A stretch of DNA of 35,606 nucleotides from Candidatus Gastranaerophilales bacterium (lineage in GTDB: Bacteria > Cyanobacteriota > Vampirovibrionia > Gastranaerophilales > Gastranaerophilaceae). Shown in pieces: positions 1 through 35,606 of this stretch (positions are counted from its first letter, which is position 1; each line of letters opens with the position of its first letter). The notes under the pieces were generated by a model. It saw only the letters and a list, made by a program, of their open reading frames with translations. It was not told where the DNA came from and searched no databases. The translations under genes and the position numbers were made by a program. Location: positions 1-35,606 of the forward strand of contig CALUQO010000028.1 in assembly GCA_944322935.1 (NCBI GenBank), read 5' to 3'.

Positions 1-70
1 CTGCCAGGGCTAAAACCGTATTGTCGGGCAGGTAAAATCGACATTTGTTATATTAAGCGGTGAAACCTCC

Positions 71-162
71 CGTTTTACCGGTATTTTTTACATTCGTATG
101 CTTTTTTGAGTAACCAAAAACGAGGCGCAAGCCTCGTAGTTTTTGTTACTAAAAAGTTTTTT
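71..162. repeat. Truncated leading copy of the 273-bp tRNA-associated repeat
   Basis: This stretch matches the last third of the 273-bp unit that follows: the half-hairpin CGTTTTACCGGTATTTT, the spacer TACATTCGTATGC, and the GTAAC...ACGAGGC/GCCTCGT...GTTAC hairpin. The left part of the unit is missing and is replaced at 1-70 by unrelated sequence, of which GGTAAAA at 31-37 could still pair with TTTTACC. The hairpin loop differs from the other copies while the stem is kept. I see no gene in 1-162. Confidence 0.8.
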
Positions 163-435
163 GGGTGAGGTGGGACCAAGCATCGCTTGCGATGCGATTA
201 TAAATTATCCCACGGTCGTGGGTTCGAATGATGCAAAAAAGAGGGTGTAAACCCTCTTTTCTATTAGTTTTGCTCCTGTAGAGTTTGCTATACAGCAAAC
301 TCCTACGTCGCTGTCGTCCAGTTTCAAAATACCGGCAAAACTTCTCGTTTTACCGGTATTTTTTACATTCGTATGCTTTTTAGTAACAAAAAACGAGGCA
401 CTAGCCTCGTAATTTTTGTTACTAAAAAGTTTTTT
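163..435. repeat. 273-bp tandem repeat, first full unit
   Basis: It starts with GGGTGAGGTGGGA, which equals the last bases of the neighbouring tRNA-Lys gene as read on the plus strand, and runs to the same motif at 436. It is almost identical to the next unit; visible differences fall in hairpin loops (for example GGCACTAGCC against GGCACAAGCC). Such loop-only change with conserved stems suggests the RNA or DNA hairpins matter, or that copies are homogenised. No credible gene lies in it: the open frames crossing it simply read through the repeats. Confidence 0.9.
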
Positions 436-708
436 GGGTGAGGTGGGACCAAGCATCGCTTGCGATGCGATTATAAATTATCCCACGGTCGTGGGTTCGA
501 ATGATGCAAAAAAGAGGGTGTAAACCCTCTTTTCTATTAGTTTTGCTCCTGTAGAGTTTGCTATACAGCAAACTCCTACGTCGCTGTCGTCCAGTTTCAA
601 AATACCGGCAAAACTTCTCGTTTTACCGGTATTTTTTACATTCGTATGCTTTTTAGTAACAAAAAACGAGGCACAAGCCTCGTAATTTTTGTTACTAAAA
701 AGTTTTTT
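436..708. repeat. 273-bp tandem repeat, second full unit with six hairpins
   Basis: The hairpins in order are: GCATCGC/GCGATGC (453-468), CCCACG/CGTGGG (482-495), AAAAGAGGGT/ACCCTCTTTT (510-533), GAGTTTGCT/AGCAAACTC (554-575), AAAATACCGG/CCGGTATTTT with inner AAAAC/GTTTT (599-635), and TTTTAGTAAC...ACGAGGC/GCCTCGT...GTTACTAAAA (651-700). An inverted piece of the tRNA T-arm, GGTCGTGGGTTCGAAT, sits at 488-503. The last hairpin lies just past the 3' end of the tRNA gene and can act as its terminator. More than half of the unit can be drawn as stem-loops. Confidence 0.9.
651..700 (-). terminator. Terminator-like hairpin downstream of tRNA-Lys
   Basis: On the minus strand, eight bases after the tRNA discriminator base, comes a long stem: TTTTAGTAAC pairs with GTTACTAAAA, and inside it ACGAGGC pairs with GCCTCGT around a 4-nt loop. 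T-rich tracts lie inside and after it. It would stop tRNA transcription. The same hairpin recurs in every upstream repeat copy, so it is also a module of the repeat. Confidence 0.7.
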
Positions 709-779
709 GGGTGAGGTGGGATTCGAACCCACGACCAATTGATTAAGAGTCAACTGCGCTACCACTGCGCCACTCACCC
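708..779 (-). tRNA. tRNA-Lys (anticodon CTT)
   Basis: The minus strand folds as a full cloverleaf of 72 nt: acceptor stem GGGTGAG/CTCACCC, D-arm with GTGGTAGCGC, anticodon stem GTTGA/TCAAT around the loop CTCTTAA (anticodon CTT, reading AAG), and T-arm GTGGGTTCGAATCCCAC. The discriminator base is A and CCA is not encoded. Fragments of both its ends are repeated on either side: its 3' end at 163 and 436, and its first 11 bases at 861-871 and 1132-1142. Confidence 0.95.
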
Positions 780-850
780 ATGCACTATTTAATTGTCATT
801 ATCGCTTGCGCTACCTACCTCTCCTCGAAATGACATTTAGTCATTTCTCG

Positions 851-896
851 TCGGCAGAGTGCCACTCACCCGGATTATAGTATTCATTTGTCAAAT
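851..896. repeat. 46-bp direct repeat carrying a tRNA 5' fragment, copy 1
   Basis: This 46-bp block is identical to 1122-1167. Read on the minus strand it contains TTTGACAAATGAATACTATAAT (a -10-like TATAAT) followed by CC and GGGTGAGTGGC, the exact first 11 bases of the tRNA-Lys gene, and then a GGCA/TGCC mini-hairpin. It looks like a duplicated tRNA promoter plus tRNA start. A palindrome (GAAATGAC/GTCATTTC) lies just to its left. Confidence 0.85.
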
Positions 897-956
897 TTAT
901 GTTTTTAATCTCTATACGGCACGCAGAAGCTATGCTTCTGACTTAGCCTACCTCCT

Positions 957-982
957 TCCGAAATGATTATTAATCATTTCGG
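957..982. repeat. Perfect palindrome CCGAAATGAT/ATCATTTCGG
   Basis: A 10-bp perfect inverted repeat with a 5-nt loop sits between the two 46-bp repeats. It is similar in sequence to the GAAATGAC/GTCATTTC hairpin near 830-847, as if the same hairpin were present in two diverged versions. The stretch 780-1209 otherwise shows no gene: the only plus-strand open frame there crosses the repeats and has no recognisable product. Confidence 0.7.
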
Positions 983-1121
983 TGGAGTCCTTCTACCTCT
1001 CGAAAAACGATACTTAATCGCTCTCTTGGATTTCCTTCCCGCTCAGTACTGTCGTTCGCTGCGCTTTGCTTTGGCTCACTTCGTACTTCGCTCCCCGGGT
1101 TTTACCCGTTCGGAAATCCGC

Positions 1122-1167
1122 TCGGCAGAGTGCCACTCACCCGGATTATAGTATTCATTTGTCAAAT
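1122..1167. repeat. 46-bp direct repeat carrying a tRNA 5' fragment, copy 2
   Basis: This is an exact copy of 851-896, 271 bp away, again with TATAAT and GGGTGAGTGGC on the minus strand. Being the outermost copy, it may preserve the original tRNA promoter region, with the material between it and the real tRNA inserted later; that history is an inference. Confidence 0.85.
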
Positions 1168-1209
1168 ATCTTACCTACTATAGTAGCTTATTAAACTATC
1201 AAGTCAAGT

Positions 1210-1620
1210 CTAAAAATCTTCCCAGTCCTGAAAAATTCTCTCACCCAGCGTGCGTTTAAAAAACGGAGTATACTTAAATTTGTGCCCTGTCTGCTTAAAA
1301 ATATTTTCACATATATCTTTTTCCACAAAATAATCCTCCTGCACGCACAACAACACCATATCCGGCTTTAATGTATAAATCCGCATAGGAGCAATAACAC
1401 TATACCCAACACTCTCATCAAAAACCGGCTCTTTTATTTCGGAAAACTTTTTATCCGAAACAGCTATAACATTAAGCCCCGACAGGTCGTACTCTTTTTT
1501 CAGCACATCAAAAAATTTACCCGCACCGTATATCACTATCCTTTTGCCGGAATACTTTTTCACAAGATATTCAATTTGTTTTTGTGCATTCAAATTCTTC
1601 AAAATTTCAGGAATTTCCAT
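1210..1620 (-). CDS. Small Rossmann-like protein, unknown function
   Basis: A 136-residue protein with no signal peptide or membrane segment. Residues 25-40 contain KRIVIYGAGKFFDVL, a beta-strand followed by a Gly-x-Gly-type turn as in NAD(P)- or nucleotide-sugar-binding Rossmann folds; similar stand-alone domains accompany sugar-modifying methyltransferases and epimerases. It is the last gene of a four-gene minus-strand operon and starts 11 bp after the sulfatase-like gene stops, so it probably serves the same surface-modification task. The exact ligand and reaction cannot be read from the sequence. It could be a small regulatory or scaffolding relative of such enzymes instead. Confidence 0.7.
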   Translation of the reverse strand: MEIPEILKNLNAQKQIEYLVKKYSGKRIVIYGAGKFFDVLKKEYDLSGLNVIAVSDKKFSEIKEPVFDESVGYSVIAPMRIYTLKPDMVLLCVQEDYFVEKDICENIFKQTGHKFKYTPFFKRTLGERIFQDWEDF

Positions 1621-1631
1621 ACCCTATCCCC

Positions 1632-3080
1632 TCAATCCCCTATATTATCCAGTTTTACAATCTTGTATTCATAAAGCATTGTTTTATAAAACTCATCGTT
1701 TAAAATAGAATGATTTTCCCCGAAAACTTCATTGAACAAATATCTAAAAAGATTCACCAGTGTACAGTTTTGGGGAATACATGATGAATTATATTTTTCC
1801 GGGAAATATGCACAAAGCAATATATGATAAGAAGAATTAATTTTGTCTTCTCTCCATATACTGTGGTCGGAATGAATAAGTATTACAGAATTTTTTTTCA
1901 TATTCCGCTTGATTGAATCAATCAACTCCAGATACTTTTTGTTAATATACTTTTGATATGATTTATAATGCTTGTTGTTGCTATATTCATCTTGCGGCAA
2001 ATCGTTTCCCTGTTCATCCTTAAAATAAGGCGGATGAGGTGCAAGAATATGCATATAATTATAAAGCGGCTGCTCTGTTTTTATTTTGCTTAACTTTTTG
2101 TATCCGGCCAACAGTTCTTCTATATCCTGTTTATAATTCAAATCCCTTGTCCTTGTTATAAACAACCGGAATATCGAAGAAAAAAACATCATCACTATGA
2201 TTGTATTTGTACTGCACTTATATGTATTTATTGTGTCATTTTTGCCGATATAATTATGCTGATGCATATTTATAAACCATTTATGAAAAACAAAATTAAA
2301 CCGGTATCCTCTCTTTTTTAATGCGTCAAAAACTTTGTTTTTTGCATAATAAGGCCAGCATTTTACGGGAAAAACACAATCTTTTGAATCAGGAACAACA
2401 TTATATACATAATCCATATTCAACATTGACGCAACCGACAAATGCGTAAAATTGTAATTGCTCTTAGCAAGTTTGTATATTTGAAATCCCCTTTGCTCCA
2501 ATCCTTTTTTAAATTCTTCATCACAATATTCCGAATCAAAAAAACCGCAGTGAGCATCAGCAAGTATATGATAAATATCAGGGGAATCCCCGCCCGAAAG
2601 ACTGTCATCAATCTCTATACACTTAGTCCTTAAATTTGACAGCTTGGCAGCAATATCTGCCACCACAAAAAATGTAATCAACAAAGCTGCGTAAAATATT
2701 ATTTTAGCAGCAGCATTAAATATTGATACGGGATTAATAATGTATAAAACAGCGGAAATCAATGCACATAACAAAATATAACAAATGCTGAAAGAAATTT
2801 TTACTGATTTCAACGAACGTTTATATGTGCTGAACATCCCTATAAAAACGTAATTTGCATACAATATCATAAAAAAGTTTACACAAAATAATGCCTCGGC
2901 TGTATAAAGACTGTTTACAAAAATATTCAGCCCCAAACATCCGGCAACTACCAGAAATCCCACAATACAAAGAGCCTGCAAATAAGATTTAAGCGAAATT
3001 TCTCCTATATTTTGTGCAAACAACGTATGCACAGGGATTAAACAAAGCAAAAGCGGATAAAAAAAGTACAGAAAATCCAT
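1632..3080 (-). CDS. Membrane-anchored sulfatase / alkaline-phosphatase superfamily enzyme
   Basis: A 482-residue protein with several hydrophobic segments in the first ~145 residues, then a catalytic domain of the sulfatase/phosphoglycerol-transferase type (relatives: LtaS, EptA, OpgB). Visible metal and catalytic signatures: Asp in ILADAHCGF (~175), the probable Thr nucleophile in NYNFTHLSVAS (~212), the HAPHPPY motif mid-domain, and a C-terminal HSDH metal pair. Known relatives transfer phospho-groups or hydrolyse sulfate/phosphate esters on envelope glycans outside the membrane. The start codon overlaps the stop of the upstream methyltransferase gene (TAATG), indicating translational coupling. 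The substrate is unknown; all core motifs look intact, so it is likely active. Confidence 0.85.
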   Translation of the reverse strand: MDFLYFFYPLLLCLIPVHTLFAQNIGEISLKSYLQALCIVGFLVVAGCLGLNIFVNSLYTAEALFCVNFFMILYANYVFIGMFSTYKRSLKSVKISFSICYILLCALISAVLYIINPVSIFNAAAKIIFYAALLITFFVVADIAAKLSNLRTKCIEIDDSLSGGDSPDIYHILADAHCGFFDSEYCDEEFKKGLEQRGFQIYKLAKSNYNFTHLSVASMLNMDYVYNVVPDSKDCVFPVKCWPYYAKNKVFDALKKRGYRFNFVFHKWFINMHQHNYIGKNDTINTYKCSTNTIIVMMFFSSIFRLFITRTRDLNYKQDIEELLAGYKKLSKIKTEQPLYNYMHILAPHPPYFKDEQGNDLPQDEYSNNKHYKSYQKYINKKYLELIDSIKRNMKKNSVILIHSDHSIWREDKINSSYHILLCAYFPEKYNSSCIPQNCTLVNLFRYLFNEVFGENHSILNDEFYKTMLYEYKIVKLDNIGD

Positions 3081-4444
3081 TATCTTCTCCTCATCAGATA
3101 CAAAACTCTCTGCGAATTTTTTATATGAACTTTTTCCTGTATTTCAAAAAAAGCCGAGAAAACCGATTCAAAAGTTTCTATATTATAATCCTTAAAAATA
3201 TCTTCTCTTGTGCTTAAAAGATACTGAACTTTCGAATCGGTTTTTGGAACAAATTCTATTATCAAATATTCCCCTAAAGAAGCAAAAAAGTTCGCTATAT
3301 TTTCAAAAGGAAGATTGTTAGAAATAGCGAGATGATGAATCAAAGCCAGAGCCATAACCATATCACATTTAAAACGTGAACAAAAGTCTTTGCGTTCTGC
3401 ATTCATAAAACCTATTGCCGGACTCGGATTATTAAAATCCTGAAGAAGGGGCAAGATGTATTTTTCTTTATTTTCCTTCATATAAAGATAATTGTCCTCT
3501 ACGGCAACAGGGTCAATATCAAAAGCAAGTGTTTCTATATCCCTGTCCGAGGCAATCCTTGACATATCACCTCTGTTGGAGCCTAAATCGCAAAGCGATT
3601 TGGGCTCCGCTTTATTGATAAAGCGGGAAATTATTTCTTTTTTCTCTTTAAAAGATTCTTCGCTGTAATTTGTGTTTTTATAATAGTTCCCCCACTGCGT
3701 AAATATTTTCGGAAATTTTAAAGCCTTAACAGTGCTTATCAGTGAATCTATAAGAGCCTCAAGCTCAAACAACCCCATTTTAGCATTCTTTACCTTTGCT
3801 TCAATCGTGTTTTCATAAGCCTTTTGCGACATGGCATGCATTACTATATGAGTAAAAATACCAAAATTCAGTTTTGCATTAAAAGGTAAAAGCTTCTGCG
3901 CTGTTTCAAGAGGAATACCATCTATATTTGAAATCAAAAGTTTGTTCAGGCTTATATCCGTATAACTCATCAAAGCTAACGGAGCAAGAAAATGTCTGCA
4001 AAATTGTCCGTATGCACTCCACGGAGTATCTTTTTTATACCTTTCAAAAGAAAGCGTATCAATAAAAACCGGCCTTCCGTCCACAAACTGGATATTATAC
4101 GCTGACGCATCTTTTAAGGTCATTTTATGCGCTAATGCCATTTTTTGAATTTTCAGCGTCAAAACAGCAGCGTCCTTTAAAGCGGAAAACGACCACTCAT
4201 AAGGGTATGTAATATACTTTAGCTGCTGCGGTTTAATAAACTTATAAACCTCCGGCCCTTTTTCTTTTTTTAAAGAAACCTCTTCGTGAGAAACAAGCAG
4301 ATTGTTTTGCATAAGTTTTTTATACAGGCCGCTTTCCATCAAAAAATCGTAATCTTCTTTTGCACAAAGATTAACCTGCCGGAATATTTCACCTTCAAAT
4401 TCAAAAACAAAACCGCAAGGGTCTTTATATGAGGTGTTATTCAT
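3080..4444 (-). CDS. NoeA-like SAM-dependent methyltransferase
   Basis: A 454-residue protein. The N-terminal half carries signatures typical of the NoeA (nodulation protein)-like family: SYPYEW-type (TYPYEWSFSALKDAA), LKDASAYNIQFVDGRPVFID and QFCRHFLAPLALMSY. The C-terminal half has a class I methyltransferase motif, LCDLGSNRGDMS (~305), and a later acidic DIDP strand. I chose the ATG at 4444, not the upstream in-frame starts, because it has GGGGA five bases upstream and overlaps the preceding stop by 8 bp (ATGAATAA). In rhizobia NoeA acts on host-range signals; here a methyl transfer to a surface glycan is the reasonable inference. The next gene, sulfatase-like, is coupled to it. Confidence 0.85.
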   Translation of the reverse strand: MNNTSYKDPCGFVFEFEGEIFRQVNLCAKEDYDFLMESGLYKKLMQNNLLVSHEEVSLKKEKGPEVYKFIKPQQLKYITYPYEWSFSALKDAAVLTLKIQKMALAHKMTLKDASAYNIQFVDGRPVFIDTLSFERYKKDTPWSAYGQFCRHFLAPLALMSYTDISLNKLLISNIDGIPLETAQKLLPFNAKLNFGIFTHIVMHAMSQKAYENTIEAKVKNAKMGLFELEALIDSLISTVKALKFPKIFTQWGNYYKNTNYSEESFKEKKEIISRFINKAEPKSLCDLGSNRGDMSRIASDRDIETLAFDIDPVAVEDNYLYMKENKEKYILPLLQDFNNPSPAIGFMNAERKDFCSRFKCDMVMALALIHHLAISNNLPFENIANFFASLGEYLIIEFVPKTDSKVQYLLSTREDIFKDYNIETFESVFSAFFEIQEKVHIKNSQRVLYLMRRR

Positions 4445-4664
4445 CCTGTTCCCCATCAGTTTCAGCTTGTTTTTTTGATTTAAACATACCCGGCAATGAT
4501 ACAAAAAACTTTTTGAATAAAGCAAATATTGCCAGTATTGAACCTATAATTGTCTGAAAAATGTAACTTCCGGACCCCGGATTTATGTAGGCCTGCGCTT
4601 CCTGATTATTAACAAACGCAAATATCAAAAAAACTATTAATACTAAATTTAAAAATCTTTTCAT
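4437..4664 (-). CDS. Small secreted/membrane protein with AYINPGSGS motif
   Basis: A 75-residue protein: signal peptide (MKRFLNLVLIVFLIFAF, probable cleavage after AQA), the short conserved motif AYINPGSGS, one membrane helix (IIGSILAIFALFKKF) and a charged tail. Proteins with the AYIDPGTGS-type motif recur next to NoeA-like methyltransferase and sulfatase-like genes, so this is probably a partner, not a chance open frame. I prefer ATG 4664 over the TTG at 4682 because the latter would lie in the -10 box. The function of the family is unknown to me. It is the first gene of the operon. Confidence 0.8.
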   Translation of the reverse strand: MKRFLNLVLIVFLIFAFVNNQEAQAYINPGSGSYIFQTIIGSILAIFALFKKFFVSLPGMFKSKKQAETDGEQDE

Positions 4665-4670
4665 AGGCTT

Positions 4671-4698
4671 ATTATACCGCAACCCGCTATTGAAACAA
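4671..4698 (-). promoter_or_regulatory. Promoter of the surface-modification operon, predicted leaderless
   Basis: TTGTTT (4693-4698), a 16-bp spacer and a consensus TATAAT (4671-4676) precede the ATG at 4664 by only six bases. Transcription would therefore start at about the ATG, giving an mRNA without a 5' leader. Confidence 0.7.
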
Positions 4699-4700
4699 AT

Positions 4701-4729
4701 TTGTTAAAAATATTATTTTTTGTCATAAT
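4701..4729 (+). promoter_or_regulatory. Promoter of the gatD-like gene, predicted leaderless
   Basis: TTGTTA (4701-4706), 17-bp spacer, CATAAT (4724-4729), then six bases to the ATG at 4736. No Shine-Dalgarno sequence fits in the predicted transcript. It is back to back with the minus-strand promoter, the two -35 boxes being only 2 bp apart. Confidence 0.7.
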
Positions 4730-4735
4730 TAGAGC

Positions 4736-5476
4736 ATGGATAGTAAAAATTTAACAATAAACATTGCTCATTTGTATCCTAAGCTCCTTAATATATACGG
4801 CGATTGGGGTAATGTTTTGACCGTAAAAAAACGCTGTGAGTGGCGTAATATTGATGTAAATATCGATTCTATTAATATAGGGGATGCTATCGATATAAAA
4901 AAATATGATTTTTACTTCATCGGCGGAGGACAAGACCAGCAGCAGATAGCTGTTTCTAAAGAATTACAAAAACACAAAGCTTCGCTGCAGGATGCAAGAG
5001 ATGAAAACGCCGTATTTCTGGCTATATGCGGCGGATATCAGTTATTGGGACATTATTATCTTCCGCATGAAGGTGACAGACTCGAAGGCATAAGTCTTTT
5101 AGATGCCTACACAATTGCGGGGGATAAAAGATTTATCGGCAACGTAACAGCAGAATGCAGTTTTATAGACCCTTCATCACTTGTAGGGTTTGAAAACCAC
5201 AGCGGATTAACCTATCTTCAAAATGATACAGAACCACTTGCATACGTAAAAACAGGCAGCGGGAACAACGGAGCGGACAAAACCGAAGGTGCAACATATA
5301 AAAATGTTTTCGGAACATATCTGCACGGGTCTTTTTTACCCAAAAACCCTCACTTTGCCGATTATTTAATTTCCCTCGCCCTGCATAAGAGATATAAAGA
5401 AAAAATAGAACTTTCACTGCTTGATGATACATTTGAAAACAAAGCGCATGAAGCTTTAATCAATAAAAAATATTAG
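4736..5476 (+). CDS. gatD: GatD-like class I glutamine amidotransferase
   Basis: A 246-residue protein of the CobB/CobQ-like glutamine amidotransferase family. It starts with the typical AHLYPKLLNIYGDWGNVLTV and FIGGGQDQQQ motifs; the nucleophile Cys is in AICGGYQLLGHY (~102) and the catalytic His in TYLHGSFLPKNP (~198). GatD releases ammonia from glutamine and, together with MurT, amidates the D-glutamate of lipid II, a cell-wall step. The usual partner murT is not next to it, which is odd; it may lie elsewhere in the genome. A role in another amidotransfer cannot be excluded, but length and motifs fit GatD better than the larger CobQ. It converges on fliI with 16 bp between. Confidence 0.85.
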   Translation: MDSKNLTINIAHLYPKLLNIYGDWGNVLTVKKRCEWRNIDVNIDSINIGDAIDIKKYDFYFIGGGQDQQQIAVSKELQKHKASLQDARDENAVFLAICGGYQLLGHYYLPHEGDRLEGISLLDAYTIAGDKRFIGNVTAECSFIDPSSLVGFENHSGLTYLQNDTEPLAYVKTGSGNNGADKTEGATYKNVFGTYLHGSFLPKNPHFADYLISLALHKRYKEKIELSLLDDTFENKAHEALINKKY

Positions 5477-5492
5477 CCCGCATAATCGTTGT

Positions 5493-6842
5493 CTAAATAT
5501 CTACGGGAGCCATCATTTGAATAAGCGTACTGATTGTTGTTTCCATTGTTACGGAATCTGAAACTCTCTGCTGCAAAAATGCGTTAATCTGCGGCATCAT
5601 CTCGATTGCAATATCCAATCTTGGGTTAGAGCCTGCAACATACATACCTACATCGATTAAGTCTTTATTTTCCCGATACAAAGCCATTGCACGACGCATT
5701 TTTGCCGCCGCCTCTTTGTGTTCAGGCGTTGCAATAGCCGACATAAGACGGGAAATACTTCCCAATATATCAATAGCGGGATAATGGTTCATCTCCGCAA
5801 CTTTACGGCTTAAGAAAATGTGACCGTCGGTAATACCGCGCACCGTATCTACGATTGGGTCATTGATATCATCACCCTCCATAAGCACCGTATAAAGTGC
5901 GGTAATAGAGCCCTTTGGGCTGTTGCCGGCACGCTCGAGCACTTTTTGAAGCCACGAGAAAATAGAAGGCGGATAACCTTTCATGGTTGGCGGCTCGCCG
6001 ATTGACAGCCCTACTTCACGTCCCGCCATTGCACAACGTGTAACTGTATCTGTCATCAAGAAAACTTTTTTGCCCTTGTCCCTAAAGTATTCACAAACTG
6101 AAGTTGCAGCTTGCAAACACTTTTGTCGAATCAACGGAGGCTGGTCGCCCGTTGAGCAGACAAGCACGGATTTTTTCATACCCTCTTCACCGAGAGAATC
6201 TTCAATAAACTCTTTTACCTCTCTGCCGCGTTCTCCAATCAGCGCAACCACGTTTACGTCAGCATCAGAGTTTCTTGCTATCATACCGAGCATTGTACTT
6301 TTACCAACGCCGGAACCGGCAAAAAGCCCCATACGCTGTCCTGCACCCATTGTTAAAGTAGCATCTATCGCCCTTACTCCGGTTGAAAACATTGTATTAA
6401 TAATAGGTCTGTCAAAAGGGCTGGGCGCGGGGCCGTCAATAGAAACAAATGAAGCGTTTGATGTATCAAGCGGCTTGCCGTCTATGGGTTCGCCCATGGG
6501 GCTTATCAATCTGCCCAGCAAAAAATCTCCAACAGGCAGCATTATCGGTTTTCCGACCGTCTGCACAAGGCTACCCTGACCTATTCCCGCTCCGTCATAT
6601 AACAAAAGCAGCTGTGCTGTATCACCTTTAAAAGCAACAACCTCGGCCGGCTTTTTTTCGCCCGTATAAGTTTCGATAAAACACAAATCACCTATTTTCA
6701 GTCCCGGAAGTTTTACCTCAACCGTCAGCCCCAGAAGTTTTGATACAGAGCCTTTATACTGATACATAGGAGTAGAGTCTATTATTTCATAGGCTCTTTT
6801 TTTCATGTATTCAATTGAACGCTCAGTTGATTGCTCAAGCAT
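5493..6842 (-). CDS. fliI: Flagellar export ATPase FliI
   Basis: A 449-residue, full-length type III export ATPase. The Walker A motif GSGVGKST lies at ~176-183, Walker B in KKVFLMTDT (~255), and the family hallmarks GERGREVKEFIED, STGDQPPLIRQKC and ALYTVLMEGDD are all present. It powers unfolding and export of flagellar parts at the base of the export gate. The start ATG follows AAGGAT and lies 12 bp after the flhA stop, so it is the last gene of the fliF-fliI operon. FliI and the non-flagellar SctN are hard to tell apart by sequence alone; the neighbouring FliF with its FliG-binding tail supports the flagellar reading. Confidence 0.93.
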   Translation of the reverse strand: MLEQSTERSIEYMKKRAYEIIDSTPMYQYKGSVSKLLGLTVEVKLPGLKIGDLCFIETYTGEKKPAEVVAFKGDTAQLLLLYDGAGIGQGSLVQTVGKPIMLPVGDFLLGRLISPMGEPIDGKPLDTSNASFVSIDGPAPSPFDRPIINTMFSTGVRAIDATLTMGAGQRMGLFAGSGVGKSTMLGMIARNSDADVNVVALIGERGREVKEFIEDSLGEEGMKKSVLVCSTGDQPPLIRQKCLQAATSVCEYFRDKGKKVFLMTDTVTRCAMAGREVGLSIGEPPTMKGYPPSIFSWLQKVLERAGNSPKGSITALYTVLMEGDDINDPIVDTVRGITDGHIFLSRKVAEMNHYPAIDILGSISRLMSAIATPEHKEAAAKMRRAMALYRENKDLIDVGMYVAGSNPRLDIAIEMMPQINAFLQQRVSDSVTMETTISTLIQMMAPVDI

Positions 6843-6854
6843 AATAGTTAATCC

Positions 6855-8951
6855 TTATTGATAATCAGGTGAGTACATTTCTCCGATTGTATCAACAGCT
6901 TCCACTTTAATATCGGTAATAAGTTCACTGTAAGAAATAACAACGATTGTCGGAATATGTCTTTCAAGCAGCTGGTACAATGGCAGCCTTATTCTCGGAG
7001 AACAAAGGATAACAGGCTGTCGGCCCACCGTCTGGTGAGCTCTCATAAGGGTCGATGCCGTTGTTTCAATAAGTTCCTGCACCTGCATGGGGTTTAACAA
7101 AAACATTGTCCCCAGCTCCGTTCTCTGGCAGCTGTCATCAAGAGTTTTTTCCCATTCGCTTGAAAGTGTCAACGCGTATAAAACTTTATCTTCCGTGCAG
7201 TTTGACAAACAAATCTGTCGACCTAATGCGGCTCTGATACGCTCAGAAAGAATATCCGGCTCTTTGGAAAATCTGGCGTAGTCGCATAACCTTTCAAAGA
7301 TAAAGATAATATCTTTTATGGAAACTTTTTCTCTAATCAGGTTAACAAAGATTTTTCTCAAATCACTTGTTGAAATAATTGCGGGAACAAGGTCGTTGAC
7401 AAGAGTCGGGTCTTGAGATTTAACAAGTTCCATGAGTTTAAGCACGTCAGTTTTTGTCATAACCTCATCAACATATTTTCTTACGCACTCTTGCAGGTGT
7501 GTAACAATTACGTCAACCGAATCAACAGCTGTCAGATGGTCGTTTTCATCAATCTGTGAAGGGTCAACCCAGTACGCGTTGGCCTGATATGTCGGGTCAA
7601 GATTTACAATTGTATCAGGCGGGGTCGGTTTGCCTGTTGCATCCCATTGGTCTGCAAGAATCATACGTTTGCCCGGATACACAAAACCGTTGGCAACCTT
7701 GTTGCCGCGAATGGAAATCAAATACTCATTGGCATCAAGTGCCGAAGAGTCCATAATTCTTATGTTAGGAATGATATAACCGAGTTCATCTGTTACACGT
7801 TGACGCAAAGCTGCAATTTTAGCAAGAAGCTGGCCTTCCTGATCAGGGTCAGCAATAGGCAGCAAGCCCGAACCAACCTGCAAACTCAATACGTCAACCC
7901 CCAAACGCTCATACATTTTATTGGGGTTAACAAGGTCTTGCATATTCTGTTTAACATTTTCCAATTGCCCCAACTGCGCCTGAACATCCTGATTTATCAA
8001 AACAGAGAATGCGGCAATTGTGATGATAATTGCAAATACCGTAAACGGAAACCACGGCAGCCCCGTCCAATGGCTTGTTACTGCAATCAAAAGCAAAAAA
8101 CCGACAGCACAGAACAAACTCATAGGTTTGCTCAAAATCTGTCCGGCAACATCTGTTGCCAAGCTCGGGCTGGCTGCTGATGCACGGGTCATTACGATAC
8201 CGGCAGAGATAGCCATTAGCAGTGACGGAACCTGAGAAGATAAACCGTCACCTATTGTTAAGATCGTATATTTTGAAACAGCATCGCCGACCGGCAGACC
8301 CTGCTGCAAAACCCCGATACACAAACCGCCGATGATGTTGATGATAACGATAATAATACCCGCCATCGTATCACCTTTTACAAACTTCATGGCACCATCC
8401 ATTGAACCGAATAAAGCAGATTCTCTTTGCAAGTCTTCACGTCTTTTTACCGCTTCATCAGGAGAAATCAAACCCGCGTTAAAATCAGCGTCAATTGTCA
8501 TCTGTTTACCCGGCATAGCGTCTAAGGCAAACCTTGCGGAAACCTCGGCAATACGTTCGGCACCCTTTGTAATAACCATAAACTGAACAATTGTGATGAT
8601 GATAAATATTACACCGCCTACAACCATATTACCGCCGGTTACGAAAGTACCAAAAGCGTGAATAACCTCACCTGCCTCGCCTTTGGCAAGGATAAGTCTT
8701 GTTGATGCAATACTTAATACAAGACGAAACATTGTACCGATAAGGATAATAGAAGGAAATGCCGCCAACTCCAACGGTTTTTGGATATACAACGATATCA
8801 TCAAAAGCACGATACCGAGGGTTATGTTTAGAGATATTGAAAAGTTAATAATCCAGGTAGGCACTTCTATAAGCAGGATAAGTATCAGCGCTACAACAAA
8901 TATCGCCAAAGATAATTCAGTTAATGTATTTGAGCGTTGTACACCTGCCAT
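6855..8951 (-). CDS. flhA: Flagellar export gate protein FlhA
   Basis: A 698-residue, full-length FHIPEP-family protein. About the first 320 residues hold the eight expected membrane helices; the cytoplasmic loop has the family signature FGSMDGAMKFVKGDT (~181-195); the C-terminal half is the cytoplasmic docking domain that forms the nonameric ring and receives export chaperones. The start ATG shares one base with the fliH stop (TAATG), so the two are translationally coupled. Gene order fliH-flhA-fliI differs from the usual fliF-G-H-I order by the insertion of flhA. Confidence 0.95.
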   Translation of the reverse strand: MAGVQRSNTLTELSLAIFVVALILILLIEVPTWIINFSISLNITLGIVLLMISLYIQKPLELAAFPSIILIGTMFRLVLSIASTRLILAKGEAGEVIHAFGTFVTGGNMVVGGVIFIIITIVQFMVITKGAERIAEVSARFALDAMPGKQMTIDADFNAGLISPDEAVKRREDLQRESALFGSMDGAMKFVKGDTMAGIIIVIINIIGGLCIGVLQQGLPVGDAVSKYTILTIGDGLSSQVPSLLMAISAGIVMTRASAASPSLATDVAGQILSKPMSLFCAVGFLLLIAVTSHWTGLPWFPFTVFAIIITIAAFSVLINQDVQAQLGQLENVKQNMQDLVNPNKMYERLGVDVLSLQVGSGLLPIADPDQEGQLLAKIAALRQRVTDELGYIIPNIRIMDSSALDANEYLISIRGNKVANGFVYPGKRMILADQWDATGKPTPPDTIVNLDPTYQANAYWVDPSQIDENDHLTAVDSVDVIVTHLQECVRKYVDEVMTKTDVLKLMELVKSQDPTLVNDLVPAIISTSDLRKIFVNLIREKVSIKDIIFIFERLCDYARFSKEPDILSERIRAALGRQICLSNCTEDKVLYALTLSSEWEKTLDDSCQRTELGTMFLLNPMQVQELIETTASTLMRAHQTVGRQPVILCSPRIRLPLYQLLERHIPTIVVISYSELITDIKVEAVDTIGEMYSPDYQ

Positions 8952-9730
8952 TATATTTGTTTAAATGCCTCCTTGATTAGTTCAAGCTGTGTTTTTATAT
9001 TTGCGTCTATAATCCCGTTTGATGTTTCAATAATTGCGGAACCTTCTTCCACATCTTTATCTCCGGTTACATAAATTTTAGCCTCAAGCTGTCCGGACGA
9101 CAAAAGATTGGGAACAATATCTTTTGTGTATTCCACATCGGTCGGATTTACTTTAAGTATAATTTTATTTTCGTCTTTAGCAAGGCTTTTTAATGCGTCT
9201 TTAACAATATTGTCAAGAATTGTTTTATCACTTGCGACTTCTTTTTTTATGATTTTTTCCGCAACCCTCAGCGATATATCGAGAATATCTTCAGATATTT
9301 TTTTATAAACTACATCCTTGTAAGAGAAAAATTCCTCTATCGCATGTTTTAGGGTTTTAACAGAGGAATGGGCCTCTACAAGACCTTTCTCGTAACCTTC
9401 TTTTGAGGCTTGTTCCTTGATTGCAATGGCCTCTTGCTGTGCACGGGAAATTAAATTTCTGTCATCAATACGGCGGTATCCGCGTCTTCTGTCTCCGCGG
9501 CGTCTTTCCGCTCTTTGATTAAAATCAATTTCATCAAAGTTAAACCCCGCAAATATATCTGTTTTATCCTCTTTTTTTTCAGGTTCAGCTTCTTTTGGCG
9601 CAGCAGTTTCAACAGTCTCTGGCTGTTGAGGCTGTTCTTTTATTTCCGGCGCTGTTTCCGGAGCCGGAGCTGGTGTTTGGGTTATTTTAGGTTTTACAAC
9701 TTTTTTTTGATTGTATCTTTTTATTATCAT
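8951..9730 (-). CDS. fliH: Flagellar export regulator FliH
   Basis: A 259-residue FliH/SctL-type stalk protein. Residues ~12-55 are rich in Pro, Glu, Gln and Lys; a very basic patch (QRAERRRGDRRRGYRRIDDR) follows near residue 77; then comes the helical EQASKEGYEKGLVEA segment typical of FliH and a C-terminal ATPase-binding domain ending in SNGIIDANIKTQLELIKEAF. FliH holds FliI and couples it to the C-ring. The Pro-rich and Arg-rich N-terminus is longer than usual. GCAGGAT precedes the ATG by about 11 bases; it begins 25 bp after the FliG-like gene. Confidence 0.88.
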   Translation of the reverse strand: MIIKRYNQKKVVKPKITQTPAPAPETAPEIKEQPQQPETVETAAPKEAEPEKKEDKTDIFAGFNFDEIDFNQRAERRRGDRRRGYRRIDDRNLISRAQQEAIAIKEQASKEGYEKGLVEAHSSVKTLKHAIEEFFSYKDVVYKKISEDILDISLRVAEKIIKKEVASDKTILDNIVKDALKSLAKDENKIILKVNPTDVEYTKDIVPNLLSSGQLEAKIYVTGDKDVEEGSAIIETSNGIIDANIKTQLELIKEAFKQI

Positions 9731-9755
9731 CCGTTAATTTATCCTGCAGGTGCTA

Positions 9756-10775
9756 TTAACGACGTGTTAATTTTTCTTCAAGGTGATTACATATAATATC
9801 CGCAATCCGTGGTGTTATAGGCGAATTCTTATTACCTGAAGAGACATTTGCAACATAATCGCGTATTGCTTTGCGCTCTTTACCAATAATATTCGAAATT
9901 TTGGAAATATCCGAATTTTTTACAATATTATATAATTTTTTATTTATCCTTGCCGGATTAATTTTTTTTGACTTAGGCAAAGAGTTTTTTATTTCCTTTA
10001 ATCCTTTGGCAAGAATATTAGGGTCGAGCGATGTTTCCAAATCCTCTTTGGCCGCATAATCCAAAAGAACTGCCGCATCCTTTTCGTCAAACCTTTCAAT
10101 AAGACTCTGTCTTTTCTCAGGCGGAAGATGTTTTAAAACAATTGCGAAGGTAGCAAGTTTAAGGATTCTTGTGTTATTCATCTGGTTTATATATTCATTC
10201 CCGGATGCATCACCAGCTTGAGCCTGCTGCGCCTGTTGTTGAGCCTGTTGTTGAGCCTGCTGCTGTGCTTGCAGTTCTGCCTGCTGCTGAGTCATTTCAT
10301 CTATATTGGAATGGCTTAATGCCTCTTGAACCTGTGCATCGTTTAATATACCTCTGTTTTTTAATTCGTCCAACGCTTCATTGTAAGCTTTTTTTACCTG
10401 AAATTCCACAATTGCAAGGATATCACCCTGCGACATATTCTTGATGGTTGCAGTTTTTGCTATCTCAAATATGGTAAAAGCCACCTTTTGCAAAATACCG
10501 TCTCTGAATTGAGGGTCGATGTTGCTTCTTATAATATCGATAGCTTTGTGAAACGTCCATTCGCCGATAAGCTGTGTAATAATAGAAGCCTGATTGGCAT
10601 CAAGAGTTACCTTTGTGTCATTAGCAAGCGCCTCACCTGCCATGTAACAAAAATTGTGAACGGTATTGACAATATATTGCCTGTCGGGGTCCGCAATATC
10701 CGGCGGCAATGCCGGCCCGACCTGTTCGGCAAGATTTTTTGCAAATGCTTTATAATCAAAACCTTGTATTGGCAA
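9756..10775 (-). CDS. Divergent FliG-like protein (by position)
   Basis: A 339-residue protein, the usual FliG length, located between fliF and fliH, where fliG normally lies. Sequence similarity to FliG is weak. Residues ~205-265 (ILKLATFAIVLKHLPPEKRQ...) resemble the FliG middle-domain pattern in which an AxVLxxLPPEK helix is followed by a Glu/Leu-rich helix. The N-terminal ~150 residues do not look like FliG-N, and a Gln/Ala-rich linker (QAQQQAQQQAQQQAQQAQ, ~167-185) separates the halves. The start is TTG at 10775, chosen because GGGGGAGA lies five bases upstream (10781-10788). If it is FliG it forms the rotor C-ring; otherwise it is a lineage-specific C-ring adaptor. The torque-helix charges cannot be confirmed by eye. 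Confidence 0.65.
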   Translation of the reverse strand: MPIQGFDYKAFAKNLAEQVGPALPPDIADPDRQYIVNTVHNFCYMAGEALANDTKVTLDANQASIITQLIGEWTFHKAIDIIRSNIDPQFRDGILQKVAFTIFEIAKTATIKNMSQGDILAIVEFQVKKAYNEALDELKNRGILNDAQVQEALSHSNIDEMTQQQAELQAQQQAQQQAQQQAQQAQAGDASGNEYINQMNNTRILKLATFAIVLKHLPPEKRQSLIERFDEKDAAVLLDYAAKEDLETSLDPNILAKGLKEIKNSLPKSKKINPARINKKLYNIVKNSDISKISNIIGKERKAIRDYVANVSSGNKNSPITPRIADIICNHLEEKLTRR

Positions 10776-10880
10776 TTTATTCTCCCCCTGTTTTGTTTTG
10801 GTAAATTTTTATTCCGCTCTGCTGTTGTTTTTTACTCTCATAAAATGTGACATTCAGTCACTTTTCATTCAACAGAGTGC

Positions 10881-11317
10881 CGCTGTTATTATGTTGCGCC
10901 CTCCCTGACTTGACCTGCGTCAAGTCCATTCGGGCTTCACACCGGCTTACGCCTTTTTTTGCTCCTGTGGGCTTCGGACTTCCGTCCTGCAGTCCTACGT
11001 CGCTGTTATTATGTTCCGCTTTTTCGGTCTTTCACTTCTGAAAGCCCTGCAAAGCTTCACATCGGCTTACGCCTTTTTTTGCTCCTGTGGGCTTCGGACT
11101 TCCGTCCTGCAGTCCTACGTCGCTGTTATTATGTTCCGCTTTTTCGGTCTTTCACTTCTGAAAGCCCTGCAAAGCTTCACATCGGCTTACGCCTTTTTTT
11201 GCTCCTGTGGGCTTCGGACTTTCGTCCTGCAGTCCTACGTCGCTGTTATTATGTTGCGCCCTCCCTGACTTGACCTGCGTCAAGTCCATTCGGGCTTCAC
11301 ACCGGCTTACGCCTTTT
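10881..11317. repeat. 120-bp tandem palindrome array inside the flagellar operon
   Basis: The word CGCTGTTATTATGTT begins at 10881, 11001, 11121 and 11241, exactly 120 bp apart; the fourth unit is partial. Units 1 and 4 carry one central module with the palindrome GACTTGAC/GTCAAGTC, units 2 and 3 another of equal length with CTTTCA/TGAAAG, giving the order A-B-B-A. All full units share TTTGCTCCTGTGGGCTTC and TCCTACGTCGCTG around a GGAC/GTCC hairpin. The whole gap 10776-11438 has no credible gene; the plus-strand open frames there only mirror the repeat. The right part (11318-11438) holds further short inverted repeats. Confidence 0.92.
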
Positions 11318-11438
11318 CCCGCCTGTCAAATCATAGATTTGTCCGCTACGGTAATAAATTACCTTCGCAACGGCGGTCACTAAAGGTTCCGGCTTTAATG
11401 TCTTTCAGCAATGAAAGCCACTAAAGCCTTCACACAAG

Positions 11439-13067
11439 TTAACTTTTCTCAATCCAGCTTTTAACGTGGTCGGCCACATCTTCGTTTTCGAGTCCTTCGA
11501 GTTCTGCAGCGATATCAGCTAAAGTTGCATTGAGTTCGGGTATGGTCTGTCTTGCCTGTTTTTGTTCAAGCATACCCTGTGCCAGCTGGGTTTGTCTTTC
11601 GATAAGCTCAGCCGCTTTAAGATTTACATCTCGTATTTGTTTTTCCTGATCTTGAGTTTTTTCTCTGAGCATTTCAATTTCTTCTTTCTGTTTTTGTTGG
11701 GCTGCCTTAACCCTGTCGGACAGGAATTTAAGCCCTACGCCAAGTCCTATAAGAATCATTGCGATGGCAATCCACCACGGGTTGCCTGTTGAATCAGGTT
11801 TAGGCAAAGATTCAGGTTTATCTCCGGCAAGGAACGGGTCAACGGAATCAGAAAACGCAATTTCAACATTTTCCGGTTTTGCTTTTGGTGAAGCTGCTTT
11901 AGCTACCAAAACTTTTAACTCTTCCAAAGTCATATTAGCGGGAATTGCACTTTCTTCAAGGGTTACGGCTATAGAAATATCTTCAATTGTACCGGGTTTA
12001 ACAAGCTCACTTGTCTGAATCTTAGGTACACCGTATTGAGATTCTCTTGCAGTTCTTGAATAGCTTCTATTCTGTGCCGAATCAGCGTTGTTGGCGGGTA
12101 ATCCGTTAGGCAGGTATACGCTGACCGCACTTATTCCCTTATTTGTATCTCTTGTCTGGTCGCCCAAACCTTCAGAAAAAGTTTGTTCTGTCAAAGAAGT
12201 TTTCTTTGTCGGGTCAAAGTCTATGGCATCCTTTTGCATAGGAGACTGTCTTAAATACGTACTGACAGTCACGGCATAGTTGCCTTTGCCTATTAATTTA
12301 TCCAGCTGGGTTTTAACTTTTGCCTGCATGTACTGGTCGTTTTCTTCCAGTTTTGCAAGCATGTCGTCATCCGCAGAGGCTATAGAGTCATAGACATTGC
12401 CGTTTGTATCGGTAATTGAAATATTTTCGGCATCCAATCCGTTTACGGAACCCAATAGCAAGTTTCTTATCGCTTTAACCTTCATGTTATCGAGTTTTTC
12501 GCCGCTTGGCATAACAATTTGAACAGTTGCAGTAATAGGTTTTTGGTCCTGTTCAAACATTACCTGTTCCGGTATGGAAACAAAAACAGAGGCATTTTCT
12601 ATAGGCGGGATTTTTCTTATCAAACGTGATAACTCGCCGTTGATTGCACGTGTAAGACGGATTCTCTTATCTTCTTTTGTTGAAGTAAAGTCGCCTTTGT
12701 CAAATATTTCAAGCCCTATATTCTGGTCAACAAGACCGCTTTTTACAATGGCAAGAAGAGCTCTGTCTCTTTGTGTCATTGTATATTTTTTCAAATACAA
12801 TACGGATTTCTGACCGTCCATACGTCTGTCGGCAGTGATACCTTCTCTTGCGAGAAGTGCCTGTATTTCAATTGCTTTACCGAGGTTATCCGTTGTCAAA
12901 AGGTCAAGAGGCTGGTCTATAACTTTTTCTTTTACCGCTTTAGGGCCGCCGGAATTGTTGGAAGACGCAACAATTCCCACTGTAATAAACAGTGCCAGAA
13001 CGACGATGAGTCCCCCTATTATCCCATAAAGTAATGGCTTATTTGCGAGTATCTTTTGAAAATCCAT
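11439..13067 (-). CDS. fliF: Flagellar MS-ring protein FliF
   Basis: A 542-residue FliF. The first membrane helix (LLYGIIGGLIVVLALFITVGIV) is at ~12-34, the ring-building domain with QALLAREGI and the conserved ASVFVSIPE follows (~145-180), then a low-complexity periplasmic region, the second helix (WWIAIAMILIGLGVGLKFL, ~430), a coiled coil rich in Gln/Lys/Glu, and an acidic C-terminal end with NEDVADHVKSWIEKS. That end matches the FliG-binding tail of flagellar FliF and is absent from the type III secretion counterpart SctJ. FliF forms the ring in the inner membrane on which rotor and export gate assemble. GGCAGGA lies 11 bases before the ATG. First gene of the operon. Confidence 0.93.
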   Translation of the reverse strand: MDFQKILANKPLLYGIIGGLIVVLALFITVGIVASSNNSGGPKAVKEKVIDQPLDLLTTDNLGKAIEIQALLAREGITADRRMDGQKSVLYLKKYTMTQRDRALLAIVKSGLVDQNIGLEIFDKGDFTSTKEDKRIRLTRAINGELSRLIRKIPPIENASVFVSIPEQVMFEQDQKPITATVQIVMPSGEKLDNMKVKAIRNLLLGSVNGLDAENISITDTNGNVYDSIASADDDMLAKLEENDQYMQAKVKTQLDKLIGKGNYAVTVSTYLRQSPMQKDAIDFDPTKKTSLTEQTFSEGLGDQTRDTNKGISAVSVYLPNGLPANNADSAQNRSYSRTARESQYGVPKIQTSELVKPGTIEDISIAVTLEESAIPANMTLEELKVLVAKAASPKAKPENVEIAFSDSVDPFLAGDKPESLPKPDSTGNPWWIAIAMILIGLGVGLKFLSDRVKAAQQKQKEEIEMLREKTQDQEKQIRDVNLKAAELIERQTQLAQGMLEQKQARQTIPELNATLADIAAELEGLENEDVADHVKSWIEKS

Positions 13068-13094
13068 CTATAGTTTTTTCCTGCCTCATTTTAG

Positions 13095-13123
13095 ATTATA
13101 CTATTAATAACGGTAGAAGTTAA
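13095..13123 (-). promoter_or_regulatory. Promoter of the fliF operon
   Basis: TTAACT (13118-13123), a 17-bp spacer and a consensus TATAAT (13095-13100) precede the fliF start by a leader of about 20 nt that contains the ribosome-binding site GGCAGGA (13079-13085). The layout is of the housekeeping sigma type, not the GG-N10-GC type of sigma-54. Confidence 0.65.
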
Positions 13124-13164
13124 CTCCAAATGCACGATTTCACTTAATTTTCATACATTTGGAG
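13124..13164. promoter_or_regulatory. Inverted repeat next to the fliF promoter
   Basis: CTCCAAATG (13124-13132) and CATTTGGAG (13156-13164) form a perfect 9-bp inverted repeat that abuts the -35 box of the fliF promoter. A third copy of the half-site, CTCCAAAT, is at 13251-13258. The spacing and position suit an activator or repressor site; a stem-loop of the repeat type is the alternative. Confidence 0.5.
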
Positions 13165-13277
13165 GAGTCGTTCTTCTTTGCTACAGACTTTCCGCAAAGT
13201 ATAAAAATTGCTCTAATTATACATTGGGCTTCTATAGCGCGTTATTCTCCTCCAAATTAATGATTTTTTTTCAAAAG

Positions 13278-14447
13278 TCATGTTTTTCTTACAAATTCAG
13301 CAGGAATTTCATTACACATACAATGAATTCCACCGCCTTCATTTTCCAAAAGTTCGGCAATTTTGCCGCTGCGTCCCTCTATAAAATAAATATTTTCTTT
13401 TTTTACATATGGTTTTAGTGCATCCGTAAACATTTTTTCAAAATCAAAACCTATTTTTTCGCTGATTTCAGGAGTCAATCCGTAATATTTGTTTAAATTA
13501 GATTTGTTTGTAATAAACACAAGCGACCCGTCATTTTTTTGATGAACCACGGCATTCATATAGTTAAGATAATGCACCAAATCATCTTTGCGTGCAGCGG
13601 GTATTGAATAATACACCCGCCCCGGAACAAATATCGGTGTATAGCCGTTATTTTTTAAAACAGAGGCAATTTCATAAGCTTTTGGATTTTTTCCTTTTTT
13701 AACATCTTTTTCAAAATCTTTTAACAATAGTTTTAAACCGCTTTTTACGTCATCAAGTTCTTTTATCTCTTCTTTTGTACATTTTTGAGATATTTTATAT
13801 TTACCGATATTTTCTATAGCTTTTCTGATTGCTTTTATTGTCAATCTGTCATCAGCAACAAGGACTTTTTTATTGTTAAGCGGTCTTATAAACAAATCAA
13901 GATGAAAATCCGCCTGCGGAAGCGGTATAACCTTTGATACTCCGTACTTTTGTTTTAAAGAGTCAACACTGTTTTTTAACAATTCATTTGCCCCGACAAA
14001 CAGCTCTTCTTTACCGTTGTTTTTTACAAAAAACAGATTTCCGCCTTCGATATAATTTTCACAATCCGTATATTTTCCTTTTGTCAGGGTTGCCACACGT
14101 CTTGCAAAGTCGGAATCTATTCTCAATGAATCCTGCAAAACTTTATTTTCAGGTGTTAATACCGCCATATCCTGCGCCCATTTTGCAAAACCGAAGGTGC
14201 ATATTTTAAAAAATTTTTTTATACTATCCAAATTGGCATACAATTTGTTTGTCTGATTGGTGAAATACACCCTGAAACCTTCTTTTTTCCCTATTTCAGA
14301 CATTTGTTTAATTATTTCAAAGGAATCGGGCTCATCATTAACCGTCATAACAACGGCACTTAACGATCGTGCATCATAGCCTTTAAAAGCAATTTTTGAC
14401 TGATTTAGCGTGTGAGATTTATCTGCATTATTGATTGAAATATTCAT
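13278..14447 (-). CDS. Pentein-fold deiminase, agmatine/peptidyl-arginine deiminase-like
   Basis: A 389-residue guanidine-modifying enzyme. The catalytic layout of the family is visible: Asp in KWAQDMAVL (~93), Glu in NYIEGGNLFF (~134), the His-x-Asp pair in ADFHLDLF (182/184) and the nucleophile Cys near the end in GGGIHCMCNEIP (~376). Agmatine deiminase makes N-carbamoylputrescine for polyamine synthesis, while relatives citrullinate proteins; the usual WxRD is WAQD here and a ~60-residue Lys-rich insertion (~205-265) is unusual, so the substrate is open. I chose ATG 14447, not the TTG at 14474. There is no signal peptide; the N-terminus has an extra ~25 residues (…IAFKGYD). Confidence 0.8.
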   Translation of the reverse strand: MNISINNADKSHTLNQSKIAFKGYDARSLSAVVMTVNDEPDSFEIIKQMSEIGKKEGFRVYFTNQTNKLYANLDSIKKFFKICTFGFAKWAQDMAVLTPENKVLQDSLRIDSDFARRVATLTKGKYTDCENYIEGGNLFFVKNNGKEELFVGANELLKNSVDSLKQKYGVSKVIPLPQADFHLDLFIRPLNNKKVLVADDRLTIKAIRKAIENIGKYKISQKCTKEEIKELDDVKSGLKLLLKDFEKDVKKGKNPKAYEIASVLKNNGYTPIFVPGRVYYSIPAARKDDLVHYLNYMNAVVHQKNDGSLVFITNKSNLNKYYGLTPEISEKIGFDFEKMFTDALKPYVKKENIYFIEGRSGKIAELLENEGGGIHCMCNEIPAEFVRKT

Positions 14448-14490
14448 ACAACGGCTAAAACATGTAAAGCCCAAAAATTGCCAGTATATA

Positions 14491-15258
14491 TTATTTTAAC
14501 TTCGGCATAACCCAATTTACAATATCCTTGCTCATCGTAGGATTTGCCTTGAGCATTAACATGCCCATACCGCCCTGCGGATAAATTTTCAGGTTATATT
14601 CCGCCTGTGCAAATTTTTTCAATGTGTTGGCTTCTTTTTTAGAATAATTATCCCTGTTGCTGGCTATGGACATTATCGGAATATTTCCTAAATTTGTCAT
14701 TGATATTGGTATGTATAATCCTTTAAAATTACTTGTCGGGGATATTAAAACAAGGGCTTTGGGTTTGTTAACCATTTTTTCGCTTGCAAGCACAGCGGTA
14801 TTTGCCCCTATATCAGCCCCGACAATGGCATATTTTGTGGTGGAAATATCTTTATAGTTGCTTGCAAGATATTTTAAAATATCCGTAACATCTTTCGGAT
14901 AAATTGCATACTGCTTTTCTGAATAATATCTCCACGAGCGTATTCTGAAATCCGAATCATATATACTTTGTCCGTGGCCCCGCAGGTCAATAACAAGTGC
15001 GGCACTGCCCGCGTCCACAAAATCCTGTACAAGGCTGCCCCAATCATCACTGGAATAGCCTATTGAATGTAAAAATACAACAACAGGGTAAACTTTAGCT
15101 TTTTGTTTCGGGTAATATAATTTTGATTTTATAACAAAGCTGTCATCCGTTTCATAGGTAAGGTTTATGTACTCGACTTTCTTTTTTGCCGCAGCAAAAG
15201 AAATCAATGGTGGTAACATAAAAAGAACAAACAGTACAGCTAATATTCGTTTAATCAT
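14491..15258 (-). CDS. Secreted alpha/beta-hydrolase-fold protein, probably inactive
   Basis: A 255-residue protein with a signal peptide (MIKRILAVLFVLFMLPPLISFAAA) and an alpha/beta-hydrolase fold: VVVFLHSIGYSSDDW, the LVIDLRGHGQS strand and a nucleophile elbow. In that elbow the expected Ser (G-x-S-x-G) is Asp149 (VGADIGAN), and where the catalytic His normally stands (GxxHG) the sequence reads GGMGM (Met231). An acid, Asp203, is kept. With neither Ser nor His, classical esterase chemistry is not possible, so it may be a binding protein, or use Asp in another way as dehalogenases do (but these still need His). It follows the HD-GYP-like gene by 37 bp, probably in one transcript. Confidence 0.85.
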   Translation of the reverse strand: MIKRILAVLFVLFMLPPLISFAAAKKKVEYINLTYETDDSFVIKSKLYYPKQKAKVYPVVVFLHSIGYSSDDWGSLVQDFVDAGSAALVIDLRGHGQSIYDSDFRIRSWRYYSEKQYAIYPKDVTDILKYLASNYKDISTTKYAIVGADIGANTAVLASEKMVNKPKALVLISPTSNFKGLYIPISMTNLGNIPIMSIASNRDNYSKKEANTLKKFAQAEYNLKIYPQGGMGMLMLKANPTMSKDIVNWVMPKLK

Positions 15259-15295
15259 AATTAATCTTTAAAGCTCTCTTTTTTACATTGCTGGG

Positions 15296-16552
15296 TTATC
15301 TTGATAACAGACATTCCAAAGCGTTAACAAGCGCAGGATCCCATTTGCTTTCGGATTCTTCTTTAATAATTCTTAAAGCTTCTTCTTCGCTCATAGCACT
15401 TCTGTACGGCCGTTCTTCTCTCAATGCACAGTATGCATCCGCCAGTGCAATGATTCTGGAACCCAGAGGAATACTGTATCCGCTCAAGCCCTCAGGCTCG
15501 CCTCTGCCATCCCAGCGTTCTTTGTGATAATGGATATAAGGAATAACTTCAGATAAGAAGTTAATACTCATAAGCAGGCTGACACCGACATTGGGATGAT
15601 TTTGCAAAGCAGCCCAATCTTCTTTTGAAAGCTTGCCTTTTTTATTAAACAGTTCCTCAGGCAGAGTTATTTTTCCGATGTTCTGCAGAAGTCCGGCATA
15701 ATAAATCAAATCTTTAGTTTTTTCATTTAAACCAAGATATTCGCAAATCATTTTTGCCATGTCCGCAACATTTTGTGAATGATTATTGTGATATTCACTC
15801 TTTGCATCCACGGCTTTGGCAAGCATTTCCACAAAATTTTGCTGCTCGGCTCCCAAATCGCCTATCACCGCAGTTAATTCCGCACGATAATGCTGAAGCT
15901 CCGAACTTGTTGCACCCAAATCCTCTAACGCTTTAGAAGTTTCATCAGTAAGCTTTTGTAAAATCATGGATATTGCAAAAAGCCTTGATGTCACTTTTAT
16001 AAGCTTTATAAATTCATCGGATATTTGCCTGCCGTCTTGCGGCAACAACATAATCATGCCGGTATTTTCCGAACCGTAATGCATGGAAACATGCAAAAGA
16101 TTAGGATTTTCACAATCTATAACTTCATCGGGGTTAATTGAAGACCCTACAAGCACTATACCGCTTGAATCATGTTCCATGCCCGTGGCATATTCATCCG
16201 CCAAAAAGATGTGGCACTCTTTTGCGTCAACCATTTGCACAATTGTTTTGGCGATTGAGTTATAGATTACATAGTCTTCTTTGTTAGTAAAACCGAGTAC
16301 GCTAAGAGTATTATTTATAGAATAAATAGAAATTAATTCTTTTAATTGCTTCCGTAAACTCTCAGCTTTGTCCTTAGAATCGTGTTGTTTAATTTTTTGA
16401 GCAAGTTCTTCGGATATCAAATGTTCTGTTAAAAAATCACCCAAATTAAGTGCAAAAATTTCCTCAAGAGGATCATCACTCAATAGCTCTGCACTTCTTG
16501 AAAAGACCGATACTCCGTTTTCTTCTTGTTTGTTAAAGTTTTCTTTTGTCAT
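15296..16552 (-). CDS. GAF-like / degenerate HD-GYP domain protein
   Basis: A 418-residue cytoplasmic protein. Residues ~65-200 look like a GAF sensor, ~205-240 like a coiled coil, and ~240-415 like an HD-GYP domain. HD-GYP enzymes cleave cyclic-di-GMP, but the metal ligands are partly lost: the HD pair is Gln290-Asn291 (AGLLQNIGKI), the HHE motif reads HKE (343-345) and GYP reads GEP (351-353). Retained are HSQNVADMAK and NHPNVG. It is probably a non-catalytic c-di-GMP sensor or signalling adaptor, possibly linked to motility given the flagellar genes nearby. AGGA precedes the ATG by seven bases; TTGCAT-17-TATACG is a possible promoter. Confidence 0.85.
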   Translation of the reverse strand: MTKENFNKQEENGVSVFSRSAELLSDDPLEEIFALNLGDFLTEHLISEELAQKIKQHDSKDKAESLRKQLKELISIYSINNTLSVLGFTNKEDYVIYNSIAKTIVQMVDAKECHIFLADEYATGMEHDSSGIVLVGSSINPDEVIDCENPNLLHVSMHYGSENTGMIMLLPQDGRQISDEFIKLIKVTSRLFAISMILQKLTDETSKALEDLGATSSELQHYRAELTAVIGDLGAEQQNFVEMLAKAVDAKSEYHNNHSQNVADMAKMICEYLGLNEKTKDLIYYAGLLQNIGKITLPEELFNKKGKLSKEDWAALQNHPNVGVSLLMSINFLSEVIPYIHYHKERWDGRGEPEGLSGYSIPLGSRIIALADAYCALREERPYRSAMSEEEALRIIKEESESKWDPALVNALECLLSR

Positions 16553-16672
16553 GGCTGTATCCTATTAACTTCCGTATAATTATTATCGGCATGTTATGCA
16601 AAAAACTTTATAGTAAAACGCAAAAATTTATACTTTTGTTTAAAAAACTTAATACTTTTATAATCAATGATT

Positions 16673-17755
16673 CTATAAAACGGTTTTATCCATATCAGAA
16701 GTATTTTGTTTTTGCTGCTCCGGCTGATTTCCGTTGCGATATCCGATACCCGCGCGGTAGGCTGATACGGAATAGAGCATCGGCAATACAGGCCCTATCC
16801 ATTTTAAGCCCGATACAAAACCGACAGAAGCGACATCATCCAAGTGCAAACTAACATCCAAGGCTTCGGGGTGGCGTTCGGAATTCAAATTTTTAACCAT
16901 TTCTTTCAAGGTTTTATGTTCATGCTTTTTGTTTTTATCAAACAACGGATTAATATAATTTTTACCGATAAAGTTTGCTATGGCATTGCCTGCAACAAGT
17001 CCTACCCCCAAAACCCCCGTTAACATTGCAGCAAACCTTGCGGTTTTTGATTTTACGTTAAAAGCGTTCATTGCCAAAGCCCCGAGTCCAGCCCCGACAT
17101 TACAAAGCGCAATGTTGTTTAAATACTGATATGTTCCCTCTTTTACTTTATCGGGAAATTGCTTTTTCCAATCGTCTTTAACAAGCTTATCCCCGACAAC
17201 ACCGCCGGCTATTCCGCCGAGAACAGGTATTAGCCCAAGCCATGACAATTTTAAAAGATCAGCAAACGGAGCTTCGCTTTCAGCATCGGGAATGACTTTT
17301 GAAATTAATTTTTCGTCTTTAAATTTGTCTTTAAATTCCTTCATAAGTTCTTTTACTTCGCTAAATTTAAGAACCCTGTCATTATCAACTTTTTCAACAA
17401 GCTGCTTGGCCTTTTTACTCAACGGTTTTGTAAGAACCTGTGCAATGCCGTCTTTGTCTTTTTCAGGCAGTTCTATTATGCCTTCAAAAATCTCTTTTCC
17501 CTTTATTTTTAGCCCTCTTGTTGCAAGCAATGCCGATACAACGGTAAAACCGAGAACAGATGCGTTTTTAACCGCACGTTTTTTGCGCTGTTCAGGCTGA
17601 GTGCGCATTGTATCATATATGCCGTAACCGGCAGCCGTTCCCGTTAAAACAGCAGGCATAACATTATAAAGTTTTTCCACAAGTGCGGGCTGGTCAAGAT
17701 ATTTTCCGAAAACTCCGGCATTGGCCGTTATCTTTGAAACCGGTAATATAGGCAT
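16673..17755 (-). CDS. Gly-rich multi-pass membrane protein of unknown function
   Basis: A 360-residue protein I do not recognise as a characterised family. It has several hydrophobic, Gly/Ala-rich stretches (VMPAVLTGTAAGYGIYD, ASVLGFTVVSALLATRGL, SWLGLIPVLGGIAGGVVGDKL, MLTGVLGVGLVAGNAIANF) of the glycine-zipper kind, separated by Lys/Glu-rich loops, and a polar Gln-rich tail. Such proteins appear to be lineage-specific in gut Melainabacteria. I chose the second ATG (17755): AAAGG lies nine bases upstream of it but touches the first ATG (17764). A 12-bp perfect inverted repeat lies in its 5' region. Confidence 0.7.
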   Translation of the reverse strand: MPILPVSKITANAGVFGKYLDQPALVEKLYNVMPAVLTGTAAGYGIYDTMRTQPEQRKKRAVKNASVLGFTVVSALLATRGLKIKGKEIFEGIIELPEKDKDGIAQVLTKPLSKKAKQLVEKVDNDRVLKFSEVKELMKEFKDKFKDEKLISKVIPDAESEAPFADLLKLSWLGLIPVLGGIAGGVVGDKLVKDDWKKQFPDKVKEGTYQYLNNIALCNVGAGLGALAMNAFNVKSKTARFAAMLTGVLGVGLVAGNAIANFIGKNYINPLFDKNKKHEHKTLKEMVKNLNSERHPEALDVSLHLDDVASVGFVSGLKWIGPVLPMLYSVSAYRAGIGYRNGNQPEQQKQNTSDMDKTVL

Positions 17756-17785
17756 CTTACACATCCTTTAGTTAACAATAAAACA

Positions 17786-17814
17786 TACATGCAAATGCAA
17801 ACCATTTGCATGTA
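17786..17814. promoter_or_regulatory. Perfect 12-bp inverted repeat upstream of the membrane protein
   Basis: TACATGCAAATG and CATTTGCATGTA are separated by only five bases, between a TATAAT (17833-17838, minus strand) and the ribosome-binding site at 17765-17769. It could be an operator just downstream of the promoter or a leader hairpin affecting translation. Confidence 0.65.
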
Positions 17815-17929
17815 CATTAAAACACTTTAAAAATTATAATCAATAGGCAAAAGTATAATTAAAAAAAATAAATACACGCACAAATTCCGCTGTTATGTCC
17901 CCAAAAAACGCAATTGATGAGTAGGGAAC

Positions 17930-18320
17930 GTCGGTTGGGCATACCTGCCCAACGAGATATCTTGTCAAAACGACAATAAACGAGCTGTCATCCTGAGGAG
18001 CGAAGCGAGCTCAGGATCTTACCAATAATGTAAGACAACGAAGAACGTTGTTCAGATTCTGAACACAAACGATTGAAGTGTGCTTTAAAAACCTGATGCT
18101 TCAGAATGACAGCGGGATTTTTGACTGCAGCAGAATGTGGGTGTGAAAGGAATCAACCCTCACCCGCATGCGTAACTCACTGACGTTCGTACGCCTGCTG
18201 CCATCTCCCATCGGAGAGGGGGTATCTTTAGCGCGCAGAGCAGACTTTAGTCTGCCGTTGCGCAAGGGGCGTGAGGTGCGCAGCGTCAGGTGCGGAGGAA
18301 TGTAAAATATTAAGTCCATA
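17930..18320. repeat. Mosaic of interspersed palindromic repeats
   Basis: This 708-bp gap (17765-18472) holds no credible gene. In order: GTTGGGCA/TGCCCAAC hairpin; an outer inverted repeat CTGTCATCCTGA (17985-17996) / TCAGAATGACAG (18101-18112) that encloses CCTGAG/CTCAGG, CAACG/CGTTG and TTCAGA/TCTGAA hairpins; then a GC-richer block with TCTCCCATCGGAGAGG and a CAGAC/GTCTG hairpin. The TCATCCTGAGG...GCGAAGCG type of element is a well-known dispersed intergenic repeat in many bacteria. The open frame across it on the minus strand (18101-18319) is a by-product. Confidence 0.8.
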
Positions 18321-18440
18321 TTTTAAACATCTAAAATTATCATGGTCAGTTGTGCCAAATTCCGAAAAGGAAATTAAAAAAAATTTTTGCGTAATTATTC
18401 AATTAACATGTCAGTACAATTAAAAAAAACGATGGTTTAG

Positions 18441-18473
18441 CCTTTGTTTATCCCTTGTTTATCCCTTGTTTAT
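18441..18473. repeat. Three 11-bp tandem repeats
   Basis: CCTTTGTTTAT, CCCTTGTTTAT and CCCTTGTTTAT lie head to tail and reach the stop codon of the glycosyltransferase gene. Slippage could change the copy number but would not change the protein. Confidence 0.85.
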
Positions 18474-20083
18474 CATTTTTGCCCCTGACTCAACAATATT
18501 TCCTTTAATTTCATTCTTATATTGTGTCTTAAAGTTTTAACAGGAATATATTTAGTCAAAATTTCAGCAACACGGCTTTTTTTACACATATCAGACACAT
18601 ACTTTTCATCAGAAAAGACTATAGGCCTGTACCCGCAGGAGAGCAAATCCCCCATTGCTTTGTTCATTAACGAAAGGTTGTCACTGTTCATAGAAACAGC
18701 AGCACTGTTTGTACCGAGTTTTACGGCATACTTGTTTAAAGAGCCCCATAACTCCATATTTTTCAATGGATGAGGAGCAACATAAGTAGGAATTCCATAT
18801 CCCATTTTTAATTTAGCAGACAGACACATATCCTCTGCAACATATTTATAGGCCTGAAATTTCTCGGTATCTTCAAACATATATTCAAGCCACTCCTTTT
18901 TTACAAACCAGCAATGTCCGACAAAATCCACCCTCATAGCCTTCTTATTAGGTGCACTCCAGCCTATTCTTATATAATTTTTGAAAGGATAATCACTCGG
19001 CTGCTTCATCAAAATTCCTATAGTGCCGTAAACTCCCTCGTGCTGCTGCATATTGTAATGACAATTTTCAAGCCAGCATGCGCCGGGGATTGTGTCATCA
19101 TCAAAGATACAAACGTATTTTGAGTTTGATTTTCTTGCAAAATCAAATCTGCCCCACACACCAGCATTAGTTTTTACTGTTTTTACACGGTCAAATTGTC
19201 TGTAAAGTTCATCAGGAATAACAGCAGGTTCTGCGGATTCCGGAACATCTTGAAACAAAATAATCTCAGCCGGTTTAAGCGTCTGGTTATTAATCGCTTC
19301 CAGCTGCAAAGCCAAATTTTCGGGCCTTTTGTAAAGAGTCAGAACAACACTCACATCAAAATCCGTTGTGTTTGGATTTTGCATTACACAGTTTCTTCCG
19401 GCATATTTATTATCAGGATTTTCATAAGGTCTTGTTTGTTTTTTGTGTATATATCTGTCAAGAGAAGACCCGAAATCTATATAACAGTTGTCGGGATTGT
19501 TTTTGTACAATTCATAAATTATAGGCTCGGACATAGGGCCGGCACAAACAACATACAACAAATTATTTTTATGTCCAAAATCTTTTTTTATTTGCTCTAT
19601 AAGTGTTGAAGCGTCACGTTTCCAGAATTCAAAACAATCATCCGACACGCTGTAATACTTTAACACATTCAGATTCGCAATTTGTGAATCTTTTCCTCTG
19701 AAATTTCCGATTACAACGGCATCTCTTTTTAACTTTTCAAATTTTTCTATAAAAACAGTGTAATTTTTATTAACAAAAATGTTTGCAAAAGTTCTGTTTT
19801 TACTTTTTATTCTGGTGCTGTACCAGTAATATGCGCTTCTGTCACAACAGGGACAGGAGATTCCGTATATAAAATTTTCATCTTCAACATTCAGCGTATT
19901 TAAAAGTGCACTGCCAAGCTCAGATACAAAATCCGGCGACACCCAGCCCTCCTGAGCTTTTACGCTTCGTCCTGTCATAACGGCTCTTTCTCCGTCGCCG
20001 TACCTTAGCAGCGCAAAATTTTCATTATTCTCTATTTTTTCCCATACCCGAAAAAATTCATCGTCAAGATAAATATTAGACAT
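18473..20083 (-). CDS. Two-domain glycosyltransferase: GT-D fold fused to GT2
   Basis: A 536-residue cytoplasmic enzyme. Residues ~1-225 match the GT-D fold family (formerly DUF1792): FALLRYGDGE with its metal-binding Asp-x-Glu, and CYIDFGSSLD near the end. Residues ~235-470 are a family-2 GT-A transferase: SVVLTLYKRPENL, the metal-binding FDDDTIPG, and a later AEDMCLS acidic motif. GT-D enzymes are known from O-glycosylation of serine-rich adhesins in streptococci. The fusion would add two sugars in sequence to a protein or glycan. No transporter or glycan cluster surrounds it. It is divergent from the XRE regulator gene. Confidence 0.88.
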   Translation of the reverse strand: MSNIYLDDEFFRVWEKIENNENFALLRYGDGERAVMTGRSVKAQEGWVSPDFVSELGSALLNTLNVEDENFIYGISCPCCDRSAYYWYSTRIKSKNRTFANIFVNKNYTVFIEKFEKLKRDAVVIGNFRGKDSQIANLNVLKYYSVSDDCFEFWKRDASTLIEQIKKDFGHKNNLLYVVCAGPMSEPIIYELYKNNPDNCYIDFGSSLDRYIHKKQTRPYENPDNKYAGRNCVMQNPNTTDFDVSVVLTLYKRPENLALQLEAINNQTLKPAEIILFQDVPESAEPAVIPDELYRQFDRVKTVKTNAGVWGRFDFARKSNSKYVCIFDDDTIPGACWLENCHYNMQQHEGVYGTIGILMKQPSDYPFKNYIRIGWSAPNKKAMRVDFVGHCWFVKKEWLEYMFEDTEKFQAYKYVAEDMCLSAKLKMGYGIPTYVAPHPLKNMELWGSLNKYAVKLGTNSAAVSMNSDNLSLMNKAMGDLLSCGYRPIVFSDEKYVSDMCKKSRVAEILTKYIPVKTLRHNIRMKLKEILLSQGQK

Positions 20084-20110
20084 AAAAAACTCACACTCTT
20101 TTTATATAAT

Positions 20111-20148
20111 TTCATGTATTTAAACATGGAAAATTGGAAGTGTCAATT
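20111..20148. promoter_or_regulatory. Candidate operators between the glycosyltransferase and XRE genes
   Basis: Two imperfect dyads lie in the 102-bp divergent region: TTCATGT/ACATGGAA (20111-20132) and AATTG/CAATT (20132-20148). Xre-type regulators usually bind such short dyads in front of their own gene and the neighbour. Position is the main support. Confidence 0.4.
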
Positions 20149-20185
20149 CGTGTAATGTTGTGCTATTTTCAACAAAACTAAATAT

Positions 20186-20506
20186 ATGAATGATATTAAA
20201 AAGCTTTTCGGAAAAAGATTAAAAACCCTAAGAGAAGGAAAACGGCTCACTCAAGAAAAATTTGCTGAAAAAATAGACATCAGCAGCAGAGCCCTTTCCG
20301 CGATTGAATGCGGGAAAAATTTTGTTTCCGCCGAAACTATAACAAAAATATGTCTGGCGCTGGAAGTTGCTCCCAAACAGTTATTTGACTTTGATTTTAA
20401 ATATAAATCTACTCAAGAGGCTAAAAAACATTTAATTGAACTAATAAACGGAAACGAAGAACATATACTAAAAATTTATGAAATTGTTGAAGCATATTTG
20501 AAATAA
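20186..20506 (+). CDS. XRE-family transcriptional regulator
   Basis: A 106-residue protein with one helix-turn-helix domain at ~7-62: RLKTLREGKRLTQEKFAEK is helix 1-2, ISSRALSAIECGKNFVS the recognition helix region, and TITKICLALEVAPKQLFDF closes the domain. The rest is a short helical tail (LIELINGNEEHILKIYEIVEAYL), probably for dimerisation. It is divergently transcribed from the GT-D/GT2 glycosyltransferase, which it may control together with itself. No toxin partner or phage gene is next to it. Confidence 0.88.
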   Translation: MNDIKKLFGKRLKTLREGKRLTQEKFAEKIDISSRALSAIECGKNFVSAETITKICLALEVAPKQLFDFDFKYKSTQEAKKHLIELINGNEEHILKIYEIVEAYLK

Positions 20507-20633
20507 TTTTGTATTGATATGCTGGTAGCATTTATTATGCCAATGAGCCGCAGCGCTTTGAAGCAGGAAATTAACCGACATAAAAGCATCCTCAAATATC
20601 AATAATTTTTATACAAAAAATACAAAACAAGTA

Positions 20634-20661
20634 TTGTTATTTTCAAAATTTTGTGTATAAT
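20634..20661 (+). promoter_or_regulatory. Distal promoter of the SNF2 helicase gene
   Basis: TTGTTA (20634-20639), 16-bp spacer, TATAAT (20656-20661). It would give a leader of about 125 nt that starts with an AGCAGCA...TTGCTGCT stem-loop. The 286-bp gap 20507-20792 otherwise holds no gene. Confidence 0.6.
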
Positions 20662-20755
20662 TTTAGTAGCAGCATATAAAAGGTTTTTTGCTGCTGTTGT
20701 TTATTTGAGCAAAAGAGTGGTTGGCTGATTTGTTAGTCAAAAGTTTTTCTTTTGT

Positions 20756-20784
20756 TTGAACAATTTTTTGTTTACTTATATATA
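20756..20784 (+). promoter_or_regulatory. Proximal promoter of the SNF2 helicase gene, predicted leaderless
   Basis: TTGAAC (20756-20761), 17-bp spacer, TATATA (20779-20784), then eight bases to the ATG at 20793. No ribosome-binding site is visible before the ATG, which fits a leaderless message from this promoter. Confidence 0.5.
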
Positions 20785-20792
20785 TAAAATCA

Positions 20793-23700
20793 ATGAGCGT
20801 TTGCAAATTCAATTACAAATACATCAAAGATAAAGCTACCCCGGGAAGTTGGAGAAGGGGCTATGAAGGTTTTCAAAAAGACATAGTCCTGTCTTATGAT
20901 GCAAAAATTGCCGGTGTTGACGCTGTTGTCAAAGGCAACTTTAAAGATGCTTACGAAACCAGTCTTACCTTTACTAAAAACGGAGTTAAAGCCGATTGCA
21001 GCTGCCCGTTAAAGGAAGAATGGTGCAAACACGCAATTGCAGTCGGCTTAAAAGTCATTGAGGATAAAGTTTACGACGAGTATCTTGAACGTGTGCATAA
21101 AATTAAACCGGAATACCCCGATGAAGATGTGCCGCCGGTTGAACACCCGACAGGAAGATATGTTTTCCATTTCAACCCTAAAAGAAGACAAAATTTCTTC
21201 TCCATACTCGTAATGGACCGAGAAACCGGTAAGGTTATCAGGGATCTGGAAGCAATTTTAAGAGCAATTATCGAGCTGCAAAGAACGGATAGCTCATTTA
21301 TCTTAAATGATGAAGAAAAAGTTGATATTGCTATATTTCAGCTTCTTTTACAGCGCTCGCGCCTTGATAAAAAAGCAGGCTGGTACGATGTACCCATTAA
21401 CAAATTTGACGGATTTTTCCAGCTGCTTTCTCAGGCAGAAGAAGTTATTGACGGAAAAACCAAAGAGCGATTAAGATTTGACGATCAAGAATGGGAATTG
21501 GCTCTTTCCGTTAATTTTTCCATGGTCGGCAACGTATTGCTTTCTCTATCTTGGGAACGGCCTGACGGAAGCGACTCTTATCCGTTTGAAGAAATCAGAT
21601 ATTTTTCACGCCAGCTAAAATGGGGCAGATACAAAAACGTTATTTTCCCCACAACAACACCGGTATCAGCTCTGCCGCAAAGCTTGATTAAAGCAAGCTT
21701 TACGGATGTAAAAGACGCAGACGGTGCTAAATTCCTTTACGAAGAACTCCCTAAACTTCAAAAGGTTATGAAGGTAACCGTGTCGGAAACTATCGAAAAA
21801 TTAGTGCTCGAGCAAAAACCTCCGATAAATGTTGTGACACTGGGTCTTGATTATGACGGTTCACTAAAAGCAGAGCTGGAGTTTGAGTACGACGGTACAC
21901 GTGTTCCTTATTCAAAACATACGGAAAAAACTCCGTATGTAACCATTAAAAAGCCTAAAGAAGATTTATTGTACTGGGTAAAACGCAACCCGCAGCACGA
22001 AGAAGCAGCCTACAATATGCTTCTGGCCTGTAAATTTGCCCCGATGCAGACAAATAACCTTGCACTGGAAAAAGAAAACGCCATTGATTTTTACAACTAT
22101 TACATCCAGCAGGCAGGCGACGGCTGGAAGTTTGAAGAAAAAGACGATATGTCCTTCTTTAAACTGACAAAAGATCCGTTTGAACTTTGTGCGGATATTG
22201 ATTTTGCAATTGATTCCACCGACAGCTTTGAACTCGAATTATACGGACGTGTGGGCGAAGAAATTATCCCGTTTGATGATGTCTACGCTCTTACCATCGA
22301 TAACAGCAAATACGTAAGAATCAGAAATCTCGGCTTTGCTGAAGTTCCGACAATGGATATTTATTCATTAATGAGAGCTTTCAACACGTTTGATGTTTAT
22401 AAAAACGACGACAACAAATATATTGTAAAAACTTACCGTGCCGGCTTAATTTCCGAAATGGAAAACCTCGGGGTTAAGCTTAAAATGAGCAGAAGGTTTA
22501 ACAAGTTCTGGAAACAGATTTCCACCTTCTCCACAATGGATGTTCCGAGCCTTCCTAAAGGTATTAAGGCGGAATTTCGTGAATACCAGACAAGAGGTTT
22601 CGGCTGGTTGTGGTTCTTGTATCAATACGGTTTAAACGGTATTCTTGCCGATGATATGGGTCTTGGTAAAACCCTGCAGGCATTAGCGCTTTTGCAAAAA
22701 GCAAAAGAAAAGAACAAGAAAGCGCCTAACCTTGTTATATGCCCGACGTCTGTTGTATTCAACTGGGAAAACGAAATAGAAAAATTCGCTCCGGGGCTGA
22801 CCTGTTTAAAACTCAGCGGAACTGAGAGAAGCGATTTCTTTAAAGACATTCCGAAATATGACGTTGTAATAACAAGTTATGCTTTGATTAGGCGCGATAT
22901 TGCAAAGCTTAAAAAATACGAATTCAGATATGTTATTCTTGATGAATCACAGAATATTAAAAATGCTGAATCAATGACAGCCCAAAGCGTTAAACAGCTT
23001 AATTGCAAGCATAAACTGGCATTATCAGGTACTCCGATAGAAAACAGGCTCGAAGAATTATGGTCTATTTTTGACTTTCTGATGCCGGGCTTTTTGTTTG
23101 ACAAGAGCGAATTTAACTACCGCTATGTCACACCGATTATGGAACGTGAAGACAAAACCGTTGAAAAACGTTTAAAATCACAGATTTATCCGTTTATACT
23201 GCGTCGTATGAAACGAGATGTCGCCAAAGATTTGCCCGATAAAATCGAAAACGTTGCATACTGTGAACTTACACCCGAACAAAAAGACTTTTACCTTGAA
23301 GTTATGGATTCCACAAGAGAAGAACTCTTTAAATCCATTGAAGAAAAGGGTATTGAAAAAAGCAGAATGTCTATTTTCTCTGCATTGCTGCGCTTAAGAC
23401 AAATCTGCTGCCACCCCAGACTTTATGACAAAGAAAATGTCAAAGGCATAAAACAATCGGGTAAATTTGAACAGCTTAAAGTGATGCTTGAGGAAATCAT
23501 CGCCGAAAAACACAGGGTGCTTTTGTTCAGCCAGTTTGTGGATATGCTCGATATTATTAAAGAATGGCTGACAAAAGAAGGCATTAAGCACGAATACCTT
23601 ACAGGCAGCACAAAAGACAGACAGGAAGTTGTCGAACGTTTCAATTCCGACCCGACAATACCTATTTTCTTAATCAGCTTAAAAGCCGGCGGTACAGGTT

Positions 23701-23969
23701 TGAACTTAACAGGTGCGGATTATGTAATCCACTACGACCCGTGGTGGAACCCTGCCGTTGAAGATCAGGCAACTGACAGAGCTTATCGTATCGGTCAGAC
23801 TAAAAAAGTATTTGTTTACAGAATGATTACCAAAGGTACTGTTGAAGAAAAGATTCAAAAACTTAAATCAAGAAAAAGAGATTTGGTTGACAGTGTAATT
23901 TCCGTTGACAGAAACATCGGCAAGTCACTTACTTATGAAGACTTGAAGGATATTTTCTCGCTGGATTAA
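20793..23969 (+). CDS. SWIM zinc-finger SNF2-family helicase
   Basis: A 1058-residue DNA translocase. A SWIM zinc finger is at ~69-80 (CSC...WCKH: Cys69, Cys71, Cys78, His80); a long central region resembles the bacterial SNF2-associated domain; the helicase core spans ~590-1045. Visible motifs: DDMGLGKT (I, ~620), DESQNIKN (II, ~717, DESQ in place of DEAQ/DEAH), LSGTPIENRLEELWSI (III), LISLKAGGTGLNLTGA (V) and DQATDRAYRIGQ (VI). Such Swi2/Snf2 proteins use ATP to move along double-stranded DNA and act in transcription recycling or repair; the exact role of this family in bacteria is not settled. It stands alone and converges on rlmD with 22 bp between and no clear terminator. Confidence 0.93.
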   Translation: MSVCKFNYKYIKDKATPGSWRRGYEGFQKDIVLSYDAKIAGVDAVVKGNFKDAYETSLTFTKNGVKADCSCPLKEEWCKHAIAVGLKVIEDKVYDEYLERVHKIKPEYPDEDVPPVEHPTGRYVFHFNPKRRQNFFSILVMDRETGKVIRDLEAILRAIIELQRTDSSFILNDEEKVDIAIFQLLLQRSRLDKKAGWYDVPINKFDGFFQLLSQAEEVIDGKTKERLRFDDQEWELALSVNFSMVGNVLLSLSWERPDGSDSYPFEEIRYFSRQLKWGRYKNVIFPTTTPVSALPQSLIKASFTDVKDADGAKFLYEELPKLQKVMKVTVSETIEKLVLEQKPPINVVTLGLDYDGSLKAELEFEYDGTRVPYSKHTEKTPYVTIKKPKEDLLYWVKRNPQHEEAAYNMLLACKFAPMQTNNLALEKENAIDFYNYYIQQAGDGWKFEEKDDMSFFKLTKDPFELCADIDFAIDSTDSFELELYGRVGEEIIPFDDVYALTIDNSKYVRIRNLGFAEVPTMDIYSLMRAFNTFDVYKNDDNKYIVKTYRAGLISEMENLGVKLKMSRRFNKFWKQISTFSTMDVPSLPKGIKAEFREYQTRGFGWLWFLYQYGLNGILADDMGLGKTLQALALLQKAKEKNKKAPNLVICPTSVVFNWENEIEKFAPGLTCLKLSGTERSDFFKDIPKYDVVITSYALIRRDIAKLKKYEFRYVILDESQNIKNAESMTAQSVKQLNCKHKLALSGTPIENRLEELWSIFDFLMPGFLFDKSEFNYRYVTPIMEREDKTVEKRLKSQIYPFILRRMKRDVAKDLPDKIENVAYCELTPEQKDFYLEVMDSTREELFKSIEEKGIEKSRMSIFSALLRLRQICCHPRLYDKENVKGIKQSGKFEQLKVMLEEIIAEKHRVLLFSQFVDMLDIIKEWLTKEGIKHEYLTGSTKDRQEVVERFNSDPTIPIFLISLKAGGTGLNLTGADYVIHYDPWWNPAVEDQATDRAYRIGQTKKVFVYRMITKGTVEEKIQKLKSRKRDLVDSVISVDRNIGKSLTYEDLKDIFSLD

Positions 23970-23991
23970 AGAGTTATTAAAAATTTAAAAA

Positions 23992-25389
23992 TCAACAGTC
24001 AGTACGTTTTAGCCATGCAACAGATTCTATATGATAAGAATGGCAAAACATATCAACAGGCTGGATGTATTGTGTTTGGAACCCGTTTTCGTGCAGATAT
24101 TTTAAATCACGTGCAAGTGTGGAAGGATTGCACGACACGTAAATTATTGCTTTTTCAGTTAACTTAACCGCATAATCAAGCGATTCCTTCTCGCAGCCTT
24201 TTCTCGGCGGGTCTAAAACCGTAACGTCAAACTTCTGCCCCTGAGCAATCAATTCTTCAAATATCTTTTTGGCATCTCCGTTAAGTGCAGTGAGGTTTGT
24301 AACATTATTCAGCTTCACATTTTCAGCAGCGTCTTTTGTTGCACTCGGTGCTTCTTCCACGGACACAACTTCTTTGGCTGCATCGCTCAACCAGATGCCG
24401 AAACTCGATACCCCCGAATATGCATCCAAAATGCGGCAATCTTTGTAATTGTTTTTTATTATATCTTTTACAATATTAAAAATATTTTCGGCAGAACCGA
24501 TATTCACCTGAAAAAAGCTGTTCGCCGAAATTTTAAAAATTTTATCGCCAATTTTTTCCGTAATAAAATTTTCACCCGTAATTTTTCTCGTATCATTGCT
24601 CATTATAAGGTTTGTTTTTTCGGGGTTGTAATTAATAAGACAGCCTTTTATGTGTGCAAATTCATCCGTTAATTTTTTTGATAATTTTTTAAATTTATCC
24701 CTTAATTGCGTATCATTGACAACAAAAATAACAATCAAATTATTTTCGCTGCGGCTGTATCTGTAAACTATATGCTTTAAATTGCCTTTGTGTGACTTTT
24801 CACTGTAGCCGGAAATCCCGAGTTCCTGTGCATTTTGTCTTATGAAGTCCGTTATCTTATCAATAATTTTGGGCTGAATAGGGCAGAATTTTATATTAAC
24901 GAGTTCGTGAGAACCTTTTTTGTAATATCCGGCTAACAATCTTTTGGAAACCTTTGTTTGAGAAACCGGATACTGGACTTTTGAACGGAAAGCTTTTGTT
25001 TGAGGCGACGCAACAACGGGTTTTACCTCTATATCTTCACCCGTAATTTTTTTTACCGTTTCTTCAACAATATTTCTTTTTTGCTCAAGCTGAAAATCGT
25101 AATCTATATGCTGCCATCCGCAGCCGCCGCAAACATTATGCATCGGGCAAAACGGTTTTACCCTGTGCGGGGAAGGTTCAATTATTTCTTCTATAACAGC
25201 ATTTGCGAAATTTTTGTTAGCCTTTGTAATTTTTATTTTTAATTTATCCCCCGGGCATGCTCCGTCAATAAAAACCGGATAGCCGTCGGGTTTGGCAAGA
25301 GCAGCGCCCTCATACACAAGCTTTTGCGGGACAACTTCCAAAACATATCCGCCTTTTATTCTGTCATTTGTTTTTTTATCGTTTTCCAT
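23992..25389 (-). CDS. rlmD: 23S rRNA (uracil-5-)-methyltransferase, RlmD/RlmCD type
   Basis: A 465-residue TrmA/RlmC/RlmD-family enzyme. It has an N-terminal TRAM domain (~12-75), the 4Fe-4S cluster cysteines in CPMHNVCGGCGWQH plus FCPIQP, the SAM site ILDAYSGVSSFG, TVLDPPRKGC and the catalytic Cys in YVSCNPSTLARDL (~422). It methylates C5 of a uridine in 23S rRNA. Which uridine(s) cannot be told; a dual-site RlmCD role, as in Gram-positives, is possible. It begins 8 bp after the GT2 gene, so the two share a transcript despite unrelated roles. Confidence 0.9.
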   Translation of the reverse strand: MENDKKTNDRIKGGYVLEVVPQKLVYEGAALAKPDGYPVFIDGACPGDKLKIKITKANKNFANAVIEEIIEPSPHRVKPFCPMHNVCGGCGWQHIDYDFQLEQKRNIVEETVKKITGEDIEVKPVVASPQTKAFRSKVQYPVSQTKVSKRLLAGYYKKGSHELVNIKFCPIQPKIIDKITDFIRQNAQELGISGYSEKSHKGNLKHIVYRYSRSENNLIVIFVVNDTQLRDKFKKLSKKLTDEFAHIKGCLINYNPEKTNLIMSNDTRKITGENFITEKIGDKIFKISANSFFQVNIGSAENIFNIVKDIIKNNYKDCRILDAYSGVSSFGIWLSDAAKEVVSVEEAPSATKDAAENVKLNNVTNLTALNGDAKKIFEELIAQGQKFDVTVLDPPRKGCEKESLDYAVKLTEKAIIYVSCNPSTLARDLKYLHENGFQTQYIQPVDMFCHSYHIESVAWLKRTDC

Positions 25390-25397
25390 AATCGTAA

Positions 25398-26765
25398 TTA
25401 GGCCGTTGGCTGAGCAAACTCTTCTTCTTTAGTTTCTTGCGCTGAAGGTTCATCAGGATACACCGGATCTTGCGCAACCTGTGTTACACCGTGAGTTGTC
25501 TTGCCCCAATCCATTGTTTTTTTGAAGAAAATAATTTTAAAAACAATAAACACAACAACAGGGAACCACACACAGCAGAGGAAAATACCCGTTTGCACCG
25601 CCTGAACAACACTTTGCCATTTTGAAAGGTGGTTGTATTTTCTTACACTGAAAAGCAGTCCAATTGTAAAAAATGCACAAACCATAACTGACACAAGCAG
25701 TGAAGACGAAACGCAGTTTGGTGAATCTTTTACATATTTAAACGCCTGAAAACAAATTTCCGAAATCATCCAGAAAGGCAGAATAAATTCCGTAATGTAA
25801 GCAATCATGTCAATACTTACGCGCAAAGACATGTCTTTAGAAAACAGTACACCCCAAAAATGCTCCAGATATCTTCTTATACTGCCTTCAACCCAGCGTC
25901 TTCTCTGTTTTAAAAGCGGCACAAACTTAACAACTGCTTCTTCATACACACAGACATTCGCACAAAAACGGACGTCCCAGCCTTTTATATGCAATCTTGT
26001 GGACATGTCAAGGTCATCTGTAATTGTATAGTTATTCCAGCCGTGTATATCTTCCAAGGCTTCTCTTTTCAACAGCTCGCCGTTTCCTCTAAGTTCAACA
26101 GCCCCTTTAATGGAATCTCTGCCGACTTGAAAATGCGTATCAAGCGCATATTCGTTATCCTGACAGCGTGTCAGGAAGTTTTCTTCTCTGTTGATAATCA
26201 CTTTTCTTGCCTGAACAGCGCCAACGCTGTCTTTTTCAAGCAATGGAACGAGTTTTGTTAAAAAGTCCGGTTTTACACGTGCATCGGCATCAAAAACAAG
26301 TATTGCTTCGCCTTTTGCTATTTCCATTGCATCGTTAAGAACCGCTGATTTACCCGGAAATGCGTCCATAGGGCGTATCATAGCCGTAACTTTTTCGTAT
26401 TTTTGTTCAAGCTCTTTAAGTTTTTCAGCTGTGTTATCCGAGCTTCTGTCATCTATAACAATAACTTCAAACTTTTCATAATCCATTTCCAGAATGTTTT
26501 CGACCGTTTTTTCGATAACATCCTGTTCGTTATGTGCAGGTATCATAACGGAAACAAAAGGTTTGTAATTCCAATTCAGTTCATCGGGCTGCTTTTTACG
26601 TTTTATTTTCTGATGCTTTGATGCTATCTGCATGTAAACAACGTAAGAGAGCATAAACGCGCACAAAAATATTATAGCCCAGAAAGTAGACATAAAGTTT
26701 TGGAATATAAAAAGGAATAACCATAAAGAAACAATGATTACAGATAAAACTATTCTCTCTATCAA
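25398..26765 (-). CDS. Membrane glycosyltransferase family 2, PgaC/hyaluronan-synthase-like
   Basis: A 455-residue processive-type GT2. Two N-terminal membrane helices (~5-45) precede the cytoplasmic catalytic core with SVMIPAHNEQDVIEKT, the DDRSSDNT motif, DADARVKPDF, TDDLDMS and QRRRWVEGS (the Q/RxxRW product-binding motif), then several C-terminal helices. Such enzymes polymerise and push out poly-N-acetylglucosamine or related glycans. The start is TTG at 26765: GAGGG lies seven bases upstream, while the first ATG would remove the first membrane helix. No deacetylase or export partner is adjacent, so the polymer is not identified. Confidence 0.9.
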   Translation of the reverse strand: MIERIVLSVIIVSLWLFLFIFQNFMSTFWAIIFLCAFMLSYVVYMQIASKHQKIKRKKQPDELNWNYKPFVSVMIPAHNEQDVIEKTVENILEMDYEKFEVIVIDDRSSDNTAEKLKELEQKYEKVTAMIRPMDAFPGKSAVLNDAMEIAKGEAILVFDADARVKPDFLTKLVPLLEKDSVGAVQARKVIINREENFLTRCQDNEYALDTHFQVGRDSIKGAVELRGNGELLKREALEDIHGWNNYTITDDLDMSTRLHIKGWDVRFCANVCVYEEAVVKFVPLLKQRRRWVEGSIRRYLEHFWGVLFSKDMSLRVSIDMIAYITEFILPFWMISEICFQAFKYVKDSPNCVSSSLLVSVMVCAFFTIGLLFSVRKYNHLSKWQSVVQAVQTGIFLCCVWFPVVVFIVFKIIFFKKTMDWGKTTHGVTQVAQDPVYPDEPSAQETKEEEFAQPTA

Positions 26766-26798
26766 ACCTCTGCCCTCTGTATATGTGTCCTCAAAATA

Positions 26799-26807
26799 AT
26801 TATACCA
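26799..26807 (-). promoter_or_regulatory. Extended -10 promoter of the GT2-rlmD operon
   Basis: TGGTATAAT on the minus strand is an extended -10 box (TGn plus TATAAT); no good -35 is seen, as expected for this promoter type. A leader of about 28 nt carries the GAGGG site used by the TTG start. Confidence 0.55.
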
Positions 26808-26923
26808 AAAATATTATATTGATTTGTAACAATAATAAACAATTCTGTACAAAATCGCAATATTTTAATATTGAGATAATATAATTATATTTATCAGATA
26901 TATAAATGATAATTGGTAACAAA

Positions 26924-27403
26924 ATGAAAAAAACAGCAATATATCCCGGAAGTTTTGACCCCATAACAAAAGGACACTTGGATGTTCTGCACAAAGCATC
27001 AAAAATGTTTGACAGAATTATTATTGCCGTACTAAAAAATGACGCCAAAAAAGGCCTTTTGCCTACAGAAGACAGAGTTGCTCTTATAAAAGACGCTCTT
27101 AAAGAAATGAATCTGGACAATGTCGAAGTGGACAGCTTTGATGGTCTTACTATCGAATATGCAAAGCAGGTCGGGTCTGATATTTTAATCAGAGGGTTGA
27201 GGGCAGTATCCGATTTTGAATACGAAATGCAGCTGTCTCAAACAAACAATTCGCTTGCGCCAAATATCACAACGGTATTTTTAATAACAAAACCAAAATA
27301 CAACTTTATTTCCTCAAGCACAGTTAAAGAAATTGCAAAATACGGAGGGGACATTTCGAAATTTGTTCCCGAAAGTGTGGTAAAATATTTTAATAATATA
27401 TAA
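26924..27403 (+). CDS. coaD: Phosphopantetheine adenylyltransferase (CoaD)
   Basis: A 159-residue, full-length enzyme of the nucleotidyltransferase fold. It transfers AMP from ATP to 4'-phosphopantetheine, the penultimate step of coenzyme A synthesis. Motifs: YPGSFDPITKGHLDV with the catalytic His18, DILIRGLRAVSDFEYEMQ for substrate, and FISSSTVKEIAKYGGD near the end. I start at ATG 26924 since the family begins directly with the first beta-strand; an upstream ATG at 26906 would add six residues. The coiled-coil gene follows 18 bp later. Confidence 0.96.
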   Translation: MKKTAIYPGSFDPITKGHLDVLHKASKMFDRIIIAVLKNDAKKGLLPTEDRVALIKDALKEMNLDNVEVDSFDGLTIEYAKQVGSDILIRGLRAVSDFEYEMQLSQTNNSLAPNITTVFLITKPKYNFISSSTVKEIAKYGGDISKFVPESVVKYFNNI

Positions 27404-27421
27404 CGAAAGGTAAAAACAATT

Positions 27422-28015
27422 ATGACACAACTTAGAATTAAAGAACTCTTGGGCAGAGCCAATTTAATATTAGACAGGGGTTTCCATTTCCTGCCGGGTT
27501 TTGTCATGGTTAAAAGTTCAGAGATGGAAGCTATTTTAGACAGAATTGACGCATCTATCCCGGAAGACATAAAAGAAGCTGAATCTATTTTAAGAAAACG
27601 CGAAGAAATAATACTTTCCGCCGAACAAAAAAAAGAAGAAATTATAGTTAAAGCCAAAAGTGATGCAGACAGAATTCTTAGCGAATCCGAACTGTTAAGC
27701 CAGGTTCAAAGAGAAGCGGAACGAATTAAAGAACAGGTGCTCTCCGAATGCCAGCAGCTTAGAGACAACACAATAGAAGAAGCTAAAAGAATAAGAGCAC
27801 AGGCTGAAGACGAAGCGCATAACATCAAAGAAGGTGCCGAAAATTACGCGGAACAGGTGTTAAGCAACATAGAAAACGATTTAACACAGCTTCAGACTAT
27901 TGTTAAAAACGGACAACTGTACTTAGAAAAGCTCAAAACAAGCGCAGGTTCCAACAGCAATGCAAAAATGCAAGGCCCCCAAGAAGATTACACGGCTGCT
28001 AATTACCCGATGTAA
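27422..28015 (+). CDS. Coiled-coil protein of DivIVA / ATP-synthase-b-like type
   Basis: A 197-residue soluble protein. After a short N-terminal region (LLGRANLILDRGFHFLPGF, then SSEMEAILDRIDASIP) nearly everything from ~60 to ~170 is a continuous heptad coiled coil rich in Glu, Ala, Lys and Gln (AEQKKEEIIVKAKSDADRI...), ending in a disordered Gln/Asn tail. The N-terminal segment plus coiled coil recalls DivIVA-family proteins that mark poles or septa; the coil alone recalls ATP synthase subunit b. No membrane anchor is seen. It follows coaD in one transcript (AAAGG before the ATG). I do not assign a function. Confidence 0.8.
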   Translation: MTQLRIKELLGRANLILDRGFHFLPGFVMVKSSEMEAILDRIDASIPEDIKEAESILRKREEIILSAEQKKEEIIVKAKSDADRILSESELLSQVQREAERIKEQVLSECQQLRDNTIEEAKRIRAQAEDEAHNIKEGAENYAEQVLSNIENDLTQLQTIVKNGQLYLEKLKTSAGSNSNAKMQGPQEDYTAANYPM

Positions 28016-28057
28016 TCAGGATAATTTCAGATTGACCTTGCGGCAAAATATTTTACA

Positions 28058-28117
28058 CGGCTTGTATTCAAGCCGCAATTACAGGGCGGATTTCAATCCG
28101 TCCCGTATTTTATACGG
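28058..28117. terminator. Hairpin cluster between convergent genes
   Basis: CGGCTT/AAGCCG (28058-28075), GGGCGGATT/AATCCGTCCC (28084-28104) and CCGTAT/ATACGG (28103-28117) follow one another, and GTAGTCAGGCA/TGCCTGATCTAC lies further right, in the 194-bp space between the convergent coiled-coil and flavoprotein genes. Together they can stop transcription from either side; they look like the same hairpin-rich DNA seen at the repeat arrays. Confidence 0.55.
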
Positions 28118-28209
28118 CGGAATTTTTTAAGACCTTAACACTGCGGCAGGCTTTAGCAGTAGTCAGGCAATGCCTGATCTACTACTTTATTCAAACTAAC
28201 AATAAACAA

Positions 28210-29424
28210 CTAACCCGCAAGAGAAACACCTGCGACATACCCTGTAGACCAGCAGTTTTGCAGGTTAAATCCGCCTGTCAAACCGTCTATATCCAAAACC
28301 TCACCGCAAAAGTATAAATCTGAAACCAGCTTAGACCCCATGGTTTTGGCATCAACCTCTTTTAAATCCACGCCGCCTGCAGTCACAATTTCCTCTCCCG
28401 ACACGGGTTTTATCGCATTAAAGCAAAGAGAAGTTAAATTTTTAACGATTTTTTCTCTGTCCTTTTTAGATAACTGCCCCGCCTTTACAGAAGTGTTAAT
28501 ATTTTCTCTCTGCAAAATAACCGCTGCAAGGTGCTTTGGAATATATTTACTTATTACGTTTAAAACATCTTTTTGTGCATTGTCTTTAAGCCCGTTAAGC
28601 AGTATTTCATCAAATTCCGTATCTTCTAGATTAACAAGGTTCAACACGATTTTTAAAGGAACATTTTCGTTAAAATCAACATATGCGCAATAAGAAGATA
28701 TTTTGTATATCAGAGGTCCTGAAATTCCGCTGTGGGTAAACAAAAAGTCCCCGTTTAAAATATTTTTAGGAATTTTTAGTTTTTTGTTATTAAAAAATAC
28801 CTGAGCGGAAATGTTTTTAAGACTGATACCGCTGACACAGGCAAACTCTTTTTCCTTTGTAACAAGAGCGCTCAATGAGGGCTTTAACCCCGTAATATGA
28901 TGTCCCAAACCTTCAGCAAGCTTGTGTCCGTTGCCTTTTCCGCCTGTGGCAATGACCAGTTTATCCACTTTGTGCACACCCTTGTCGGTTGCAAGCTCAA
29001 AGCCGTTTTCGAGCTTTTTTACTTTCAAAACGTTTTCAAACACTTTTTTGATATTCTTTTTTTCCAGCTGTTTTAAAAGGGCAGTTTTAACGTCTCTAGC
29101 ACAATCAGTAATCGGAAATATTCTTAAATCGTCCTGAACATAAGTTTTTACACCTATTTTGTTAAAAAAATCGAGGGTATCTTTTGTGGAAAAACGGGAA
29201 AAAACACTGTACAAAAACTTCTCGCCTCTGGGGTAAAATTTTGCAAGCTCCTTAAAGTTAAATTCACTGTACGCAAGGTTGCAGCGCCCGCCGCCCGTTG
29301 GCAGAATTGTATTAAGAATAATATTTTTGTCAAAAATAAATATTTTGTTTTCGGGATTTTGTGCCGCAAACAACGCACACATTATCCCTGCCGGCCCGCC
29401 GCCGATTATGCCGACATTACTCAT
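28210..29424 (-). CDS. BaiN/HI0933-family flavoprotein oxidoreductase
   Basis: A 404-residue FAD/NAD(P)-binding protein. GIIGGGPAGIMCAL at ~4-17 is the dinucleotide-binding GxGxxG, TGGGRCNLAY follows at ~41, KLVIATGGKGNG is the second FAD segment, and the C-terminus has the family hallmark GEVLDIDGLTGGFNLQNCW. Relatives include YhiN and BaiN (bile-acid reduction in gut clostridia), but most members have unknown substrates. I start at ATG 29424, where the Rossmann strand begins and where the gene overlaps the folK stop by 8 bp; a longer in-frame start to 29481 would add a meaningless stretch inside folK. Confidence 0.9.
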   Translation of the reverse strand: MSNVGIIGGGPAGIMCALFAAQNPENKIFIFDKNIILNTILPTGGGRCNLAYSEFNFKELAKFYPRGEKFLYSVFSRFSTKDTLDFFNKIGVKTYVQDDLRIFPITDCARDVKTALLKQLEKKNIKKVFENVLKVKKLENGFELATDKGVHKVDKLVIATGGKGNGHKLAEGLGHHITGLKPSLSALVTKEKEFACVSGISLKNISAQVFFNNKKLKIPKNILNGDFLFTHSGISGPLIYKISSYCAYVDFNENVPLKIVLNLVNLEDTEFDEILLNGLKDNAQKDVLNVISKYIPKHLAAVILQRENINTSVKAGQLSKKDREKIVKNLTSLCFNAIKPVSGEEIVTAGGVDLKEVDAKTMGSKLVSDLYFCGEVLDIDGLTGGFNLQNCWSTGYVAGVSLAG

Positions 29425-29929
29425 GGATATGACCTCTTGTGCCGTACAATACAACCTCTTCGACCTCATCCAAATCGTCATATAATTCTGATATTGATTT
29501 ATTCAATACGGGATGAACAAAATCGGGAATAAGTTCAAGCAAAGGAACAAGGACAAACGCTCTTTGGTGCATTCTCGGGTGAGGAACGGTCAAAATCTCC
29601 GTATTGATAACCTCTTTATCATAAAAAATGATATCTATATCAATCGGCCTTTCACCCCAGCGCTGCTCTTTTTCTCTGTTTCTGCCGAGAGTTTTTTCAA
29701 TATTAAGGCATTTTAAAAGCAAATCCTCTGCGCATAAATCGGTTTTTATCTCAAGTGCCATATTTAAAAACCAGTTTTGATTTTTTACGCCCCAGGGCTC
29801 GGTTTCATACAAAGCTGAGGTTCTTATGATTTTTAAATTTTGAGCAAGGTTAATCAGGCTTACCGCCTGTTCGGCATATTTAAGCCTGTCACCCGAATTT
29901 GAACCTAAACACAAGTATGCTATTGCCAT
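29417..29929 (-). CDS. folK: HPPK, 6-hydroxymethyl-dihydropterin pyrophosphokinase (FolK)
   Basis: A 170-residue, full-length folate-pathway enzyme. It moves pyrophosphate from ATP to 6-hydroxymethyl-7,8-dihydropterin. Signatures: AYLCLGSNSGDR at the start, ALYETEPWG, NMALEI, the magnesium-binding pair in RPIDIDIIFYD and VPHPRMHQRAFVLVPL. It is followed by the flavoprotein gene with an 8-bp overlap, so the two are translated from one message. The usual neighbour folP is not seen in the window. Confidence 0.96.
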   Translation of the reverse strand: MAIAYLCLGSNSGDRLKYAEQAVSLINLAQNLKIIRTSALYETEPWGVKNQNWFLNMALEIKTDLCAEDLLLKCLNIEKTLGRNREKEQRWGERPIDIDIIFYDKEVINTEILTVPHPRMHQRAFVLVPLLELIPDFVHPVLNKSISELYDDLDEVEEVVLYGTRGHIHE

Positions 29930-29937
29930 AAATAGAT

Positions 29938-29964
29938 ATTATAATTTTTCACGGGCAATTACAA
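29938..29964 (-). promoter_or_regulatory. Promoter of folK, predicted leaderless
   Basis: TTGTAA (29959-29964), a short 15-bp spacer and TATAAT (29938-29943) lie eight bases before the folK ATG, leaving no room for a ribosome-binding site in the message. Confidence 0.55.
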
Positions 29965-30080
29965 TTCCAAAGACTCAAATTTGCCATTATTCTTTATAAT
30001 TGTTAAAAATTAGCGGTCGGAATTGCGCTTTCAGTCGTTTTTATGTTAAGATTTTATACATTAGTATATGAGGAAAATCT

Positions 30081-30638
30081 ATGATATCAGTAAATGATTT
30101 AAAAACAGGCTTAACATTGGAATTGGACAACGGATTGTGGTCAGTTGTTGAATTCTTACACGTAAAACCCGGTAAAGGTGCTGCTTTTGTAAGAACAAAG
30201 CTCAAAAACGTAGAAACCGGCAACGTAGTTGAAAAAACCTTCAGAGCAGGTGAAAAAGTAGCAAAAGCTACTCTCGACAAACGTGAAATGCAATACCTTT
30301 ACAAAGAAGGTTCCGATTACGTTATGATGGATACAGAAAACTACGAACAGCTTTCTGTTCCCGAAATTCACATCGGCGACGGTGTTAAATACCTTAAAGA
30401 AAATATGAACGTACAAATTTTGCTCCACGACGGCAAAATCGTAGGTCTTGATATTCCTAACCACGTTGAACTCGAAGTTGTTGACACTCCTCCGTCAGAA
30501 AAGGGCAACACTTCTCAAGGCGGTACAAAACCTGCTAAACTTGAAACAGGCGCCGTTGTTAACGTTCCTTTCTTTATCGCTAACGGTGACAAAATCAGAG
30601 TCGATACAAGAACAAACGAATACCTCGACAGAGTATAA
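30081..30638 (+). CDS. efp: Elongation factor P
   Basis: A 185-residue, full-length EF-P that binds stalled ribosomes and helps translate polyproline. The domain-I loop reads VKPGKGAAFVRTKLKN with the tip residue Lys32, so this is a Lys-type EF-P, not the Arg32 type that needs EarP; whether Lys32 is modified is not shown by the window. GAGGAAAA lies about six bases before the ATG. efp next to accB is the arrangement found in Cyanobacteria. Confidence 0.97.
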   Translation: MISVNDLKTGLTLELDNGLWSVVEFLHVKPGKGAAFVRTKLKNVETGNVVEKTFRAGEKVAKATLDKREMQYLYKEGSDYVMMDTENYEQLSVPEIHIGDGVKYLKENMNVQILLHDGKIVGLDIPNHVELEVVDTPPSEKGNTSQGGTKPAKLETGAVVNVPFFIANGDKIRVDTRTNEYLDRV

Positions 30639-30644
30639 AATCCT

Positions 30645-30691
30645 TACCGGCCAAATATTACGTTCCGAAAAATATTTTCCGAACGCCGGTA
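30645..30691 (+). terminator. Hairpin between efp and accB
   Basis: TACCGGC (30645-30651) pairs with GCCGGTA (30685-30691); inside it GTTC-GAAAA pairs with TTTTC-GAAC around a short loop with one mismatch. No U-tract follows, so it is more likely a partial attenuator, an RNA-processing site or an mRNA stabiliser. Its TACCGG/CCGGTA base echoes the fifth hairpin of the 273-bp repeat. Confidence 0.5.
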
Positions 30692-30728
30692 TTGATTAAA
30701 AGCTAAAACTTAGTAAAAGGATGTTACT

Positions 30729-31187
30729 ATGAATTTTGAATTAGATTATATTGAAAAATTGGTCAAAATGGTTTCTGACAGTGATTTAACCGAATTGACA
30801 CTGGAAGATAACGAACAGGCTATTGTTATAAGAAAAGAAAAAGAGATAGTACAGGCACAGGTTGTACCTCAAGCTGTTGCAGCAGCTCCCGCTGTACAGA
30901 TGCCTGCAGCTGCCCCTGCTGCAGCCGAAGAAAAGAAAGACGATGCACCAAAAGGCAAACCTATCACATCGCCGATGGTCGGTACTTTCTATATGGCGGC
31001 TTCTCCCGGAGCAAAACCGTTTGTTGAAGTAGGACAAACTGTTTCAACCGGTCAGGTAGTTTGTATTATCGAAGCCATGAAGCTTATGAACGAAATTGAA
31101 TCCGAAGTTTCAGGTAAAGTTACACAAATCTGCGTAAAAGACGGCGAAGCTGTTGAATACGGCCAAGTATTGATGTACGTAGAATAA
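30729..31187 (+). CDS. accB: Biotin carboxyl carrier protein of acetyl-CoA carboxylase (AccB)
   Basis: A 152-residue, full-length BCCP. An N-terminal helical region (~1-40) is followed by an Ala/Pro/Val-rich linker (~42-75) and the biotinyl domain (~76-152), where EAMKLMNE carries the biotinylated Lys118. It shuttles carboxyl groups from the carboxylase to the transferase in the first step of fatty-acid synthesis. AAAGGATG precedes the ATG. It lies 90 bp after efp and 100 bp before accC, which provides its partner subunit. Confidence 0.96.
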
Positions 31188-31287
31188 AAATTTACATTGT
31201 AACTTTACAAAATAAAAAAAATTATGATAAATTCCCAAGTTTGAGATAAAATTATACTATCTATCAGACTTAGGGAATTTATTTTAT

Positions 31288-32661
31288 ATGATAAAAAAAG
31301 TTTTAGTTGCTAACAGGGGCGAAATCGCCGTAAGAATAATAAGAGCCTGCAAGGAATTGGGAATAAAAACGGTTGCCGTATATTCTCAGGCAGATGCTGA
31401 CTCTCTGCACGTAAGCCTTGCCGATGAGGCATACTGCATAGGTCCTGCACAGAGTGCAAAAAGCTATTTGAACATACCGGCAATAATTTCCGTTGCACTC
31501 ACAAGCGGTGCGGATGCAATCCACCCCGGTTACGGCTTTATGTCTGAACGTTCCGATTTTGTGGATATCTGCTGCGACCACGGTATTAAGTTTATCGGGC
31601 CTTCCGCTGAAGCAATGCGCAAAATGGGCGATAAAGCAACGGCAAGAAAAACAATGACGGCAAACGGTGTGCCCGTAACTCCGGGGACTGACCTTGTTGA
31701 AGATATGGAAGCTGCAAAAGAGTTTGCGGCTAAAGCAAAATATCCCGTTATCGTTAAAGCAACCGCAGGCGGCGGCGGAAAAGGCATGAGAATAGCAAAT
31801 TCACCGGAAGAACTGGAAGAAGCTATCACTCTCTGCCAGACAGAAGCACAAAATGCCTTCGGTAACGCAGGTGTGTATCTTGAAAAATATATTATAAATC
31901 CCCGTCATATTGAGGTACAAATCATTGCCGACAGCTACGGCAACGTTGTTCACCTCGGCGAGCGTGACTGCTCCGTACAAAGACGCCACCAAAAACTGCT
32001 TGAAGAAGCTCCTTCCCCTGCTATTGACGAAAAAACAAGAAAAGCAATGGGTGCTGCAGCAATTACCGCCGCAAAATCAATAGGCTATGAAGGCGCAGGC
32101 ACAATAGAATTTTTGCTTGACCACGACGGCAGCTGGTATTTTATGGAAATGAACACACGTATTCAGGTTGAACATTGTGTATCCGAAATGATTTCCAGCG
32201 TTGACCTTGTAAAAGAACAAATCAGAGTTGCCGCAGGCGAAAAACTCTCATTTACTCAAGACGACATAGAGCTTAGAGGTCACGCTATCGAATGCCGTAT
32301 CAATGCGGAAGATGCAGACAAAAACTTTATGCCCTGCCCCGGAGAAATCAAAGGCTACATTGCCCCCGGCGGTTTTGGCGTAAGGGTGGATTCCCATTCA
32401 TACACAGGCTATAAAATCCCGCCTTATTACGATTCAATGATAGGAAAACTCATCTGCTGGGGAAGGGACAGAGAAGACGCAAGAAAAAGAATGCTGCGTG
32501 CTCTTGATGAATACGTTATTACGGGTATCAAAACCACAATACCTTATCACAAAAAGATTTTAACCAACGAAGTGTTTATCTCGGGCGACTTCAACACCGG
32601 CTTTATTGCGGAGCACATGACACCGCAAAAAGAAGAAGTTGAAGCAGAAGCAAAAGTATAA
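31288..32661 (+). CDS. accC: Biotin carboxylase subunit of acetyl-CoA carboxylase (AccC)
   Basis: A 457-residue, full-length ATP-grasp enzyme. It starts with [23 protein letters not shown]; the ATP-binding glycine loop is [13 protein letters not shown] (~155); [29 protein letters not shown] and [16 protein letters not shown] follow, the last reading CVSE where most relatives have PVTE. It carboxylates the biotin of AccB using bicarbonate and ATP. GGGAA lies about ten bases upstream of the ATG. The transferase genes accA and accD are not in the window. Confidence 0.97.
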
Positions 32662-32710
32662 ATTAAATTTAACATAGCCCTCGGGAATCATTTTATATAG
32701 CCGATAAAAG

Positions 32711-32719
32711 TGCTATTAT
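32711..32719 (+). promoter_or_regulatory. Extended -10 promoter of the two-component operon
   Basis: TGCTATTAT is an extended -10 box (TGn plus TATTAT) twelve bases before the kinase ATG. No clear -35 is present. The predicted leader is only about five bases long. Confidence 0.5.
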
Positions 32720-32731
32720 GACTGATGGAAT

Positions 32732-34321
32732 ATGTTTAAGTTTGCTAAATATTTTTTTATAGTATTTTTAATCACAGCCATACTGCCGCTTGTGATTATG
32801 TTTTTGTGGAATAATTCCCAGATGAAAAAGGTTCAGGCTATCATGTCAAAAAATGGTATGGCCAATGGCCGAGCAAAGCTTGAACAAAATTTGAATAACA
32901 ATCTTCTTTTGCAAGAAGGAGAAATTCAAAAAAAATTATATTTCACCCCCAAAATAAAACAAAATATTGATATAATTAAATCCATTTTGGATAAATATAG
33001 TGTAGAAGCTGTCAACATCGATATTTTACAACCTGTATCCACATATGAAAAATATCACGATACTCTCAATATATGTACTCTTTTGCCGCTTGAATACAAT
33101 AATAAGAGTCTTAAAATTTGCAAACCTGTTGATTTGCAAGAAATTAGACCTGCCGGCCCATATAATATAGAATTTAGGTTTGACAGGAATAAAAAGGCTA
33201 CTTCGGCTCAAAATATTGCTATTGATCCTATGTCAACACAAATTTATGACAAAACGGCAGCTATATTTGAACAAATTTTTAATCTTAAAACAAAACCTCA
33301 AAATAGCATTTTCGAAATCAAAAACAGAGATAATAAAATAGCCGGCTATATTTATATTTCTATAGTTTCACGCCCAAGCAGGCTGCAAATTGATAATATT
33401 ATCACTGGATTGTTTATTATGCTGGTCGGTTTTGTTTCAAGCTTTATTATCGGTATGATTATAAACAAAGTCTTTGTTCTGCCGGTAATGGCGCTTTCTA
33501 ATGCAACAAATGAAATTAAAAAGGGCAACTTTGATTTCAGGCTACAAACAAAAAATAATCTTGAGCTTATAAAAAATATCTACAATAGTTTTAATGATAT
33601 GGCTAAAAATCTTGAGGTTAAAGAAAAACTAAGGCAGAGTTTTATTTCTAATTTAACACATGATTTACGTACACCTCTGGTTTCTCAGGCCCAATCTCTG
33701 GAATTAATTTCCCAAAAATTTAAAGAAATAGGACTTCAAAATGAATATGAGCTTGCAAAAAGCCTTGCACAAAATAATGAACATCTGCTCAAAATGGTAA
33801 ATCTAATTCTGGAATCTTACAGTTTTGATTCTCAAAAACTCAAATTAAATATAGAAAAAGTTGACCTTTATGAACTGGTAGAAGGTTGTGAAGAAAAATT
33901 AAAACCGCTTATTAATGACAAAAAGATACAATTCGTGAATAATATTTATAAAGTCGGAACAACAATAGACGGGGATAAATTCCACCTTACACGCGTTTTT
34001 ATGAATATTCTCTCTAACGCCATAGACAATACATCGGAAAATGATTATATAAAAATTAACGCCCACTACGATGATAAAAATGTGGTTATAACCATAGAAG
34101 ACAACGGAAACGGCATAGCTCCGAAAGATTTAAAATTCATATTCGACAGATATTATTCCGGAAAAAGCCTTGAGCGTAAACTGGGCTCGGGCTTTGGCCT
34201 TAGCGTATGCCAGAGACTGATTAACATGCATCACGGCACAATAACTGCAGAAAGTAAAATAAACAAATTTACAAGATTTACAATAACCCTTCCCCAAAAT
34301 CAAAATAAAGAGGAAAAATAA
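32732..34321 (+). CDS. Membrane sensor histidine kinase
   Basis: A 529-residue kinase. A membrane helix at ~5-26, an extracytoplasmic sensor region of ~200 residues without a family I recognise, a second helix at ~227-250 (ITGLFIMLVGFVSSFIIGMII), a HAMP domain, the H-box FISNLTHDLRTPL with the phospho-acceptor His310, and the ATPase boxes: MNILSNAIDNT (N), EDNGNGIAPKDLKFIFDRYY (G1/F) and LGSGFGLSVCQRL (G2). It is a HisKA-type kinase, although its partner has a NarL-type output. It overlaps the regulator gene by one base (TAATG), which fits a dedicated pair. The signal is unknown. Confidence 0.93.
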   Translation: MFKFAKYFFIVFLITAILPLVIMFLWNNSQMKKVQAIMSKNGMANGRAKLEQNLNNNLLLQEGEIQKKLYFTPKIKQNIDIIKSILDKYSVEAVNIDILQPVSTYEKYHDTLNICTLLPLEYNNKSLKICKPVDLQEIRPAGPYNIEFRFDRNKKATSAQNIAIDPMSTQIYDKTAAIFEQIFNLKTKPQNSIFEIKNRDNKIAGYIYISIVSRPSRLQIDNIITGLFIMLVGFVSSFIIGMIINKVFVLPVMALSNATNEIKKGNFDFRLQTKNNLELIKNIYNSFNDMAKNLEVKEKLRQSFISNLTHDLRTPLVSQAQSLELISQKFKEIGLQNEYELAKSLAQNNEHLLKMVNLILESYSFDSQKLKLNIEKVDLYELVEGCEEKLKPLINDKKIQFVNNIYKVGTTIDGDKFHLTRVFMNILSNAIDNTSENDYIKINAHYDDKNVVITIEDNGNGIAPKDLKFIFDRYYSGKSLERKLGSGFGLSVCQRLINMHHGTITAESKINKFTRFTITLPQNQNKEEK

Positions 34322-34971
34322 TGGAAATTTTAATAGTTGAAGATTATCTGCACACAAGAAAAACAACAGCATACGGTTTAAAAATAAAAATACCGGATGT
34401 AATCATATCGGAAGCCGACAACGGACAGGCTGCAATTAACTATGTAAAAGCCGGCAATAAACCCGATATAATACTTATGGATATTTCCATGCCGGTTATG
34501 AACGGCATAGATGCCGCTTTGCATATAAAAAATATGCTGCCTGACACAAAAATAATTATGCTGACATCATTCAGCGAAAAGAAACTTGTGCTTTCAGCAT
34601 TTAAGTCCGGCGCGAACGCATACTGTTTAAAAAATATAAAACTTGATGAACTTGTTAATGTAATTCATACGGTTTTAAACGGAGCAATATGGATAGACCC
34701 GTCTATTGCACAGTTTATACTGGAAATAATGCAGTCAAATATAGCCGATACCCAAACGCAGGAACAATCAGTTTATGACTTTGACCTGACAGCAAGGGAA
34801 AAAGATATATTAAAGCTTGTTGCTGCAGGTAAATCAAACAAAGAAATAGCAGATGAGTTAATTTTATCGATACATACTGTTAAAAATCACCTGAAAAACA
34901 TACTGCAAAAACTATGCGTTGAGGACAGAACACAAGCTGCAATCCTTGCCATAAAAGAAAAACTTGTATAA
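34321..34971 (+). CDS. NarL/FixJ-family response regulator
   Basis: A 216-residue regulator. The receiver domain (~1-120) has the acidic pair Glu7/Asp8, the phospho-acceptor Asp54 (ILMDISMP), Thr82 and Lys104 (AYCLKN). The DNA-binding LuxR-type domain is at ~150-212: LTAREKDILKLVAAGKSNKEIADELILSIHTVKNHL. GAGGAA precedes the ATG. It is co-transcribed with the kinase and its transcript ends at a strong hairpin at 35120. Target genes cannot be read from the window. Confidence 0.95.
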   Translation: MEILIVEDYLHTRKTTAYGLKIKIPDVIISEADNGQAAINYVKAGNKPDIILMDISMPVMNGIDAALHIKNMLPDTKIIMLTSFSEKKLVLSAFKSGANAYCLKNIKLDELVNVIHTVLNGAIWIDPSIAQFILEIMQSNIADTQTQEQSVYDFDLTAREKDILKLVAAGKSNKEIADELILSIHTVKNHLKNILQKLCVEDRTQAAILAIKEKLV

Positions 34972-35119
34972 TTGTAATCCGCGTGCAAAATAGCCCCGCG
35001 GGGTCATTGCCGATTACATAAATGAAATTATAATAGAATATGTAAAGAGAAATCCCTGACACGATATCAGAACAGCTCACACTAACTATCACATCAGTTC
35101 AGTTGTAAAATTCTCTTTA

Positions 35120-35151
35120 AAAAGGCTATTCGTCCCTGTGAATAGCCTTTT
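35120..35151 (+). terminator. Intrinsic terminator of the two-component operon
   Basis: AAAAGGCTATTC pairs perfectly over 12 bp with GAATAGCCTTTT around an 8-nt loop. The A- and T-runs at the ends let it work for either strand. It lies about 150 bp after the regulator stop. Confidence 0.85.
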
Positions 35152-35170
35152 ACCTTATATAAAAATAAAA

Positions 35171-35193
35171 AACAGAAATGATGAATTTCTGTT
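35171..35193. terminator. Second hairpin before the right-end array
   Basis: AACAGAAAT and ATTTCTGTT form a perfect 9-bp stem with a 5-nt loop, followed by a T-rich stretch. It may back up the previous terminator or stop transcription coming from the array side. Confidence 0.6.
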
Positions 35194-35210
35194 CTTTATT
35201 AGATATGCCC

Positions 35211-35606
35211 GCCGTTGTGAGATAAATGAAATTTATCGAACGAAGCAATCTTTGATTGCACAGGCGGAAAAAATATAAGGTGTGTGAAACTCGCAGGGGT
35301 TCGAGAACTCGAAGCCCGAAGAGTGTAACCGTTCCAAACCGCCGTTGTGAGATAAATGAAATTTATCGAACGAAGCAATCTCTGATTGCACAGGCGGAAA
35401 AAAATATAAGGTGTGTGAAACTCGCAGGGGTTCGAGAACTCGAAGCCCGAAGAGTGTAACCGTTCCAAACCGCCGTTGTGAGATAAATGAAATTTATCGA
35501 ACGAAGCAATCTCTGATTGCACAGGCGGAAAAAAATATAAGGTGTGTGAAACTCGCAGGGGTTCGAGAACTCGAAGCCCGAAGAGTGTAACCGTTCCAAA
35601 CCGCCG
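35211..35606. repeat. 130-131-bp tandem palindrome array at the window end
   Basis: GCCGTTGTGAGATAAATG begins at 35211, 35341 and 35472, and the next unit starts at 35603, so three units (130, 131, 131 bp) are seen and the array continues beyond the window. Each unit holds GATAAAT/ATTTATC, GCAATC/GATTGC and TTCGAG/CTCGAA hairpins; CCGCC...GGCGG can close the first two into a larger fold. The first unit differs in one hairpin loop (TTT against TCT) and an A-run by one base. Open frames across the array on either strand mirror the period and are not taken as genes. Confidence 0.92.

Follow-up and report, generated by a model that had tools for sequence, protein, structure and literature searches.

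A bipartite structured repeat at stop codons of core genes in the Gastranaerophilales, expanded between fliF and a FliG-like gene: a probable cis-acting mRNA element

RESULTS

A 120-bp array between fliF and a FliG-like gene

The window, i.e. the whole stretch of 35,606 nucleotides that was analysed, belongs to a Candidatus Gastranaerophilales MAG (2.3 Mb in 76 contigs). An array of hairpins occupies the gap between a fliF-type MS-ring gene and a FliG-like gene (Table 1). An earlier note on this DNA had correctly placed it between these genes, but they are located on the minus strand and the sense direction runs from fliF to the FliG-like gene, for which no Pfam or NCBIfam match was found. Two distant FliF genes were present in most genomes of the order searched: the FliF of the window (region 5493-13067) groups with FliH, a FHIPEP protein and the FliG-like protein, and the other (G000:C8:47683-50000) sits with a recognisable FliG.

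Table 1. Coordinates of the arrays, their hairpins and the flanking genes in the window
Feature	Position	Strand	Evidence
FliG-like gene, downstream of array	9756..10775	-	label from the earlier note
Unrelated palindromic repeat GCACTCTG...TGAGAG, where the last module III is expected	10806..10880	-	sequence
120-bp array, hairpin I + module III units, cores A-B-B-A	10881..11317	-	TRF, repeat finder, unit comparison
Hairpin I core A, last in sense order	10891..10952	-	model R1, 77.3 bits
Hairpin I core B	11011..11072	-	model R1, 82 bits
Hairpin I core B	11131..11192	-	model R1, 82 bits
Module III hairpin GCGACGTAGG...ACAGGAGC between cores A and B	11201..11243	-	pattern scan, fold
Further module III hairpins, like form	about 11081-11123 and 10961-11003	-	pattern scan, fold
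Hairpin I core A, first A copy in sense order	11251..11312	-	model R1, 77.3 bits
Module II, three-way junction CCGCC...GGCGG	11319..11376	-	model R2, 74 bits; family covariation
Fifth hairpin I, overlapping the fliF stop codon	11384..11443	-	model R1, 26.7 bits; compensatory changes in orthologous copies
fliF-type MS-ring gene, upstream of array	11439..13067	-	PF01514 and PF08345
Second array, module II + hairpin I, period 131, contig end	35209..35593 (to 35606)	+	repeat finder, models R1 and R2

TRF and a repeat finder both detected the period of 120 (spacing 120/120), and comparison of the units confirmed the four units and the core order A-B-B-A described previously; in a MAG, however many copies are counted could reflect an estimate by the assembly. 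Units 1 and 4 were identical over the shared 77 nt, units 2 and 3 exhibited one difference in 120, and the 22 positions that differ between A and B units all fell within one block of ~47 nt between nearly identical linkers, so that an A-B-B-A order with cores of equal length holds. This order is the same in both reading directions. The extent originally given for the array is accurate for the 120-bp repeat, but a three-way-junction module and a fifth hairpin carry the structure on from 11317 to 11443, as far as the fliF stop codon. The palindrome beyond the opposite end of the array, ACTCTGCCGA...TGAGAGG (10806-10880), has similar copies in L008 and L120 (about 2240-2300), inside or replacing the second module.

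On the sense RNA, each unit consists of a mini-hairpin (GGC-GUAA-GCC), hairpin I and a second hairpin (GCGACGUAGG...ACAGGAGC). Hairpin I has the layout GUGU / 3x3 loop GAA-GMA / outer stem / symmetric loop / inner hairpin / ... ACAU, with G-N-A-G or GAAC as the commonest loop of the inner hairpin. The outer and inner stems are GCCC/GGGC and GACUUGAC/GUCAAGUC in core A, and GCUUU/AAAGC and CUUUCA/UGAAAG in core B. Folding of four stretches of the array produced structures that each outperformed 200/200 shuffles (z -3.9 to -4.8). The cores had been regarded as two unrelated versions of equal length; the equal length stands, but 20 of 40 positions are identical in an ungapped comparison (shuffle p 0.0012) and both cores follow one scheme of outer stem, symmetric loop and inner hairpin. 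A and B are diverged members of a single hairpin family.

Both contig ends fall in similar arrays. The array at 35209-35606 has another outer stem (ACTC/GAGT), yet its inner hairpin is of the type found in the C8 (tsf) array. At the other end (63-721), a 273-bp tandem array adjoins a tRNA gene (708-779, minus) and its units combine a tRNA 3'-end-like sequence with a hairpin that has the module III frame GACGTAGG...ACAGGAGC.

A bipartite element with covarying stems

In most copies compared, from the window's genus and from other genera, the element consists of an imperfect hairpin of variable sequence (module I) followed 7 nt downstream by a structured module II/III. Module II is a three-way junction with the scheme CCGCC-GUUGY-GA-(hairpin)-GA-RCgAAC-(hairpin)-ACA-GGCGG; a kink-turn was considered for this module and dropped, a 5-bp stem with a bulged G fitting nearly all variants.

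Compensatory changes were observed in both modules. For module I (12 sequences), 11 pairs had double changes, with 35 cells as compared to 11.5 after shuffling (0/500), and for module II (18 sequences) the values were 10 pairs and 47 cells as compared to 14.4 (0/500). Slid controls gave far lower covariation for both modules. The signal was weaker but still positive at a single orthologous site: the long stem of the fliF-proximal copy is kept in six species with compensatory changes at 4 pairs. Stem mismatches on the sense strand comprised 16 G-U and 1 A-C, and the sense RNA of hairpin I folded better than the antisense in 104 of 110 distinct copies. These two biases indicate an RNA structure; because the structure was taken from the sense strand and the copies are partly related, they are supportive rather than independent proof. 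An intrinsic terminator was ruled out, as A-runs and not U-runs follow the hairpins on the sense strand. No match for the element was found above the gathering threshold among 4227 Rfam families (the window gave only a tRNA and six further loci nothing), and no sub-threshold match was credible.

Distribution and placement at stop codons

The distribution of the element was examined by model searches and in a 400-kb genome sample. Model R1 detected 1-22 copies per genome in 19/19 genomes of the genus searched. With model R2, 87 of the 192 sampled genomes of the order proved positive for module II; they represent 21 of 45 genera and contain as many as 27 copies each, although counts from MAG assemblies may be inaccurate. 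When 292 genomes were sampled evenly across the phylum, all 64 positives were within the order and none outside it. The literature searched contained no paper on such repeats in Gastranaerophilales or Melainabacteria.

Clusters of the element started at a sense stop codon in 62 of 80 cases as compared to 5.2 expected, with orthologous copies pooled and genes called by open reading frame. The same placement was seen at loci that module II alone had identified in other genera (28/43 at a sense stop, 5.4 expected; 4 antisense). Distances to the stop peaked at -6 (where the stop is the UAA of GCGUAAGC), -3 and +3, and in many copies, though not all, the element itself supplies the stop codon. An in-frame rule for these distances (multiples of 3) was seen in the pooled counts and was set aside, the independent genes being too few. 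Short spacers are an insufficient explanation for stop proximity: four genes (thyX, tsf, tpiA and one that is yraN-like) are followed by copies that begin at their stop with the next ORF ~190-1400 nt off. Upstream genes were mostly translation and core genes (rpsJ, rplC, rplN, rplE, rplW, rplB, rplF, rpsH, rpsM, rpsK, rpmJ, rplJ, rplK, rpsB, nusG, tsf, groES, atpD, atpC, accA, metK, tpiA, thyX and fliF), eight of these names having been checked with NCBIfam, FliF also with Pfam and the rest read from the sequences.

On single contigs (G016:C18, G009:C24, G008:C14), oppositely oriented copies are separated by 7-15 kb and each is sense to its own gene, so that orientation follows transcription and not replication, and an insertion bias for one replication strand is ruled out. 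The sense orientation, the start at stop codons and the family-wide spread all go beyond what the earlier note had seen.

The leader of ssrA (tmRNA) carries the element in six genomes of the genus and one of another genus. In the ssrA leaders of L146, L157, L159, L161, L122 and L167, the elements are bracketed by a repeated tmRNA 5' region (two copies, e.g. AAATTTCTCTTTAAATATGGGGACGTTTTG in L157), as though part of the tmRNA promoter/5' end had been copied along with the element.

Turnover of cores and sites

The fliF gap was compared between species. Where FliF identity is 96-98%, the gap contains A-III-B' (G007), B-III-A-II-partial (G016), B-III-A-II-chimera (G009; 5' half of A joined to 3' half of B), B alone (L041) or no element; more distant species (G003, L053, L055) carry other cores. 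Inner hairpin types were found with several outer stems. At rpsK-rpsD in 16 species, the element was present in 5, unrelated structured repeats in 8 and no recognised repeat in 3 (spacers of 26-79 nt). These unrelated repeats each begin at the rpsK stop codon and have the form TCTCT...GTCATTCCG...GTGACG or CGGATTTTG...AATAATCCAAG (L227, L230, L233, L235, L237, L241 and L240, L242).

Judging by these comparisons, cores and copies turn over by recombination, gain and loss with fold and position kept. The core swap suggested previously is thus upheld as exchange or diversification of hairpins by the fliF gaps of related species and the G009 chimera, but there is no indication of a dedicated system for cassette exchange. 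As relatives carry the same cores in other numbers and orders, together with one A/B chimera, ordinary recombination explains A-B-B-A, which is one product of such turnover and for which special cassette machinery is unneeded.

DISCUSSION

The array downstream of fliF is best explained as a bipartite structured RNA element that has expanded locally. This element most likely acts in cis, at 3' ends or between cistrons of mRNA, a reading to which we assign a probability of about 0.6. The element should be present in mRNA because it is in sense orientation, lies at the stop that ends the upstream gene and is mostly inside operons. In a polycistronic mRNA, it would act in cis on the upstream cistron, at its 3' end. 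There it would either set how stable the upstream message is, by forming a barrier to decay or a site of processing, or influence the terminating ribosome and the coupling to the next gene, as is thought for stop-proximal repeat hairpins elsewhere; REP hairpins near stop codons reportedly affect translation. A and B would then be two members of one hairpin family whose equal length is kept by their shared fold, and A-B-B-A would have arisen by recombination between array units via the nearly identical linkers. Thus, the repeat probably serves as a signal for message processing or translation and not as a special recombination cassette. A wider version of this reading, in which a lineage-wide RNA element at the stops of ribosomal-protein and core genes and in the tmRNA leader acts on the terminating ribosome (stalling, recycling, coupling) as a shared post-transcriptional circuit and copies itself to further stops, is speculative and rather improbable.

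The main rival is selfish palindromic repeat DNA (REP/MITE-like), mobilised in trans by a transposase and devoid of RNA function, whose sense and stop bias would reflect tolerated insertion sites. Dispersal to many genes, patchy occupation of sites and the replacement of the element by unrelated structured repeats at one spacer are all consistent with this explanation; as occupancy is patchy, no single site requires the element, which may in part be selfish. A genuine RAYT is present in G000 (NF047646, 131 bits) and within the genus RAYT carriers hold more copies, but this correlation failed to hold in 40 further genomes, in which a RAYT above the cut-off was found in 8/20 high-copy and 6/20 zero-copy genomes, and RAYT was rejected as the driver. 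Moreover, the RAYT loci (L082 at G000:C7:23766-24128, L080 and L176) are flanked by palindromes of their own, GTAGGTTGGGG...CCCCAAC, which differ from the element and are apparently the cognate REP of the lineage. Wholly selfish DNA is also difficult to reconcile with the unconserved GTAG/CGTC tag, the strand-specific excess of G-U pairs and an orientation that is almost only sense even with downstream spacers of hundreds of nt, and we consider it unlikely.

Two other explanations invoke special machinery. Programmed recombination, in which a dedicated cassette-exchange system swaps hairpin cores between fixed flanks, would account for the equal-length exchange of A and B, the G009 chimera and the pairing of inner hairpin types with several outer stems. 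The relatedness of the cores, which are diverged versions of a single fold, the variation of length elsewhere in the family and linkers similar enough to permit ordinary unequal recombination make such a system very unlikely, and a recombinase gene next to the array was not seen in the window; the equal length of A and B follows from their common fold architecture. An RNA-mediated mobile element targeted to transcripts or stop codons (e.g. by a reverse-transcriptase route) would account for the copying as well as for the sense, stop-proximal placement, including the start at stop codons of elements without a stop of their own and the location of the ssrA element between two ssrA 5'-end copies. 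A non-systematic look found neither a link to a reverse transcriptase nor a target-site duplication rule, many sites (rpsK, rplN and rpsJ across species) appear to be vertically inherited, and this route too is very unlikely.

The preferred reading, a cis-acting mRNA element, adds a covariation-supported and lineage-restricted RNA element in gut bacteria known mainly from metagenomes. Presence of the element in one species and absence from a close relative at fliF and rpsK provides a natural test system, in which comparison reads the effect on the operon, and the placement at stop codons of ribosomal-protein genes makes the role of stop-proximal hairpins in translation and mRNA decay directly testable.

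Comparison with known repeats

REP/BIME sequences are GTAG- and CGTC-tagged palindromes with the unpaired tag at one end (PMC3733652). They resemble the element in being short imperfect palindromes between genes with fixed-spacer clusters and variable stems (PMC3733652), but the element has two modules 7 nt apart, a three-way junction and up to about 27 copies per genome. Its arrays are head-to-tail and almost only sense, whereas REP dimers are mostly HH/TT and rarely HT. Hairpin I lacks GTAG/CGTC and the corresponding position of module II/III reads GTAG, GTAA, GTTG, GTTA or GTGG; the RAYT association of REPs is likewise absent from the genomes compared above (8/20 vs 6/20, with another palindrome at the RAYT flanks). 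BOX elements of Streptococcus share the modular intergenic layout, their internal modules varying in number, and differ in modules and hosts.

The stem-loop repeats Ype (Yersinia) and Efa (Enterococcus) prefer the 3' ends of CDSs and were proposed, on preliminary data, to stabilise cotranscribed mRNA (PMC1590033). The element exhibits the same 3'-end preference (62/80 and 28/43 clusters at sense stops) and, by comparison of descriptions, differs in being located at the stop codon itself and in a second module that may be a three-way junction; for a stabilising effect, its side of the comparison consists of sense folding and wobble bias. The TAACTGA repeats of Beggiatoaceae are intergenic direct repeats, some of them in ribosomal-protein operons, with a suspected post-transcriptional role (PMC4679880), but these are short heptamers mainly just upstream of start codons. 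Among such systems, the repeat described here is a previously unnamed, lineage-specific, covariation-supported bipartite intergenic palindromic/mosaic repeat, and it is unusual in its near-strict sense orientation and its start at the stop codons of core genes.
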